NCBI GenBank assembly: GCA_947624325.1
Contig: CANQJT010000002.1
Coordinates: 186,001 to 250,000, forward strand
Source of the DNA: Candidatus Gastranaerophilales bacterium
GTDB taxonomy: Bacteria; Cyanobacteriota; Vampirovibrionia; Gastranaerophilales; Gastranaerophilaceae
Reading direction: 5' to 3'
Length of the DNA stretch: 64,000 bases
The notes beneath the pieces are model-generated. The model did no database searches. It was not told where the DNA came from and saw nothing but the letters and a program-made list of their open reading frames with translations. This document shows positions 1-64,000 of the stretch, piece after piece; position 1 is the first letter of the stretch; every line of letters begins with the position of its first letter. Position numbers and translations under genes: made by a program.

Positions 1-1778
1 TCATTATAATATGCAATATCTTCCCTGGTATCATATTTAGCGATAATTTGATTAGATGTAAATATTTCATCAAGTGCTTTAGATAGTGTTTTTCCGTTTT
101 TTTCCAATTCGGCGGTAAGAGCAGAAGCAACAATAATAGCTTCTGATGCGCTTTTTTCACGCATTGCAATAGCAATTCTGCCTGATTTGGATTTTATTAA
201 ATCTTCGCTTCCTATAATCATTCCGCCTGATTCTTCGCCTCCAAAAAGCATTCTGGGGTTTTTGCCAAGGTTTATTTCTTTTCCCAAAACATCAGTTACA
301 ACAACTTCTTTTTCGGGATTGTTTATTATTTGACATTCGACTTTTTTCATAATATTGGCTATTTCTTTAAAGCCGACGGGGACATTAACAACTTTAACAC
401 CGTTAAATTCTGCCCATTCATCCCATGCTTTAGCGCTTGCGGTTGTTTTTATTATGAATCTTGGGTGAGTGTTCCATCTGTTTGACGATTTTAATTGTTT
501 TGCCCAAAAATCCATAATTAATAAAAAGGCTTGATTTGCACTGTATACGCATAAAACTCTGTCGTTATCAAGCGGAGTATAATTTATTCCCGTTTTATCC
601 AAAAATGGTATTTGTTCTTTATTTTCAATTTGGCAGACCGTTAAGCGGTCATGGTCGGGGTCGGTTATTAAAACAACCGTACCTATAGGATATTGTTTAA
701 GCTTTTCGCCGTAGTTTAGAGTATCAATAACAGGGAAAAAGGCTTTACCGTCTTTATCCTTTGCTATTACAGTTGCATCCACCGAGTAATCATAAAAGCA
801 TTTATTACCTTTAGGGTCTGTGTCATATTTCCCTATTCCGTGGAAAAACGGGTCTTCTTTGATATTCATCCAAACAAATTTATCACTGATTTTGAATATA
901 TCAAGAAGCTTGCTTAAAGTGTTATAAGCACTTCCTCCGACATTTTCTATAATAATTTTTTCGTTTAAATTACGAATTAAATCAAGATTTTCTTTATTAG
1001 CAACACCTTGTTCAAGGTATTCACGGTATAAATCAATTCCGTTATTAATTGTTTTCATAAAATCTTCGTTAATCAAAGGGTCATCGGCTTTAGCTATTTT
1101 TATTTCATAAGAGCCGTTTTTTCTTACCAGTTCAAAGATTTCTTTAATTTTATTAACAAATTCCATGGATTCTTCGGGCAGATATTGGCTCCCTTGCGAG
1201 TTTAGATCTTTAGTTGCATTTTTAACACTTATCCCGTGGCTGGAGGTTATATATTCTCCGCCCAATAAATCAAGCTTAAAGCACAAAAATGATGCAAGCC
1301 ATATAGGCATGGTTTTTCTTTGGTATGAGGTAAGTGTTTCAATACCTTGAGCAGCTTGAACTCTTGCTATTAAATCAAGAAATTTATCAGAGTTATATCT
1401 TACTTCTCTTCCTACAAGTTTTAACAGTTTTTTACCCTTGTATTTTTCTTTTGCAACAAGTGATTTTGCGTATGTAGCAAGCATTATTCCCATTATATTA
1501 ATCGGAAACCTTACATCATAAGGATATAAAATATTTTGTGGACCTCTAATTCCCGCAGTTGAAACGGCAGCTTCCTTTTCATAGTTTTTTAGCCAGTTAT
1601 CAAGATTAAGCCCTAAGGGATTATTTTTTTCGTCATAAGGCATTAAATGTTCTTTTTTTAGTGTAAATACAAATTCATCTTCGTTTTCAATATCAATATA
1701 TTTATTGTTCTTTATATAATCAGGAGTATTTTTTTCTACTGACTTATAAAGCTCTTGTTCTAATGTTTGACTGTTCAT
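1..1778 (-). CDS. Phosphoglucomutase/phosphomannomutase-family enzyme, C-terminus cut off by window edge
   Basis: Alpha-D-phosphohexomutases move phosphate between C1 and C6 of hexoses in the cytoplasm, feeding glycogen and cell-envelope sugar synthesis. The minus-strand frame is open from an ATG at 1778 to the window edge, about 592 codons. The phosphoserine loop is seen as SSHGIS near residue 179 and the metal loop as DPDHDR near residue 374; GGEESGG further on fits the sugar-binding loop. An AAGGGG ribosome site sits just upstream of the ATG. The length fits the long branch of the family. Substrate preference (glucose or mannose) cannot be told from what is visible. Confidence 0.85.
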   Translation of the reverse strand, partial: MNSQTLEQELYKSVEKNTPDYIKNNKYIDIENEDEFVFTLKKEHLMPYDEKNNPLGLNLDNWLKNYEKEAAVSTAGIRGPQNILYPYDVRFPINIMGIMLATYAKSLVAKEKYKGKKLLKLVGREVRYNSDKFLDLIARVQAAQGIETLTSYQRKTMPIWLASFLCFKLDLLGGEYITSSHGISVKNATKDLNSQGSQYLPEESMEFVNKIKEIFELVRKNGSYEIKIAKADDPLINEDFMKTINNGIDLYREYLEQGVANKENLDLIRNLNEKIIIENVGGSAYNTLSKLLDIFKISDKFVWMNIKEDPFFHGIGKYDTDPKGNKCFYDYSVDATVIAKDKDGKAFFPVIDTLNYGEKLKQYPIGTVVLITDPDHDRLTVCQIENKEQIPFLDKTGINYTPLDNDRVLCVYSANQAFLLIMDFWAKQLKSSNRWNTHPRFIIKTTASAKAWDEWAEFNGVKVVNVPVGFKEIANIMKKVECQIINNPEKEVVVTDVLGKEINLGKNPRMLFGGEESGGMIIGSEDLIKSKSGRIAIAMREKSASEAIIVASALTAELEKNGKTLSKALDEIFTSNQIIAKYDTREDIAYYN

Positions 1779-1877
1779 TAATATCCCCTTAAAAATTCTT
1801 TAATTATGATACTAAACATAAAAAAATATAACAAGTATATTTACCTTTTAAATAGTTTTTTGCATGTTTTTAATAAG

Positions 1878-1907
1878 TTGACCTCCAACAGACATTTAAT
1901 GTAAACT
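1878..1907 (+). promoter_or_regulatory. Candidate sigma-70 promoter for the beta-barrel gene
   Basis: TTGACC at 1878-1883 and TAAACT at 1902-1907 are 18 bp apart, 33 bp ahead of the next ATG. Reasonable match to a vegetative promoter; not proven. Confidence 0.5.
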
Positions 1908-1939
1908 TAGAGAGTTCAAAAAAATAAAGGGAATTAAGA

Positions 1940-3097
1940 ATGAAAAAGTTTAGTGTTTTAATTGCATCATTTATGCTTTTATCAAGTTTTAGCTGCGGAA
2001 AAGTTTTGGCAGAAGATTGGAGTGACATATACGGTGCCGGTTATGACCAATCAGTGCTTGCATCACCTGTTGGAGCTCAGCTTGGTGGATATTTAACTCA
2101 ATTAAATTCTTATGATCAAGCATTCCGTAATATGGATATGTATATGTTAATGACAGAAAAAGAAAGACAAGCATCAAAGAATAAAAATAAATATGCAGCT
2201 TCAGATTCTGATTTAACATTTGATCCGACAAACACACCATATGATAGTGAAGCATTATGGGCAAGACCTTATGCATCTTTTGAAAAAGTAACTTTTAAAA
2301 ATAGCTGGGGAGAATTAAAAAACCAACCAAAAGTTTCTAATGTATCTTGGGGCTCTTTCTTTGGCGGTGATTCCGAAGTTATAGATTTAGGCAATGGATG
2401 GGATGGTGTATTTAGTTTGTATGCAGGATATAATGGTTCTCATCAGGCTTATGACGGAGTTGGAATATACCAAAACGGCGGTACCTTGGGTATCACAGGT
2501 ATGGCTTACAAGAATAATTTTTTCACGGGATTAACTGCTAACGTAGGTGCAAATATTGCAAATTCAGATTATGCAATTCACGGAAGTGAAGACTTTACTT
2601 TATTAATGTCAGGTATCGCTTCTAAAACAGGTTACAATTGGGAATTAGCTGACGGAAAATTCATTATTCAGCCGAGTTATTTAATGTCATATTCATTTAT
2701 CAATACATTTGATTATACTAATGCCGCAGGATTAAGAATAGAATCTGATCCGCTCCATACATTACAAATTGAACCGGGATTAAAATTCATAGGTAACTTT
2801 AAAAACGGTTGGCAGCCTTATGCCGGTGTAAGTGTTGTTTGGAACATTATGGATAAAACTGATGTTCAAGCCTCTGATGTTACTTTACCATCTTTAAGCA
2901 TAAAACCCTTCGCTAAATACGGAATTGGTGTAAGAAAAACGTGGGGTGAACGAGTAACAGGATTTTTCCAAACCTTCTTTACATCAGGAGGAAGAGACGG
3001 TGTAGGACTTCAAGGAGGCATAAGAATAGCTTTGGGTGGTAAAAAGCTAAAATATGCCAATTCAACAGGCGAGAAAAAATATATAGCTATGAAATAA
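1940..3097 (+). CDS. Secreted outer-membrane beta-barrel protein (autotransporter-domain-like)
   Basis: The first 24 residues form a signal peptide: KK, a hydrophobic core and a VLA cleavage site before EDW. The cysteine in the leader is not in a good lipobox. Residues from about 110 to the end are alternating short amphipathic strands rich in Gly, Tyr, Trp and Phe, as in autotransporter-type barrels (strands such as GVFSLYAGYNG and KPFAKYGIGVRKTWG). The last residues are basic and do not end in the usual aromatic residue. There is no long passenger domain, so it may be a stand-alone surface barrel. The gene is monocistronic, with its own promoter and a terminator. The presence of such a protein argues for an outer membrane. 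Exact role unknown. Confidence 0.65.
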   Translation: MKKFSVLIASFMLLSSFSCGKVLAEDWSDIYGAGYDQSVLASPVGAQLGGYLTQLNSYDQAFRNMDMYMLMTEKERQASKNKNKYAASDSDLTFDPTNTPYDSEALWARPYASFEKVTFKNSWGELKNQPKVSNVSWGSFFGGDSEVIDLGNGWDGVFSLYAGYNGSHQAYDGVGIYQNGGTLGITGMAYKNNFFTGLTANVGANIANSDYAIHGSEDFTLLMSGIASKTGYNWELADGKFIIQPSYLMSYSFINTFDYTNAAGLRIESDPLHTLQIEPGLKFIGNFKNGWQPYAGVSVVWNIMDKTDVQASDVTLPSLSIKPFAKYGIGVRKTWGERVTGFFQTFFTSGGRDGVGLQGGIRIALGGKKLKYANSTGEKKYIAMK

Positions 3098-3121
3098 TAA
3101 ATTCCTATAATGTTACACAAA

Positions 3122-3155
3122 CATAAAAAGCCCCCTTATTAAGGGGCTTTTTATG
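3122..3155. terminator. Bidirectional intrinsic terminator
   Basis: Inverted repeat with arms AAAAAGCCCC(C)TT and AAGGGGCTTTTT around a short loop, with A and T runs on both sides. It lies between two convergent genes and can serve both. Confidence 0.85.
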
Positions 3156-3162
3156 TTGCCTT

Positions 3163-4005
3163 TTAAAACATATTTGTTTCGTATTTTAAATTATATTTTT
3201 CAGCAGCTTGTTTTAAAAAATTATTCGTACATTTTTTGCCTTCTTCACTTTGCAGATATTTATAAATTACATTAAAATTATTTTTCCAAGCTTTATATAT
3301 ATTATCGTATTGACGAGGATAATATTTCATTTGATATTCAAGAAGATTTTCTTTAATTTGTTCTGCTGTCTCATTAAGGTTATCAGTTATTTTAATGCCT
3401 TTCGTTTTTAATAGTTCGAGAGCTTCTTCATATGTTAAATGCCTTTGTTCACATTGAAACGCATCTTTTACCATTCTTATAATATCTTCTTTTGTGTAGT
3501 CATAATTTATCCCAAGTTCATCCATTACTTCTTTATATACCATTAATGATAATTTTTCATATAGTGCCGAAGGTTTATAATTAAGTTTAAAATTATGATT
3601 TTTTGTCAGTTTTGAATATTTACCGTCTCTTGTTATTGCTTCTTGGCTTATTGCTTCGGTCAAAAGGAGTGTTGCAACATCATCAGGCGATAAAGGGCAT
3701 TCCTCGGGATGACCGTGCATTAATATTGCATTTGATTTTATTGCACTTAAACTAATTTCACATTTTTTATCATCACCCATACTTTCATATATGCTTCCGT
3801 CAGGATTAATTACAACAAGTAATTCACTGTTTTTATCCGTTAATGCTTTTATTATTTTTTCTTTTGCCAGTTGGATTTTTGGGGTTATATTATTTTTTTC
3901 AAAAACATCACTTGTCAATCCGCCTTTAAATACTTGCTTAGTAGCGAATTTATTGCCGATTATTGAACTATTATAAGGGATGTGATTATTAAAATTTACT
4001 TTCAT
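3163..4005 (-). CDS. JAMM/MPN-like protein of unknown function with N-terminal VFKGG motif
   Basis: A 280-residue protein if started at the ATG at 4005; an upstream TTG start at 4032 is possible but has no ribosome site. Residues about 25-29 read VFKGG, followed by LTSDVF. Near residue 97 the sequence HGHP...LSPDD resembles the H-x-H...S-x-x-D zinc site of JAMM/RadC-like domains, placed after a strand VVINPDGSIYE as in those folds. The C-terminal half is helical and Lys/Glu-rich. The VFKGG and GLxxDVF motifs recur in other unknown proteins of this window. Promoter-like TATAAC lies 9 nt before the ATG, so the message may be almost leaderless. Whether the zinc site is functional is not known. 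Confidence 0.55.
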   Translation of the reverse strand: MKVNFNNHIPYNSSIIGNKFATKQVFKGGLTSDVFEKNNITPKIQLAKEKIIKALTDKNSELLVVINPDGSIYESMGDDKKCEISLSAIKSNAILMHGHPEECPLSPDDVATLLLTEAISQEAITRDGKYSKLTKNHNFKLNYKPSALYEKLSLMVYKEVMDELGINYDYTKEDIIRMVKDAFQCEQRHLTYEEALELLKTKGIKITDNLNETAEQIKENLLEYQMKYYPRQYDNIYKAWKNNFNVIYKYLQSEEGKKCTNNFLKQAAEKYNLKYETNMF

Positions 4006-4107
4006 AATTTTACTGTTATAAAAAAAGAACAAACTAAAAATTGCCTTTTACGATTAATTTTTTTTATATTAAAATATTATTTGTGAGTATTTAAACAGGT
4101 GGGAAAT

Positions 4108-6939
4108 ATGGCAGAGAGTACAAAAAATGATTATAAAAACAGTATAAATTTACCCAAAACTACACTTGAAATGAGAGCAAATGCGGTTCAAAAAGAACCT
4201 TTAACTCAAAAGTTTTGGGAGGATAATAAAATTTATGAAAAAAATCTTGCTCAAAGAGATAAAGCAAATAAATTTGTACTTCATGACGGGCCTCCGTATT
4301 TGAGTTCCGAAAAAATCCACGTAGGTACTGCCTTAAATAAAATCTTAAAAGATATAATAACAAAATATAAAGCTCAAAGGGGTTATTATGCACCATATGT
4401 ACCCGGGTATGATGCCCATGGGCTTCCTATTGAAAATGCAGTAGTAAAAACAATCAAAGGTGGAAGAGATGCTTTAACCCCCGGAGAATTAAGAGCTAAA
4501 TGCAGAGAATTTGCACTTAAAAATTTAAAAGGTCAGGAAGCTGAATTTAAAAGACTTGGGGTCTGGGGTAACTGGGCTAATCCTTACCTTACAATAAAAC
4601 CTGAATTTGAAGCCGAACAAATAAGAGTATTCGGCGAAATGTATAAAAAAGGCTACATCCAAAAAGGCTTAAAACCCGTATATTGGTGTGCATCATGCGA
4701 GACGGCGCTTGCAGAAGCCGAAGTTGAATATGCCGACCATACTTCAACAAGTATTTATGTCCGCTTTAAATTTAACGAAAATGATAAAAAGAAAGTTTTT
4801 GATAAAATAAACTCAACCGCCCAAAATGATTTATACGCAATTATTTGGACAACAACCCCTTGGACAATTCCTTCTAATTTGGCTGTTTGCCTAAATGCAA
4901 GACTTGAATATTCAATATTTGAATATAAAAATGACTGCTATATAGTTGCAACAGAACTTTTAAATAACTTCTTAAAAGATGTTGAATGGGATGATAATGG
5001 TATAAAAGTTTTAGGAACTCTAAGAGGTGCTGAGCTTGAGAATATGAGTGCTTTTCATCCTTTATATAACAGAGAAAGCAGAATAATTTTAGGCGACCAT
5101 GTTACTCTTGATGCAGGGACGGGTTGCGTTCATACTGCTCCGGGGCACGGGCTTGAGGACTGGGAGGTCTGCCAAAAATATTCAATCCCGACATTTTCTC
5201 CTTTAGATTCAAAAGGTATCTGGCAAAAATCCGATATGTTTAATGATACGGACTTAATCGGAGTGCCTTATTATAAAGGTAATGAAATCGTTATTCAAAA
5301 ACTTGAAAATGCTAAAGCTCTTATAGCTAAAGCTGATATTACGCACAGCTATCCTCATTGCTGGAGATGTAAAAACCCCGTTATATATAGGGCCACAGAC
5401 CAATGGTTTGTTAAAGTCGATATGTTTAAAGATAAAACATTGGAAGAAATAAAAAAAGTTAATTGGATACCTGCAGCAGGTGAAACAAGAATTTCTAATA
5501 TGGTTGAAAACCGCTCGGATTGGTGTATTTCCCGTCAAAGAGCTTGGGGTGTTCCAATCCCGGTATTTTACTGCAAGGATTGCGGAGAAGTTATTGTTAA
5601 CGATGAAACTATTAACCATATTGCAGATTTATTTGAAAAAGAAAGCTCTGATGCTTGGGTTAACCATTCGGTTGAAGAACTTATGCCAAAAGGTTATAAA
5701 TGTCCTAAATGCGGTAGTGTTCATTTCAGAAAAGAAACCGATATTATGGATGTTTGGTTTGATTCAGGGGTTACTCACAGAGCAGTTGTTGAAAAAAGAA
5801 GTGATGAACTTGGCACTTTGCCTGTTGATATGTACTTAGAAGGTTCAGATCAGCATAGGGGCTGGTTCCAATCATCTCTTTTAACAGCTGTTGCCACAAA
5901 AGGTATTGCCCCATATAAAACCGTTTTAACACACGGGTTTGTTTTCGGTGAGGACGGAAGAAAAATGTCTAAGTCTTTAGGCAACTATATAAGACCTGAT
6001 GATATTATTAAAAACTATGGCGCCGATATTTTAAGATTATGGGCTGCTTCAGTTGATTACAGAAATGATACTAAAATCGGCGATAACATTGTAAAACAGC
6101 TTACGGAAATATTTAAAAAGACAAGAAATACAGCAAGATTTTTGCTCGGAAATCTGTTTGACTTTGACCCTGCCCAAGATTATGTTAAATATGAAGATTT
6201 AAAAGATATTGATAAATTTGCACTCCATAAGTTAAATGTATTAATTGAAAATGTAACGGAAGCTTTTGAAGCATACGAATTTTACAGATATTTTCAATAT
6301 CTTCAAAACTTTGCGGCTGTCGATTTAAGCGCATTTTACCTGGATATAGTAAAAGACAGGCTTTATACCTGCGGTAAAAAGTCTTTATCAAGAAGAGCTT
6401 GTCAGACCGTATTATATGAAATAGCTCAGGCACTGACAAGAATATTAGTTCCTGTTATGCCTCATCAGGCTGAAGATATTTGGCAAAATACTCCCGAAAA
6501 CCAAAGAAACGGACTTGAAAGTATATTGCTTTCAGATTGGCCCACAGTTCATAATGAATGGAATAACCCTGAACTTGAAGAAGAATTTACTCAAATTCTT
6601 AAGGTCAGAGAAATTGTTACTAAGGCAATAGAGCCGTTAAGAGCTGATAAGAAAATAGGGAGTTCACTTGAAACTGCCGTTTATATCTTAGGCGGTAATT
6701 CAGAATTACTTAAAAAATATGAACAAGAACTTTGTAACATCTTTATAACTTCACAAGCTTTTGTATCAGATGTTAAGCCTGAAGACGTTATGAATGAATA
6801 TTGTGAGGATGATTATACAATTTATGTTACAAAAGCAATCGGGGAAAAATGTGAAAGATGCTGGAAATATAGACCTTTAGGCAGACATATCGGGCATGAA
6901 ACAATCTGTGACGAATGCTTTGAAGCAATTTCAGAATAA
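4108..6939 (+). CDS. ileS: Isoleucyl-tRNA synthetase
   Basis: Charges tRNA(Ile) with isoleucine in the cytoplasm. 943 residues from ATG 4108, which follows AGGTGGGA; the GTG nine bases earlier is inside that ribosome site. Class I layout: PPY then a signature that reads HVGT at residues 71-74 instead of HxGH, the editing domain with TTTPWT, WCISRQRAWGVPIP, and KMSKS at 619-623. The C-terminus has CERCW and CDEC cysteine pairs, a zinc finger as in the bacterial form. Length is normal. The altered HxGH is the one oddity. A terminator follows directly. Confidence 0.97.
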   Translation: MAESTKNDYKNSINLPKTTLEMRANAVQKEPLTQKFWEDNKIYEKNLAQRDKANKFVLHDGPPYLSSEKIHVGTALNKILKDIITKYKAQRGYYAPYVPGYDAHGLPIENAVVKTIKGGRDALTPGELRAKCREFALKNLKGQEAEFKRLGVWGNWANPYLTIKPEFEAEQIRVFGEMYKKGYIQKGLKPVYWCASCETALAEAEVEYADHTSTSIYVRFKFNENDKKKVFDKINSTAQNDLYAIIWTTTPWTIPSNLAVCLNARLEYSIFEYKNDCYIVATELLNNFLKDVEWDDNGIKVLGTLRGAELENMSAFHPLYNRESRIILGDHVTLDAGTGCVHTAPGHGLEDWEVCQKYSIPTFSPLDSKGIWQKSDMFNDTDLIGVPYYKGNEIVIQKLENAKALIAKADITHSYPHCWRCKNPVIYRATDQWFVKVDMFKDKTLEEIKKVNWIPAAGETRISNMVENRSDWCISRQRAWGVPIPVFYCKDCGEVIVNDETINHIADLFEKESSDAWVNHSVEELMPKGYKCPKCGSVHFRKETDIMDVWFDSGVTHRAVVEKRSDELGTLPVDMYLEGSDQHRGWFQSSLLTAVATKGIAPYKTVLTHGFVFGEDGRKMSKSLGNYIRPDDIIKNYGADILRLWAASVDYRNDTKIGDNIVKQLTEIFKKTRNTARFLLGNLFDFDPAQDYVKYEDLKDIDKFALHKLNVLIENVTEAFEAYEFYRYFQYLQNFAAVDLSAFYLDIVKDRLYTCGKKSLSRRACQTVLYEIAQALTRILVPVMPHQAEDIWQNTPENQRNGLESILLSDWPTVHNEWNNPELEEEFTQILKVREIVTKAIEPLRADKKIGSSLETAVYILGGNSELLKKYEQELCNIFITSQAFVSDVKPEDVMNEYCEDDYTIYVTKAIGEKCERCWKYRPLGRHIGHETICDECFEAISE

Positions 6940-6964
6940 AAAAACCGCTATTGCGGTTTTTTTA
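6938..6964. terminator. Intrinsic terminator after ileS
   Basis: AAAACCGC-TATT-GCGGTTTT hairpin followed by a T run; the A run on the other side lets it also end the opposing minus-strand gene, whose stop codon it overlaps. Confidence 0.85.
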
Positions 6965-7441
6965 TTTTTTTAAAACATTTTTTAGTTTAAGCATTGCCGT
7001 TTCTAAATTTGAATCCAGGCAAGGTTTTTTACCTTCTTTAATAATGATCTGGTGAAGACAAACATTATCCGGAACATTTAAATTTAAAGCTTTATTTAAA
7101 AATTTATCTGCTTCCACGGGGGCTGTTGCATTATAATACAGTGTAGATTGATGTTCATACACATCATCAGGAAACAGTTCAAAGCCTCCGCCGTTGGGGA
7201 AATATTTTTCATTTAAAGCAAGTCTTTCAGTTACATTAAGATGAGCTGATTTAACTGCCTTTTCCAGAATATCTTTTAGTTCTATATCATATATAGTTTC
7301 ATTACTTCTAGTAAAAACATCTTCCATTAATCCGGACGGAACCGCTTTTTTATCTTGGTATTCTTTTTGTTTTAATAAAGCTTGAATTTGTTTTTTATTG
7401 GGATGAGATTTTAAAGCTGCATTTATTGCACTAACTTCCAT
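6962..7441 (-). CDS. Conserved-looking protein of unknown function with GLMEDVF motif
   Basis: About 159 residues from ATG 7441, preceded by AAAGG at a suitable distance; an in-frame ATG at 7474 would add eleven basic residues but has no ribosome site. No recognised domain. A segment reading SGLMEDVFTRSNE near residue 38 closely parallels GGLTSDVFEKNN in the JAMM-like protein at 3163-4005, so the two share an N-terminal module. The rest is soluble, with no signal peptide or membrane segment. It stands downstream of the pilin-like gene with an 82-bp gap. Function unknown. Confidence 0.5.
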   Translation of the reverse strand: MEVSAINAALKSHPNKKQIQALLKQKEYQDKKAVPSGLMEDVFTRSNETIYDIELKDILEKAVKSAHLNVTERLALNEKYFPNGGGFELFPDDVYEHQSTLYYNATAPVEADKFLNKALNLNVPDNVCLHQIIIKEGKKPCLDSNLETAMLKLKNVLKK

Positions 7442-7523
7442 TTTTCTTTTACCTTTTCTTTCACTTGTTTGCATTAACGGTTAAATAAAAAAATTTTTGT
7501 TAATATGTTAATTTTTATTAATA

Positions 7524-8543
7524 CTAATTAAAATTATATCTAAACATTGGTTTTATATTTTCAACGGTGCATAAATCAAATCTTGTTGCGGAATTTGAAG
7601 GCGGACAATTTTCATTTCTTAGATTTAAATCATGGCAATATTTTTGATAAGCGGAATGCGTATTTCCAAAAGCAGTACAATAAGCTTCCCTGAAAGAATA
7701 AATGCTTGTTTTTGACTGTGTTGTACTCATTTTGGGTATATTTACAACACCATAATTGCAAGTTTGTTTATCACCTATCTTACATTCGGGAGGAATTGAT
7801 GATGTATCTCTAAATTGGTCATAATTGAGTACGGTATTATTGTCTTTTTTATATTGATTATAATAATATCCTTTAACTTTTGAATTAAGATATATAATCC
7901 ATCTGTCGTTAATTTGATTATCTTGTAAATTATCTGCGGCTACACCCACAGGTAAGACTTCGCCGTTATCTAAAATCATAAATGATATTATATCGGGGAT
8001 TTTATTATCCTCTCTAATACTTATATTTGGTGTTTTAGTTCCGTTTAAATCGACAGCTATTATTCTATAACCGTATATAGTCTGTTCACCTGCCGCTTGA
8101 TGGGCTGAAATATAATATCTTCTTCCGTTGGCGGTTATAAAATTTGGGCTAATATTTTGATTATTTTTGTTTATTAATATAATCGGATCTTCTGATGTTG
8201 CATCTTGGGTTACAGCAGCAAAATTATCACAATCCATTTTCCCTGATGAATTTACTAAATTAAATAATGCCCTGCAAAAAATTGAATTATCGTCAGTAAT
8301 AACATACTTATTTAAATTGTTATCAAATCTGATGGTTTGTAAATTTGAAGTATCTGAAGGCCCTCTGCCTGCAATCATTTCCCCGGCTATCTGCCTCATT
8401 GAATTATATTCAAAGTAAGCTAATGATGCATATGAAGCTTTTATTATCTTTAATGTCTGCACTGATAATGCAGCTATTATACCCATAATAACTACACAAA
8501 TTAAAACTTCCGATAAGTTAAATCCGAGTTTATATTTTTTCAT
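7524..8543 (-). CDS. Type IV pilin-like/pseudopilin protein
   Basis: Starts with a short basic leader and a prepilin peptidase site, G-FNLSE, followed by one hydrophobic helix of about 20 residues (residues 8-30); the glutamate five residues after the cut is present. The 300-residue exported part has paired cysteines and no recognised domain. It should be processed by a PilD-type peptidase and placed in the inner membrane or a pilus/type II-like filament. The start overlaps the end of the DUF3326 gene by 14 bp, with AAAGGAT as ribosome site. No other pilus gene is nearby, so its assembly partners must be elsewhere. Confidence 0.75.
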   Translation of the reverse strand: MKKYKLGFNLSEVLICVVIMGIIAALSVQTLKIIKASYASLAYFEYNSMRQIAGEMIAGRGPSDTSNLQTIRFDNNLNKYVITDDNSIFCRALFNLVNSSGKMDCDNFAAVTQDATSEDPIILINKNNQNISPNFITANGRRYYISAHQAAGEQTIYGYRIIAVDLNGTKTPNISIREDNKIPDIISFMILDNGEVLPVGVAADNLQDNQINDRWIIYLNSKVKGYYYNQYKKDNNTVLNYDQFRDTSSIPPECKIGDKQTCNYGVVNIPKMSTTQSKTSIYSFREAYCTAFGNTHSAYQKYCHDLNLRNENCPPSNSATRFDLCTVENIKPMFRYNFN

Positions 8544-9531
8544 TAAATTTATCCTTTAAATATTTATAACAGCTCTCATATGTATCTGTTTCTATTATAT
8601 CATTTTTCCTTAATATGGTTTTTGTAATATTAAGTACAGTTTTATTTTCTTTTACTGATATAACTTTAATTTTATTTTTTAATGCATCTGCGGTTATTGA
8701 AGACCCGAGGGAATTATAAGGCATTATTAAAGCTGTTAAATTATCTTTACTTAAATATTGTTCCCCTTTTTGCAGGGAAATTAACGGGGCATTATTTAAT
8801 CCGATTAATAAACAAGGTAAAAATGTCGGAGTTATATATTCCGCAGAACATTTTGAATCTACAAGTTCTTTTGTAACAGTAATATCTTCAAATGCAGGGG
8901 AATGCACAACGGGTACTAAAAGTTCTCTTGTTAAATAATGAGATATTACAGCCTCTACCCCTCCTACAATATCAACATCATTACCGTTAATATAATTATC
9001 TTCGGGAGGTTCAGAAAATGCACATACAACGGCAATTGCCTCAGCCCCCTTTTTAATAAGTTTTTTCCCTGCTTGTAAAAGTGTTTTATTATTTAATACA
9101 CTCCCTGATGAAATTCCGCTTTCGGTTTTGTAAAATTCAATATTACATGGTTCTTCGGTAATTTCATATCCGATTACATCTATACCGTATACTGTTTTAA
9201 CGGCATTAATTGTATTAATATGTACATTTATTATGCCTTTAGATATACCTTTATCAAAAAGTACACCAATTTTATTATGTTCTGACGATTTTAAAAATAA
9301 ATTTCCTTTTATAAATTCCGATAAACTCCAGCCTTCAGTATAAAGCATATTATTGCCTATTCCTGAAAAACAGGCTGCATTAACTACATTAGGATTAACT
9401 ATTACATTAAAATCTTTTGTAAATTTTCTTGCATAATTTGATGCATCACCTGCATATCCGCCGACAGATGCACCAATTCCCGTAGGAACTACAAATGCTA
9501 TAAGCGGTTTTTGCCTATCAAAACTCCACAT
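8530..9531 (-). CDS. DUF3326 family protein
   Basis: Recognised by its start, in which PTGIGASVGGYAGDA is typical of DUF3326, followed by HPNVVNAA-like NPNVVNAACFSG, ILYTEG-type MLYTEGWSL, AIAVVCAF and VGGVEAVISH. The family is known mainly from cyanobacteria and plant plastids and has no proven reaction. 333 residues, close to the family's usual length, no signal peptide. It overlaps the upstream hydrolase gene by 14 bp and the downstream pilin gene by 14 bp, so the three are translated as a coupled unit. This gene is one of the main hints of cyanobacterial kinship. Confidence 0.8.
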   Translation of the reverse strand: MWSFDRQKPLIAFVVPTGIGASVGGYAGDASNYARKFTKDFNVIVNPNVVNAACFSGIGNNMLYTEGWSLSEFIKGNLFLKSSEHNKIGVLFDKGISKGIINVHINTINAVKTVYGIDVIGYEITEEPCNIEFYKTESGISSGSVLNNKTLLQAGKKLIKKGAEAIAVVCAFSEPPEDNYINGNDVDIVGGVEAVISHYLTRELLVPVVHSPAFEDITVTKELVDSKCSAEYITPTFLPCLLIGLNNAPLISLQKGEQYLSKDNLTALIMPYNSLGSSITADALKNKIKVISVKENKTVLNITKTILRKNDIIETDTYESCYKYLKDKFNEKI

Positions 9532-10195
9532 ATTCGTTTGCCTTTAACGGTAAACATTTTTGACCTTGGGCTTCCAATAAATCCACAAATTTTCTTAAAT
9601 CTGCTTTTATATTAGAAAAAGTATCATAATGCATAGGAATTACCTCCATTGCATATAACATTTTTGCTGCTGCCGCTGCATCTTCAATATCCATCGTATA
9701 ATGCCCTCCAATAGGTAAAAGAGCATAATAAGGATTACACATATCGCCTATCATCCTGAAATCCGGCATTAAACCCGTGTCACCGGCATGATATATTCTT
9801 GTTCCGTCTATATCAAACATATAACTTACCGCTACACCGCCATAAGGTAAATCGGGATTTGAGCTTGAATGTAGTGCATTAAATACCTTAACATTACCCC
9901 ATTTAAATTTTAAATTTGCACCTACATTTATTCCTACGGCTTTTGCACCCTTTTCCATACAGTAGCTTGCAAGCTCAACAACCGCATATATTATAGCCCC
10001 TGTATGTTTGGATATTGCTATGGCATCACCCAAATGATCAAGATGTGCATGTGTAACAAATATATGAGTTATTCTTTTTTTCTTATAATCAAAATCCGCA
10101 AACGGATTGCCTGTTATAAACGGATCTATTAATATTCCGTCCCAATCTTTTTCTATGAAAAAAGCACTGTGCCCTAAATATGTTAATTTCCTCAT
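9518..10195 (-). CDS. Metal-dependent hydrolase, metallo-beta-lactamase fold (UPF0173)
   Basis: 225 residues with the full metallo-beta-lactamase metal set: THAHLDHLGD (HxHxDH), a histidine in ALHSSS, the aspartate in HAGDTG, and the last histidine in IPMHYDTF. The start LTYLGHSAFFIE and the GGHYTMD segment are typical of the UPF0173 group (YtkL-like). Substrate unknown; probably a cytoplasmic phosphodiester or ester hydrolase. First gene of the coupled trio with DUF3326 and the pilin-like gene. Confidence 0.85.
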   Translation of the reverse strand: MRKLTYLGHSAFFIEKDWDGILIDPFITGNPFADFDYKKKRITHIFVTHAHLDHLGDAIAISKHTGAIIYAVVELASYCMEKGAKAVGINVGANLKFKWGNVKVFNALHSSSNPDLPYGGVAVSYMFDIDGTRIYHAGDTGLMPDFRMIGDMCNPYYALLPIGGHYTMDIEDAAAAAKMLYAMEVIPMHYDTFSNIKADLRKFVDLLEAQGQKCLPLKANEYVEF

Positions 10196-10257
10196 ATTCT
10201 TTCTCCGGATTATTTATACTTAAATTTTACCAAATTTAAGCATTTTGGGGAATAGGT

Positions 10258-10638
10258 TTAACAACAAAGAAATCTTTTGAGTTTATTTAGGATACTGCTA
10301 ATTTTTGTCGTACCGGATATTAAAGAATCAGGATGAAAAGGCTTGTATTCATTTATTATATTTTCAGGAAGATTTTCTCCTTTACTTAATGTTTCTTCTA
10401 TAAAATTTAAAAATTCATCCTGCTCTTTCCTGTAAAGTTCGTCTTTAGCACGAATATCTTCATCCGCTTCCAAATGACACAAAGCATGCCAGCTTGCGAT
10501 TATTGTTGAATCATTACAATCTTTTGGAAACTGCGATAAAGCATCCCTTACCGATATCCTTTTTGTAAGGGCATATTTATACAGTTTTGCAACTTCTTTT
10601 CTTAATTCGGTATAATCTATACCTTTATTCCCGTACAT
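10258..10638 (-). CDS. Unknown 126-residue protein coupled to BlaI-type repressor
   Basis: No family recognised. Soluble, helical, with WHALCHLEADED in the middle and CC at the C-terminus. Its ATG lies 22 bp inside the end of the repressor gene, so translation is likely coupled and the two may act together. No helix-turn-helix and no membrane segment is seen. It is not a BlaR1-type sensor, which would be much longer and carry a metalloprotease motif. Confidence 0.5.
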   Translation of the reverse strand: MYGNKGIDYTELRKEVAKLYKYALTKRISVRDALSQFPKDCNDSTIIASWHALCHLEADEDIRAKDELYRKEQDEFLNFIEETLSKGENLPENIINEYKPFHPDSLISGTTKISSILNKLKRFLCC

Positions 10639-10967
10639 TGTTTTTCAAGAGCCTTCATTAATGAGCGCACATCATTATTAAAATATTGTCCGGCAAGCTT
10701 ATTTATTGCACTTGCAGCCATTTCTTCACGGCTCTCTACTGATTTATAACAGAATTTTTTTCCGCTTTTTTGTCTTTTTAACAGATGTTTATCTACTAAC
10801 CTGTCCATTACCGTTTTTACAGTCGTATATGCTCTTATATTGCCGTTTTTATTTATTTGAGATAATACTTCGCTTACTGAAATATCTTTTGAATTTATCC
10901 CGTTTTCTTCCATTAACCAAACAGCATTAAGTATTTCATTTTCAAGAGTTCCGTGTGTAAATGACAT
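10617..10967 (-). CDS. BlaI/MecI/CopY-family transcriptional repressor
   Basis: 116 residues with the winged-helix layout of BlaI/CopY: LENEILNAVWLM at the start, a recognition helix in RAYTTVKTVMDRLVDKHLL near residues 45-62, and a C-terminal dimerisation helix. Family members bind dyad operators and leave DNA after proteolysis or metal binding. No beta-lactamase, copper ATPase or BlaR1 is adjacent, so the regulated genes are unknown; the coupled 126-residue gene is the only obvious partner. Confidence 0.8.
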   Translation of the reverse strand: MSFTHGTLENEILNAVWLMEENGINSKDISVSEVLSQINKNGNIRAYTTVKTVMDRLVDKHLLKRQKSGKKFCYKSVESREEMAASAINKLAGQYFNNDVRSLMKALEKQCTGIKV

Positions 10968-11048
10968 TTATTCCTTCCTTTTTATTTGATTTTTATATGT
11001 TAATTAAATTGTAAACTTTTTATTACTACTATTATAGCACTTATGAAT

Positions 11049-14000
11049 TCAGATTACATTATTTTGTGAAAAATTATTAAAAAAATTACTTAGTTTTGTT
11101 TTTTTATTCCTTCTGTATACTTTGGCGCTTGTTATATAGAGTTCCGATTTTGCCCTTGTTATTCCTACATACAATAGCCTTAGTGTTTCATACAGCTGTT
11201 CTTGTTTTATTTCACCCAGAGTTTTTATTTTTGTTTTATTTACCAATGCTTTTATTGTTTCCGTAAAATGCCCTGAGTTCTTAAGTTTTACATTCTCTAT
11301 TTCAAGGGGATAATTATCTTCATTCATTTGTGCTAGAAATACATAATCAAACTCATCCCCCTTTGATTTATGAGCGGTCATTATTTCAACTCCGGAATTA
11401 TCTTTTTCTTCTTCAAAAAATTTATACATGCTCATAGGTTTATTTGCACTGTATTCAAGCCCGTTTAAAATACTTTCGGCAGAGTCGGAATTATTCATTA
11501 ATTTTTTTATGTAAGTAGATATAATATATGTGTTTGCTCTTTCAATTTCTGTTTTGGAATAATATAAACCTGCTTTTAATGCCGTTATTTCTATACTTTC
11601 CGTTGAATTGTTCAGCCAGTATTCAATATCCCAGTATAATTGGTTTAGCCCTTCCGTCGGCAGTTCATCGGGGTTTAGGTTTATAAAAGGCATTTTTATT
11701 GATTTTATGTAATCTATATCTTCTTTTGTTATTGATTTTGTGTAATTTTTGGCAAGATTTATAATATTCTCTTTATTTACGGGATTTTCCAACAACTTTA
11801 ATACGGAAAATATATATTTATATATTCTGTTCTGCCCCATTGTATCTGTTCTTACAGAGGTTTTTATATCATTTGCAAGGAAAAGTTCATTATATTCATT
11901 AACCTGCGAGTTTAGTCTTAAAAGTACACCTATTGAAGCATTCGGGTTATCTTTTTTTATTGATTTGATTTTGTTTACTATAAATTGTTTTTCATCCTTT
12001 TCGGTTTCAAAAATTAAATATTCGGGTGATTTTTTGTTATCAGGATTATTTTTTGTACCTTTTATTTGAATATCATAAAAAGCAGGCTTTAATTCTTCTT
12101 TTTGAAGGGATTTTTTAATTAATTCATTTGCATAAGTGTATATTGGCACGGAACATCTTTGAGATGAATTCATTTCAACTTTTTTGTTTGTCCTTATAAA
12201 TTCTTTAAAGCCTTCTGTGTCGCTGTTTGTAAAGGTTGATGTAATCGCTTGATTTATATCTCCGCATCTTACAATATTTTTGTGCTTTCCGCTCAATAAA
12301 TTTAACAGTACCTGCTGAATTTGAGTGGAATCCTGCGCTTCATCTTCTATTATGTATCTGCAAATCTCTTGATAATTATTTAATATATCTTTATTTTCTT
12401 TTAATATTTTTACGGCATAATAGAGCATATCATCGTAATCAAGAAGATTATTCCGCTTTAAATAATTATTATATTCCCTGTAAAAATTGAAAAACTCTTT
12501 AATTTCTTTATATTTTGAGGTTATATTTTCATTATTTTGCGAAAGTTTTACTATGGAAATACATCTTAAATAATTTTCAAAATTATCTTCATTGATTTTA
12601 TTTGTAATCAAAAGTTCTTTTATTATTTTTTCTTTTTGCGTATCATCACAAATTTGAAAATTTTCATCAAGTCCTGCTTTTATATAATTTGAATTTTCTT
12701 TGATAATTCTCAGTGCAAGCCCATGAATTGTTGATATATTAGGTAATTCTGCACTTTGTCCCAGTGCGGTTTGAATTCTTTCCTTAAAATTCTTTGCTGC
12801 CGACTCCATATAAGTTAATACAAAAATGTTAGAGCCTTTTATTCCTGCCTTCATAAGCTTTATAATTAAGGCAAGAAGTATTGTGGTTTTGCCTGCCCCC
12901 GGAACTGCCATTATCCCCATTTTACCGCTTTTATACTCTAAAACCGCCTTTTGGTCATCTCTGGGAATAATTTTATACTCTTTGCGCTCTTCTTTAATAT
13001 CTGTATATATGTATTCGTTTAATCCTGAGAAATTCTCGTTTCCGTTGTTATCGTATATGCTTGAGTATAGCTTTATTTCCTTTTCTGCACATAACATTAA
13101 TTTTCTTATTACGGATGCTGTTTTTTCTCTGGTCAGGGTAATATTATCTTCAATTGTATATTCGTTTTTTGCCCAATCCTTGCTCAATACCCATGAATTA
13201 TATAATGTTCCCGTATCTTCTTTTAACCATTCACTGCTTGATATATCAAGCCATAATTGGTATTTGGTTTGAATTGAATAATCAATAATTTTCTGTCCCG
13301 TTGCCGTTATTACTGCATCCTTGTTGATTTTTATACTCTCTGTCGGATTTTCGCTTATTATACTGTTTTCTATTTGAAGGATAAATTCTTTTGCAGTATC
13401 TTCACCGCTGAATGCAGTTTCAAAACTTTGAGCTTCTTTTAATAAAAAATCATATTTTTTTGTGTTTGGATTTGAGTTAAATTCTTTAATTAAATTGTTG
13501 TATATTATTTTTATTTGCTCGCTTATCTTCGATTTAGATTTTTTTAATGAGCTAATTATATTTTTTAATTTTATATATTTGTCTTCATATTCATTATTTT
13601 CAAATTTTATTTCGTCAAAATTATTATTTTGTAATTTATAATTTTTTAACGGAATCCTTAATAAATTAATCAATACATTTTTTATTTCATAATCTTTTAA
13701 TTTAATACCATTTACGGCTTTTAAAATGCTGATTATATGCTTAATATCTGCACAATCAGATAATTTTTCACTGCCCGAAAGTATTTGAAAATTAATATTA
13801 ACCGCTTTTTCTTTTAAAGTATTAATAAGCACATCATCAATAAGCGGAGTAATAACAGCAATATCGCAAGGTTTTACTCCTGAATCAATAAGCTTATTTA
13901 TATCTTTTATAACTTCATCCGCCATCTCAAATCTTGTTGATTTTTGGCACAAGCTTATATCTTTTAATGAAGTTTTTTTCCCGTTTTTTAAATTATTATA

Positions 14001-14828
14001 TATAATATCTGCTGTATCTGAATATTTATCAGATTGTTTTACAATAATTTCTTTAGAAATATATTTTTTCTTAAATTCATTAATTCCTGATTTATACGCA
14101 CATAAATAACCGCATCTTGATGAACCTTTTATATCATATGTAATATAATAGTCTTTTAAATAAGGCATAAGATTATCAATAAATTCCCACATTAAATAAG
14201 ATAATTCATCACTGTCATCAACAAATAAATATTCAAAATTCTTGAAATAATTTGTATTCTTATAAATTAAAGGCAAAACTGCCATCTGTCTTAAATAATC
14301 AAAACTGTTTAATTCAATTGTTTTCATTTTATAATTATCTATAGCCTTTTGGGCATCTTTATAAAATGATTCTTTTAATATTTTGGATTTTTCTGTTATT
14401 TCTTTAACACCTAAATCATTTTGAACAATCAAAGAGTATCTTCTGAATAATTGATGAAGCAGGTTTACTTTAGATATATAATCACTGAAATCTGCTTCTT
14501 TTATACATTGTTTAAATATAAACTGAGAGACTTCAAGTCCGCATAAATTGGGTTTTTCGTTATTATTTTTCCCTGCAATTTTTAATATATAATCCCAATT
14601 ATCAGAAAGCGCATTATAACAAAGACCTGCAGGAGTATAGATTTTCAGGTTGTTTTCGGATATTTTGCCTGATGTCTTTTTTAATTCTTCCAGTAATTGA
14701 AATTTTTTATATGAATTTAAAACTAAAAATAAGATATTGCTCGGATTAACCCCTTTATTTACAAGCTCGAGGTATTTTTCAACTAATATATGAGTTCGTT
14801 CTTTTCCGTAATATCCCTGAATTAACAT
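11049..14828 (-). CDS. UvrD/Rep-family SF1 helicase with degenerate N-terminal half
   Basis: 1259 residues. The back half is a complete superfamily 1A helicase: Walker A AVPGAGKTT near residue 640, Walker B EDEAQD near 828, motif V/VI segments TAHKSKGDEFDYVFLA near 1153 and LLYVGITRAKSELYI near 1217. The front 600 residues repeat the outline in worn form: GYYGKERTHILVEKYL at residues 5-20 where a Walker A should be, and FVDDSDELS near residue 205 where DEAQD should be. This resembles the AddB/RecB idea of one live and one dead motor in one chain. No nuclease motif was seen. Probably DNA repair; no partner gene is adjacent. Confidence 0.8.
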   Translation of the reverse strand: MLIQGYYGKERTHILVEKYLELVNKGVNPSNILFLVLNSYKKFQLLEELKKTSGKISENNLKIYTPAGLCYNALSDNWDYILKIAGKNNNEKPNLCGLEVSQFIFKQCIKEADFSDYISKVNLLHQLFRRYSLIVQNDLGVKEITEKSKILKESFYKDAQKAIDNYKMKTIELNSFDYLRQMAVLPLIYKNTNYFKNFEYLFVDDSDELSYLMWEFIDNLMPYLKDYYITYDIKGSSRCGYLCAYKSGINEFKKKYISKEIIVKQSDKYSDTADIIYNNLKNGKKTSLKDISLCQKSTRFEMADEVIKDINKLIDSGVKPCDIAVITPLIDDVLINTLKEKAVNINFQILSGSEKLSDCADIKHIISILKAVNGIKLKDYEIKNVLINLLRIPLKNYKLQNNNFDEIKFENNEYEDKYIKLKNIISSLKKSKSKISEQIKIIYNNLIKEFNSNPNTKKYDFLLKEAQSFETAFSGEDTAKEFILQIENSIISENPTESIKINKDAVITATGQKIIDYSIQTKYQLWLDISSSEWLKEDTGTLYNSWVLSKDWAKNEYTIEDNITLTREKTASVIRKLMLCAEKEIKLYSSIYDNNGNENFSGLNEYIYTDIKEERKEYKIIPRDDQKAVLEYKSGKMGIMAVPGAGKTTILLALIIKLMKAGIKGSNIFVLTYMESAAKNFKERIQTALGQSAELPNISTIHGLALRIIKENSNYIKAGLDENFQICDDTQKEKIIKELLITNKINEDNFENYLRCISIVKLSQNNENITSKYKEIKEFFNFYREYNNYLKRNNLLDYDDMLYYAVKILKENKDILNNYQEICRYIIEDEAQDSTQIQQVLLNLLSGKHKNIVRCGDINQAITSTFTNSDTEGFKEFIRTNKKVEMNSSQRCSVPIYTYANELIKKSLQKEELKPAFYDIQIKGTKNNPDNKKSPEYLIFETEKDEKQFIVNKIKSIKKDNPNASIGVLLRLNSQVNEYNELFLANDIKTSVRTDTMGQNRIYKYIFSVLKLLENPVNKENIINLAKNYTKSITKEDIDYIKSIKMPFINLNPDELPTEGLNQLYWDIEYWLNNSTESIEITALKAGLYYSKTEIERANTYIISTYIKKLMNNSDSAESILNGLEYSANKPMSMYKFFEEEKDNSGVEIMTAHKSKGDEFDYVFLAQMNEDNYPLEIENVKLKNSGHFTETIKALVNKTKIKTLGEIKQEQLYETLRLLYVGITRAKSELYITSAKVYRRNKKTKLSNFFNNFSQNNVI

Positions 14829-14883
14829 ACTATTTATTTTATAACATTTTCAACGATATAAGCTATTATATTAATATTAAGTA

Positions 14884-14934
14884 TTGTTAAGAAAAAGCGC
14901 CTGTTTTAAAATTCAACTTAATATTTCTTAACAA
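14884..14934. promoter_or_regulatory. Long inverted repeat upstream of sigma factor gene, possible operator
   Basis: TTGTTAAGAAA at 14884-14894 and TTTCTTAACAA at 14924-14934 are perfect 11-bp complements 29 bp apart. They lie directly ahead of the candidate promoter at 14940-14968. Could bind a dimeric regulator or end the divergent transcript; low GC makes a terminator unlikely. Confidence 0.4.
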
Positions 14935-14939
14935 CATGA

Positions 14940-14968
14940 TTGAATTTGGATATGCAATGTGATATATT
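14940..14968 (+). promoter_or_regulatory. Promoter of the group 2 sigma gene
   Basis: TTGAAT (14940-14945), 17-bp spacer, TATATT (14963-14968). The resulting leader would be about 130 nt. It contains a 7-bp stem (CGTAAGG 15000-15006 with CCTTACG 15027-15033) and a small hairpin GCAG/CTGC at 15053-15064, so the 5' UTR is structured. I do not recognise it as a known riboswitch class. Confidence 0.5.
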
Positions 14969-15107
14969 AAAGATATACAAAAGATATATAATAAATTTTC
15001 GTAAGGCACTAAAATTATTCTCTTTCCCTTACGGTCAGGTTAGTATTCCCATGCAGATTTCTGCTGGTTATTTCGGTGTGTATTAATATTAAATCAGGAG
15101 CATTACT

Positions 15108-15998
15108 ATGGCATTAAATTGTACTTTTAATTCAGATGTTGTTTCAGACTTTCAAAATTATTTATATTCGGATTCAAAATTAAACGAATATATAAAAGAA
15201 GTGTATAAGTATAGAAACCTTTCGGCTGAAGATGAACAGGACTTGGCAAAAAGAGCAAAAGAAGGCGATAAAAAAGCTAAAAAAGAATTAATAAAATCAA
15301 ATTTAAAATTAGTTATTATGATTGCAAAAAAAGTAATTCAAACAAGTAAAATTCCTATGACGGACTTGATTCAGGAAGGTAATATCGGATTAATGACGGC
15401 TGTTGATAAATTTAATTGGAAATTTGGCTATAGATTTGCGACATATGCCTCATGGTGGATAAAACAAGCTATGTTTAAAGCTGTTTCCGAACAATCACAT
15501 CCGGTTAAAATCCCCGTGTATATTCAAGAAACTTTATCAAGATACTCAAAAATTAAGACAGAAATGGAAAATTCGGGAATGTCTGATATAAAAACCGAAG
15601 ATATAGCCGAAAAAATGAACATTGAAAGTTATAAAATCAATAATTATTTAAATGCGTATAAAAAAACTCTTTCGCTTGAAGGTGAAATTGAAATGCAAAA
15701 TGGCTCTGCAGTTAAATTAATTGATATTCTTGAAGATGAAAAAAGTTCAGCTTCAAAAGAAACAGAATATAATTCTTTAAAAGAAAATATTGTTAAAATT
15801 CTCTCAGGTTTAAAAGAAAGAGAACAAAAAGTTATAGTTTTAAGATTTGGGCTTGGCAACTCTGAAAAGCAGACTCTGGAAGAAATCGGCAAACTATATG
15901 GTGTTACAAAAGAATGTATCAGGCAAACAGAAACAAGAGCATTAAATAAATTGAAAAATAATACCACTTTTGGACTATATCAGGATTATATTATATAA
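15108..15998 (+). CDS. RNA polymerase sigma factor, sigma-70 group 2/3 (RpoH/SigB-like layout)
   Basis: 296 residues without region 1.1. Region 2 is clear: LVIMIAKKV, DLIQEGNIGLMTAVDKF and the promoter-melting part RFATYASWWIKQA (about residues 60-125). Region 4 holds LEEIGKLYGVTKECIRQTETRALNKL near the end. Strong ribosome site AGGAG before the ATG. The primary sigma factor is expected elsewhere and longer, so this is an alternative sigma. Its structured leader and upstream inverted repeat suggest control of its own. Regulon unknown. Confidence 0.9.
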   Translation: MALNCTFNSDVVSDFQNYLYSDSKLNEYIKEVYKYRNLSAEDEQDLAKRAKEGDKKAKKELIKSNLKLVIMIAKKVIQTSKIPMTDLIQEGNIGLMTAVDKFNWKFGYRFATYASWWIKQAMFKAVSEQSHPVKIPVYIQETLSRYSKIKTEMENSGMSDIKTEDIAEKMNIESYKINNYLNAYKKTLSLEGEIEMQNGSAVKLIDILEDEKSSASKETEYNSLKENIVKILSGLKEREQKVIVLRFGLGNSEKQTLEEIGKLYGVTKECIRQTETRALNKLKNNTTFGLYQDYII

Positions 15999-16042
15999 AT
16001 AGCCTAATCATAAGGCATTAGAGAATTAAAAAGTTGTAAGTC

Positions 16043-16071
16043 TTTACAAAGTCTGGATATAGGTGTAAAAT
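16043..16071 (+). promoter_or_regulatory. Promoter of rpsA
   Basis: TTTACA (16043-16048), 17-bp spacer, TAAAAT (16066-16071), about 45 bp before the rpsA ATG. Confidence 0.6.
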
Positions 16072-16116
16072 AACTTTTAAAAAGATAGTTATTATAACCA
16101 ACGGAGTAAGAGAGAG

Positions 16117-17175
16117 ATGAACAGCCAAGAGTATACCGATTCAGAATTTGAGGCATTACTTAGCAATTATGATTACAATTTTCAAAAAGGTGATTTAGTT
16201 AAAGGGATAGTATGTTCTTATGATTCAACAGGTGTCATTGTTGATATCGGCGCAAAAACCTCGGCTTATGTGCCTGAAAAAGAAGCAATTATTAATAAAG
16301 ATGTTCCTTTAGAAGAAACATTAAAGAAAAATCAAGAATATGAATTCCTGATAATAAGGGAAGAAGATGAAGACGGCAGGTTCATGCTCTCATATAAAAA
16401 GGTCGCTCTTGCTTATAGCTGGAGAGAACTTGAACAAATTAAAGCAAATGATGATGTAGTTGAAGGTACCGTTGTTTCTATAGTTAAAGGCGGTATACTT
16501 GTTGAAGTTAAAGGAGTGAGGGGATTTGTTCCTTCAAGCCAATTAAGATTAAAGGCAGGCGACAGTGCAGTAGGTGATAAGCTTGAATTAAAAATCTTAA
16601 CTATGGATATTCAACAAGGTAACTTTATACTTTCTAACAGAAAAGTTTATGCTGAAGATAAAGATGATAATAAAAAAGATTTATTTTCTTCACTTGAAGT
16701 AGGTCAGATTGTTAAAGGCGAAGTTGTTAGAATTACCGATTTCGGTGCCTTTATTGATATAGGCGGTGTAGATGCACTGCTTCCTTTATCACAAATTTCA
16801 TGGAGATGGGTGGATCATCCCTCTGATATCCTTAAAGTCGGTGATGTGGTTAATGTTGAAATTATTGTTATCGATAACGATAAACAGAGAATAAGTTTAA
16901 GTCTTAAAAATCTTGAAAAAGACCCTTGGCTTGAAGCTAAAGATAAAATAAATGACGGTGATAAACTTGAAGGTACAATTACCAGAATTAAACATTTTGG
17001 TGCTTTTGTTGAAGTATTCCCGGGTGTAGAAGCTCTATTACCTAATAATGAACTGACTGAATATCAAAATCAGCATAATACGGTTTTAAAAGTCGGGGAT
17101 AAAATTCAAACAACTATTATTAAGTTTAATCCTGATGACAGAAGAATCAGTTTAAGTATTAAAGATGAAGGTTAA
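16117..17175 (+). CDS. rpsA: Ribosomal protein S1-like protein, four S1 domains
   Basis: 352 residues made of four S1 RNA-binding domains at about 20-95, 108-178, 193-262 and 279-350. The third and fourth carry the strongest matches (VKGEVVRITDFGAFIDIG and LEGTITRIKHFGAFVEV, with ISLSLK/ISLSIK ends). E. coli S1 has six domains and cyanobacterial S1 three or four, so the length fits the cyanobacterial side. It helps the 30S subunit bind mRNA. The stop overlaps the start of the next gene by 11 bp. Confidence 0.9.
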   Translation: MNSQEYTDSEFEALLSNYDYNFQKGDLVKGIVCSYDSTGVIVDIGAKTSAYVPEKEAIINKDVPLEETLKKNQEYEFLIIREEDEDGRFMLSYKKVALAYSWRELEQIKANDDVVEGTVVSIVKGGILVEVKGVRGFVPSSQLRLKAGDSAVGDKLELKILTMDIQQGNFILSNRKVYAEDKDDNKKDLFSSLEVGQIVKGEVVRITDFGAFIDIGGVDALLPLSQISWRWVDHPSDILKVGDVVNVEIIVIDNDKQRISLSLKNLEKDPWLEAKDKINDGDKLEGTITRIKHFGAFVEVFPGVEALLPNNELTEYQNQHNTVLKVGDKIQTTIIKFNPDDRRISLSIKDEG

Positions 17176-17704
17176 TAATAAAAAAATAATTATCTTTTCC
17201 GGAAAACAATTTTCCGGAAAAGATACTGTTGCAAAAATTTTGTTGAATGAATTTAAATCTTTTAAAAGAATTGGAATTGCAGATGCAATTAAACTGGAAT
17301 ATTCCCGAAAAACAGGTTTAAGTATTGAAGAAATTGAAAAAAATAAATCACAATACAGGCAGGATTTAATAAATCTCGGTGATTGGGGCAGAGGGCAAAA
17401 TCCTGATTATTGGCTTAATTCGATAATTAATTACGACGGTGATGTTATTGTAACTGATATAAGAGTTAAACATGAACTTGATTTGTTTCGTTCGTTTGGT
17501 GCATTTTGCATAAGAGTTGAAGCATCTGAAGAGGTAAGAAGTAAAAGAGGCAGGCTTGTTTCTTCAAATGACTCAACAGAAACGGACTTGGATAATATAA
17601 CTGATTGGGATTATGTTATTAAAAATGAAGGAAGTTATGAGGATTTAGTTAATAAAACTAAAAAACTTATAACAGCAATAAAAGTCAAAATGTCGTTAAA
17701 ATAA
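17165..17704 (+). CDS. P-loop kinase resembling animal-type phosphomevalonate kinase / NMP kinase
   Basis: 179 residues. P-loop GKQFSGKDT at 13-21, then EYSRKTGLS, YRQDLINLGDWGR and, near residue 130, RGRLVSSNDSTETDLDN. This order matches the phosphomevalonate kinase type found in animals (SGKxxxGKD, then RG...ESxxGLDN) and related deoxynucleotide kinases. Whether it phosphorylates phosphomevalonate, a nucleotide or something else cannot be decided; no mevalonate-pathway gene is nearby. The ATG lies inside the end of rpsA (11-bp overlap), so it is translated with S1. Confidence 0.65.
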   Translation: MKVNNKKIIIFSGKQFSGKDTVAKILLNEFKSFKRIGIADAIKLEYSRKTGLSIEEIEKNKSQYRQDLINLGDWGRGQNPDYWLNSIINYDGDVIVTDIRVKHELDLFRSFGAFCIRVEASEEVRSKRGRLVSSNDSTETDLDNITDWDYVIKNEGSYEDLVNKTKKLITAIKVKMSLK

Positions 17705-17727
17705 GAAATATAATTATTATTTTTATT

Positions 17728-17940
17728 AAATTAAATAAAAAATAAAGTTTTCGACCTGATACTTCGTTTCTGTTTCACTAACCTCAACCAGAGGCTTCGT
17801 AACTCGTTCCAAATTATAAAATTATATTAGAAAGAATAATGAACCGGCTATGCCGGCAGACGAAGCCCTGATGTTGTTTCGGTAAGTGAACCCACGAAAC
17901 TCCGTATATGGTTTTCAAACTTTATTTTTTTATTTAATAT
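17728..17940. repeat. Large imperfect palindrome (MITE-like or structured RNA)
   Basis: Two arms of about 85 bp are near reverse complements. The left arm begins TAAATAAAAAATAAAGTTTT and passes CGTTTCTGTTTCACTAACC and CCAGAGGCTTCGT. The right arm has ACGAAGCCCTGATGTTG, GGTAAGTGAACCCACGAAAC and CAAACTTTATTTTTTTATTT. A small inner hairpin CCGGC-TAT-GCCGG sits near the centre (17844-17856). The arms differ at scattered positions yet stay complementary over most of their length. No good reading frame covers it. Confidence 0.6.
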
Positions 17941-17978
17941 TTTAAATTTTGCAAATAATATAAAAATTAAAGTTCCTT

Positions 17979-18103
17979 GCGTAGTATAGTACAACTTCTT
18001 TGCGAAGCAGCAACAAAGCCCCGTCTGTTTGAAGCCGTTAGGCAAGTTACGGGGCTTCAGGCTGAGCTTAGAAGTTATCTATACGAAGCATCAGAACGCA
18101 ATT
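17979..18103. repeat. Second stem-loop element ahead of rplU
   Basis: Nested complementary blocks: GTATAGTACAACTTCT with AGAAGTTATCTATAC, and AAGCCCCGT (18017-18025) with ACGGGGCTT (18049-18057), plus an apical GCC-GTTA-GGC. Imperfect between the blocks. It follows the larger palindrome within 40 bp. Could be a small RNA, a leader structure or a palindromic insertion. Confidence 0.5.
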
Positions 18104-18159
18104 TTTATATTATTTGCATTAACATAACAATAATATTTTTTATGGAAAAATTAATCCCC

Positions 18160-18287
18160 TGTTGACAATAGGTTATGTGCAAGTTAAACTTTTTCTATAA
18201 TGCTTATTATTATGCATGTGTATAGATAGGTACACCGCCCTTAAATGCTTATACAGCTGCGGATGCCTCAAGTGAAAGGAATTTAAA
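18160..18287 (+). promoter_or_regulatory. rplU promoter region and leader
   Basis: TATAAT at 18196-18201 is a clear -10; TTGACA at 18162-18167 is too far upstream (28 bp) to be its -35. The roughly 80-nt leader after it has GGTACACCGCCC and ACAGCTGCGGATG segments before the AAAGGA ribosome site. Its position suggests an autoregulatory L21-type leader, but I cannot confirm the known L21 leader fold. Confidence 0.35.
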
Positions 18288-18641
18288 ATGTTTGCAATTA
18301 TTGAAACAGGCGGAAAACAATATCAAGTTACCGAAGGTCGTTATGTTGATATTGAATTGCTTGAAAATGATGTTGACTCAAAAGTAGTTTTTGAAAATGT
18401 TATTATGCTTGTTAACGGTAAAAAATCTAAAGTCGGTCAGCCTTATGTTAAAAATGCAAGTGTTGAAGGCAGTATCGTTAAACATGATAAAGCTAAAAAA
18501 GTTATAGTCTACAAACAAAGAGCTAAAAAAGGCTACAGAAGAAAACAAGGTCACAGACAAAACTTTACAAGAGTTATGATTAATAAAATCAGAACTACTG
18601 CTAAAAAAGCAGAAGCAGCACAAGAAACTACTGAAGAATAA
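18288..18641 (+). CDS. rplU: Large ribosomal subunit protein bL21
   Basis: 117 residues starting MFAIIETGGKQYQV, the hallmark of L21, with YKQRAKKGYRRKQGHRQ in the RNA-binding part. The C-terminal tail after about residue 103 is a short lysine/alanine/glutamate extension. Followed after 18 bp by rpmA, the usual pair. Confidence 0.97.
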   Translation: MFAIIETGGKQYQVTEGRYVDIELLENDVDSKVVFENVIMLVNGKKSKVGQPYVKNASVEGSIVKHDKAKKVIVYKQRAKKGYRRKQGHRQNFTRVMINKIRTTAKKAEAAQETTEE

Positions 18642-18659
18642 TTTAAGGAGAATATAACA

Positions 18660-18914
18660 ATGGCTCATAAGAAGGGTGTCGGTTCTACAAAAAACGGACG
18701 TGACAGTGAAAGTAAACGATTAGGTGTAAAAAAATTCGGCGGCGAACAAGTTACTACCGGTAATATTATTGTTCGTCAAAAAGGTACTAAATTTCATCCC
18801 GGCAACAATGTAGGTATGGGTAAGGATTATACTTTATTTGCATTGGCTGACGGTGTTGTTAAATTTGAATCTTTCAGAAGAGACAAAAAACAAGTTAGTG
18901 TTTATGCTGAATAA
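18660..18914 (+). CDS. rpmA: Large ribosomal subunit protein bL27
   Basis: 84 residues with [16 protein letters not shown] at the start, [19 protein letters not shown] and [11 protein letters not shown]. The N-terminus begins directly with AHKKG, so it lacks the cleaved leader seen in Firmicutes L27. AAGGAG ribosome site; terminator follows. Confidence 0.97.
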
Positions 18915-18932
18915 TTTTTTTCGATTTTATAA

Positions 18933-18963
18933 AAAAGAGAACAATTTTTATTGTTCTCTTTTT
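18933..18963 (+). terminator. Intrinsic terminator after rpmA
   Basis: AAGAGAACAA-TTTTTA-TTGTTCTCTT hairpin followed by T residues. Confidence 0.85.
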
Positions 18964-18995
18964 CTAAGTTAATACTTTTTAATATATTTAGTCAC

Positions 18996-19024
18996 TTGAC
19001 AAGTTTTGATTTAAAATATAAAAT
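18996..19024 (+). promoter_or_regulatory. Consensus-like sigma-70 promoter
   Basis: TTGACA (18996-19001), 17-bp spacer, TAAAAT (19019-19024). The transcript would have a leader of about 75 nt containing AGCAAT-GGGG-ATTGCT, a 6-bp hairpin. Confidence 0.7.
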
Positions 19025-19103
19025 GTATGAAATTATATGGTGAGAGCAATGGGGATTGCTTTATAGCCGATATATCAGAGAAGTATAATAAAGATAATAT
19101 TTT

Positions 19104-19667
19104 ATGATTAATACATTAATAAAACATAATAATAAAATTAATAATGATTTAAAACATATTTTAGATAATATTTATTTATTGCCTAATTGGGAAAAAATAA
19201 ATGAATTTAGTTTATTTGAAAAAAAGTTTTTTATAAATAAATCTAAAAAATTCAATTTATTTAGAAAATTTTCATCTAAAAATATGCTTGAGAAATATGA
19301 ACTCAGAACTCAAGATAATAAAGTTGCAGCTTGCTTAGATGTAAAAGTATATAAGGATAGTGTTTATATTATTAATATTGATGCGGAATTATCCCTTTCT
19401 ACTGATAATTTAATTACAAAACTGGTTCAAATTTCTGCGGAAAAAGCTTTATATAATACTTCGGATAAATTAGTAAAAATTAATCTTTCTCTTCCTTTAT
19501 TTAAAATGAATAAAATTAAACAAATTTTATTAAATCTTGGTTTTGTTTCCGAAGAACAAAGTAAATATGAAAAGAAGATGTTTGGTGAAACCTTATCTTT
19601 AAATGTTGATAAATCAGTAATTTTACAAAAGCAGATTAAACAAAATCCGATTTTAATTAATGAATAA
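19104..19667 (+). CDS. Unknown protein, possibly GNAT-like
   Basis: 187 residues. No firm family. The middle and end (about 75-165) have the strand-helix rhythm of a GNAT acyltransferase: KVAACLDVKVYKDSVYIINI, a helix ITKLVQISAEKALY, then KQILLNLGFVSEEQ where GNATs have an 'LGF' segment. The acetyl-CoA loop is not recognisable. No ribosome site is evident before the ATG. It has its own promoter and precedes a sigma factor gene by 93 bp. Function not assigned. Confidence 0.45.
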   Translation: MINTLIKHNNKINNDLKHILDNIYLLPNWEKINEFSLFEKKFFINKSKKFNLFRKFSSKNMLEKYELRTQDNKVAACLDVKVYKDSVYIINIDAELSLSTDNLITKLVQISAEKALYNTSDKLVKINLSLPLFKMNKIKQILLNLGFVSEEQSKYEKKMFGETLSLNVDKSVILQKQIKQNPILINE

Positions 19668-19760
19668 TTTATAAAACTTCATATATATATATGATTTGAT
19701 ATTTCCGTTAAATTTATACAATTAATATATGTATAATTGTATCTGATATCAGGTTGTATA

Positions 19761-20588
19761 ATGAGTGATAATTTAGAACATAATAATGCCTATAAAAACA
19801 TAAAAAGACTTTCTGATGAAGAGCTTGTTAAACTTTGGAATCTTTATTTGGCTGACAGAACAAATAAAAAATACAGAGATATGCTTATTTTACAATATAT
19901 ATATCTGACTAAATATGTAATAGGCAGAATTAAGTTAAATCTTCCGGCTAATTTTGCGCTTGATGATATTACCAGTTTCGGTGTGGAAGGTTTAATAAAT
20001 GCAATAGAAAAATTTTCACCTGATAAAGGAGCGCATTTTGAAACTTATGCCGTTATGAGAATAAGAGGTGCTATAATTGATAAAATCAGGTCGCAAGATT
20101 GGCTCCCGAGAAGCACCAGAAAAAAAATTAAAGATATTAAACAAGCTACCGAAGAATTAAAACAACAGTTTGGCAGAACACCTTCCACTGAAGAAATCGC
20201 TGATTATTTGGGTGTTGAAAAAGAAAAAATTACTTCCATCCTTTCTGAAGATACATCTATTACTTCTTTGTATGAAAAAAAATATTCGGGTGATGAGGGT
20301 GTTGAATTAATTGATACTTTAGTTGATACAAATTCTGTCAATCCTTTGCAAAAACTTGAGGAAAGAGATGTAAAGAATGAGCTTCAATCTGCTTTATTGA
20401 AATTGCCCGAAAGAGAACGTATGGTTATGGTGCTTTACTATCACGAAAATATGACCCTGAAAGAAATAGGCGAAAGTATTGATGTCTCTGAATCAAGAGT
20501 ATGTCAAATCCATGCGCAGGCTATTATGAAATTAAGAAATATTCTTAATTCCAGCAGGTTAGAAGAAAAAAATTCTAAAATTTTATAA
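19761..20588 (+). CDS. RNA polymerase sigma factor, FliA/WhiG (sigma-28) type
   Basis: 275 residues from ATG 19761, preceded by CAGG; an upstream in-frame TTG at 19737 is less likely. Region 2 reads LDDITSFGVEGLINAIEKF and FETYAVMRIRGAIIDKIRSQDWLPRS, the RGAIxDxLRxxDWxPR pattern of FliA/WhiG/SigB-F factors. Region 3 has FGRTPSTEEIADYLGV and region 4 LKEIGESIDVSESRVCQIHAQAIMKL. No flagellar or anti-sigma gene is nearby, so its regulon may be flagellar or something else. Ends 6 bp into the convergent csaB gene. Confidence 0.9.
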   Translation: MSDNLEHNNAYKNIKRLSDEELVKLWNLYLADRTNKKYRDMLILQYIYLTKYVIGRIKLNLPANFALDDITSFGVEGLINAIEKFSPDKGAHFETYAVMRIRGAIIDKIRSQDWLPRSTRKKIKDIKQATEELKQQFGRTPSTEEIADYLGVEKEKITSILSEDTSITSLYEKKYSGDEGVELIDTLVDTNSVNPLQKLEERDVKNELQSALLKLPERERMVMVLYYHENMTLKEIGESIDVSESRVCQIHAQAIMKLRNILNSSRLEEKNSKIL

Positions 20589-21605
20589 GTATTCTTTCAT
20601 TAACTTAAAATCGAACGATAAGTTCTTTATTTTTTCCTGATTATAATTTATTTTTTTGTCTTTGAATTCTTTTATTATTTCATTTAAATTACTAGATTTT
20701 TTTACATCTATGCTTTTTAAATTAAATTCTTCAGACAGATTTTTTACTTTTATATCGTAGTTTATAGGAAGAAGTTTTATATTGCTTTTAATTGCAGTTA
20801 AACAAGCATGATATCGCATTGCAATAAGCTCTTCCATTTGAGCGATATCGTTGATTATTTTATCATTTGAAGTGTTTTCAATTATTTTTATATTAATATC
20901 AGGTTTTATTTGTATAATTTTATTTTTTAATTGATTTAAAATATTTAAATCTAATTTATTTTGGAGTGAATATAGATAAATATCTTTATTCTCGTAATTT
21001 TTAATTATTGCATCGGCAAAAGTTGATATAAAATTTTCTGTTATATCTTTGGAGTCTCTTAACTGAATGCCAAGTGTATTTGCTTTTGATATATTTTGGG
21101 GAATTTGAAGATTCCATACGGGGTCCGAAGTCTTAACAGCATTTATTTTATTTTCTTTTAACAGTTTATAACTTTCTTCATCCCGAACGGTTATAAGGTT
21201 TGCTCTTTTAAGCAGAAAAAATGTTATTTTTTTTAATATTTTATTATTTATAGGCCCTATACCTTGAGAGAATATTATAATTTTTTTCCCGAATATTTTT
21301 GCGGTTGAAATTACTCCAAGATAATAAATAAGACTTTTTATGCTCGTAACATCCTGAAGGAGGCTGCCTCCTCCCGATATTAATATGTCTGTTTTATAAA
21401 GTTCTTTTATAACAGCAGGTATTTTGAATGTATAAACACTTTTTACTTTATAATTTTCAGCTGTTTTTTCCGGCGAAGAGGAAAAAACGGTTATTTCAAA
21501 TTCGGGATTAATTAATTTAAGGTTTTCTACCAAAATTTTTAAAATAGTTTCATCGCCGAAATTATCAAAACCGTAATAGCCTGAAATACATATTTTCTTA
21601 GTCAT
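20583..21605 (-). CDS. csaB: Polysaccharide pyruvyl transferase, CsaB type
   Basis: About 340 residues. Starts with KICISGYYGFDNFGDETIL, the CsaB signature, then DILISGGGSLLQD, FSQGIGP, VRDEESYKLLKE and AMRYHACLTAI. CsaB adds pyruvate ketals to wall or surface polysaccharide so that SLH-domain proteins can bind; cyanobacteria-related bacteria use it too. Start chosen at ATG 21605 (AAAGG upstream), which overlaps the sugar kinase stop by 8 bp. The longer frame to 21662 runs through kinase coding sequence. Last gene of a minus-strand run. Confidence 0.85.
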   Translation of the reverse strand: MTKKICISGYYGFDNFGDETILKILVENLKLINPEFEITVFSSSPEKTAENYKVKSVYTFKIPAVIKELYKTDILISGGGSLLQDVTSIKSLIYYLGVISTAKIFGKKIIIFSQGIGPINNKILKKITFFLLKRANLITVRDEESYKLLKENKINAVKTSDPVWNLQIPQNISKANTLGIQLRDSKDITENFISTFADAIIKNYENKDIYLYSLQNKLDLNILNQLKNKIIQIKPDINIKIIENTSNDKIINDIAQMEELIAMRYHACLTAIKSNIKLLPINYDIKVKNLSEEFNLKSIDVKKSSNLNEIIKEFKDKKINYNQEKIKNLSFDFKLMKEYL

Positions 21606-22545
21606 TTGAACCTTTAAAAATTTTATAAACTTCTTCTTTATCGGGAATGGATTTAATTGCACCTATTCCTTTAACTTGAAGTCCTGCTGTTATTGCTCCG
21701 AGATTTGCAGCTCTAAACGGGGACATACCTGATGATATTCCGTGTAATACACCGCCGTTAAAGGTGTCACCTGCGCCTGTAGTATCAACACTGTTTTCAT
21801 TAAAGAATTTAATAAATTCTATTTTCCCGTTATTTCCAACGTAGTATCCTTTTTCTATTGAAGATTTTATTATAACAGTTGATATCCCTCTATCCCATAT
21901 ATGTTTCATTATATTATCTACTGATGAAGAATCTATAATTACTTTTGATGAACGACTAACATTTAAAAATAATATATCAAGGTACTCTGATATTTCTTCA
22001 AAAGCTTCTTTTGCTTCATCTTCTGACCATATCTGTGCTTTATAATTAGGATCATATGCAGTTGTAACATTATTTTCTTTCGCTGTTTTAAATGCTTTTT
22101 TTATTGCTTCCCTTGCTGATATTGACAATGATTGAGTTATTCCCGTTGAATATAATATTGAAGCATTTTGAATATATTCTGTTGATATATCATCAATTGA
22201 AAGATTTGTTGCGGCAGATTTTCTTCTGTATAAGTATAATTCTTTATTTTCACATTCCTGACCCATTGCAAGCATATATAATCCGTTTATTCCCTGTACG
22301 GGTTTAACATGTGATATATCAAGACCTGCTTCTTGCCAGCTTTCAAGCAGGTAATTTTTAAAACAATCCATTCCTATTCTGGATATATAGCCTACTTTTG
22401 AACCTAATCTTAATGCTGTTATTGCTGTAGTTAATGTGTCTCCTCCATAATATTTATCCAATGTGGATGCATCGGTTAAACTTTGGGGTGTTGATAGTTC
22501 AATTAAACTTTCGCCTATTGTTATTATGTCTAGTTTTGTATTCAT
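21598..22545 (-). CDS. PfkB-family sugar kinase (2-keto-3-deoxygluconate kinase-like)
   Basis: 315 residues of the ribokinase fold. GGDTLTTAITALRLG near residue 34 is the substrate and ATP-proximal motif, and DTTGAGDTFNGG near residue 256 the PfkB second signature with the catalytic aspartate. GESLIEL at the start and YRRKSAAT near residue 106 are typical of KdgK-type kinases. Substrate is inferred only. It overlaps csaB by 8 bp. No clear ribosome site is seen at the ATG. Confidence 0.8.
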   Translation of the reverse strand: MNTKLDIITIGESLIELSTPQSLTDASTLDKYYGGDTLTTAITALRLGSKVGYISRIGMDCFKNYLLESWQEAGLDISHVKPVQGINGLYMLAMGQECENKELYLYRRKSAATNLSIDDISTEYIQNASILYSTGITQSLSISAREAIKKAFKTAKENNVTTAYDPNYKAQIWSEDEAKEAFEEISEYLDILFLNVSRSSKVIIDSSSVDNIMKHIWDRGISTVIIKSSIEKGYYVGNNGKIEFIKFFNENSVDTTGAGDTFNGGVLHGISSGMSPFRAANLGAITAGLQVKGIGAIKSIPDKEEVYKIFKGSND

Positions 22546-22602
22546 AATTCTAACTTATTCTTTTTGTACTTTATCAAAAAGATTATTAATAATCAAATAC
22601 AG

Positions 22603-23346
22603 CTATACTAATTTTAATGTTGCCGTATTTTTGGTTTTTACTTTACCGAATTCTTTTATTCTTAAAACTATATCTTTGTAATTACCGCATAATCTGTTTT
22701 GATTTAAATATTTTTTATAGTATCTTTTTGCACCTGAAATATTTCCCATTTTTTCATAACAAATTCCGATTGCTAAATATGCTCTATAGTATGTTTCATC
22801 TTTTTTTAATACTTCTTTAAATGCTTTCGCACAATTCAGATAATCTTCTATATGCATATATAATGTTGCTTTTTGAATATATGCTCTTATATAATCGGGA
22901 TTATATTCTATTATTCTTTGATATATCATTAATGCCATTTCTTCTTCTTCAATCATTTCGTGAACAAGTGCTAACTGCATTTGTATATCAGGATTTTCAG
23001 GCTCCAATTTTATTGAATTTCTTAAATATCTTATTCCCGTTTCAAAGTCGCCTTTTATTATATTGCACATTGCAAGTTCTTTTTGTATTGTTATATCATT
23101 AGGATTTAGTTTTTCCGCTTTCATTAAATTATCTATAGCTTTTGAGTATATTTTTAAATTTTTGTATGCTATTGCAAGCCCTACATATGATGACGGATTA
23201 TTTCTGTCTATAAATATTGATTTTAAATAATTTTCTATAGATTCTTTATTTTTATTTTTTATTCTTAACTTTTCAGCTTGAATATAATAATTTTCCGCAG
23301 AAAATTTATCATACTTATTGCTTTTTTTTGTTAAACTTTTCCCCAA
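22603..23346 (-). CDS. TPR-repeat protein
   Basis: 247 residues, begins with TTG at 23346 preceded by AAGGGG. About six tetratricopeptide repeats fill residues 18-225, with typical A-x-x-Y and P-x-x repeats (NRNNPSSYVGLAIAYKNL, YNPDYIRAYIQKATLYMH). No signal peptide. TPR proteins are scaffolds; partner unknown. Sits between the thioesterase and the sugar kinase on the same strand. Confidence 0.75.
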   Translation of the reverse strand: MGKSLTKKSNKYDKFSAENYYIQAEKLRIKNKNKESIENYLKSIFIDRNNPSSYVGLAIAYKNLKIYSKAIDNLMKAEKLNPNDITIQKELAMCNIIKGDFETGIRYLRNSIKLEPENPDIQMQLALVHEMIEEEEMALMIYQRIIEYNPDYIRAYIQKATLYMHIEDYLNCAKAFKEVLKKDETYYRAYLAIGICYEKMGNISGAKRYYKKYLNQNRLCGNYKDIVLRIKEFGKVKTKNTATLKLV

Positions 23347-23453
23347 ATCTATATACCCCTTTTATTATATTTTTAATTTTAGGCAACATTAAAAAAAGGG
23401 GATATAGTCTTAAGATTAAACTTTATTGACCTTAAGATTAATATACGAATAAC

Positions 23454-23864
23454 TTATTTATTTGCGGAAAGAAATTTATTAAGTATATCATCAGGCATTT
23501 TGCGGTATATTTTACCTGTATTTATATCTGTTGCAACAATTGTTGTATGTGCAATTACTCTTAGTTGATTTGTATTTTTCTCATAAACTTTATGTTCAAA
23601 GGTAATACTGACAGGTTTCACTTCTGAAATGTGAGTTTTTATTATTATTCTTTCATTCATTTTGGCAGAAGATTTATATCTTATATTCATTTCAACAACG
23701 GGAAACAAAATCTTATTTTTTTCAAGAGTTTCTAAATCCAATCCAAGCATTTCAACAAGTTCAACTCTTGCCGCTTCAAACCATTTTGTATATGCACCAT
23801 GCCAGACAACTCCATAAGAATCTGTATCTGAATATAAAACTCGGATTTCTTGTATATATTCCAA
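23454..23864 (-). CDS. Acyl-CoA thioesterase, YbgC/4-hydroxybenzoyl-CoA type hotdog fold
   Basis: 136 residues. RVLYSDTDSYGVVWHGAYTKW at 8-28 is the YbgC active-site segment, with the catalytic Asp in DSYG and the HGAY histidine. Starts at TTG 23864 with GAGGAA upstream, 13 bp after the TPR gene stop. Family members hydrolyse acyl-CoAs (or DHNA-CoA in cyanobacteria); the substrate here is open. Confidence 0.85.
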   Translation of the reverse strand: MEYIQEIRVLYSDTDSYGVVWHGAYTKWFEAARVELVEMLGLDLETLEKNKILFPVVEMNIRYKSSAKMNERIIIKTHISEVKPVSITFEHKVYEKNTNQLRVIAHTTIVATDINTGKIYRKMPDDILNKFLSANK

Positions 23865-23877
23865 TTATTTCCTCTTT

Positions 23878-25464
23878 CTATGTAAATAAATCTTGGATTT
23901 TTTCTTTAATATCTTCAGGATCAAGTTCCATTGTATATTTATTTATATCTAAGGCTATTTGGTAAAGTTTAGCTGCTTCTATTTTATCACCTGTTATTGC
24001 AACGGAACGGGCAAGATTGTAATTTGCAAGAGCATAATTAGGATTATATCTTCGTGCTGATTCAAATAATCCCATTGCTTTTTGAACCATTCCTAAATCA
24101 TCAAGATAAATTACTCCAAGGTTATTATATGCAATATCATATGTGTTATCATATTTTATTGCTTTTTCATATTCTTTGATTGCTTCTTCTATATTACCTT
24201 TCCCCCAGTATAAATATCCGAGATTACAATGAAGTCTTGCACTATATGGTGATGATTCTAATGCTTTTTTATATATTACCAGTGCATTATCGTATGAACC
24301 TTTTTCAAAAAATACATTGCCGAGATTTAAATATATATCTATATCATTTGGGTTTAAGCTGAATGCATTTTGATATGATGATATTGCCGCATCAAGATTT
24401 TTTACATTTTCTTGAAAAATAAAACCTAACGTTTGAGCTACAACACTTGTCCATTGAGAATTTGGATTTAATGATACTGCAGTTTGATAATGTTCAATTG
24501 CTTCCTCTACATTACCTGTTAAATATAAATATTGTGCAATCCTGCAATGAAAATCCGCAATATGCGGTTGTAATTCTATTAATTTTGTACATGTTTCTAT
24601 TGCATTATCAAAGTCTTTTAGTTCTTCATATAATTGGCAGAGATAGAAATATGCCCTGATATTTAAGCAATCAAGCCAAATAGCCATTTTATACTCGCAT
24701 ATTGCATCCTCATATCTTCCGAGTTCATGATATACTCTGCCTAAATTAATATATAATTCTACAAATCCGGGCGCTTTATCTATTGTATCTCTATACCTTT
24801 GCAGTACTTCTTCCGTAAATCCCTGAGTAAATATCATGCAGGATGTTTTTAATAATACGGGTAAAAATTTTAAATATGTAAGTTGTCTATATACCGATTT
24901 CATTGCATATTTATCAAAAGGAAGTGTTAAAACGGATTGGATTAACTTCATAAACTTTTGAGGTTTTTTATACCTGTTTGATAAAGACATTAAACTATAT
25001 ATTATATAATATGCTCTGGATGCCTTGAAAGGTGAAATTTCAACAGATTTTTGAGCATATTCCATTGCTTCAAGATAATCACCTTTTTTCATAAATGTTT
25101 CAGCTGTCATAAAATATGCTTCCGCAAATTTATGGTTGGCTTCTAATGCGAGTTTAAAATAATTAATTGCTTTATCAAGTTCTCTTTTATAGTAAAAAGC
25201 CATTGCAATTTTAAAATATATTTCAGCGGAATTTACACAGCTTTCTAATGCCCGTTGGTATTCAGTTATTGCTTCATCTACAAACTGCTGTGCCTGATAT
25301 ATATCCAGATGCTGTTCTATATATAAGTCCCCAAGTTTTATATGCAGATTTGTATTATTTTCATCCTGAGCAATCGCTGCCTGGCATGTCTCGATTGCTT
25401 TTTTAAAATTACCTTTTTTTTGTAATTTATCTATATCTTTACTTATTTTATCCGTTTTATTCAT
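23878..25464 (-). CDS. Long TPR-repeat protein
   Basis: 528 residues almost entirely of tetratricopeptide repeats, about thirteen, such as AEIYFKIAMAFYYKRELDKA and IDIYLNLGNVFFEKGSYDNA; the C-terminal half matches the consensus best. No signal peptide or membrane helix. Probably a cytoplasmic scaffold. Follows the M16 peptidase pair and precedes the thioesterase, all on the minus strand with short gaps. Confidence 0.8.
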   Translation of the reverse strand: MNKTDKISKDIDKLQKKGNFKKAIETCQAAIAQDENNTNLHIKLGDLYIEQHLDIYQAQQFVDEAITEYQRALESCVNSAEIYFKIAMAFYYKRELDKAINYFKLALEANHKFAEAYFMTAETFMKKGDYLEAMEYAQKSVEISPFKASRAYYIIYSLMSLSNRYKKPQKFMKLIQSVLTLPFDKYAMKSVYRQLTYLKFLPVLLKTSCMIFTQGFTEEVLQRYRDTIDKAPGFVELYINLGRVYHELGRYEDAICEYKMAIWLDCLNIRAYFYLCQLYEELKDFDNAIETCTKLIELQPHIADFHCRIAQYLYLTGNVEEAIEHYQTAVSLNPNSQWTSVVAQTLGFIFQENVKNLDAAISSYQNAFSLNPNDIDIYLNLGNVFFEKGSYDNALVIYKKALESSPYSARLHCNLGYLYWGKGNIEEAIKEYEKAIKYDNTYDIAYNNLGVIYLDDLGMVQKAMGLFESARRYNPNYALANYNLARSVAITGDKIEAAKLYQIALDINKYTMELDPEDIKEKIQDLFT

Positions 25465-25500
25465 AATCTCTATGTCGATTTTACCATAAAATTAAGTGCT

Positions 25501-26742
25501 TTAACAGTTTAATTCCGCCCGGTTTATAAATTTTTCAGGCGCAAGTATTGATAATGCATGCGGTGTGTTAAAACATTTTACCGCTGTTTCCATTATCATT
25601 TCTTTTGTTACTGACTTGATGTTATTTATCAGTTTATCTTCAAATTCGTATCCTAAGCCTAAAAATTCATAATATCCTTTTAATGATGCCTCAAGCAAAT
25701 TTGTTTCCTGATAAAATTGTCTTTTACCTATGGCATTATTTTTAGCATTTTCTAATTCTTCATCGGTTATTATTTCTGTCATTATTTTTTTTATTTCTTT
25801 TGCAAAACCATCTAAAGAGGTTCTGATATTCTTTGGCTCTGTTCCTATATATACAAAGAAATTTCCGCATAAATCCAAAGGTTCATAAGCACTTCTTACA
25901 GTATATGCCAACCCTTGTTTTTCTCTTAATTCCAAAAATAATCTTGAAGATAATCCTGATGAGCCTAATATTGTATTTAACAGTATTATGGCAGGATACT
26001 CATCCGAATATATATTTTTTACCTGCCAGCCTTGGAATATTTGCGCCTGATTAGCATCTTCTTTTTTTATTATTGAAAGTCGGTTTTCTTTTATGGGAAT
26101 TATTTTTTCCCTTTCATCTTTCATATCTTCACATTTTAAATTTTTCAGATGTTTATTTAATAATTCAATTATTTCATTACCGTCAATACTTCCTGCAACA
26201 GATATGTTTTTTTGCGATTTATATTTTATTTCATCAAGATGTTTCATTAAATCTTCTTTATTTATGGAATCTAATCCTTCTATTATTTCTTTTCTGCCTA
26301 TGCCGTAGGGATGATTTTTAAATATAGTTCTATAGTAATCATCTTGTGCTTGTATTTTCGCCGAATCTAAATCGGATGTAAATTCACCTTTTATTTTTGT
26401 AATTTCTTTTTTATAATCATTAAAAGTTGAGTTTTCAATCATATCTTCAAATATGTTTAAAGCTGTATTTATATCTTCGTTTAAGCATTGGATTTTAAAT
26501 CTTATGTAATCTGCTTTTTTTTCAATATTTATGTCGATGGCATTTTCATCAAGCAAAGTAGCAAGTTCTTCAGCGGTTTTGGTTTTCGTGCCATGATAAA
26601 ACATTTGCGCCATTAAATAATATAATCCTGCTTTAGGTTCGTCTTTATTTAATTTGGCATACATTACCACTGCTACTCGAGGGGTATTTTTATTTATTTT
26701 TACTATTGTTTTAATTCCGTTATTAAGAGTATATTTTTCCAT
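25501..26742 (-). CDS. M16-family peptidase subunit, catalytically degenerate
   Basis: 413 residues of insulinase/processing-peptidase fold. At the place of the zinc motif HxxEH it reads LYYLMAQMFYHGT, so both histidines and the glutamate are lost. The C-terminal half keeps SSRLFLELREKQGLAYTVRSAYEP, the R/Y pair that closes on substrate. Together with the active partner 6 bp upstream it should form a heterodimer like other bacterial M16B pairs. Substrates are not known. Confidence 0.85.
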   Translation of the reverse strand: MEKYTLNNGIKTIVKINKNTPRVAVVMYAKLNKDEPKAGLYYLMAQMFYHGTKTKTAEELATLLDENAIDINIEKKADYIRFKIQCLNEDINTALNIFEDMIENSTFNDYKKEITKIKGEFTSDLDSAKIQAQDDYYRTIFKNHPYGIGRKEIIEGLDSINKEDLMKHLDEIKYKSQKNISVAGSIDGNEIIELLNKHLKNLKCEDMKDEREKIIPIKENRLSIIKKEDANQAQIFQGWQVKNIYSDEYPAIILLNTILGSSGLSSRLFLELREKQGLAYTVRSAYEPLDLCGNFFVYIGTEPKNIRTSLDGFAKEIKKIMTEIITDEELENAKNNAIGKRQFYQETNLLEASLKGYYEFLGLGYEFEDKLINNIKSVTKEMIMETAVKCFNTPHALSILAPEKFINRAELNC

Positions 26743-26748
26743 ATTTAT

Positions 26749-28092
26749 TTATCCTTTGTTCTCAGGCATTAATACTGCGATTACGGCATGTTTTAAATCT
26801 AAATATTTCTTTGCGGTATTTAATACATCCTCCGCTGTTATTGATTCTATAGAATTTATATATTCTTCTATACATTTTAAGTTATTGCAGACCGTTGTAT
26901 AAAAACCTATATTTTCACCTATGTCAGATACGGTTTCGGAATTTTCGGCAAATCCTGCTTTTAATTTTTTCTTTGCTTTCTTTAATTCCTGCTCGGTTAT
27001 TCCGTCAGTGCATAATTTATTTATCTCTTGTTTAATTATTTCTATAGCTTCATTTTTAAATTCGGGTTTAAAATTTGCATCAATAAATATATTACCGCCG
27101 TCTCTAAAATGATAATAATCACTTGAAGCAATATTGAATATTGGTGTTTTCGCTTTTTCTATAAGTTCCTGATATAATCTTGAACTTTGTCCCTGACCCA
27201 GAATTAAACTTATCATTTCCATTATTGTTGATGTTTTAACATCGCATGCTTTTGGCCCTAAATATCCGAGCATTAAAAATCCCGTATTAATTTTTGAATA
27301 TTCTTCAACAATTTTTGTTTCATTTACAGGTAAATCAATTTCATATTCGGTTGCCGGAGCATTTTGTCTGCATTTAAAGTCAAATTCTTCACATATTTGA
27401 GGTAAAACCTCATTAGGGTTTAAGTCCCCTACTATTATTGTAGTTATATTATTAGGGGTATAATGAGTTTTATAATAATCAAGAATAGTTTCACGGTCTA
27501 TTGTGGAAATTATCTGTTCATTTCCGATTACATCTCTTTTATAAGGATGAGCCGTATACATATTTTTATTTAAAAGATTGTATACCTTAGTCCAAGGCTG
27601 GTCTTTGCGCATCCTAATTTCTTCTATTACAACGTGTCTTTCCCTTTTTGTTTTTATGTGAGGGTTTTCTAAATCAAATGGTTCTCCTATTTCCTCGGGA
27701 GGGATAATAGGATCCAGCATCATATCTGCATGCAGAGAAAGAGTATCTTTAAAATTTTTATCTCCGCTGCCTTTCGGAATAGTTACATAATAAAATGTGT
27801 AGTCTTTCCAAGTCGCAGCATTTACTATTGCTCCTCTGGATTCTAATGTTCTGTCAAATTCACCTGCTTTATGTTTGTGTGTTCCTTTAAACATAAGATG
27901 TTCAAGAAAATGTGAAATACCGTTGTTTTTTTCATTTTCATTTATTGAACCTGTTTTTACCCAGCTGCTTATATTTATTAATCCGCCTTTTTTATATGCA
28001 AATACTATTTTATGTCCGCATTCTCTTTCATATATTTCCAGTGGTTTTTCCAAATACGGATATATTACTTCTGATTTCTTCAAACTTTCCAT
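26749..28092 (-). CDS. M16-family zinc peptidase, active subunit
   Basis: 447 residues from ATG 28092, which has AAGAGG six bases ahead; the frame stays open to 28206 but that part lacks homology and a ribosome site. GISHFLEHLMFKGT contains the inverted zinc motif HxxEH, with the third ligand glutamate expected about 76 residues on, near EEIRMRKDQP. QSSRLYQELIEKAK marks the second half. No signal peptide, so cytoplasmic or exported by another route. First gene of a minus-strand run. Confidence 0.9.
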   Translation of the reverse strand: MESLKKSEVIYPYLEKPLEIYERECGHKIVFAYKKGGLINISSWVKTGSINENEKNNGISHFLEHLMFKGTHKHKAGEFDRTLESRGAIVNAATWKDYTFYYVTIPKGSGDKNFKDTLSLHADMMLDPIIPPEEIGEPFDLENPHIKTKRERHVVIEEIRMRKDQPWTKVYNLLNKNMYTAHPYKRDVIGNEQIISTIDRETILDYYKTHYTPNNITTIIVGDLNPNEVLPQICEEFDFKCRQNAPATEYEIDLPVNETKIVEEYSKINTGFLMLGYLGPKACDVKTSTIMEMISLILGQGQSSRLYQELIEKAKTPIFNIASSDYYHFRDGGNIFIDANFKPEFKNEAIEIIKQEINKLCTDGITEQELKKAKKKLKAGFAENSETVSDIGENIGFYTTVCNNLKCIEEYINSIESITAEDVLNTAKKYLDLKHAVIAVLMPENKG

Positions 28093-28217
28093 AAATAACC
28101 TCTTATGTGTGTTCTCTATATATTGTATCAGATTTTGAATTAATTTCATAATTAAAAGGCAAGTTTTTTTTTTAGGAGTTTTAAAAATAACATAGTGCAT
28201 GCACAAGAGGAAAAATT

Positions 28218-28637
28218 ATGAATATATCACCCGTATCTTTTAAATCTTTAATGTGTTTTACAATAAAAGACGGCAAGGCAAAGGCACCTGTCCCTGATTT
28301 GGTTAAAGTAGCTTTTAATCATAATAAATATCTTTCCTCAAGATATAAACTTGATAAAAAAATAACAATATACCAAGGGGAAGCGGAAGATGGTACGGTA
28401 TTTAATGCTTTTGGTGATTTTTGTCAAAGTTTGGATAAATTATATAAAAACCAGCTGCCTAAAGGTTCTAACAGAGTTATATTGACGGAAGCACCTTTTT
28501 ATGTAAGTCCAAGAGAGATTGAAAAAAGATATTTCATTACTGCCGCTACTTTTGATGATGAAGAAAAAATTCTTAAAACTTTAAGTAAAAATAATAATTT
28601 TTATACTGTTAAGCTTAATGGCGGAAAGCCGTTTTAA
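28218..28637 (+). CDS. Unknown protein with N-terminal VSFKS motif
   Basis: 139 residues, ATG preceded by AGAGG. Starts MNISPVSFKSLMCF, one of several proteins here with a short S/A/V-F-K/N-G-like motif within the first 40 residues. The rest is a compact alpha/beta protein without recognised motif. The 3' end overlaps the convergent lipoate ligase-like gene by 23 bp. Function unknown. Confidence 0.55.
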   Translation: MNISPVSFKSLMCFTIKDGKAKAPVPDLVKVAFNHNKYLSSRYKLDKKITIYQGEAEDGTVFNAFGDFCQSLDKLYKNQLPKGSNRVILTEAPFYVSPREIEKRYFITAATFDDEEKILKTLSKNNNFYTVKLNGGKPF

Positions 28638-29301
28638 AATATTCTTTAAATCCGAATTTTAATGCCTCTGCAATATCTTTTCTTGTTATTGCACTGTTTA
28701 TTTCGTTTATACAGGTTATTTGAGTTTTATTAATTTCTTCATTAAAAATATTTTTTATCAGATTTTCGTTATAGCTTAATAATATTGAGCCGTGTTGAAG
28801 AATATAGTCTTGTGAACGAAATTGTGCGGAACCTATTATTTTTTTATTCTTATAATTTAAATCGGCACCTGTTGAAAGAGACATACAGTAATTATATTTT
28901 GTATTTATTATATTTTCACTTCCGAACTCCATAGTTATGCCTAATTTTTTAAACCCTATAATAATTGCGGAAGAAATTTCTTTATAAGAGGATTTTATAT
29001 AATTTCCGTTTTCCAAAAAACCAAACGGACAAATAAAAGAATATGTTAATTCATCATCATGCAATAATCCTCTGCCGCCTGTTATTCTTCGAACGATATC
29101 AATTTTATTTTCAATACAGTATTGTTCGTTAATAGTTTTAATATTTTGATTTCTTCCTAAAGAAACACATTTTGGGCTCCAGCCGTAAAATCTTAATATA
29201 GGAGTTTTTTCATTATTTTTTATACAGGTTTCCAATAACTCATAATCAATGCGCATATTTTCTGCGCCATTATATTCTTTGTAGTCAATCAGATTAATCA
29301 T
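28615..29301 (-). CDS. Lipoate/octanoate transferase, LplA/LipM type
   Basis: 228 residues. RRITGGRGLLHDDELTYSF near residue 70-88 is the lipoate-binding RRxxGG motif; KKIIGSAQFR near 153 holds the conserved lysine, and LQHGSILL follows. A cysteine in NYCMSLS, just before the lysine segment, is where LipM octanoyltransferases have their catalytic cysteine, so LipM is as likely as LplA. It would lipoylate 2-oxoacid dehydrogenases or GcvH. The enzyme subtype is uncertain. Confidence 0.8.
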   Translation of the reverse strand: MINLIDYKEYNGAENMRIDYELLETCIKNNEKTPILRFYGWSPKCVSLGRNQNIKTINEQYCIENKIDIVRRITGGRGLLHDDELTYSFICPFGFLENGNYIKSSYKEISSAIIIGFKKLGITMEFGSENIINTKYNYCMSLSTGADLNYKNKKIIGSAQFRSQDYILQHGSILLSYNENLIKNIFNEEINKTQITCINEINSAITRKDIAEALKFGFKEYFKTAFRH

Positions 29302-29405
29302 GTATAACAGTTTATAACGAAAAAATTTTAGTTCAAAATAATTATTATTATACTTTTTTTGTGTTATGCTAAAAATATAAATGTTTTAAAAGGAGGAACA
29401 TTAGC

Positions 29406-31004
29406 ATGGAAACATACGGAATTGAACAATGGGGTATTATAAACCCGAAAGCCGTTTACAGAAACCTTACGCCTGCTGAATTAACGGAAAGAGCATTAGC
29501 AAGAGGCGAAGGCAAATTAAGTAATACAGGCGCTTTAGTTGTAACAACAGGTAAATATACGGGACGTTCTCCTAAAGACAAATTTATTGTTGATACAGAC
29601 ACAATACACAACGAAATAGCATGGGGAAAAGTAAACCGTCCTATTTCAAGAGAAAAATTTAACTCTATAAAAGGCAAAATCGCAGCATACTTAGAAAATA
29701 GAGAAGTATTTATATTTGACGGTTTTGCAGGTGCTGATAAAAAATATACAAAAAAATTCAGAGTAATTAATGAACTTGCAAGCCAAAACTTATTTATACA
29801 CCAATTATTAATCAGACCTTCTCAAGAAGAACTTGCAAACTACGGTGAAGCTGATTATACAATACTTTGCGCTCCCGGTTACAAATGCGACCCTGAAGTT
29901 GACGGAGTTAACTCTGAAGCTTGTATAGCTATAGACTATGAAGCACATACAATTATCATTTGCGGTTCTCAATATTCAGGCGAAATTAAAAAATCAGTAT
30001 TCGCTACAATGAACTATGTAATGACAAAAGAAAATGTACTTCCAATGCACTGCAGTGCAAATATGGACCCTGTAACGGGGGAAACAGCAGTATTCTTCGG
30101 ATTATCAGGAACAGGTAAAACAACATTATCAGCTGACCCTGCAAGAAAATTAATCGGTGACGATGAACACGGCTGGTCACCTGACGGTGTATTTAACTTT
30201 GAAGGCGGCTGCTACGCAAAATGTATTAACCTTTCAGCAGAACATGAACCGGATATATACAACGCAATTAAATTTGGTTCATTGGTTGAAAATGTAATTA
30301 TGAATGATACAACAAGAGAATTTGATTTTAATGACGGAAGTTTAACAGAAAATACTCGTGTTGGTTATCCTATTGAATACATTAACAATGCTCAAGTACC
30401 ATCTAAAGGCGGAATACCTAAAGTTGTAGTTTTCTTAACAGCTGACGCATTTGGTGTATTACCTCCGATATCAAGATTAAATAAAAATGCAGCGATGTAT
30501 CACTTTGTTACAGGCTTTACTTCAAAATTAGCAGGAACGGAACGTGGTGTAACAGAACCTCAGCCTACATTCTCAACATTATTTGGCGAACCTTTTATGC
30601 CGATGGATGCATCAGTATATGCTAAAATGTTAGGCGACAAACTTGATAAATACGGAACTAAAGTATATTTGGTTAATACCGGCTGGGCAGGCGGAAGCGC
30701 AGCTTCAGGTGCTAAACGTATGAAGTTAAGTTATACAAGAGCTATGGTTACAGCTGCATTAAACGGTTCATTCGATAATATTGAATTTAAACATCATGAT
30801 GTATTTAATGTTGATTATCCTTCAAGCTGCCCCAATGTACCTGATGAAATGCTTGATGCAAGAGGTATGTGGTCAGATAAAAATGCATATGATGAAGCTG
30901 CTAATAAGTTAGCTCAAATGTTTGAAGATAACTTTAAGGCTAAATATCCTAATATGCCTGCTGAAATTGTTAACGCAGGTCCTAAACCAAAATGCAGAGT
31001 TTAG
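29406..31004 (+). CDS. pckA: Phosphoenolpyruvate carboxykinase (ATP)
   Basis: 532 residues. Converts oxaloacetate and ATP to PEP and CO2, or the reverse in fermenting bacteria that make succinate. GRSPKDKFIV near 56, the P-loop GLSGTGKTTLSADP near 236-249, IGDDEHGW, and the downstream arginine/tyrosine segments of the ATP-type enzyme are all present. AGGAGG ribosome site. Codon use looks optimised compared with its neighbours, suggesting high expression. Terminator follows. Confidence 0.97.
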   Translation: METYGIEQWGIINPKAVYRNLTPAELTERALARGEGKLSNTGALVVTTGKYTGRSPKDKFIVDTDTIHNEIAWGKVNRPISREKFNSIKGKIAAYLENREVFIFDGFAGADKKYTKKFRVINELASQNLFIHQLLIRPSQEELANYGEADYTILCAPGYKCDPEVDGVNSEACIAIDYEAHTIIICGSQYSGEIKKSVFATMNYVMTKENVLPMHCSANMDPVTGETAVFFGLSGTGKTTLSADPARKLIGDDEHGWSPDGVFNFEGGCYAKCINLSAEHEPDIYNAIKFGSLVENVIMNDTTREFDFNDGSLTENTRVGYPIEYINNAQVPSKGGIPKVVVFLTADAFGVLPPISRLNKNAAMYHFVTGFTSKLAGTERGVTEPQPTFSTLFGEPFMPMDASVYAKMLGDKLDKYGTKVYLVNTGWAGGSAASGAKRMKLSYTRAMVTAALNGSFDNIEFKHHDVFNVDYPSSCPNVPDEMLDARGMWSDKNAYDEAANKLAQMFEDNFKAKYPNMPAEIVNAGPKPKCRV

Positions 31005-31019
31005 AAATTTAAAATTCAT

Positions 31020-31049
31020 AATCAAGACCTCATAATTGAGGTCTTGATT
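31020..31049 (+). terminator. Intrinsic terminator after pckA
   Basis: AATCAAGACCTC-ATAATT-GAGGTCTTGATT, a perfect 12-bp stem followed by T-rich sequence. Confidence 0.9.
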
Positions 31050-31083
31050 TATTATTTTCCCATAATTTTATAAATCTTAGTAC

Positions 31084-31117
31084 AAAAAAATATAATCAGC
31101 TTTTTAAAGCTGATTAT
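31084..31117 (-). terminator. Terminator of tRNA(fMet)
   Basis: On the minus strand ATAATCAGCT pairs with AGCTGATTAT, followed by a T run, 6 nt after the tRNA 3' CCA end. Confidence 0.8.
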
Positions 31118-31122
31118 TTAAA

Positions 31123-31199
<77 letters not shown>

Positions 31200-31602
31200 T
31201 TATTAAATTTTCATATGAAGCAAATACGCTTCACTCTTAAATTATTAAACGCTAAAACTAAAAAATCAACCCTTATAAAATGTCTGTAATTTCAAAATCT
31301 TCCCTACAATTATTGTAGGGATAAATGTAGTCATGGCGGATAACGAAATTAAAGATATAAAATCGGGGATAAAAACTAAAAAATATAATAATTAGTCGAG
31401 GTAGTAAAACATTTTATTTAATTTATTAGTAATTAAATATATTATAAATACCAATAACACTTATTATACCTATCAAAGAACATTATCTAAAATGAGTTTT
31501 ATGAGCCGACGAGCTACCATTCATATAAATGTATTATAAAATTGGCAAATTTCAATTTTTTATATTATAGTGTTATAGTTAGGGTTATATTATAGTTTAG
31601 AT
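31200..31602. other. Gene-free stretch: tRNA promoter copy and remnant unit
   Basis: On the minus strand GTTGATT...TAATAAT at 31241-31270 is the tRNA promoter (TTGATT, 16 bp, TAATAA); a near-copy lies at 38346-38375. CCCTACAATTATTGTAGGG at 31304-31322 is a perfect palindrome with related sequence near the right end of the element (37958-37984). From 31442 on the left direct repeat begins. No convincing gene is seen. Confidence 0.6.
31442..31519. repeat. Left direct repeat with tRNA(fMet) fragment (attL-like)
   Basis: Matches 38007-38084 nearly base for base, including TACCAATAACACTTATTATA and AAAATGAGTTTTATGAGC. The tRNA part (31499-31519) lacks one C of the GCCC run and stops matching after GCTACCA. 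Confidence 0.8.
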
Positions 31603-32502
31603 ATGTTATATTACCGCGAAAAGATTATATTATCATTGATTGAAGAATTTAAAAATTCTTTGGGAAGAACACAGTTGCAGAAGTTCTTATTTTTGTTTAC
31701 AAGAATGCAACAAGAACCTTCATATGACTTTATTCCATATAATTTTGGTTGTTTTTCTTTTCAAGCAAATAAAGACCTTGAACATTTGCAAAAAGATAAA
31801 CTAATTGTTGATAAAGGGTGCTGGCAATTAACATCTTCAAATAAAATATATAAAGATTTACTTAACAATGAAGATAAAAAAATATTATTTAAAATCAAAA
31901 AAGATTATGAAAATATAAGTACAAATAGCCTTGTAAAAAAAGTTTATTTAGAATACCCCTATTATACAATATATAGCACTATTAAAGATGAAATTCTCTC
32001 AAAATCAGAACAAGAAAGTATAAATAAAATTATCGAAAGAGATTATAACCTGAATGAAACATCTACGGTTTTGTTTACAATCGGTTATGAAGGTATTTCT
32101 TTTGAAACATATATAAATAAATTAATTGAGAATAATATTAGAGTATTAATAGATGTCAGGAGAAATCCTTTTAGCCATAAATATGGGTTTTCAAAAAATA
32201 CGTTATCATCGGTTGTAACAAAAATAGGTATTGTATATGTTCATTTACCCGAATTAGGTATCATATCTGAAAAAAGACAAAAACTTGAAACATTAAATGA
32301 TTACAAATCTTTATTTGATGAATATGAAAAAACATTACCAAATAAGCATGCCGAATTGCAAAAAATTCTTGGATATTTAAATAAATATGGGCGTGTTGCT
32401 TTGACATGTTTTGAAAAAAATGTTGAAATGTGCCATAGGACAAGAATTAAAGAATACATTTTAAAGAATTTACAAACTGACCTAAATGTTATAGAGTTGT
32501 AA
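31603..32502 (+). CDS. DUF488-family protein with N-terminal winged-helix-like domain
   Basis: 299 residues. Residues 1-120 start YYREKIILSLIEEFKNSLGR and include FIPYNFGCFSFQANKDLE, a domain I associate with SocA/Panacea-like or winged-helix regulators, low certainty. Residues 157-299 are DUF488: FTIGYEGISFETYINKL, a VRRNPFSHKYGFSK basic patch, and LTCFEKNVEMCHR near the end with Cys/His residues. DUF488 proteins have no settled function. The next gene begins 1 bp after the stop, so the two form an operon. First cargo gene of the tRNA-inserted element. Confidence 0.7.
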   Translation: MLYYREKIILSLIEEFKNSLGRTQLQKFLFLFTRMQQEPSYDFIPYNFGCFSFQANKDLEHLQKDKLIVDKGCWQLTSSNKIYKDLLNNEDKKILFKIKKDYENISTNSLVKKVYLEYPYYTIYSTIKDEILSKSEQESINKIIERDYNLNETSTVLFTIGYEGISFETYINKLIENNIRVLIDVRRNPFSHKYGFSKNTLSSVVTKIGIVYVHLPELGIISEKRQKLETLNDYKSLFDEYEKTLPNKHAELQKILGYLNKYGRVALTCFEKNVEMCHRTRIKEYILKNLQTDLNVIEL

Positions 32503-32503
32503 T

Positions 32504-33340
32504 ATGGCTAAAACAAAAGTTTTTATTACAGTTAAAACATATCCTAATATTTCATCAAAATATGATGAGTTAGTTTGTACTGCTGGTTTTAAAGAAGATG
32601 GTTCAATGATAAGGATATATCCTATTCCTTTTAGAAAATTAGATTATAATAAGCAATATGTAAAATATCAGTGGATTGAACTTGATTTAATTAAGAATGA
32701 AAGTGATTTTAGACCAGAAAGTTATACTATGCCAAACAGATTATTCCAAGATATAACTACATTAGATAAAATCAGTACGGATAATAATTGGCAAAAAAGA
32801 AAAGAAATTGTTTTTAAGAATGGTTATTATGACGATATGAAGTTATTGTTATCAGAGGCAAAAGACTCATCTAATAGAAAATCACTTGCATTATTTAAAC
32901 CTCATAAGATATTAGGATTAGTTATTCAAAAGGATAAAAAAGGATACAATGCTAAAAAAGTAGAAAAAATATTAAATAAGCGTGCTCAACTTTCATTATT
33001 TGAACAAAATAACGATAACAGAGATGATATTTTTGAAATTGTTAAGAAATTACCATATAAATTTAGATATAAATTTCAAGATAAAAATGGTAAAGTGTCA
33101 ACCTTAATGATAGAAGATTGGGAAATAGGGCAACTATACTGGAATTGTTTAGATAAGTACGGTAGCGAAGAAACTGCTATACAGAAAGTAAAAGAACAAT
33201 ATGAAGAAAACTTTCTAAAGAATAAAGACATATATTTCTTTTTGGGAACTACAAAAAGATGGCATAATATTTCTCCAAATCCATTTCTTATAATTGGCGT
33301 TTTTTATCCTAAGTTTGAAGCACAAACAAAACTATTTTAA
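32504..33340 (+). CDS. Unknown partner of the DUF488 protein
   Basis: 278 residues, no recognised fold. It starts KTKVFITVKTYPNISSKYDE followed by ELVCTAGFKEDGSMIRIYPI, and contains a conserved-looking DKNGKVSTLMIEDWEIGQLY segment and a C-terminal FLGTTKRWHNISPNPFLIIG. Soluble, Lys-rich, no signal peptide. Its translation should be coupled to the DUF488 gene (TAATATG junction). The pair is likely to be one functional unit; the role, perhaps defence or nucleic-acid related, is inference from the setting only. Confidence 0.6.
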   Translation: MAKTKVFITVKTYPNISSKYDELVCTAGFKEDGSMIRIYPIPFRKLDYNKQYVKYQWIELDLIKNESDFRPESYTMPNRLFQDITTLDKISTDNNWQKRKEIVFKNGYYDDMKLLLSEAKDSSNRKSLALFKPHKILGLVIQKDKKGYNAKKVEKILNKRAQLSLFEQNNDNRDDIFEIVKKLPYKFRYKFQDKNGKVSTLMIEDWEIGQLYWNCLDKYGSEETAIQKVKEQYEENFLKNKDIYFFLGTTKRWHNISPNPFLIIGVFYPKFEAQTKLF

Positions 33341-33509
33341 CCACCCCATATAGCCCCTCTCGTTGTGTTTTGTGGTTTCGTGGTGGCAGATACAAGTTTT
33401 CGGTTGTAGAATTTTTCTCAGGCTAAAACACCCGCCCAAAATTTTAAGAATGAGAGCATTCTCTGGCTGATGACGAATAGTTTTATAACTATGAGGTATG
33501 AAAGTACCT

Positions 33510-33839
33510 CTATTTAATCTCTTTTATTGTTTTAATAATTTTTAGGTATGCTTCAATTTCGCTATCATTAGCAAGATAAATTTCTTTTATAAGTTCATCG
33601 CGAGTTTTATTTTTAGTTTCTTTTGTTAATACCCCAAATTCAGATAATGAAACATTTAGAGCATCAAGCATTTTTAGAAAACTATTTAAAGCAGGAATTT
33701 GTAAACCACGCTCAATGTTGCTTAAATTTTTTTCGGTCATACCTATTTTTTCAGATAATTCAGCTTGTGATAGCTTTGCATTTATCCGTAATTGTTTAAT
33801 TTTTTTACCTAAAAATTCTTTGTCGTCATAAAGAAACAT
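33510..33839 (-). CDS. XRE-family HTH regulator
   Basis: 109 residues on the opposite strand to its neighbours. Residues 10-65 form the Cro/CI helix-turn-helix: IKQLRINAKLSQAELSEKIG followed by MTEKNLSNIERGLQIPAL. The C-terminal part is a short helical region. It lies between the two cargo pairs and is divergent from the glycosylase gene, so it may repress one or both. Confidence 0.85.
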   Translation of the reverse strand: MFLYDDKEFLGKKIKQLRINAKLSQAELSEKIGMTEKNLSNIERGLQIPALNSFLKMLDALNVSLSEFGVLTKETKNKTRDELIKEIYLANDSEIEAYLKIIKTIKEIK

Positions 33840-34028
33840 AGTTATTATTCCTTATTACTTATTCAAAAATACCGTACAAATAATAACTAAATAACCTTAT
33901 GGTTTATGAGTTTTAGCATTAATAGAAATCTATAATACTAAGTTAAGTTCTTTTGTGATAATATAACCATATCAATAATACTTAACTTAAAAAAGTATTA
34001 TTTATGGCAATTAAAACTGGTTTGTAGT

Positions 34029-34817
34029 ATGGAAGATTTAGCTCAAAAATCTGAAACTGATTATATAAAAATGTTCAATATTCTTGATAATTACCTAAGC
34101 AATAAGGTAGAAGATATTGATATTACTATTTTACAATCTTTTGAAGATAGAAAGAACGGTAAAATATTTTCATTTAGTGAACATTTAAAAGGCTTTATAT
34201 ATGCACAATTAAGTGCATTGGTATCTTGGAAAAAAATTAAAAGCAATTTATCAAATATTGATAATATTCTTTGCCAATTTGATAAGGACAAATTAAAACT
34301 AAAATCAGCAGATAATTTAATTGCTGAAATTACGCAAATCAAATGCAATAACCCATATACGACAAAAAATCAAATGCGGTCATTGAAAACGAATATTGAA
34401 ACATTTGAGCAAATCGAAAAAGATTTTGGCAGTCTTGACAAATTTATAACACATCATTCGCCTGTAAACATTATCAAATTACTTGCCGATAGCGATAGTA
34501 CCTATAAATTAAAGTATTCAGGTGTAGCACTTGTTTGTGAATACTTGCGAAATATGGGTATAGATGTTGTCAAACCTGATGTCCATATCAAACGAATACT
34601 TGCTCCTGATAGGTTAAATTTAGTTTCATCTAAGTCTGATTATGCAGTTATAGAAAGGTGCGCTCAATTATCCAAACTTATCGGTATAAGTCAAATTAAG
34701 ATAGATTTTTTATTATGGAATTATTGTGCCAAAGGATATGGCGAAATATGTACAAAAAAGCCAAAGTGCGAAATGTGTGTAATTAAAAAATTCTGTAAAG
34801 GAAAGGGAAATATATGA
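34029..34817 (+). CDS. HhH-GPD (endonuclease III-like) DNA glycosylase
   Basis: 262 residues. The C-terminus has four cysteines spaced C-x5-C-x2-C-x5-C (ICTKKPKCEMCVIKKFC), nearly the 4Fe-4S loop of endonuclease III/MutY (C-x6-C-x2-C-x5-C). VKPDVHIKRILAPDRL near residue 178 gives the catalytic aspartate of the family. The helix-hairpin-helix segment before it is unusual (LKYSGVALVCEYL) and the classic GxGxKT lysine is not at its normal place, so mono- or bifunctional chemistry is unclear. Overlaps the next gene (ATGA). Either base-excision repair or removal of modified bases from invading DNA. Confidence 0.65.
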   Translation: MEDLAQKSETDYIKMFNILDNYLSNKVEDIDITILQSFEDRKNGKIFSFSEHLKGFIYAQLSALVSWKKIKSNLSNIDNILCQFDKDKLKLKSADNLIAEITQIKCNNPYTTKNQMRSLKTNIETFEQIEKDFGSLDKFITHHSPVNIIKLLADSDSTYKLKYSGVALVCEYLRNMGIDVVKPDVHIKRILAPDRLNLVSSKSDYAVIERCAQLSKLIGISQIKIDFLLWNYCAKGYGEICTKKPKCEMCVIKKFCKGKGNI

Positions 34818-35089
34818 ACATTAAAGAAGAAATTGAACAATTTTTATCATCAATGCCATTGAATCACGAATTTTCAACAAAATGGTTTAAAACTGAATTG
34901 AGCAAACAATTTAATCGGTCGCAAGATTGTTATATTCCCTCTGATTATTGCTACGACAGAACTAATAAAGGCATAAATCACGAAAAACAACCTCATTATT
35001 TTTTATATATAAGTCGCGGAAAATACCGATATGTAGGTAAAAGTTATCAATATAAAGGCAATATTGAACAAAATCCAAGAAATAAATAA
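34814..35089 (+). CDS. Small protein coupled to the glycosylase
   Basis: 91 residues; its ATG overlaps the glycosylase stop by 4 bp. Contains IPSDYCYDRTNKGI near residue 38 and a closing strand GKYRYVGKSYQYKG. I have the impression of a small domain that also occurs attached to restriction-type nucleases, but cannot name it with certainty. Likely part of one unit with the glycosylase. Confidence 0.6.
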   Translation: MNIKEEIEQFLSSMPLNHEFSTKWFKTELSKQFNRSQDCYIPSDYCYDRTNKGINHEKQPHYFLYISRGKYRYVGKSYQYKGNIEQNPRNK

Positions 35090-35138
35090 TAGTAATGATT
35101 TATTGTTATTCAATAACTAATATAAAAAGGGTTTGCAA

Positions 35139-35321
35139 ATGTGGCTGATAAAAACGGTATGGAATATTCTTATATTTTTAATTATAGCTTTTATATTTAG
35201 TTTTGAACCATTTAATTTTGATAAAATTATAGATATAACTATAAAAATTGTACTTGTATTTTTATTTGTAATCGTTATTGGTTTAGAAATAAAGGATTGG
35301 AAAAGCCGTAATAAAAAATAA
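35139..35321 (+). CDS. Small two-helix membrane protein
   Basis: 60 residues from ATG 35139 with AAAGGG upstream. Two hydrophobic helices (about 3-19 and 30-48) joined by a short EPFNFDK loop and followed by a basic tail KDWKSRNKK. Unknown function; could be a toxin-like or accessory membrane peptide of the element. Confidence 0.45.
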   Translation: MWLIKTVWNILIFLIIAFIFSFEPFNFDKIIDITIKIVLVFLFVIVIGLEIKDWKSRNKK

Positions 35322-35763
35322 TTTTTGACCGGTGGGAAAATGAAAAATAAAAAGAAGATACTATATAAAATATCCTTATATAGCATTATAGTAAATATGC
35401 AAGTTAAAAACTTGTTCATGAATATATTGAAATGTCTTCATTTACGGTTTTTTGTATATTAAATATCCTTATTTTAATTAGCGAGAAAAGTAGATATCTT
35501 CTTAGAGACAAATAAAACTTATTAATATAACTTCATATTTTAGCCATAATACTGGCATTTTCTTGACTACCTATAAAAAAATTTATATTATAAAAGTATA
35601 AATTGAATAGGTAGTGACGAATCACCTTTATCTCTCGTCCCCAGCGTGAGCTTCCGCTATTGGTACAAATAATTTAAGCTCAAACAGTAGGACATTTTAA
35701 ATTTTAAGGAGAAAATCGCACCAAATAAACAACAAGTTATTACATAATTTAGGAGAACTAATT
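35322..35763. other. Mostly gene-free stretch within the element
   Basis: A 40-codon frame at 35340-35462 starts ATGAAAAATAAAAAG directly after GGTGGGAAA; its ribosome-site spacing is poor and I rate it below one in four. AAGGAG near 35706 precedes no ATG. Nothing else convincing. Confidence 0.3.
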
Positions 35764-35931
35764 ATGAAGAAACGTGTTGTTTCAAACTTCGCTGGCAGTA
35801 TAATCAGCAAAAAGGCAAATCGTATAAGACCGGTGTATCTTATTCGCAAGCCAAAATTATCAGCATACACGAAAAGAAAGGGGATTTGCTACAACAGAAA
35901 ATTTTCTGATATTCGCACTAATTTAATCAAA

Positions 35932-35951
35932 CTTGATAAAGTTTTATCAAG
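35932..35951. promoter_or_regulatory. 20-bp palindrome upstream of the recombinase
   Basis: CTTGATAAA-GT-TTTATCAAG: two perfect 9-bp arms, in the position expected for an operator or a recombination half-site of the serine recombinase. Confidence 0.4.
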
Positions 35952-36096
35952 TGATAGGTTATACTCTATTCACGCTATTTTATGGCACAAAAAAAGCCTT
36001 TGTTTAGGGTTGGTTTTTGTATTTTCACTCAACTTTGCGATAAAGTCTTTACTTCTTCCAATCGTTGTCCTACAAAAAAATAAAAAGGGGGAAACG

Positions 36097-36672
36097 ATGA
36101 CAGGACAAAGAATTGCGTACATTAGAGTCAGTACAACCGACCAAAATACTGAAAGTCAAAAAGAGTTATTAAAATCTTACAATATTGACAAGTATTTTGA
36201 AGAAAAGGTAAGCGGTAAAAATGCTTCAGATAGATTAGAACTGCAAAATATGCTTGTTTATGTTCGTGAAGGCGATACTATTTATGTAAAAGACTTATCA
36301 AGACTTGCTCGTAATACAAAAGACTTGCTTGAAATTGTTGAAAAACTTAACAATAAAGGTGTTTCATTATTTAGTATCAAGGAAAGCATTGATACATCTA
36401 CAAATATGGGTAAGCTTATGCTTACATTTCTTGGTGCAATTTATGAATTTGAAAGAGTAAATCTTTTAGAGCGCCAAAAAGACGGAATAGCGGTTGCTAA
36501 AATGAAAGGTAAATACAAAGGTCGCAAAAAAGTACCCAAGCCTGATAATTTTGAAGAGATTTATCGCAAATGGCGTAATCGTGAAATTTCATCTATTGGG
36601 GCTATTCGTACATTAGGCATTAGCGAATACGCATTCTACAAATTCGTAAGAGAGGAGAATGCAAATGGCTAA
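36097..36672 (+). CDS. Serine recombinase, resolvase/invertase family
   Basis: 191 residues from ATG 36097, which has AAGGGGG upstream. AYIRVSTTDQ holds the catalytic serine; VKDLSRLARN and FEERNLLERQ-like YEFERVNLLERQKDG complete the catalytic domain, and a short helix-turn-helix closes the protein. Length is that of Hin/Tn3-type enzymes. The frame stays open another 111 codons upstream to an ATG at 35764 that has its own AGGAG site; that extension is basic with one hydrophobic stretch and may be an alternative N-terminus. Overlaps the integrase gene by 8 bp. Confidence 0.85.
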   Translation: MTGQRIAYIRVSTTDQNTESQKELLKSYNIDKYFEEKVSGKNASDRLELQNMLVYVREGDTIYVKDLSRLARNTKDLLEIVEKLNNKGVSLFSIKESIDTSTNMGKLMLTFLGAIYEFERVNLLERQKDGIAVAKMKGKYKGRKKVPKPDNFEEIYRKWRNREISSIGAIRTLGISEYAFYKFVREENANG

Positions 36673-37927
36673 ACGAAGAAGAAATGGCGAGGGTTGTTTC
36701 AGTAAAAATGGTAACGGCTATGATTATCGCATACCTTATACAGATAATAGCGGAAATACAAAATATAAATATTTTTGGGCAAAGACAAAAGAAGAATGTA
36801 TTGAAAAAGCTACGAATTGGCGAAATGAACAAAACGGAATTTATACAAAAGACGCAAATTCAAACTGGACAGTAGAACAATGGGCAAATTATTGGTTCGA
36901 TAATTATGTTGTCGGAAAGGTAAAAATAACAACCCAAAATGATGATAGAAGTATTTTAGACCACCATATCATAAACGGTATAGGACAATATCGGCTTAAA
37001 AATATTACAGGACAGACAATGCAGAGGTTTTATAATGCTTGTGCCGATAAAAGAAATGTTAGAGGGGATAAATTAAGTCCTAAAACAATAAAAAATATTT
37101 ATACCGTTGCAAATAGAATGTTCAAATGTGCATACAATAACGATTTAATTACTTTTAATCCAAATAAAAAAGTTGAATTGCCAAAACGAGAAAAGAAATT
37201 TGCAAATACTTTAACGGCAGAAGATGCACAACGACTTGCACAATCTTGTATGAAAAGCGGTACAACAATGGATTATTTAATTATATTTTTATTATGTACG
37301 GGTGCAAGATTAGGCGAAGCTCTTGGATTACAATGGAGTAAAGTAAATTTCTTTAAAAAGGAAATTAGAATAGACCAACAAGCACAAGCTATTCCTAATG
37401 ATGATAAAAATTCTAAACACAAATACAAATTAAAAATAATTAAATCTACAAAAACAAGATATTCAAACCGCACTTTGCCAATATTACCTGCATTATCAGC
37501 TATGCTATATAAAATTAAGCAAGAGCAAATTGAAAATATTTCAGTCAAAGGCAACAATTATCATCTGGATTTAGACCTTGTATTTGCCAAAGATGACGGC
37601 TATTTTATTTGTGATACTGTTTTGAGAAAATATTTAAACACAAAGTTAGAAGAACTTAATATTGAACATTTTAGAATACACGATTTGCGACATTCATACG
37701 CAACTCGTTTATTTGAAAGCGGACAATATGAGCCAAAAACAGTTTCGCAAATATTAGGACATAGCAGTATTGGTATAACATTAGACACTTATACTCATGT
37801 TATGCCGACAAAATTAAGGAAAGAAATAAATAAATCAGCTTTTATTTTCAAAAAGTATTTTAATAATATAGAAGTACATATTCCTTCCGAAATGTTTCCT
37901 AAAAAATCTGATGAAAAAAAGGCTTAA
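36665..37927 (+). CDS. Tyrosine recombinase (phage-type integrase)
   Basis: 420 residues from the second ATG (36665), 7 nt after AGGAG; the first ATG at 36659 sits too close to that site. N-terminal arm-binding region, a core-binding domain, then the catalytic set R (TGARLGEALGL), K in KSTKTRYSNRTLP, HxxR (HDLRHSYATRLF), H (LGHSS) and Y (TLDTYTHVM). Its 3' end is 80 bp from the right direct repeat, as usual for an integrase next to its attachment site. It should drive insertion into tRNA(fMet). Confidence 0.93.
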   Translation: MAKRRRNGEGCFSKNGNGYDYRIPYTDNSGNTKYKYFWAKTKEECIEKATNWRNEQNGIYTKDANSNWTVEQWANYWFDNYVVGKVKITTQNDDRSILDHHIINGIGQYRLKNITGQTMQRFYNACADKRNVRGDKLSPKTIKNIYTVANRMFKCAYNNDLITFNPNKKVELPKREKKFANTLTAEDAQRLAQSCMKSGTTMDYLIIFLLCTGARLGEALGLQWSKVNFFKKEIRIDQQAQAIPNDDKNSKHKYKLKIIKSTKTRYSNRTLPILPALSAMLYKIKQEQIENISVKGNNYHLDLDLVFAKDDGYFICDTVLRKYLNTKLEELNIEHFRIHDLRHSYATRLFESGQYEPKTVSQILGHSSIGITLDTYTHVMPTKLRKEINKSAFIFKKYFNNIEVHIPSEMFPKKSDEKKA

Positions 37928-38006
37928 TCAATTAAAACTTGTGGGGAAAAAAGACCTATAATTATTGTAGGTCATCCCTACAATTTTCATTAAAAAACAA
38001 AGTATT

Positions 38007-38290
<284 letters not shown>

Positions 38291-38390
38291 ACCCCACAGT
38301 ATTTACAATTTTAAAATAAAGATTTTTGCCTTTATTTATACTTACATTATTATATGCTAAAACAAAAAAATCAACTATAAGATTTATTAC

Positions 38391-38612
38391 CTATTCAAAA
38401 TCAAATAATTCTTTTTCACTTACTTCAAGAGTTTCACTTATTTTAAATAATAAATTTATGCTAATTCCTCTTTTTGCAGTTTCTATTTTTGCTAAATGTT
38501 CTCTTGTAATGTCAAGTAATTCCGCTAATTGATTTTGAGTTAATTTCTTTTGTTTTCTGTATTTAGCGATATTTTTCCCAAATTGACTTAATTTATTATT
38601 TTTATTTATCAT
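38391..38612 (-). CDS. Small XRE-family HTH protein
   Basis: 73 residues, almost only a helix-turn-helix: FGKNIAKYRKQKKLTQNQLA then LLDITREHLAKIETAKRGIS. It lies outside the right end of the integrative element, between the tRNA-derived repeats and the min operon. No partner gene is adjacent. May be a remnant of an earlier insertion or a host regulator. Confidence 0.75.
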   Translation of the reverse strand: MINKNNKLSQFGKNIAKYRKQKKLTQNQLAELLDITREHLAKIETAKRGISINLLFKISETLEVSEKELFDFE

Positions 38613-38716
38613 AGTATTATTTTTAAATACTGATAAATCTTTGTATGTAGTCCAAAAGCATACAAAAATTTAAATATAATATTTACTTATTTGAAAAAAC
38701 AATATACTATAAAGTT

Positions 38717-38818
38717 ATGAGTGAGAGAGCAAAAAAAATTATTTGGTATACATTTGTTGTGATTTTATTGGCAATTGCTATTATTGGTGATGTTCAGATG
38801 GCAGGTGCAATAATATAA
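38717..38818 (+). CDS. Predicted 33-residue membrane peptide
   Basis: ATG 38717 to TAA 38818: a short basic start (MSERAKK), one hydrophobic helix of about 17 residues and a short tail. A promoter-like TTTACT (38682-38687), 17 bp, TACTAT (38705-38710) ends 6 nt before the ATG, so the message would be leaderless; there is no ribosome site. A terminator follows at once. The compact promoter-gene-terminator unit favours a real gene, but homologues must decide. Confidence 0.45.
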   Translation: MSERAKKIIWYTFVVILLAIAIIGDVQMAGAII

Positions 38819-38848
38819 AAAAAGAGGATTTTTAATCCTCTTTTTTAA
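38817..38848. terminator. Bidirectional terminator
   Basis: AAAAAGAGGATT-TTT-AATCCTCTTTTTT hairpin with A and T runs, between the small plus-strand gene and the end of minE. Confidence 0.85.
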
Positions 38849-38853
38849 ATTTA

Positions 38854-39405
38854 TTATTCTTCTTTTTCCGGTGGTTCTATAGTTGTTTGTGTCTTTGTTT
38901 CTGAACTTTCATTTATTTCTTCTTCAACAATTTCTTCTTCAACAATTTCATCTTCATCGGATTCTTCTTCATCAGATTCTTCTGTTTCTTCAGCTTCAGC
39001 TTTTTCATCTGACTTTATATCTTCATTTTCATCGGCTTTATCGTCATCTTCTTCATCATCCGAATCATTCACTTTTTCTTCTTCTTCCTGTAATTTTTTT
39101 CTTATTTCATTAAGTTCTTCTTCTGTTTTAGCTCTTACAACAGGAATATTTAACATAAGTGCAACGGCATCGCCTTCATTTTTTAGTCCGATTTCAAGTT
39201 GTTCTTTATCAATAACTACATATTTTGAAAAAATATCAATTAATTCCTCTCTCATTTTATTCATTATAAGAGGATCAAGTTTTGTTCTGTCATGCATTAA
39301 AATAACCTGAAGACGGTTTGTTGCTGTTTCACTTGTATTTTCAGATTTTTCAAGCTGGAATAATTCTCTTATTTTATTATATATATCTGCAAAAAGTGTT
39401 TTCAT
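38854..39405 (-). CDS. minE: Cell division topological specificity factor MinE with long acidic tail
   Basis: 183 residues, about twice the usual 85-110. The first 100 residues are MinE: an amphipathic start, TATNRLQVILMHDRTKLDP (the MinD-contact helix/strand) and EELIDIFSKYVVID. From about residue 100 on the chain is almost only Glu, Asp, Ser and Lys, with near-repeats such as EIVEEEIVEEEI. The first base follows the minD stop directly (39405/39406). MinE drives MinD off the membrane and sets up the pole-to-pole oscillation. The tail is probably disordered; its role is unknown. Confidence 0.9.
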   Translation of the reverse strand: MKTLFADIYNKIRELFQLEKSENTSETATNRLQVILMHDRTKLDPLIMNKMREELIDIFSKYVVIDKEQLEIGLKNEGDAVALMLNIPVVRAKTEEELNEIRKKLQEEEEKVNDSDDEEDDDKADENEDIKSDEKAEAEETEESDEEESDEDEIVEEEIVEEEINESSETKTQTTIEPPEKEE

Positions 39406-40227
39406 TTATTGCTCCTTTCCATGTTTACCTAAGCCTGAAAGGAATTTTTTTAATTTTCCTACAATATCTTTAGGTTCATCTATATCTAAGAAAGGAACTT
39501 CTTCCCCGTTAATTCTTCTTGCCACATTAATATATGCTTTACCTGCAAGTGATTTTTCATTATTAACAATAGGTTCGCCTCTGTTTGTTGATGTAATAAT
39601 ACCTGTATCTTCCGGTATAACACCTATTTTCTGGCAAGAGAGAATATTTTCAACATCTTCGACACTCATCATGTCATTTGATTTAATCATGTTAGGTCTT
39701 ACTCTGTTTATTAACAGTTTATAACTGTCAATGCCTTCAGCTGCTTCCAAAAGTCCTATAATTCTATCGGCATCACGAACGGCAGACATCTCGGGAGTTG
39801 TGACTACAATTGCTTCTGATGCACCTGCTATTGCTGTTTGAAATCCCTGTTCTATTCCTGCAGGGCAGTCTACCAATATAAAATCATAATCCTTTTTAAG
39901 CTTATCCGTTATTTTCTTTAATTGTTCCGCACTTACCGATGATTTATCTCTTGTCTGCGCAGCCGCCAGTAAGCATAAATTAGGATTTTTCTTATCTTTA
40001 ACAAGAGCCTGCTTTAATTTGCATCTTTCTTCAACAACATCAACTAATGTATAAACTATTCTGTTTTCCAATCCAAGTAATAAGTCCAAGTTTCTAAGAC
40101 CTATATCGGTATCTATTAATACAACACTGTGTCCGTTTTTAGCAAGTGCTGTTCCGATATTAGCACTGGTTGTAGTTTTACCAACCCCGCCTTTTCCGGA
40201 TGTGATTACTATTACTCTCCCTGCCAT
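39406..40227 (-). CDS. minD: Septum site-determining ATPase MinD
   Basis: 273 residues. Deviant Walker A GKGGVGKTTTSANIG at 10-24, DTDIGLRNLDLLLGLE, and a C-terminal amphipathic membrane-targeting helix (VGKLKKFLSGLG). Binds membrane as an ATP dimer and recruits MinC. In order minC-minD-minE with gaps of 12 and 0 bp. Confidence 0.97.
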   Translation of the reverse strand: MAGRVIVITSGKGGVGKTTTSANIGTALAKNGHSVVLIDTDIGLRNLDLLLGLENRIVYTLVDVVEERCKLKQALVKDKKNPNLCLLAAAQTRDKSSVSAEQLKKITDKLKKDYDFILVDCPAGIEQGFQTAIAGASEAIVVTTPEMSAVRDADRIIGLLEAAEGIDSYKLLINRVRPNMIKSNDMMSVEDVENILSCQKIGVIPEDTGIITSTNRGEPIVNNEKSLAGKAYINVARRINGEEVPFLDIDEPKDIVGKLKKFLSGLGKHGKEQ

Positions 40228-40239
40228 CTAATCCGCTCC

Positions 40240-41259
40240 TTAATCATTTATTTTAAATACTACTATTTCACCGTTTATTATTCTTGCTTCTTCCGGTGTG
40301 AAAGAATTTGTTTTTTCTACATATACCGTGTTTAATGAATCGGGTCTTCGTGAATAACAATTTGCTATTCGTAATTGTATTGCATTCATTTTTAATGCTC
40401 TGACTCTGGCTTTTTGATTTCCGCCCGAGCCGGCATGGGCTATTCCGCTTAAAACTCCCCATACCGTTATATCACCAAATGCACTTATTTCGCACCCGGG
40501 GTGGCAATCGCCTATTATAACTATATTCCCTTCATAGTTTATAACCTGTCCTGATCTTATCGTCTGTTTTATATATTTTGTCGGGAATGATTCAAGTTCA
40601 ATATCTTCTTTCGTATATTCTTGTTCGGGTACTATTATATCTGTCAGTCCTTCTTTTTCTTCATACATATTTTTAGGAACTTCCATATTAAATATGCTTG
40701 TTTTCGCAGGATCAGGCCCGAATATTACTTCAAGTTCATCTTGTAATTGATTTTTATCTTCAATATTAACTTGTTCTTCTGTTGTCGGAATTTGTATTTC
40801 TTCTTCTTTTATTTCTTCGGGATTTTCTGTTCCCTCTTTTATTATTTCTTGATTTTCATTATATTCTTGAGCCTCAGTTTCTTTTATTTCTTCTTGAATT
40901 TCTGCCTGGGTTTCGTTTTTAAATTCTTCTGCCGTTTTATAAGGAACTTCAGGGTTTACTTCCGTTATATTTTCCGGGGAAACATTAGAAACTATTATTC
41001 CCAAAGATAACGCAACTTTCTCGGTTTCTGCGGACTTTGTATCTATGCTTGATAATATGGAATTTATTCCGTTAATTAGTGACTTTATACTTAATATTTG
41101 TGCTTGATTTAAGTCTGCATTACCAAGTTTTAAGCATATTTTTTTATTTCTTGCCTCACTGTTATCAAGTATTGAACTTAAATTAAAAATTATATCTGCT
41201 GCCGAATTAATTTCTCCTAAATCCACAACATATGTATTTTCTTCGGTATATTGTTCCAT
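40240..41259 (-). CDS. minC: Septum inhibitor MinC with acidic linker
   Basis: About 339 residues from the second ATG (41259), which is better spaced from the ACGGGA site than the ATG at 41265. Residues 1-105 are a diverged N-terminal domain. Residues 120-180 are a Glu/Gln-rich linker (repeated EEIKE/ENPEEIKEE type). The C-terminal domain is typical: IRSGQVINYEGNIVIIGDC, then DITVWGVLSGIAHAG and ALKMNAIQLRIA. It blocks FtsZ assembly away from mid-cell and docks on MinD through the C-domain. Longer than common MinC (about 230) because of the linker. Confidence 0.9.
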   Translation of the reverse strand: MEQYTEENTYVVDLGEINSAADIIFNLSSILDNSEARNKKICLKLGNADLNQAQILSIKSLINGINSILSSIDTKSAETEKVALSLGIIVSNVSPENITEVNPEVPYKTAEEFKNETQAEIQEEIKETEAQEYNENQEIIKEGTENPEEIKEEEIQIPTTEEQVNIEDKNQLQDELEVIFGPDPAKTSIFNMEVPKNMYEEKEGLTDIIVPEQEYTKEDIELESFPTKYIKQTIRSGQVINYEGNIVIIGDCHPGCEISAFGDITVWGVLSGIAHAGSGGNQKARVRALKMNAIQLRIANCYSRRPDSLNTVYVEKTNSFTPEEARIINGEIVVFKIND

Positions 41260-41529
41260 AATCATTTTCCCGTCTCTACACCATAAATTTGTAAAAATTA
41301 TTATATTGTGCCTGAATACACATGAAAAGAATATATTAAATCGGGCATGATTTCAAATATATTTAAGTTTTTGTATAGTTTTATTTCTTAATTTAAATTT
41401 ACAATTTCCGTTAAATCCTTACTCACGATATAGATTAAAAAAAATATACGGAACTTGAAATAAAAAAATTTGTCCTTAATTACTAAATAGGTAATAATGA
41501 TATTATGAGTTAAGACGGGTTAGGATTTT

Positions 41530-42243
41530 ATGAAAAGAAAAATACTGATTTTATTTTTAAGTTTAACAATTTTCTCTTTTGGCACAGCCTTTGCCAAAGA
41601 TAAACAAACACCGGGACTTGATGAAAGTAAAATGAATATTTCTAAAGATTCAAGCGGAATGAGTGTTAATAAGCCCGAGTTTGATACTGATGCATATGCA
41701 AAAAAATACAGGAAAATTACTAAAGACGGTGCGGTTATGCAGGCTATGGAGCTTATGAACAGTGTTAATATTGCGAAATACTCCTATAATGCTTTAATGG
41801 GCAATAATTTGACACAAAAACCTTTTAAAATTGAATTTAGGAATATTGCTGAAATTAGGCAGGAATACGCATCTTTTGATGCTTTAGGCTGGAAGAAAAA
41901 AGATACTTTATATATTTATATTAATGAAAAACACAGGAATGCACCTCCGGAAGCTATTGCGGCACTGCTTTCTCATGAAGCAATTCATCAGGATGAATTT
42001 GCCTCACTGAACGAAGAAACTTATGCTTGGACACTTGAAGCTGCTGTCTGGATGAAATTAACGGAAAAAAATCTTTCCGCACTTAATAGTGCTTCTTCGC
42101 TTGTTACAAGAGAAAATATGCTTAAAAAACTTTTTGAAAAAGGTGATTATACAAATAAATATATTAAAAAAGCTGTATATTCAAATCCGGGATATAAAAA
42201 TCTTCCTACACGTTCACCGGGATTTGAAGATGAAAATTTATAA
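41530..42243 (+). CDS. Secreted putative zinc metalloprotease (HExxH)
   Basis: 237 residues with a 22-residue signal peptide ending in AFA-KD. LLSHEAIHQDEFASLNEETYAW near residue 153-174 is a HExxH zinc site, with downstream glutamates that could be the third ligand. The rest is helical, with no named family seen. AGGA before the ATG. Probably a periplasmic or surface peptidase; the substrate is unknown and activity is unproven. Confidence 0.6.
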   Translation: MKRKILILFLSLTIFSFGTAFAKDKQTPGLDESKMNISKDSSGMSVNKPEFDTDAYAKKYRKITKDGAVMQAMELMNSVNIAKYSYNALMGNNLTQKPFKIEFRNIAEIRQEYASFDALGWKKKDTLYIYINEKHRNAPPEAIAALLSHEAIHQDEFASLNEETYAWTLEAAVWMKLTEKNLSALNSASSLVTRENMLKKLFEKGDYTNKYIKKAVYSNPGYKNLPTRSPGFEDENL

Positions 42244-42266
42244 TTGTTAAGAAATGTAAATTAATA

Positions 42267-42290
42267 AAACCCTTGGTTTTCAAGGGTTTT
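42267..42290 (+). terminator. Intrinsic terminator
   Basis: AAAACCCTTG-GTTT-TCAAGGGTTTT hairpin ending in T residues, after the HExxH gene. Confidence 0.8.
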
Positions 42291-42384
42291 AAAATTTGTA
42301 TATATTATTTATGCAATTTTTATTTCTTGATTGTTTTTATATAAGTACGAGAGCAAAACAAAGATTATATAGAGAGGATAGACA

Positions 42385-42573
42385 ATGGCAAGAGTTTTAA
42401 TTTCAATGCCCGAGGAATTTTTATCAAGAATTGATGAAGTGGCAGAAGGAGAAAATCGTACTCGCAGTGAATTAATTCGTGAGGCATTAAGAACATATAT
42501 TCATAAACAACGAGTCAAAGAAAATGCATTGGCTATCAAAAATGCTAGTATATTGGAAACATTACTTGATTAA
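42385..42573 (+). CDS. Ribbon-helix-helix (CopG-type) DNA-binding protein
   Basis: 62 residues: ARVLISMPEEFLSRIDEVAE as strand and first helix, then TRSELIREALRTYIHKQ, the CopG/MetJ fold. GAGAGGA ribosome site. Such proteins are often antitoxins, but no toxin gene follows: the next 120 bp hold only a terminator and the alaS leader. It may regulate itself or distant genes. Confidence 0.8.
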   Translation: MARVLISMPEEFLSRIDEVAEGENRTRSELIREALRTYIHKQRVKENALAIKNASILETLLD

Positions 42574-42621
42574 AAAAAGTTTATAAGAGCGAACTACAGA
42601 CTAGGGAAAAGAATGGGGAAT

Positions 42622-42656
42622 AAAAAAATGCTTACATTTATGTAAGTATTTTTTTT
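42622..42656 (+). terminator. Intrinsic terminator after the RHH gene
   Basis: ATGCTTACA-TTTA-TGTAAGTATT hairpin followed by a run of T. Confidence 0.8.
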
Positions 42657-42697
42657 GTTGTAAAATTTTATAAGATAGTAAATAAAAGGGAAGTAAA

Positions 42698-45313
42698 ATG
42701 ACGCAGCCTTTAACGGGAAATGAGATAAGAAAAGCTTTTATAGAATTTTTTAGAGATAAACACCAATCAACGGAAGTGCCAAGTTCAAGTTTAGTGCCTG
42801 ATAATCCTACGGTATTATTGACAACGGCAGGTATGCTTCAATTTTTGCCGTATTACTTAGGATTGGAAAAGCCTCCTTATAATCCTGCAAGAGCTGTATC
42901 ATGCCAAAAATGTGCAAGAGCCGGCGGAAAAGATTCTGATATTGAAAATGTGGGCAGAACCCCAAGACATCATACGTTCTTTGAAATGCTCGGTAACTTT
43001 GCTTTCGGCGATTACTATAAAAAAGAGGTTATTCCCTGGGCATGGGATTTTGTTACTAATTACTTAAAGCTTGACCCGAATAGGCTCTGGATAACAATAT
43101 ATGAATCTGATGATGAAGCTTATGACATCTGGACTAAAGATGTCGGGATTGCGCCTGAAAGAATTATAAGAAAAGGCAAAAAAGATAATTTTTGGGGTCC
43201 CCCGGGGGCAACAGGTTCTTGCGGACCATGTACCGAAATACATTATGATTTAGGGGAACACTTAAAATGCTCCGATAACTGCTCTATTGCAACATGTGAA
43301 TGCGACAGATGGGTTGAAATCTGGAACCTCGTATTTACGGAACTTTTCCAAGATGAAGAGGGTAATTATTCTCCTCTTGATAAGAAAAATGTTGATACCG
43401 GGATGGGCTTAGAACGTATTGCAATGGTAGTTCAGGGCAAAGAATCAACTTTTGAAACGGATTTATTATATCCAATTCTGCAAAAAGTATCTGATATGGC
43501 AAAAGTTCCTTACAAACAGGATAAAAAGACTGATATTTCTTTAAGAATAATAACTGACCACGCAAGATGCGTAACGTTTATGATTAATGACGGTGTTACT
43601 CCGGGTAACGAAGGTCGAAGCTACGTTTTAAGAATGATTTTAAGAAGAGCATTAAGACACGGTAAAATTTTAGGTTTGGATCTTCCTTTCTTAAATGAAA
43701 TAGTTGATACCGTTATTAATCAGTATAAAGAAACATATCCTGATTTAGAAAAAAATGCGGATAAGATTAAATCAATCATTAAACAGGAAGAAGAAAGATT
43801 TAAGATTACTCTTGACAGAGGCTATAAGCTTTTAGAAGATTTAATGCAGAATAATAAAGTTATAGACGGCGAAAATGCGTTTAAGCTTTATGATACGTTT
43901 GGTTTTCCGCTTGAACTGACGGTTGAAATAGCGGCTGAAAAAGGAGTGACGGTCGATACGGAAGGCTATAAAGCCGAAATGCAAAAGCAGAAAGAAAAAG
44001 CAAAAGCTGCCGCTCATAAAATAAGCCTTACGGATGACCTTGTATATGTTGATGTTGAAAATAAATTCGGTTCAACTGAGTTTTTAGGCTACGAAAAAGA
44101 CACTGCTGAAGCTAAAATTATTGCAATAATTGAAGCAGGCGACTTTATTGATATTATGCTTGATAAAACACCGTTTTATGCCGAATCTGGCGGTCAGGTA
44201 GGTGATACTGGGTTTATTGAAGGCAAAGACTTTAAAGCAGAAGTTTTAAATACATTTAAAGTTAATAAACTCTTTGTACACCGTGTACAGATGATAAACG
44301 GTGAAGCTAAAGTCGGCGATATTGTTACGGCTTCAATTGATACGGAAAGAAGAAAAGAAATAACCATACATCACTCAAATGCTCACTTAATTCAAGCGGC
44401 ATTAAGAAAAGTGCTCGGTGAGGAAGTTCATCAGGCAGGGTCTTTTGTTGAAGAAAACAGAACCCGTTTTGATTTTACCTTCCCCCGTGCTATGACAAAA
44501 GAAGAAGTGCAAGATGTTGAAGATATTGTAAATAAGTGGATAGCAGAAGATTTACCTCAAACCACCACAATAATGAATATTGAAATGGCTAAAAAGTCAG
44601 GTGCTATGGCATTATTTGGCGAAAAATACGATGAAGATGTAAGAGTTGTTAAAATGGGCGAAATTTCATCGGAACTTTGCGGAGGTACACACGTAAAATC
44701 AACGGGGCAAATTCGTTTAACTAAGATATTATCTGAATCAGCCGTAGCTGCAGGAACAAGAAGAATAGAAGCCGTTTGCGGCGATGCAGCTTTAAAAATT
44801 CTTTCAAGAAAGGCTGAAATAGTTGATAAAATGTCGCAGTCTTTTAAAGTCCATTATGATGAACTCGGCGAGAAAATTATGAAGCTTGCTGTTGATAATA
44901 AAAATTTGCAAACGGAAATTGAAAATTTAAAAGCAGAACAGGCAAAGACAAAATTCCAATCATTTATATCAAAAGCGCAGGATATCAATGGTGGGAAGCT
45001 CTTTATATCTGAAATTGAAGCATTTCCTGCTAACATTGTTAAACTCGGAAGTGAAATGTTATCTGCAAAACTTGGGGAAAGTATTGTAGTTCTTGCTTCT
45101 GTTGATGAAGAGAAAATAACTTTTGTTGTTAAAGTTTCAGACAACTTCATTAAAAAAGGTATAAATGCAGGTCAGATTGTAAATACTCTGGCGCAGGCAA
45201 CGGGTGGTAAAGGCGGAGGTCGTCCTAACTTTGCTCAAGGTGCAGGCAAAGACAAAACAAACCTAAGAACCGCCTTAGCTGAGCTCGAAAAACAAATTAA
45301 ACAATCAGTCTGA
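42698..45313 (+). CDS. alaS: Alanyl-tRNA synthetase
   Basis: 871 residues, standard length. Class II catalytic part with HHTFFEMLGNFAFGDY and GSCGPCTEIHYD, the editing domain with HHSNAHLIQAAL and ELCGGTHVKSTG, and the C-terminal GKGGGRPNFAQG segment. AAGGGAAG ribosome site. Overlaps the convergent rarA gene by 9 bp. Confidence 0.97.
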   Translation: MTQPLTGNEIRKAFIEFFRDKHQSTEVPSSSLVPDNPTVLLTTAGMLQFLPYYLGLEKPPYNPARAVSCQKCARAGGKDSDIENVGRTPRHHTFFEMLGNFAFGDYYKKEVIPWAWDFVTNYLKLDPNRLWITIYESDDEAYDIWTKDVGIAPERIIRKGKKDNFWGPPGATGSCGPCTEIHYDLGEHLKCSDNCSIATCECDRWVEIWNLVFTELFQDEEGNYSPLDKKNVDTGMGLERIAMVVQGKESTFETDLLYPILQKVSDMAKVPYKQDKKTDISLRIITDHARCVTFMINDGVTPGNEGRSYVLRMILRRALRHGKILGLDLPFLNEIVDTVINQYKETYPDLEKNADKIKSIIKQEEERFKITLDRGYKLLEDLMQNNKVIDGENAFKLYDTFGFPLELTVEIAAEKGVTVDTEGYKAEMQKQKEKAKAAAHKISLTDDLVYVDVENKFGSTEFLGYEKDTAEAKIIAIIEAGDFIDIMLDKTPFYAESGGQVGDTGFIEGKDFKAEVLNTFKVNKLFVHRVQMINGEAKVGDIVTASIDTERRKEITIHHSNAHLIQAALRKVLGEEVHQAGSFVEENRTRFDFTFPRAMTKEEVQDVEDIVNKWIAEDLPQTTTIMNIEMAKKSGAMALFGEKYDEDVRVVKMGEISSELCGGTHVKSTGQIRLTKILSESAVAAGTRRIEAVCGDAALKILSRKAEIVDKMSQSFKVHYDELGEKIMKLAVDNKNLQTEIENLKAEQAKTKFQSFISKAQDINGGKLFISEIEAFPANIVKLGSEMLSAKLGESIVVLASVDEEKITFVVKVSDNFIKKGINAGQIVNTLAQATGGKGGGRPNFAQGAGKDKTNLRTALAELEKQIKQSV

Positions 45314-46630
45314 TTTATGAGCTTTTTTCCAAGCTTTAATTTGTTCGAGCCTTGTTTTGTATTTTGACTCAAAACCTTGCTCTGTCGGTTTATAGTATTC
45401 TCTATCGACCAAAGAATCAGGCAGACATTGCATATTCGTTAATTTATCTTCACTGTCATGCGCATATTGATAACCTTTGCCGTAATCAAGTTCTTTCATT
45501 AATTTTGTCGGAGCATTCCTTATTACTAATGGAACAGGCTCCGCCAGATGCTTTAATGCATCCGATTTTGCATACATATATGCCACATCCATTGAATTTG
45601 ATTTTGGTGCCATTGCCATATAAATTACAGCTTCAGTCAGATGTACACTGCATTCGGGCATTCCTATAAAATGGCATGCCTGATAAGCTGCTACTGCTAT
45701 TTCAAGTGCATGAGGGTCGGCTAAACCTACGTCTTCACTTGCAAACCTTGTTACTCTTCTTGCTATATATAATGGGTCTTCCCCTGCTTCAAGCATTCTT
45801 GCAAGCCAATATACCGCTGCATCGGGGTCGGAATTGCGCATTGATTTATGTAATGCCGATATTATATTATAGTGTTCCTCGCCGTTCTTATCATATATTA
45901 GTGATTTTTTGGATATACACTGCTCTATAATTTCTGTAGTTACGGTTATTTCTTCTTTTTCATTAATATCACCGTTTAAAATTACCATTTCTAATGTTGA
46001 AAGTGCTGTTCTTGCATCACCGTTTGAAAATTCAGCTATTAATTTCAGCATGTCATCAGTTATATTAATTGTCTGATTTCCAAATCCCCTCTCATCATTT
46101 ATTGCCCTTTTTAATAGTGTTATAAGTTCTTCAGTTTTTAACGGCTGGAGTACAAATACTTTTGAACGGGATAATAAAGCTGAATTAACTTCAAACGAAG
46201 GATTTTCGGTAGTCGCTCCTATTAAAATTATGCTTCCTTTTTCAACAAACGGTAAAAATGCATCCTGTTGAGCTTTATTAAATCTGTGGATTTCATCCAC
46301 AAAAATTATTGTTTTTTTACCCAGTGTCCTGTTATCTTCAGCCTGCTGCATAACCGTTCTTATTTCTTTTATTCCGCTTGTTACTGCAGAAAAATCAATA
46401 AATTCAGAGTGAGTTTTATTTGCAATTATTCTTGCAAGAGTAGTTTTGCCGACCCCGGGTGGCCCCCAGAATATTAATGAAGTTATATTATCACTTTCAA
46501 TTAACCGCCTTAGAACTTTGCCTTCTCCTAACAGATGAGTCTGACCTGCAAATTCATCTAGAGATTTGGGTCTCAGCCTTGAGGCTAACGGTTGATTTTG
46601 TGTATTTTCAAATAATGTTTTTTGTTCCAT
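45305..46630 (-). CDS. rarA: Replication-associated recombination ATPase RarA (MgsA)
   Basis: 441 residues from ATG 46630 (the frame extends to 46702, without homology). Starts with LASRLRPKSLDEFAGQTHLL, then Walker A GPPGVGKTT, Walker B FVDEIHRFNKAQQD, sensor GATTENPSFE and the C-terminal tetramer domain (AVYWLARMLEAGEDPLYIAR). Acts at stalled replication forks. Confidence 0.95.
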   Translation of the reverse strand: MEQKTLFENTQNQPLASRLRPKSLDEFAGQTHLLGEGKVLRRLIESDNITSLIFWGPPGVGKTTLARIIANKTHSEFIDFSAVTSGIKEIRTVMQQAEDNRTLGKKTIIFVDEIHRFNKAQQDAFLPFVEKGSIILIGATTENPSFEVNSALLSRSKVFVLQPLKTEELITLLKRAINDERGFGNQTINITDDMLKLIAEFSNGDARTALSTLEMVILNGDINEKEEITVTTEIIEQCISKKSLIYDKNGEEHYNIISALHKSMRNSDPDAAVYWLARMLEAGEDPLYIARRVTRFASEDVGLADPHALEIAVAAYQACHFIGMPECSVHLTEAVIYMAMAPKSNSMDVAYMYAKSDALKHLAEPVPLVIRNAPTKLMKELDYGKGYQYAHDSEDKLTNMQCLPDSLVDREYYKPTEQGFESKYKTRLEQIKAWKKAHKSD

Positions 46631-46737
46631 TTTATCCCGTATATTCTGTTTATTATTATATCTTACTTTAAGTATTGTAAAAAGGGGAATTTTTTTTAAC
46701 AAAAAATTTTATTTATAAACTTAAAATTACTGAGTAT

Positions 46738-47808
46738 ATGAGGATAGGTAATTTGCAGATTAATAGAATAAATAATATAAATTTTTACAATAATAATATT
46801 TCTTTTAATGGTAAAAAAAGAAATAAGAATTGGTTTAAACCCCAGCTTGGAGATATAAATACTGATTATTATGATTTTAACAGAGAAAAAATTAAAAAAT
46901 CTCAAGTATTAAATGAAAAATCTAAGGAATATTTTTCTGAAAGTATTAATATACAAGCAGAAGGTAATAAATTAATATCTGAAGCCGAATTGCAGCATAA
47001 AAATGCAGAAAATCTTATAAATGAAAGTATTTCTCATATTAAATCTTCGCTGAAAAATTCCGATGAATACGGCGAAGGAACAGTTATTTTTTCTGCAAAA
47101 AACGGAAAAAGAACATCTGTAGATTATGCTAACTTTGAAGAAGGTATCGCAATTCTAAAAATTAATATTGATAATGAAGACGGAACAAAAGATGTTATAT
47201 CTTTTTATCCTGCCGATGATATGCCCGATGGACTTATGTTCAGATATAATAATAAAAAACATAATCCCAAATTCATATGTGATGAAGAAACAGCATATGA
47301 TGATGAGCTTTTTATTAAAGCAATATTAAAAAACAGAATTGAAAAAATTCAATTATCTAAATTTTCTTCGGATGATTATGAGTCTTATGACAGGGAATAT
47401 TCGTATAACTATAATACAGACAATATTTCCGAGATTTCACTTGGGTTTAAATGGCAATTTTATAAAGCACAAAGAGATAAAATATTTGTTTATAAAAAAT
47501 TTGGTAATAAAACAAATTTAATTGAAGTAACTATTAATGAAAAAACTGACGGATATAATTATTGGGATAAAAAAATATTTCAATTTTTAGAAGATTTTAC
47601 AAAAATAAAACTGGGCAGTACTTATAATATTAAAGATGAAACTGAAACAGTGGATAATGAATTTGTACTTAATAAAAACGGTAATCTTGTAAGAGTTGAA
47701 AAACAATATGATTATACAGGGTTTAATGACGGGGATGAATTTATTGTTTCTGCCGTAGTTTATCGGTTTAATAATGACGGTGTTATTTCTTCCGTCCAAA
47801 AAATTTAA
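46738..47808 (+). CDS. Unknown protein with N-terminal ISFNG motif
   Basis: 356 residues, begins MRIGNLQINRINNINFYNNN followed by ISFNGKKRNKNW. The Asn-rich start with a S-F-N-G motif near residue 22 places it with other lineage-specific proteins here. Residues 60-105 are a predicted coiled helix; the rest is a beta-rich, Asp/Asn/Tyr-rich region with a repeat-like run of strands (TSVDYANFEEGIAILKI and similar), reminiscent of wall-bound or toxin-type beta repeats, without recognised motif. No ribosome site and no signal peptide. Function unknown. Confidence 0.55.
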   Translation: MRIGNLQINRINNINFYNNNISFNGKKRNKNWFKPQLGDINTDYYDFNREKIKKSQVLNEKSKEYFSESINIQAEGNKLISEAELQHKNAENLINESISHIKSSLKNSDEYGEGTVIFSAKNGKRTSVDYANFEEGIAILKINIDNEDGTKDVISFYPADDMPDGLMFRYNNKKHNPKFICDEETAYDDELFIKAILKNRIEKIQLSKFSSDDYESYDREYSYNYNTDNISEISLGFKWQFYKAQRDKIFVYKKFGNKTNLIEVTINEKTDGYNYWDKKIFQFLEDFTKIKLGSTYNIKDETETVDNEFVLNKNGNLVRVEKQYDYTGFNDGDEFIVSAVVYRFNNDGVISSVQKI

Positions 47809-47822
47809 CTTTTCTTTTTATT

Positions 47823-49006
47823 TCATATTTTATTTATTTTTCTTATAGGTATGAATGAAAATATAAATAATATTGTGAACATTATTATAGCTGATTTAAG
47901 TGATTGATAATCAACAAAAAATTTAAAAATCATTAAAGATAATCCGGAGCATAAACCTGCCAGCATACTGTTAACTGAAGACATTGTTGCTCTTGATATT
48001 GACGGTATAAGTCCATGTATTCTTGCTAAACTTCCGACATTGAATACCATTTGAAATCCGATTGCAATACAAATAAATATAATGGTTGATATGCATATAA
48101 TTATATTATTATTTTGTATTGCAAATAATAAAATTATAAAACTTATTAAATATAATATATAAATTATTATTCCGGCTTTTTCAAGAGTCATCTTATCCGT
48201 AATCCTTTTTGCTAATATTGAACCTGTTGCTCTTAACATGTGATTAATAAAATAAATATACCCGAATAATATTACAGGGACTCCGACTGATTTCATAAAA
48301 GGTTGAAAATTCCATACAAATACACTTGTTATACCTGTTAAAATTGCACTGTATAGCATATATACATTTATTTTAGAATTTTTTAATGCTTTTTGCTTAT
48401 ATGTATTATTCTCATAAGATGAATTTTGAAGTTTATTTTCTTTTTATATTGCGGAAGTTTAGGCAGAGAAAATAACATAAATACGGCTATTGAATTAAAT
48501 AAAAGTTCTATTGTTAATAAGACTGTAAATCCAAAATATTTATATAAATATGCTCCGATTAAACAGCTTATGGCAGAGCCGGTTGACATATAAAAATTAA
48601 ATTTGCCGTATTTCGGAAGCATTGATTGAGTTATATTATTTATTTTTAAATAATCATATATGTAACCATCCGATACCCCTCTATAAAATGATTTAGATAA
48701 TCCGTATAAAATTTCACCCGATAAAATTGTCAGGTAATTAGGGCATGTAAGCCACAATAATATTCTTATTATGAATAAACAGTATGAAAATATTAATACA
48801 TGTTTCCTTTGAAATATATCACCTATATATCCTGCAGGAATTTCTGCTATTAATCCGGTGAAGTAAAATATGCTTTGAAATAGTAGAAAGTCTGATAAAG
48901 TTAACCCGTTTTGTATGTAAAATAAAAATAATACAGGTATGATATATCTTTGCTGTTGAAATAATACAGTTACATTTAAGATATTTAAAGGATTATTGTT
49001 TTTCAT
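47823..49006 (-). pseudogene. MFS transporter, frameshifted
   Basis: Two frames together make one 12-helix major facilitator protein. 49006-48383 gives six helices with LIAEIPAGYIGDIFQRKHV (the loop 2-3 signature) and ends after KINFKIHLMRIIH; 48359-47823 gives the second six helices in another frame. The second frame is open upstream only to a stop near 48440, so the shift lies around 48430-48445, in or next to an A-rich stretch (AAAAAGAAAA on the coding strand). The true start is the ATG at 49006, overlapping the GT8 stop by 14 bp. A decayed gene, an assembly error, or slippage. Confidence 0.65.
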
Positions 49007-49942
49007 CAGAGTACTTATACCATATTTTTGAGGTTGCACTATTCTTATCAGCCCATTCATACCACGGCTTTACATTATACCATCCTGTATAATGTATTAT
49101 AACAACTGCATTCCTGTACTCTTGTGCTGTTTTATACGGATATATTTTTTCATCATAATTTTTATTTAAAACTTTTTTTATTATTTTTAGTATATTTTCA
49201 TCATTATATTCGGGTGCAAATGTGTCATATATTAATGGAATAAATTTTACTTTTTTATATAGCACCGTATTAAATGCATCCTGCGTCATAAAACGATTTA
49301 TTTTGTCATTTTTTTTGTAATTAATTAGTTTCGTTTCTATATTATCTTCACGCATTTTTTTTAAATTTATCAGCATTACACCATTATTAAAATATGGTTC
49401 CTTTCTTTTATCAATCCAAGTGCTTTCTAAATCTTGAGCTGCAGCTGCATAATAATCTTCTATATCCGTATTATATAATTCCGTTAAATCTTTTAAGACT
49501 ATTACATCGCCGTCTAAATATAATACTTTATCAGTTTTGGCTAATATTGTTGCCAGGTTGAACTTTAAATAATCAGCTCTTGTTACATCCGGATTATCTT
49601 TTGAACTTGAAGGCAAGTCTTTCCGTTCTATTTTACACGGAATTATGTTTATTCGTGTTTTTAGTTTTTGTTCTTTTTTTATTTTTTTATTTTTTTATAA
49701 TCTTGTTTATCTAATCCGACTGTTAAAACATTTATTTCCAGTTTTGTTTTGGGCGCTTTATTTGCATTAATTGATTTTATTACCGTTTTTGTTTGTGTAA
49801 CATAATTTTTATCGGTAATTAATATTACTTTTATCGGATTTTTGTATAAAATATAATCTTTAATTTCATCGAAATTAATTGTAATTAATGTAAAAAATAT
49901 AACTATAAATATTATTGTTAATATGTATACAATTTTTTTCAT
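48993..49942 (-). pseudogene. Glycosyltransferase family 8 gene, switched out of frame by an 8-bp repeat
   Basis: The first 87 codons (49942-49679) encode a membrane anchor and the GT8 start KVILITDKNYVTQTKTVIKSI. A second frame (to 48993) encodes the GT8 core: ADYLKFNLATILAKTDKVLY then LDGDVIVL with the DxD metal site, FNNGVMLINLKKM and IIHYTGWYNVKPW. Between them is a perfect triple repeat of T-A7 on the coding strand (49674-49697). With two units instead of three the two frames join as DYKKIKKEQKLK and give a 313-residue protein. Likely modifies surface sugars; may be phase-variable rather than dead. Confidence 0.8.
49674..49697. repeat. Octanucleotide simple-sequence repeat, three units
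   Basis: Plus strand (TTTTTTTA)x3 inside the GT8 coding frame. Eight is not a multiple of three, so each gain or loss of a unit shifts the frame. Confidence 0.95.
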
Positions 49943-49948
49943 AATTTT

Positions 49949-49976
49949 ATAGTATATTAAATATTACTTTTTGCAA
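49949..49976 (-). promoter_or_regulatory. Promoter of GT8 gene, leaderless geometry
   Basis: Minus strand TTGCAA (49976-49971), 16 bp, TACTAT (49954-49949), ending 6 nt before the ATG at 49942. Confidence 0.5.
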
Positions 49977-49992
49977 ACTAATTATTATTTTT

Positions 49993-50020
49993 TTGCTAAA
50001 TTTTTAGGATTTATTATAAT
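49993..50020 (+). promoter_or_regulatory. Promoter of GT-C gene, leaderless geometry
   Basis: TTGCTA (49993-49998), 16 bp, TATAAT (50015-50020), ending 6 nt before the ATG at 50027; no ribosome site. Confidence 0.5.
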
Positions 50021-50026
50021 GTTTAT

Positions 50027-51577
50027 ATGTGTAAAGAACCTGTTAATAAGTCTGTAAATTATATTTTTTATATTTTAATTGCGATTTTATTTTTGTTCGG
50101 AATGTTAATAAGAGCTAAAATGTATTTGCTTAAAGTTCCTTTATGGCTTGATGAAATAATGCTCGCACAGTCTTTTATCGACAGAAATTTTTTGGGGATG
50201 TTTATGCCTCTTGAAGCATTTCAAAAAGCTCCGCCTTTATTCTGCTGCTTAGTTTTATTATCAAAAAAATTATTCGGCATCAGTGAATTATCAATCAGAT
50301 TAATTCCTTTTATATCAAGTATTCTTTCTGTTTTTGCATTTTTTATTTTACTTAAAGATAATGTAAAAAATAAGCTGGGAGTATTAATCGGATTATTTCT
50401 TTTTGTTATTTGTGTTCCTTTGGTTTATTTTTCCCAAGAATTAAAACCTTACGGGACTGATGTTTTGGTTTGTATTCTGCTTCTAATCTCATATAAATTC
50501 ATTGATTTTTCGGTTATTTCGGTTAAAAAAATTTTATTGTATACATTAGCATCATTGTTTATAGCTTTGTTTTCTTTTCCTGCGATGTTTATAATTCCTG
50601 CCTTGATTATTACTAAGTGCATACAAGATAAAAAAATCTATTACGGATGCTTTTTTATTTTTATCGGAATAGCTTTAGCCGGTTTATATTTATATTTTTC
50701 AGATTTGAGTAATTATGAGTTTCTTAAGGTTTATTGGGGCAACCAGGAAAAAGGATTTTCAATTCTGCCTTCTTTCTCTTTTATTGGGGGATTTATAAAA
50801 GATTGCTGTCAATTTTATGTGTACAATTGTAATAAATTTCTTATGTCAATACTTGTTATGCCTCTTATTGTAATTGGTTCAGCATTATTATATAAGGAAA
50901 AAGATAAGTATTTTTATTTAATAATTTTAATTTTTGTTTTTGCGGTTTTTGCTTCCATGCTTTCTTTTTATCCGCTTAAGCCAAAATTGGCATTGTTCTT
51001 AGCTCCGATATTTATATTATTAATTTCTAAATGTTTTGATTTAAGTATATTTTCAGGTAATTTTAAAATAAAATACATTTTCAATGTGTTTTTATGTTTG
51101 TATTTAATTCTGACTTTCGGTATTAATATCCCTTTTATAAATATTTCTGAAGACACTATAATATATTACAACAAAACAAGTACAGGCAGAGATAAATCTG
51201 TTTTGGACAGATTAAAAGTAAAAGAATATTCACTTTTCCTTCTGGGTAATTTAAAAGAAAATGATATTGTTCTGGCTTCTAAAGAGTTTTTATATAATAT
51301 TAACTGGTATAAAGCTTACTATAAATACAATAAATATTATGATATTAAAACTATTGAAAATGTTGATTTTGATAGTGTTGATGAATATACCAAAAAATTT
51401 ATTGATGAAAATATAAATAAACCTGCAATATGGTTTTTCGGCAGAGATTATGAATATTACTTTAGATGCTCAGGCACTGAAGTTATTGAAGAGTTTCTTA
51501 AAAACCAAAAAATTGATTATACTATCTATAAAAATAATGATTTATATTTAATTTTTACAAATAACATAAGGAAATAA
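50027..51577 (+). CDS. Polytopic GT-C glycosyltransferase (ArnT/PMT-like)
   Basis: 516 residues with about eleven membrane helices. The first outside loop reads VPLWLDEIMLAQSF, giving the acidic pair (D-E) of GT-C enzymes that use polyprenyl-phosphate sugars; YFSQELKPYGTDV resembles the second conserved loop of this group. The last 120 residues form a soluble domain. It would move a sugar from a lipid carrier to a surface glycan or lipid on the outer face of the inner membrane. The next gene starts 5 bp after its stop. Confidence 0.75.
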   Translation: MCKEPVNKSVNYIFYILIAILFLFGMLIRAKMYLLKVPLWLDEIMLAQSFIDRNFLGMFMPLEAFQKAPPLFCCLVLLSKKLFGISELSIRLIPFISSILSVFAFFILLKDNVKNKLGVLIGLFLFVICVPLVYFSQELKPYGTDVLVCILLLISYKFIDFSVISVKKILLYTLASLFIALFSFPAMFIIPALIITKCIQDKKIYYGCFFIFIGIALAGLYLYFSDLSNYEFLKVYWGNQEKGFSILPSFSFIGGFIKDCCQFYVYNCNKFLMSILVMPLIVIGSALLYKEKDKYFYLIILIFVFAVFASMLSFYPLKPKLALFLAPIFILLISKCFDLSIFSGNFKIKYIFNVFLCLYLILTFGINIPFINISEDTIIYYNKTSTGRDKSVLDRLKVKEYSLFLLGNLKENDIVLASKEFLYNINWYKAYYKYNKYYDIKTIENVDFDSVDEYTKKFIDENINKPAIWFFGRDYEYYFRCSGTEVIEEFLKNQKIDYTIYKNNDLYLIFTNNIRK

Positions 51578-51582
51578 ATACA

Positions 51583-52653
51583 ATGGAAAAAAAAATAAAA
51601 AATATTGAATTTATAAGAATAATCGGCTGTTTGGCAATAATATTGTTCCATTTACTTTATGATTCAAGTTTGGAAGTTACTAAAAACGGAAATAAAGCTG
51701 TTGATTTATTTTTTATAATTTCCGGTTTCTTTTTTGTTTATAAACTTAACTTACATATGTCAATTTTTGAATTTATAAAACACAAAGTTATAAGATTATA
51801 TCCGGTGCTTATTTTTTCAATCGGTATTATATATATTCTTTCTTTTTTTAATATTACAAAAATTAATTTTTACAGCACAATATTTATGATTTTAGGATTG
51901 TCAGGTACCGGCTTATGTAATGGCTCTGAGGGTATTTATTATCTGGGACAATATTGGTATTGTTCTTCATTGTTGTGGGTTCTTGTGTTTTTCTTTTATC
52001 TGGTTAAAAATTTTGAATTTAAAAAAGTTAATTTATTTATTGCTTTAGCTGTATTCTTCTGTTATTCTTTTATACTTGATGCAAGAAACGGTGTTATTAA
52101 CGGGATGGCAGATAATTATTACCACATTTTTAATGTCGGTATAATGAGAGCAATAGGTGGTATCGGTATCGGTTATTTAATAGGTAATTGGTATAAAAAT
52201 CATTCTCACAAGTTTGAAACTCTTAAACTTAATATTATTACTAAAATTTTTATTACTTTTCTTGAGTTAGTCTGCTTATATTTTGTTATAAGTAATCTAA
52301 TGTTTCATGCAATAAAATGTAACGACCATTTTATATTTATTATAGTTTATATGGCTTTAATTATTCTGTTTTTATTTAAAAAAGGATTTATTTCCCAATT
52401 TTTAGATAAAAATATTTTTTGTTTATTGGGAAGATATACATACTCTATATTTGTAACACATTTAATTATAGTTTATTCTTTAAGTCAGTTGTGCTGGGAT
52501 AATGAGTGGTTTCATTTAAATCATGCAGTATGTTATTTCTTTATTGTTATAGCTTGTATTTTAATGGGAATAATTACTTATCATTTGATAGAAAAACCGA
52601 TTGGAAAGTATTTGAATGAAAAATTTCCTTTAAAAACCGATGATAAATCTTAA
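51583..52653 (+). CDS. Acyltransferase family 3 (OafA/YrhL-like) membrane protein
   Basis: 356 residues, ten or so membrane helices. Starts KNIEFIRIIGCLAIILFHLL with the catalytic histidine, then AVDLFFIISGFF, and ends with RYTYSIFVTHLIIVY and YHLIEKPIGKY, all hallmarks of acyltransferase 3. It O-acetylates or succinylates surface glycans. In operon with the GT-C gene. Confidence 0.9.
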   Translation: MEKKIKNIEFIRIIGCLAIILFHLLYDSSLEVTKNGNKAVDLFFIISGFFFVYKLNLHMSIFEFIKHKVIRLYPVLIFSIGIIYILSFFNITKINFYSTIFMILGLSGTGLCNGSEGIYYLGQYWYCSSLLWVLVFFFYLVKNFEFKKVNLFIALAVFFCYSFILDARNGVINGMADNYYHIFNVGIMRAIGGIGIGYLIGNWYKNHSHKFETLKLNIITKIFITFLELVCLYFVISNLMFHAIKCNDHFIFIIVYMALIILFLFKKGFISQFLDKNIFCLLGRYTYSIFVTHLIIVYSLSQLCWDNEWFHLNHAVCYFFIVIACILMGIITYHLIEKPIGKYLNEKFPLKTDDKS

Positions 52654-52657
52654 CAGG

Positions 52658-53350
52658 TTACTGCTTATTTTCTATGCTTTTATTCCATTTAACATAAAAA
52701 TATACGGCTAAAATAAGGTATATCAGCCACATTATAATTGTAGCTAAACAGTTAGAGCCGTTTATATATGCGATTATCCACATAATTAATGTTATTAAAT
52801 TAACAATAAACCATATACCCCATTGTTCTATGCATCTTTTAAGAGTAAGATATTGACCTAATATTGAAAAACTTACACTGAATGCATCCATAAATGGATT
52901 TTTACCACCGTAAATACTTATTATCTTGTATATTAATACGGTTAAAATGATTGTCACAGCAAAACAAATAATTCTTTTTTTATTGTTTAAACTTGTTTTT
53001 ATTATTTCGTTTTTTTCTTTATTTAAGTGTTTTTTCCAGTTAAATATTCCTATAATCTGCATGGGAAGGAAATATAATCCGTATAAACACATATTTCCGT
53101 ACAATCCGTTTTTAAATGAAATTATGCAATAGCAGAAAGTTCCTATTATACCTATGTAATAACAGTATACTTTTCCTTTTCCTGCTAAAAGAGTATATGT
53201 TATTCCGCATAATGCCGACATTAGTGCAATTTTACTGTCTTTCATTGCGAGTGATATAGTGAATACAAGTATAATTACAGTGATATACAGTATTTTTTCA
53301 AATTTATTAAAAAATTTTAATTCTGATTTTATATAATTTATAAGTTTCAT
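52658..53350 (-). CDS. pnuC: Nicotinamide riboside/mononucleotide transporter PnuC
   Basis: 230 residues, seven helices. LYGLYFLPMQIIGIFNWKKH and QYLTLKRCIEQWGIWFIVNL are PnuC substrate-site segments. No kinase or NadR gene is adjacent. TATAAT on the minus strand ends 6 nt before the ATG, so the mRNA may lack a leader; no riboswitch fits in the 34-bp gap. Confidence 0.9.
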   Translation of the reverse strand: MKLINYIKSELKFFNKFEKILYITVIILVFTISLAMKDSKIALMSALCGITYTLLAGKGKVYCYYIGIIGTFCYCIISFKNGLYGNMCLYGLYFLPMQIIGIFNWKKHLNKEKNEIIKTSLNNKKRIICFAVTIILTVLIYKIISIYGGKNPFMDAFSVSFSILGQYLTLKRCIEQWGIWFIVNLITLIMWIIAYINGSNCLATIIMWLIYLILAVYFYVKWNKSIENKQ

Positions 53351-53384
53351 TTTTAAATTATAATTTAAATAGGATATTTTTAAA

Positions 53385-54416
53385 ATGAAATTGAAAAATG
53401 TAAATGATATAAATGCATTTAAAGGCGGATTAAATAATAAATATTTACTTAAAAGCTTAGAAGTAGCAGCTAATCATCCTGCTTCATTTATCGCAGGTAC
53501 TACTTTGATTATGTCATCTGTTGTAAGACCTGTTTCAATATTGATGACTCCAAAAACTGATAAAGAAAATAAAAAAATTGCTGCTGTTGATTCTTTTTCA
53601 TCGGGAATTGTTAAATTTGCAATTACTGAAGCTATTGCTCTGCCTGTGGAAAATGCAATTAAAAATATTGATAAAAATCCTGAAAAATTTTTAAATCCCG
53701 AAACAATCAAAAAAATGCAGGAGTCCGGTAAAACTTTAACGGAATCTCAAAATTATAAATTTGCTTCGCAATTAATTAAATTATCAACAGGTTTATTAAC
53801 GGCAATTCCTAAGTCTGTCATTGCAGTTGCACTTATACCTGTTATAATGAATTTAATTTTCCCTAAACAAAAAAAGAAAAAAAATGAAAAAGTTATATAT
53901 CCTGAAAATTATAGTCCCGTGTTTAAACAATTCTATGATAATTCCGTTAGTTTTAAAGGATTTCAAGACACAGCTGCAAAAGGTATTGGTGCTGTATTTA
54001 ATTTAAATTTGTTTCAGAATTTTGTTAAAAAGAACAGTTTTAACGAAGCTAATATTGCAAGAAATATATCTATGTTAACTGATATTTTGCTTGCCGGTTC
54101 TTTTATTTTCCGTACTAAAAAGTCTGATAAAATTGATGAAGATAAGAAGAATCCATTGATATATAATAAAACTGTTTCAACTGCTTTAAGCTTATTGTTC
54201 GGATATAAAATTGATAAAGCGGTTCAGAAAAGTTCTGTAAAATTTATGGATAAATTTATAAAATCCAATATTAATGACCCTAAATTGTCAAAATATATAC
54301 AAGGTATTAATATAATAAGACCTACTATAATTTTTGCAATTCTGTATTATGCTATTTTACCTGTTTTATCAATATTTACGGCAGATAAAATTGATAAATA
54401 TCAGAAAGAACATTAA
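53385..54416 (+). CDS. Unknown membrane protein with AFKGG and SFKG motifs
   Basis: 343 residues. Starts MKLKNVNDINAFKGGLNN; a second copy of the motif, SVSFKGFQD, occurs near residue 187. Hydrophobic segments lie near 34-50, 140-160 and 315-335. Paired outline (a helix-rich first half and a similar second half, each following a FKG motif) hints at an internal duplication. AGGAT before the ATG. No recognised family; typical of the lineage-specific set here. Confidence 0.55.
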   Translation: MKLKNVNDINAFKGGLNNKYLLKSLEVAANHPASFIAGTTLIMSSVVRPVSILMTPKTDKENKKIAAVDSFSSGIVKFAITEAIALPVENAIKNIDKNPEKFLNPETIKKMQESGKTLTESQNYKFASQLIKLSTGLLTAIPKSVIAVALIPVIMNLIFPKQKKKKNEKVIYPENYSPVFKQFYDNSVSFKGFQDTAAKGIGAVFNLNLFQNFVKKNSFNEANIARNISMLTDILLAGSFIFRTKKSDKIDEDKKNPLIYNKTVSTALSLLFGYKIDKAVQKSSVKFMDKFIKSNINDPKLSKYIQGINIIRPTIIFAILYYAILPVLSIFTADKIDKYQKEH

Positions 54417-55450
54417 ATATATTCTAAATTCTTTTTCTTATCCGTTAATAATTTTATGTATAAATTGTATAAAAATCTATTATTTATTAATTTTGAAGGT
54501 TTTGATTTTCTGCAATCTATTAAATACTGTATAAATGCATAATGTACAACATTATACATTTTGTATTTTTTCGCTAAATACATAAAGTAGTCATAAATCA
54601 GATAAATATGAGGTGAAATGTTTTTATAATCATATTTTCTTGCATAACAGTCTTCTATATCAACGGCAACACATTTAATATGTAATTTTTTCATTAATTC
54701 AAAAAATAACTCAATTTCTTTTAAATTATCATTGACCCCCGGAATAATTATGTATTTAATCATTACATTTTCAGGATTTATAACTGCTCTTGCATATTTT
54801 TCAATGTTTTCACATACAATATTAAATTTATCTACCAGTTTAACTTTTTCGTAAGTTTCCTTGCATCCCGAATCAATTGAAATAACAACAAGACATTTAT
54901 CTTTTGAAAGATATTCTTCTATTTTCGGACTAAATTTAATTGCACTTGTTAAAATTCTAAGTCTGCTTCCGTTGGAAGCCAATAAATCAACAAGTTCTTC
55001 AAAATTTTCCATTAAAGTCGGTTCACCGCCTTGAAAAATTGCTTCACCACCGGGTTTATAATATCCTTTATCTACTAAATCCTTTATAACGGGATATACA
55101 TTATACCCCGGATCATAACTGCCTTTAGGACAGCAATATAGACATTTTGAATTACACAGTTTACATTGCGAAAATTGGAAATCTGATATTTTTTTCTCTA
55201 TTTTATATTCATATTCGGCTTCAAATGGGAACTCACAGCCCCTGCATTCATCAATAGTTGCGACCTGTTGTCTTTTTATTCTTTCATGTTTTATTTTAAA
55301 AAGTTCTTCCCAATCTATGGGTTCACCATTATAATTATCAATTAAAATCGGCATTCCGGAACCAATGCTTGGTTTTTTACAACAATCAGAAACAAAATGT
55401 CTGTCAAAATTAATTGCAGAATCCAGCCATCTGCAGCCGTTATGTCCCAT
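54413..55450 (-). CDS. Radical SAM protein
   Basis: 345 residues from ATG 55450 with AAGGAGA upstream; the frame continues into the tRNA(Pro) gene but that part is not coding. Cluster motif CNSKCLYC (CxxxCxxC) near residue 110, then AIFQGGEPTL (GGE motif), VVISIDSGC. The N-terminal 85 residues have CRGC and NGEPIDWEELFKIKHERIK, seen in radical SAM proteins with extra clusters. Substrate unknown. It lies 24 bp downstream of tRNA(Pro) on the same strand and may be co-transcribed with it. Confidence 0.85.
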   Translation of the reverse strand: MGHNGCRWLDSAINFDRHFVSDCCKKPSIGSGMPILIDNYNGEPIDWEELFKIKHERIKRQQVATIDECRGCEFPFEAEYEYKIEKKISDFQFSQCKLCNSKCLYCCPKGSYDPGYNVYPVIKDLVDKGYYKPGGEAIFQGGEPTLMENFEELVDLLASNGSRLRILTSAIKFSPKIEEYLSKDKCLVVISIDSGCKETYEKVKLVDKFNIVCENIEKYARAVINPENVMIKYIIIPGVNDNLKEIELFFELMKKLHIKCVAVDIEDCYARKYDYKNISPHIYLIYDYFMYLAKKYKMYNVVHYAFIQYLIDCRKSKPSKLINNRFLYNLYIKLLTDKKKNLEYI

Positions 55451-55474
55451 TTTGATATTCTCCTTTTTAAAAAA

Positions 55475-55548
55475 TCGGGATGACAAGATTCGAACTTGCG
55501 ACCCCCGCGACCCGAACACGGTGCGCTACCAAACTGCGCCACATCCCG
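55475..55548 (-). tRNA. tRNA-Pro (CGG), CCA not encoded
   Basis: Minus-strand 74-nt cloverleaf: CGGGATG acceptor, GCGC D-stem, anticodon stem CCGTG/CGCGG with loop TTCGGGT, TTCGAAT T-loop, ending CATCCCGA. The 3' CCA is missing. Three partial copies of its 5' end lie upstream. Confidence 0.92.
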
Positions 55549-55895
55549 ATTAGTATTTAATTTTCATTCAGTAGCGCACCTACGGTGCTACCTCTCCTCG
55601 AACGATTATCAATCGTTCTCGTCGGCAGAGTCAAACTGCGCCACATCCCGATTAGTATTTAATTTTCATTCAGTAGCGCACCTACGGTGCTACCTCTCCT
55701 CGAACGATTATCAATCGTTCTCGTCGGCAGAGTCAAACTGCGCCACATCCCGATTGTTTGTAACGGTTACAAATTATTGCTTCACACCTTCAAGTCGCTC
55801 ACTATTTGCTTTGCAAAAGTCGTTCGCTATTTCGGTGTTACTTCGGCATTTCGCTTCGCTTCAGCCTACGCAAAATTTGTCTGCGCCACATCCCG
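55530..55895. repeat. Tandem units built on the tRNA(Pro) 5' end
   Basis: Two identical 102-bp units (55530-55631, 55632-55733) start with the first 19 nt of the tRNA (plus strand CAAACTGCGCCACATCCCG) and go on with an AT spacer, hairpin GTAGCGCACC-TA-CGGTGCTAC, hinge TACCTCTC, hairpin CGAACGATT/AATCGTTC and hinge CGGCAGAGT. A third 19-nt tRNA piece (55734-55752) is followed by a different 127-bp unit with a TTTGTAAC-G-GTTACAAA palindrome, and a fourth 16-nt piece ends at 55895. Confidence 0.9.
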
Positions 55896-56023
55896 ATTTA
55901 ATATTATTCTAATACATACATAAAATTTTTCAAAGCACTTTTTTTATTCCTATTTCTAATAATGGACTTTTTCATGCCTTTATTTTATAATTATCTCTGT
56001 CGATTAAAACAACAAGGGTAAAA

Positions 56024-57865
56024 ATGACATCAGACAGTATTCCGGCGCAGGAAAATCTTGATAAAATCCAAAATGACGGAGAAAAAACTCAAAATACTAA
56101 TTTAAAATTTAAAGCGGTTCTTCGTGCTTTCCTTGCAAATATTTTTATTACTTTAATAAAATTTGCGTCTTGGTATTTTACCAAAAGTTCTGCTATGTTT
56201 GCGGAAGCCGTTCACTCGGGTGTGGACTCCTTTAACAGTATCTGCCTTATGGTCGGGTTAAAACGCGGCTCAAGACCTTCAGATAGAGTTCATCCTTTTG
56301 GACATGGCTTAGAAACTAATGTTTGGACTATTATTGCTTGTATTTTGATGTTTATCGGTGCTGCTGTTTCGTTAATCAGTGCTTATGATAAGATTTTTGT
56401 TAATAAACAGCTTTTAAGCAACTATCAAACTCTTGCCGTTATACTTATTGCAAGTATATGTTTTGAAAGCTGGGCCGTTAACAGTGCTGTTCATGCCGTG
56501 CTTGAAGAATCTCAAATCGAACATAAAAATCCCTTCGTAGATTTTATTAAATCCGTTAAATATGTACATAAAATTAATACACCTACAACAAAATATGTTT
56601 GGTATGAAGATGTTGTGGCGCTAACAGGAGTTATTGTTGCTTTTGTTGCAGTTTCAATTTCAAAAATTCTGCCTGATAGTATTGCATATATCCCTGATGG
56701 TGTTGCTTCAGGTATTATTGCCTCATTACTTCTGTTTTTGGCAGGATATATGCTTAAAAATAATGTTAATCTGTTAACAGGTTTATCCGCTGAACCTCAG
56801 GTGGAGGAAATTATTAAACAGGTTACGGAAAATCTTCACTGCGTAAGCTGCGTTAAAGAATTAAAAACTATGAATATGGGAACTTCAGGTTTAATCGTTA
56901 ATATTAAAATTGAAGTTGACCCTGAAATACAAGTTAAAGAAGCTGACGATATAGCCGAAATGGTTGAACGAAAGATTAGAAAACATATCAGTAATATTTC
57001 CCACGTTTCTGTTGAAATTGATTCCGACGATGCAGAGGAAAACTGGGAAGATAAATTTGATAAAATTATACAGGAAGGCGAAAAAATCGAAGTTATTGAC
57101 AATAAAGAAGCAAGTATGCTTTCAAACTTTTATTCTTTTGCCCAGACTGTCGTTAAAGAAATTATGGTTCCCCGTCCGCAGGTTCAGTTTATTGATGCGG
57201 AAGATAATCTTAATACTTTAATTGATGTTATTATTGACTCGGGTCATACCAGAATTCCTATATATCAAGATACTGTTGATAATCTTATAGGTGTTATTAA
57301 TGCAAAAGATGCACTGAGAGCATTAAGAGATAAAATCTATGAACAGGAAGGTTTTGAAATAAAGTCTCTTGCCAGAGAAATTCTTATTATTCCCGAAAAT
57401 AAGTTTATCAGCGATTTGTTGAATGATTTTACTACAACAAAAAATCAAATAGCGGCTGTTGTGGATGAACATGGCGGTATTGCTGGTATTGTTACGGTTG
57501 AGGATATTATTGAAGAAATAGTGGGCGAAATCTATGATGAATTTGATGAAGCACCTGTCCCTGAACTTATTAAGATTGATGATTATACTTTAAATGTTTC
57601 ATCGCAAATGGATATTGAAGATATAAATGAAAAATATGATTTGGATATTCCGAGTGAAGATTTCCAAACCATAGGCGGTTATGTGTTCGGGCTTCTTGGC
57701 AGAGAGCCTGAAATAGGCGATAAAATTGAAGATAAAAATCTTTCTTTTGAGGTTATAGAGCTTGACGGGATTAGAATTTCAAGAGTTATTATGAGAAAAG
57801 ATACTCCTTTTGTTGAAATAGAACCTCAAGCAACGGAAACAGCGGAAGAAAATGAAACATTATAA
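56024..57865 (+). CDS. Fusion of cation diffusion facilitator and CorC/HlyC CBS protein
   Basis: 613 residues. Residues 25-260 are a CDF metal exporter with six helices: HSGVDS in helix 2 gives HxxxD, HPFGHG follows, and YEDVVALTGV lies in helix 5. A cytoplasmic CDF domain follows to about 340. From 365 the chain is a CorC module: VKEIMVPRPQVQFID, two CBS repeats (HTRIPIYQD, VVDEHGGIAGIVTVEDIIEE) and a C-terminal CorC_HlyC domain (IGGYVFGLLGREPEIGD). CorC domains normally sit behind a DUF21 membrane part, not a CDF. Overlaps era by 14 bp. Probably divalent metal efflux gated by nucleotide binding to CBS. Confidence 0.88.
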   Translation: MTSDSIPAQENLDKIQNDGEKTQNTNLKFKAVLRAFLANIFITLIKFASWYFTKSSAMFAEAVHSGVDSFNSICLMVGLKRGSRPSDRVHPFGHGLETNVWTIIACILMFIGAAVSLISAYDKIFVNKQLLSNYQTLAVILIASICFESWAVNSAVHAVLEESQIEHKNPFVDFIKSVKYVHKINTPTTKYVWYEDVVALTGVIVAFVAVSISKILPDSIAYIPDGVASGIIASLLLFLAGYMLKNNVNLLTGLSAEPQVEEIIKQVTENLHCVSCVKELKTMNMGTSGLIVNIKIEVDPEIQVKEADDIAEMVERKIRKHISNISHVSVEIDSDDAEENWEDKFDKIIQEGEKIEVIDNKEASMLSNFYSFAQTVVKEIMVPRPQVQFIDAEDNLNTLIDVIIDSGHTRIPIYQDTVDNLIGVINAKDALRALRDKIYEQEGFEIKSLAREILIIPENKFISDLLNDFTTTKNQIAAVVDEHGGIAGIVTVEDIIEEIVGEIYDEFDEAPVPELIKIDDYTLNVSSQMDIEDINEKYDLDIPSEDFQTIGGYVFGLLGREPEIGDKIEDKNLSFEVIELDGIRISRVIMRKDTPFVEIEPQATETAEENETL

Positions 57866-58739
57866 ATTCGGATACGTTGCAATAATAGGTCGTCCTAATG
57901 TAGGGAAATCGACTATTTTAAACAGATTGGTCGGGCAAAAGATTGCTATTGCAACAAATAAAGCTCAAACGACAAGAAGAAGAATTAACGGAATTTTAAC
58001 AACTCCTGAGGCTCAAATTGTTTTTGTTGATACCCCGGGTATTCATAAACCTGTTGATAAACTCGGTGAGTGCCTTGTTGATGAAGCAAAAAGTGCTATT
58101 CCTGATGTAGATTTAGTTTTGTTCGTTGTAGACGGGTCAACCTCTGCAGGCAGAGGCGATAAGTGGATTGTTGAAAACTGCTTAAAAAATTATTCGGGCG
58201 ATATGCTTATTGTCGCTAATAAGTATGACCTTGAAAAAGATTTAAATAAAAGGGAAGAAAATCTTTTAACTTATAAAACTTTGTTTGAAAAAAATTATTC
58301 CTGCATAAAAATTTCCGCTAAAACCGGCAGAAATTTTGATACTTTAATTAAAAATATAACAAGGAAACTTCCTGCAGGTGAGAAAATCTATGATGATGAC
58401 GAAATAACCGATGAAACTATGCGTAATATCGCCCGTGAACTTATAAGAGAAAAAATCCTTTTATATACTCATGATGAAGTTCCGCATAGTGTTGCCGTTA
58501 TTATTGAAAACTATGAGGAAAAAGAAAATCTTGACCGAATTACGGCTAAAATTATTGTTGAGCAGGAAACTCAAAAAGGAATTATCATAGGTAAAAACGG
58601 TTCTATGCTCAAAAAAATAGGTACGGATGCCAGAAAAGAACTTGAAGAAACATCCGGCAATAAAGTATATTTGGAATTGCAGGTTAAAGTTATTAAAGAC
58701 TGGCGCAAAAAATCCAAAGATATGGAAAAAATGTATTAA
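57852..58739 (+). CDS. era: GTPase Era
   Basis: 295 residues. G1 GRPNVGKST, G3 DTPG, G4 NKYD and the C-terminal KH domain with GIIIGKNGSMLKKIG. Needed for 16S rRNA end processing and 30S assembly. The ATG overlaps the CDF-CorC gene; CorC-like and Era genes are often neighbours, which supports the fusion's CorC identity. Confidence 0.96.
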   Translation: MKHYKFGYVAIIGRPNVGKSTILNRLVGQKIAIATNKAQTTRRRINGILTTPEAQIVFVDTPGIHKPVDKLGECLVDEAKSAIPDVDLVLFVVDGSTSAGRGDKWIVENCLKNYSGDMLIVANKYDLEKDLNKREENLLTYKTLFEKNYSCIKISAKTGRNFDTLIKNITRKLPAGEKIYDDDEITDETMRNIARELIREKILLYTHDEVPHSVAVIIENYEEKENLDRITAKIIVEQETQKGIIIGKNGSMLKKIGTDARKELEETSGNKVYLELQVKVIKDWRKKSKDMEKMY

Positions 58740-58766
58740 AAAATCCCTAAAAAGGGATTTTTTATT
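58738..58766. terminator. Bidirectional terminator between era and pyrG
   Basis: AAAAAATCCCT-AAAA-AGGGATTTTTT hairpin with A/T runs on both sides. Confidence 0.85.
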
Positions 58767-60401
58767 TTATACCTTTGCAAGTTCCTGATTTTTTGCTTCA
58801 AGTCTTTTATTTGCTGCATTGATTAAGCCTGCAAATAAAGGATGAGGTCTTTCGGGTCTTGACTTAAATTCGGGGTGGAACTGGCATGCGACAAACCAAT
58901 CGTTTTTAGGTAATTCTACCATTTCGCATAACATTCCGTCAGGTGAAAGTCCTGAAAAGACTAAGCCTGCATCTGCTATTTGCTTGCGGTATTCGTTATT
59001 TACTTCATATCTGTGGCGATGCCTTTCAAATATTACATTTGTGCCGTATGCCTCTTCAGCTTTTGTACCTTTTGCTATATGACATTCATATTTGCCTAAT
59101 CTCATTGTTCCGCCGTAGCCTTCTACGTGTTTTTGTTCAACCATTAAATCTATAACGGGATACGGAGTATTTTCATTAAATTCCATTGAATTTGCATCTT
59201 TTAAGCCTACAACATTTCTTGCATATTCAATAACAGCGCATTGCATACCCAAGCATAAGCCCAAGAACGGAAGGTTATTTTCTCTTGCATATCTTATTAC
59301 GTTTAATTTCCCTTCAATTCCTCTGATTCCAAAGCCTCCGGGGACTACCAATGCATCAACGTCAGCTAATGCTTCTTTGGCTTTTTCATATTCAATGCAG
59401 TCTTCGGAGTTTATCCATTTTATATCAATTTGTGCATCGTTATAATAGCCTGCATGTTTTAATGATTCCACAACAGAGATATAGGCATCGGAAAGTTTTG
59501 TATATTTCCCTGCAATTGCTACTCTTATTGTCTTTTTAGGATTTTTTATTTTGTAAACAAGATTTTTCCAAGAGTCTAAGTCGGGTTTTACATCCTGCAT
59601 AAATAACCTTTGAAGTACAACCCCTGCCAGATTTTGTTCTTCTAATGCCAGAGGAACTTCATAAATACTTTTCATATCACGGCATTCAATAATTGCATCT
59701 TTAGGAACAGAGCAGAACAGCGCAAGTTTTTCTTTTTCTTTTTTAGGAATAGGTTTTGCAGTTCTGCAAACAAGTATTTCAGGCTGTATTCCGTAACTTC
59801 TTAAGTTTGTTACACTGTGCTGGGAAGGTTTTGTTTTTAATTCGCCCGAGGTCGGAAGGTAGGGTAAAAGTGTTACGTGGATTGATATACTGTTCCCGAA
59901 CCCTGTTTCCGAGCGGAATTGTCTTATTGCTTCAATAAACGGCAAACTCTCTATATCACCTATAGTTCCGCCGATTTCAGCTATTATGAAATCAGGCTTG
60001 AATTGCTGAGTTGCCTTTTTTATTCTTGATTTTATTTCGTTTGTTATATGAGGAATTGTTTGAACGGTTGCGCCTAAATAATCTCCTCTTCTTTCTTTAT
60101 TTATAACTGTTTGATAAATACTTCCCGAGGTAACATTATTTATCTGTCCTAAATTTGTATCGGTAAATCTTTCATAATGCCCTAAATCTAAATCTGTTTC
60201 AGCTCCGTCATCGGTTACAAAAACCTCACCATGCTGGAATGGGCTCATTGTACCGGGGTCTACGTTAATATAGGGGTCAAATTTTTGGATTACTACATTA
60301 AACCCTCTTGCCTTTAACAGTCTGCCTAATGATGCGGCAACTATTCCTTTCCCCAATGATGATACAACACCGCCTGTTACAAATATATATTTAGTACTCA
60401 T
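58767..60401 (-). CDS. pyrG: CTP synthase
   Basis: 544 residues. Synthase part from [20 protein letters not shown] to about 270; glutaminase part with [17 protein letters not shown] (nucleophile cysteine near 380) and [11 protein letters not shown] (His-x-Glu). Makes CTP from UTP. 15 bp after gatC on the same strand. Confidence 0.97.
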
Positions 60402-60416
60402 TTTTTCCTCTATTCG

Positions 60417-60698
60417 TTAATTTATCTTCGGCACTCTGAAAAATCCGTCCTCTTCATAAGGAGCATTTGCCATTAATTCTTCTTTTGTCTGTTCGTATTT
60501 AACTTCATCTTCCCTCATTACATTATATACGGGGATAGCATGGGGCATAGGCTCTACACCTGTAGTATCAACTTCATTCATCTGCTCTACATATTTTAAT
60601 ATTTCGCCCAGCTGTTTTGAATATTTCTCTGTTTCTTCTTCCGTAAGCTGTAACCTTGCCAGTTTTGCAACATGCTCTACATCTTTTGTACTTATCAT
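60417..60698 (-). CDS. gatC: Glu/Asp-tRNA amidotransferase subunit C
   Basis: 93 residues: DVEHVAKLARLQLTEEETEK at the start and VEPMPHAIP in the middle, typical GatC. Helps GatAB turn Glu-tRNA(Gln) or Asp-tRNA(Asn) into the amide form. gatA and gatB are not adjacent here. Confidence 0.92.
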   Translation of the reverse strand: MISTKDVEHVAKLARLQLTEEETEKYSKQLGEILKYVEQMNEVDTTGVEPMPHAIPVYNVMREDEVKYEQTKEELMANAPYEEDGFFRVPKIN

Positions 60699-60752
60699 GT
60701 CTTTACTCCATAACTTATAAAAATTTTATCATAAGCATTATTTTTTTTCATT

Positions 60753-60783
60753 AAAAAAAACCTCCTTTGAGGAGGTTTTTTTA
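60753..60783. terminator. Strong intrinsic terminator
   Basis: AAAACCTCC-TTTG-GGAGGTTTT type hairpin (AAAAAAACCTCC / GGAGGTTTTTTT) between the cysteine-rich gene and gatC. Confidence 0.88.
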
Positions 60784-60797
60784 TCATTGTAATATTT

Positions 60798-61571
60798 CTA
60801 TTTTTTACAATTGCATTTTGGAGCACAATCACATTTTGGAGCGCATTTGCAATCTTCACCGCATTTGCATTCATTTTTGCAATTGCATTTTGGAGCGCAA
60901 GTGCAGTCAACACCGCATTTGCAGCATGCTTTTTTATCTTTAACTTTGATTATTAACATATTTGTTTTATCGCCGTATAATGAAAATTTAACTTTCCCTA
61001 TATGTTTTACGGTGATTAACCCTTTAATATCGGTTTTTTGTACTGATGAGGGTTTATATGTGTATTTATGGAAATATTTATCAGTATCATTTACAAGAAG
61101 AATTGTTCTTTCTTTGAAAAACGGTTTATTTAAAGTATATTCATTGTTTGTAAATTGTGAAATTTTTACGATTTTTGCGTTAGGGAATAATTTTTGTAAT
61201 TCTTTTTCACATAACGGGGTTTCAACGAATTTTTTAGATTTTGTATTATAGCTGATTTTATAATATTTTAAACCTGCATTATCAACACCGATAAGCTGTC
61301 CGTCTTTAATAAATTCAAAATTAGATTTTAATGCGATAGCAAGTTTTCCGTTTCCATAGTAGTATTCGGAATAATTCCCGGAGCCTTCCGTTGTTTTCTT
61401 TGTTAATACAACTCTGCCGTCTGCCATTCCTGCGGTTGCCCAAGTGTTTGTTTTCGGCATGTATACTGCCTGATAATTTGCATACAATCCTTCAATGTCA
61501 CAAGCATTTGCTATGCAGGAAAAACATAGTGTAAGGACTAATGTGAATAATCCTGTTAAAACTTTTTTCAT
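60798..61571 (-). CDS. Secreted protein with metallothionein-like cysteine tail
   Basis: 257 residues. A signal peptide of about 23 residues (cut near ANA-CD) leads to a beta-rich region of unknown family (25-214). The last 43 residues hold 15 cysteines in CxC and CxxxC patterns with a repeat like CKCGEDCKCAPKC, resembling metallothionein. It may bind zinc, copper or cadmium outside the cytoplasm. Own promoter region; a terminator follows. The DNA of the tail is itself a run of short repeats, so length may vary between strains. Confidence 0.7.
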   Translation of the reverse strand: MKKVLTGLFTLVLTLCFSCIANACDIEGLYANYQAVYMPKTNTWATAGMADGRVVLTKKTTEGSGNYSEYYYGNGKLAIALKSNFEFIKDGQLIGVDNAGLKYYKISYNTKSKKFVETPLCEKELQKLFPNAKIVKISQFTNNEYTLNKPFFKERTILLVNDTDKYFHKYTYKPSSVQKTDIKGLITVKHIGKVKFSLYGDKTNMLIIKVKDKKACCKCGVDCTCAPKCNCKNECKCGEDCKCAPKCDCAPKCNCKK

Positions 61572-61686
61572 ACTTTACTCCTGTTTTTTATCTCTAAAAA
61601 CAAGCTGATTATAGCATATTGCAAATTCATAAACAAATATTTTTTTTTAATGTATAATATTTTAAGGGGCGGTTTAGAGGTATTAT

Positions 61687-64000
61687 ATGACAGCTGAAAC
61701 ACTTACAAATAATAAATTTTCGTTTTCTTTTAAAAAAAATAATATAGATGAAATGTTTCATAATCTTACGGAAAATCCTGTAGGATGTGAGAAAAAAGAT
61801 TTCAGGCTGATGCTCAGCACTATTTATCAGCTTGTTGAAGATGAATTTGCTTCTACTTTTCAAAATTCCAGCAATGTCATTAAAAATACTGAATTTCATA
61901 TCATTAAAGAATCGGGGAAAATAGAAGTTTTTGTAACCCCTACAAATAATTTTGATTTTTATTTAAAGTCAAAAGGCTCTATGTATAGATATTCTTCTAC
62001 CGCTTATAGCATAGAAGAAAACGGTAAAGAAATTGAAAAAATAGGTTATAGAATTCCTTTAGAACTTATTTGGGAATATTTTTCGGGGTTTGATTGTATT
62101 ATAGATAATTCTTCAGTATCTGAATCTTTTCAAATTTTAAATATACTTACCCAGTTTGTAAAAAAAGTTGTGGAAAAACTTTATTTTCTGCCTAAAGTTA
62201 AGAAGACTGATAAATTTTTTTCAATAAGTTATGAAATGTTTTCCATAAACGATTTATTGCAAAATTCAATAGATGAAATTTACTCGCTTAATTTTTCAAA
62301 AATTTCAAATATAAAAAATATTGCGGATGTCCTTATTGAAAATTATTTAAATTATTTAATATTTAATTTTCTGAAATTTAAAGCATACAGATTTAAAGAT
62401 ATAGTATCTTCTATATACTTTTTAAAACCCGTAAATAATAAAAGGTATATCCGCTCATTGGATTTGGCTGATGCAATCAGCGAATGGCTGGATGAAATTT
62501 ATATAGGTAAATACCCAGTCAGCCCTCAATTGGATATTGAAAAATTAGAGGAAGATAAATTTGTTTTAACAATATCCGTTAAAGCTAATGATAAAAAATT
62601 AAATGAAAAAGAACCTGCAAAACAGCTTCTTGAAATTTATAAAGACGGAACATACTGGGGATACCAGAGCAGTTATCTGGTTAATATCGTTGAAAAACAG
62701 CTGAATTATACACTTAGATATTATAAAGAACTGGAAACTCTGTTTGAAGATGAGGAAAACTTAAAATTATTTTTATCATTAAATGATGTATATAAATTAA
62801 TGATACATACCGCATATTATCTTAATAAAGCCGGTATAAATATAAACTTTCCGCCGAATTTCGGAAATATTGTCGTACCGAGAGCTTCTATTAATGCAAA
62901 AATTAAGACCTCAAGAGAACAGGATGTTGCTGATATACTAAACGGGAAAGGCGGAAATATAAGTTTAGCAGGTATTTTTGATTTTTCGTTTCAGGTTTCT
63001 ATCGGGGATGAAAAAATATCAGTTGAAGAATTTGAAAAGCTTATTAAAGATGCGGATGGAATTATAGAGTTTAAAAACAAATATATTTTAATTGATCAAA
63101 ATGAAGCGCAATCAATAATAAATAAATTAAAAAATCCGAAAATCGATAAAATAAGCAGAATGGAAATGCTTCATGCCGCATTTTCGGGTCATTTGAATGA
63201 ATATGAATTTGATTATGACGAAGCATTTGCAAATATTGTCAAAGATATAGGTAAAACAGTGGAAGTAACACCGCCTGAAGGATTAAACGGAGTGTTAAGA
63301 CCGTATCAGGTGGGCGGATTAAAATGGCTTTATACTAACACCACAAAAGGGTTCGGCTCTTGTATAGCTGATGATATGGGACTCGGTAAAACAATTCAGG
63401 TAATAAGCTTAATGCTTAAACTTAAAGAAGAAGGTAAGTTAAAAGCTCCTATTCTGGTTATTTGTCCTACAACACTTATGGGAAACTGGATTAAAGAACT
63501 GAATATGTTTGCTCCTTCTTTAAAAGCAAGTGCATACCATGGTCCTGAAAGAGAATTGGATTTAAAATCAGATGTAATAATTACTACATTTGCCATATTG
63601 AGAATTGATATAGAAGAAGTTAAAAAACATGAGTGGGGCATGGTGGTAGTAGATGAGGCTCAAAATATTAAAAACCCCGATACCTCTCAAACTACGGCTG
63701 TTAAGTCCTTAAAATCAGATATAAAAATAGCAATGACGGGTACTCCCGTTGAAAATAAATTAACCGAACTATGGAGTATATTTGATTTTATTAATAAAGG
63801 TTATTTAGGTTCAATCAGAGATTTTCAAAAATGTTATGCAATACCTATTGAGAGATTTAAACAGTATGATCAGGCGGATAAACTTAAACTTTCAATATCT
63901 CCGTTTGTTTTAAGACGACTCAAAACCGATAAAACAATTATTGACGATTTGCCTGAAAAAATGGTGCTTGATGAGTATTGCTACTTAACTAAAACACAAG
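61687..64000 (+). CDS. SNF2-family DNA translocase (Swi2/Snf2 helicase), C-terminus cut off
   Basis: Open from ATG 61687 to the window edge, 771 codons. Residues 1-530 form a long N-terminal region that includes a start with FSFSFKKN and a DUF3670-like stretch before the motor. Motor motifs: RPYQVGGLKWLY (Q-like), ADDMGLGKTIQ (I), ICPTTLMGNWIKEL (Ia), VVDEAQNIKN (II, DEAQ), MTGTPVENKLTELWSIFDF (III). The C-terminal RecA lobe lies beyond 64000. Moves on double-stranded DNA and displaces proteins. Ribosome site AGAGG near 61676. Confidence 0.85.
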   Translation, partial: MTAETLTNNKFSFSFKKNNIDEMFHNLTENPVGCEKKDFRLMLSTIYQLVEDEFASTFQNSSNVIKNTEFHIIKESGKIEVFVTPTNNFDFYLKSKGSMYRYSSTAYSIEENGKEIEKIGYRIPLELIWEYFSGFDCIIDNSSVSESFQILNILTQFVKKVVEKLYFLPKVKKTDKFFSISYEMFSINDLLQNSIDEIYSLNFSKISNIKNIADVLIENYLNYLIFNFLKFKAYRFKDIVSSIYFLKPVNNKRYIRSLDLADAISEWLDEIYIGKYPVSPQLDIEKLEEDKFVLTISVKANDKKLNEKEPAKQLLEIYKDGTYWGYQSSYLVNIVEKQLNYTLRYYKELETLFEDEENLKLFLSLNDVYKLMIHTAYYLNKAGININFPPNFGNIVVPRASINAKIKTSREQDVADILNGKGGNISLAGIFDFSFQVSIGDEKISVEEFEKLIKDADGIIEFKNKYILIDQNEAQSIINKLKNPKIDKISRMEMLHAAFSGHLNEYEFDYDEAFANIVKDIGKTVEVTPPEGLNGVLRPYQVGGLKWLYTNTTKGFGSCIADDMGLGKTIQVISLMLKLKEEGKLKAPILVICPTTLMGNWIKELNMFAPSLKASAYHGPERELDLKSDVIITTFAILRIDIEEVKKHEWGMVVVDEAQNIKNPDTSQTTAVKSLKSDIKIAMTGTPVENKLTELWSIFDFINKGYLGSIRDFQKCYAIPIERFKQYDQADKLKLSISPFVLRRLKTDKTIIDDLPEKMVLDEYCYLTKTQ

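Follow-up and report, generated by a model that had tools for sequence, protein, structure and literature searches.

A tRNA-Met integrative element of Gastranaerophilales with candidate anti-phage genes in two exchangeable slots

Structure of the element and its relatives

A recombinase-bearing region in the genome of a Candidatus Gastranaerophilales bacterium, a gut inhabitant related to cyanobacteria, carries two coupled gene pairs, which raises the question of what these genes do for the element or its host. We analyzed a window of 64,000 nucleotides (contig CANQJT010000002.1, positions 186,001 to 250,000), to which all positions below refer. The original prediction described a DUF488 gene followed 1 bp later by the gene of a 278-aa partner, an XRE regulator, and an endonuclease III-like glycosylase gene overlapping by 4 bp the gene of a 91-aa protein. 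This layout of open reading frames was confirmed.

The element is 6.9 kb long (about 31161–38102) and extends beyond the region originally described. At each end lies a perfect 39-bp copy of the 5' half of a tRNA-Met gene (31161–31199 and 38064–38102); for this tRNA-half pattern, 0 matches are expected in shuffled sequence. The integration target is the gene of tRNA-Met(CAU) on the minus strand (31123–31199; ARAGORN, Rfam RF00005), whose 5' half forms the left att core. The same tRNA gene is occupied by 10 sister elements (6.7–8.2 kb) in other Gastranaerophilales, which share the repeat arrangement, while in congeners an intact tRNA-Met gene beside minE without the element represents the empty site. 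Integrase, att repeats and empty site together identify a tRNA-Met integrative element, as had been predicted.

Several non-coding parts of the element were delimited by comparison with its relatives. The region 31200–31300 (minus strand) duplicates the upstream flank of the tRNA gene and resembles both the flanks of the empty sites L101 and L108 and the left ends of sister elements, whose equivalent region contains a promoter-like pair TTGATT..CATAAT. This copy probably restores transcription of the tRNA gene after insertion by supplying a putative promoter. The right end (37995–38102) consists of an arm sequence and the second att core, as revealed by the repeat and by sister elements. A copy of this arm with a degenerate tRNA core forms an inner att-like repeat (31431–31519) at the left border of the first cargo slot (slot A). 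It was found in 10 out of 10 aligned elements, in nine of them with a one-base deletion, so that its interpretation as a mere remnant in the source genome was rejected. A conserved non-coding segment (33337–33505) separates the cargo from the XRE gene; aligned with sister elements, it shows 73–85% identity despite different cargo. It was negative in the Rfam search and gave a covariation term near zero, giving no support for a structured RNA.

The backbone contains a serine recombinase gene of the resolvase/invertase type (35764–36672, plus strand; PF00239, E 6e-41), whose conserved part begins at an internal ATG at 36098, and a tyrosine integrase gene (36659–37927, plus strand; PF00589, E 9e-24; PHROG integrase, E 6e-71). 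By alignment, the layout of these elements is a constant pair of recombinase genes, a variable slot A, and a second slot (slot B) located behind a divergent XRE gene. Wherever dN/dS could be computed for element genes, it was 0.04–0.20, indicating purifying selection.

Slot A: the DUF488 pair

Slot A of the studied element contains two plus-strand genes, both of which match full-length models of the PADLOC candidate system PDC-M19 and lie side by side. PDC-M19A (31603–32502; 299 aa) matches PDLC04505 with an E-value of about 8e-107 over residues 2–297 and includes a DUF488 domain at residues 168–286 (PF04343, E 2e-25). The winged-helix-like front of this protein proposed in the original prediction finds a weak counterpart in the C-terminal region of the DarG antitoxin, which residues 6–114 resemble with E 0.003–0.007 (PDB 7yk3, E 0.13). 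Sequence searches of its DUF488 part against solved structures gave no usable match. Conserved residues of DUF488 in M19A include Asp184, Cys269 and His278. PDC-M19B (32504–33340; 278 aa) matches PDLC04508 over its full length (E about 9e-115). Its predicted structure (AF2 pLDDT 88) would consist of tandem OB folds, and its structural matches are led by OB-fold nucleic-acid binders with middling Z-scores (at most 7.4). The system has only candidate status in PADLOC, and the interpretation of M19B as a tandem-OB protein comes from the present analysis. The open-access literature that we searched contained nothing on anti-phage activity of PDC-M19.

The two M19 genes are adjacent in nearly all loci and occur on plasmids as well as among structural genes of phages. 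The original prediction had named core-genome settings as an argument against defence. In Gastranaerophilales and in viral loci such settings do not prevail, but in several Cyanobacteria the pair lies amid chromosomal genes, and there the DUF488 half is devoid of the front domain.

In sister elements, slot A contains CAP12-TIR, AIPR/AbiU, HNH, OLD/AriA (OLD/Gabija-like) and Mrr PDC-S02 (E 3e-80) genes, as well as PD-Lambda-2-like genes and KAP PDC-S20. No defence matches of comparable strength were obtained for 10 host genes taken as a control. Thus, as judged by these matches, what slot A contains varies from element to element and mostly resembles defence genes, and the DUF488 pair is interchangeable cargo, already catalogued by PADLOC as a candidate. 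Since the sister slots hold defence genes and the host controls are without comparable matches, a defence role of the pair appears plausible; its presence on plasmids and phage contigs points the same way, in line with the original proposal. We infer that a DUF488 enzyme acts here with an RPA/HIN-like tandem-OB partner: M19B may bind foreign or single-stranded DNA and trigger or direct the enzyme. Several of the slot contents in these elements belong to no known family.

Slot B: a glycosylase, its regulator and its partner

The putative effector of slot B is a 262-aa DNA glycosylase of the HhH-GPD/endonuclease III fold (34029–34817, plus strand), characterized by AF2 modeling, structure search, hmmsearch and hhalign. 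Its model (AF2 pLDDT 90) superimposes on the endonuclease III–DNA complex 1orp with Z 16.7 over 203 residues (rmsd 3.1). In total, 147 chains gave Z of at least 8, and the 50 listed are all HhH-GPD-type glycosylases or their homologues, which places the predicted structure in this superfamily. The closest folds are those of endonuclease III, MutY and 8-oxoG glycosylases. At the sequence level, we found a match to archaeal 8-oxoG glycosylase (hmmsearch, E 1e-4), a weak match to PF10576, and no match at E ≤ 1 to the Pfam HhH-GPD family PF00730, whose sole match in the genome is the host endonuclease III. The term "endonuclease III-like" used in the original prediction is therefore correct for the fold and not for orthology: identification with the host enzyme was rejected, as the host has its own Nth.

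Asp184 occupies the position of the catalytic aspartate; it is invariant in 21 sequences and is paired by hhalign with Asp141 of the host endonuclease III. The Fe-S motif C-x5-C-x2-C-x5-C (Cys241/247/250/256) is invariant in 12 proteins of the glycosylase family. The lyase lysine is absent at the corresponding position in the alignment with the archaeal Ogg profile; the hhalign alignment with the host endonuclease III stopped short of the hairpin carrying this residue.

The regulator gene (33510–33839, minus strand; HTH_3, E 4e-14) is divergent from the glycosylase gene. Several XRE types are present in sister elements, and the intergenic region is conserved within each type. The 91-aa protein (34814–35089, plus strand) belongs to DUF7225 (PF23870, E 2e-20); searches of its sequence against solved structures gave no usable match. 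Its pairing with the glycosylase, suggested originally, is reflected in the gene overlap and in a glycosylase–DUF7225 fusion at one locus (L032), but it is loose: DUF7225 is absent next to the glycosylase in several sister elements and present without it in others. In one sister element (L137) a PD-(D/E)XK/NERD-like nuclease takes the place of the glycosylase, with the gene order kept and DUF7225 following. In comparison, then, slot B is the element's own backbone slot behind the XRE gene, containing a glycosylase or a nuclease, often followed by DUF7225.

The glycosylase and the element integrase were found together in 11 of the 13 sampled genomes (Fisher p 5e-17, with related genomes that are not independent). 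The DUF488 pair does not follow the integrase, and the original view of both pairs as cargo was abandoned. The glycosylase had no match in GenBank phages or in IMG/VR, and DUF7225 had none in IMG/VR. In two elements the glycosylase gene is damaged, by truncation of the reading frame (L028) or by an internal deletion (L049). Its distant relatives in Treponema have ZorA/ZorB, kinase and Shedu-like genes alongside, with Zorya-like neighbours in only two of the four; they align mainly over approximately 74 residues and are without the Fe-S cysteines.

Possible function of the element

On balance, we slightly favor the view that the Gastranaerophilales tRNA-Met element is a carrier of anti-phage genes whose slot-B enzyme acts against DNA, in this case through base excision. 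The original suggestion of a glycosylase that removes modified bases from phage DNA thus stays viable. For slot B, a defence role is suggested by the linkage to the integrase, the nuclease swap, the DUF7225 fusion, the Zorya-like neighbours in Treponema, the fold and active site, and purifying selection. The slot would encode an XRE-controlled DNA-attacking defence module, kept low by the regulator until needed. The glycosylase may flip out a base, probably modified or otherwise non-host, and hydrolyse its bond via Asp184 with no lyase activity; the resulting abasic sites would block the invader, and DUF7225 could help to bind or select DNA. It should be mentioned that the weak OGG match (see below), the patchy DUF7225, the damaged copies, the short Treponema matches and the middling OB-fold Z-scores were counted against this view.

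The same arrangement of a divergent XRE gene adjoining a DNA-attacking enzyme might instead be an addiction system, in which loss of the element derepresses the glycosylase and base excision in the host kills cured cells, leaving defence to slot A only. The likeness of the regulator to HipB/Y4mF-type antitoxins in HMM searches is consistent with this, as is the fixed enzyme slot that swaps with a nuclease. We nevertheless consider it unlikely: several XRE types combined with the same glycosylase fit exchange of regulators better than a co-evolved antitoxin, relatives of the enzyme occur in Zorya-like operons, and broken copies persist in two elements.

The closest folds would also suit an ordinary repair accessory that helps the host or shields element DNA from damage. 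This is distinctly unlikely, given that the host already has its own endonuclease III and that the glycosylase is patchily distributed and element-bound, is replaceable by a NERD-like nuclease and lacks the lyase lysine. Finally, the conserved position beside the recombinases could mean that slot B controls the life cycle of the element through a repressor and an excision or establishment gene, and XRE repressors are common controllers of integrative elements. We find this highly improbable; to our knowledge, DNA glycosylases have no part in tyrosine-recombinase excision, an unrelated nuclease can stand in for the effector, and the glycosylase is missing or broken in some elements.

Comparison with known systems

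Within the preferred reading of an anti-phage carrier, the nearest parallel is provided by the defence DNA glycosylases Brig1 and Brig3, which belong to the uracil-DNA glycosylase superfamily (PMC11078745, PMC13160076). Both they and the element glycosylase are proposed to excise bases from invader DNA monofunctionally, sometimes with an operon partner, but the HhH-GPD fold of the latter excludes a Brig-type enzyme. Base-excision restriction coupled to a methyltransferase was also rejected, as the element contains no methyltransferase. Endonuclease III, MutY and archaeal Ogg share with the element glycosylase the fold, the catalytic aspartate and the four Fe-S cysteines; unlike them, it has a degenerate hairpin without the lyase lysine and is element-borne with DUF7225. 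A glycosylase of HhH-GPD type in a defence setting is also represented by the PADLOC model "OGG", which we take to be the ancillary glycosylase of CBASS type IV, but the match is weak and partial (E 4e-7), and the element is without CD-NTase, QueC and TGT genes.

We found nothing on DUF7225 or on HhH-GPD enzymes in phage defence in the open-access literature searched. As the published defence glycosylases are of the uracil-DNA-glycosylase type, one of HhH-GPD type would be new. More tentatively, slot B might represent an exchangeable immune module of XRE, DNA-attacking enzyme and DUF7225, in which the enzyme is either a nuclease or an HhH-GPD glycosylase lacking the lysine; the latter would be the first HhH-GPD glycosylase defending against phages alone, in an element family doubling as a defence-gene collection in its other slot. 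If so, two unrelated enzyme folds would have given rise to defence by base excision. Moreover, since glycosylase and nuclease replace each other between one kind of regulator and the same DUF7225, the latter would be indicated as a targeting part common to both.

In its general organization, the element resembles P4-like satellites, which carry anti-phage hotspots (PMC9122126): both are small integrative elements in which a single short defence slot with high turnover is flanked by conserved parts. In contrast to the satellites, the element uses the 5' half of a tRNA gene as its site. Among the PHROG and Pfam matches of its seven main genes, no phage-hijacking, capsid-size or replication genes were recognized. 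The interval from tRNA-Met to the XRE gene may serve as a well-delimited anchor in the search for new defence genes of this lineage, which has no cultured models.

Structure of the integrative element

The original prediction proposed two gene pairs as cargo, a DUF488 protein with its partner and an HhH-GPD glycosylase with its partner. Every gene it listed was confirmed at its coordinates, as were the 1-bp spacer within the first pair and the 4-bp overlap within the second. In the host genome (1.98 Mb) these genes are enclosed, together with a serine recombinase and a tyrosine integrase, by two perfect copies (31161–31199 and 38064–38102) of a 39-bp sequence that constitutes the 5' half of tRNA-Met. 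The same tRNA gene contains 10 more elements with the same repeat pair in other genomes, 6.7 to 8.2 kb in size; relatives with the same genes carry the names Candidatus Gastranaerophilales or Melainabacteria. Empty sites, where an intact tRNA-Met adjoins minE, were found in several congeneric genomes; the case for them is built on the minE flank, since the left-hand neighbors of the tRNA vary between species.

Sequence comparison shows an element with defined ends and two slots. The order from the tRNA is as follows: a conserved left end of about 360 bp terminating in an inner att-like repeat (31431–31519), slot A with its changing content, and a non-coding segment (33337–33505). Then come a divergent XRE gene and slot B, followed by the serine recombinase and integrase genes and finally the right end. 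The non-coding segment, running from the cargo to the XRE gene, is conserved in all elements and may be a terminator, a recombination site or a transfer site. The inner repeat (31431–31519 versus 37995–38085) is kept in all 10 aligned elements, and in nine of them its core has a one-base deletion, as if frozen. It could be the trace of a former tandem element, now fixed inside the current element. In L023 and L045 an additional gene separates the left end from the inner repeat.

Insertion parts the tRNA 5' half from its promoter, which draws attention to a copy of the tRNA upstream region, including promoter-like hexamers, at the left end of the element. This copy looks like a means of keeping the tRNA expressed.

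In 10 of the 11 elements the 39-bp core at the left end matches the one at the right end exactly, host-specific base differences included, and in L021 and L023 the duplication takes in the upstream promoter region. Such a pattern is unusual for a simple attB × attP exchange; one idea is gene conversion. Two 98-bp tandem copies (38095–38290, 98% identical) abut the right att core and start inside the tRNA 5' end.

Contents of slot A

The DUF488 pair matches the PADLOC models PDC-M19A (E 1e-107) and PDC-M19B (E 1e-115), already catalogued as a phage defence candidate. Searches found it in 15 of 386 genomes of the phylum, 23 plasmids and 11 viral contigs. Its genes lie side by side in nearly every locus read, sometimes amid phage structural genes. 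Several Cyanobacteria have a short DUF488 protein and the opposite gene order. The DVR, CxE and CHR motifs are invariant in the DUF488 part of M19A, and its front weakly resembles the DarG C-terminal domain. For the M19B AlphaFold2 model (pLDDT 88), OB-fold binders of single- and double-stranded nucleic acids (RPA, Teb1, POT1, HIN-200, hSSB1) top both structural lists; this likeness is a lead, since Z is at most 7.4, a range that possibly reflects just a common arrangement.

The PADLOC scan covered slot A of the elements other than L045 and L137. In place of the M19 pair it revealed a CAP12-type TIR protein (L020), an AIPR/AbiU protein (L029), an HNH effector-like protein (L023), a PD-Lambda-2-like set (L030), an OLD/AriA-like ATPase (L047) and the Mrr endonuclease of PDC-S02 (L049), as well as the KAP ATPase of PDC-S20 and a HEPN AbiU2 protein in two partial elements (L031 and L024, respectively). 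Slot A genes of L021 and L034 were without a match. Nothing comparable was found among 10 neighboring host genes, the best hit being a MinD-type ATPase (E 3e-9). These contents strongly suggest that slot A serves as a defence slot, and it recalls the small high-turnover defence slot of P4-like satellites (PMC9122126).

An unmatched pair (244 and 175 aa) occupies slot A of two elements (L034, 6048–7311; L049, 5033–6295). Likewise, no family matched the 687-aa protein of L021 or a 461-aa protein that several elements encode.

Slot B and the glycosylase

Slot B contains the glycosylase (34029–34817) and a DUF7225 protein (34814–35089). Strong glycosylase scores were obtained in 14 of 386 genomes, all of one family. 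The integrase (E ≤ 1e-60) was present in 13 genomes, 11 of which also have the glycosylase (Fisher p 5e-17, the related genomes not being independent). The two integrase-only cases are L138, cut by a contig end, and L137, a complete element where the XRE gene is followed by a 220-aa protein and then DUF7225. The 220-aa protein matches NERD at a borderline E of 2.5e-4 and contains the motif ID...IELK, which is PD-(D/E)XK-like. Thus, either a glycosylase or a nuclease-like enzyme can occupy this position, with the regulator on the same side and the same partner. The association with DUF7225 is variable: L032 encodes a fusion of the two, several elements lack DUF7225 next to the glycosylase, L034 and L035 have another domain in its place, and other loci carry DUF7225 without the glycosylase.

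The glycosylase model (pLDDT 90) has the HhH-GPD fold, with structural matches to DNA-bound endonuclease III (Z 16.7) and the 8-oxoG glycosylase Tm1821 (Z 15.4). The profile search pointed to archaeal 8-oxoG glycosylase/lyase (E 1e-4), in alignment with which the lyase lysine corresponds to a non-lysine position. Asp184, aligned with the Asp of the host endonuclease III, is invariant in all 21 relatives, and so is Lys182, two residues before it, which might reach the active site; the four Fe-S cysteines are retained. Given established HhH-GPD enzymology, the absent lyase lysine and the kept Asp184 predict a monofunctional glycosylase. The gene is under purifying selection (dN/dS 0.14–0.20). 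The proposed removal of modified phage bases is a hypothesis; the published defence glycosylases Brig1 and Brig3, in contrast to this HhH-GPD model, are of the uracil-DNA glycosylase type (PMC13160076, PMC11078745).

A distant glycosylase relative sharing the KPDVHIKRI motif is encoded at four Treponema loci. Two of them (L057, 1657–9476; L059, 3–8291) are Zorya-like operons with ZorA-like, ZorB-like and vWA proteins, a PP2C phosphatase and a kinase (the vWA and phosphatase assignments were made by eye); one of the two also encodes a Shedu SduA protein. From the glycosylase–nuclease swap, the XRE gene and this Treponema context, we infer a defence role for the slot B module. A Cupriavidus plasmid relative (25%) lies near translesion-synthesis genes instead of Zorya-like genes.

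In L057 and L059 the glycosylase relative stands where the Zorya effector is usual. A second element type, in or near the same tRNA-Met (L030, 14093–19118; L156, 1058–6082; L158), has a different integrase, three additional small genes and XRE–DUF7225 without the glycosylase, with a PDZ-domain protein in two cases.
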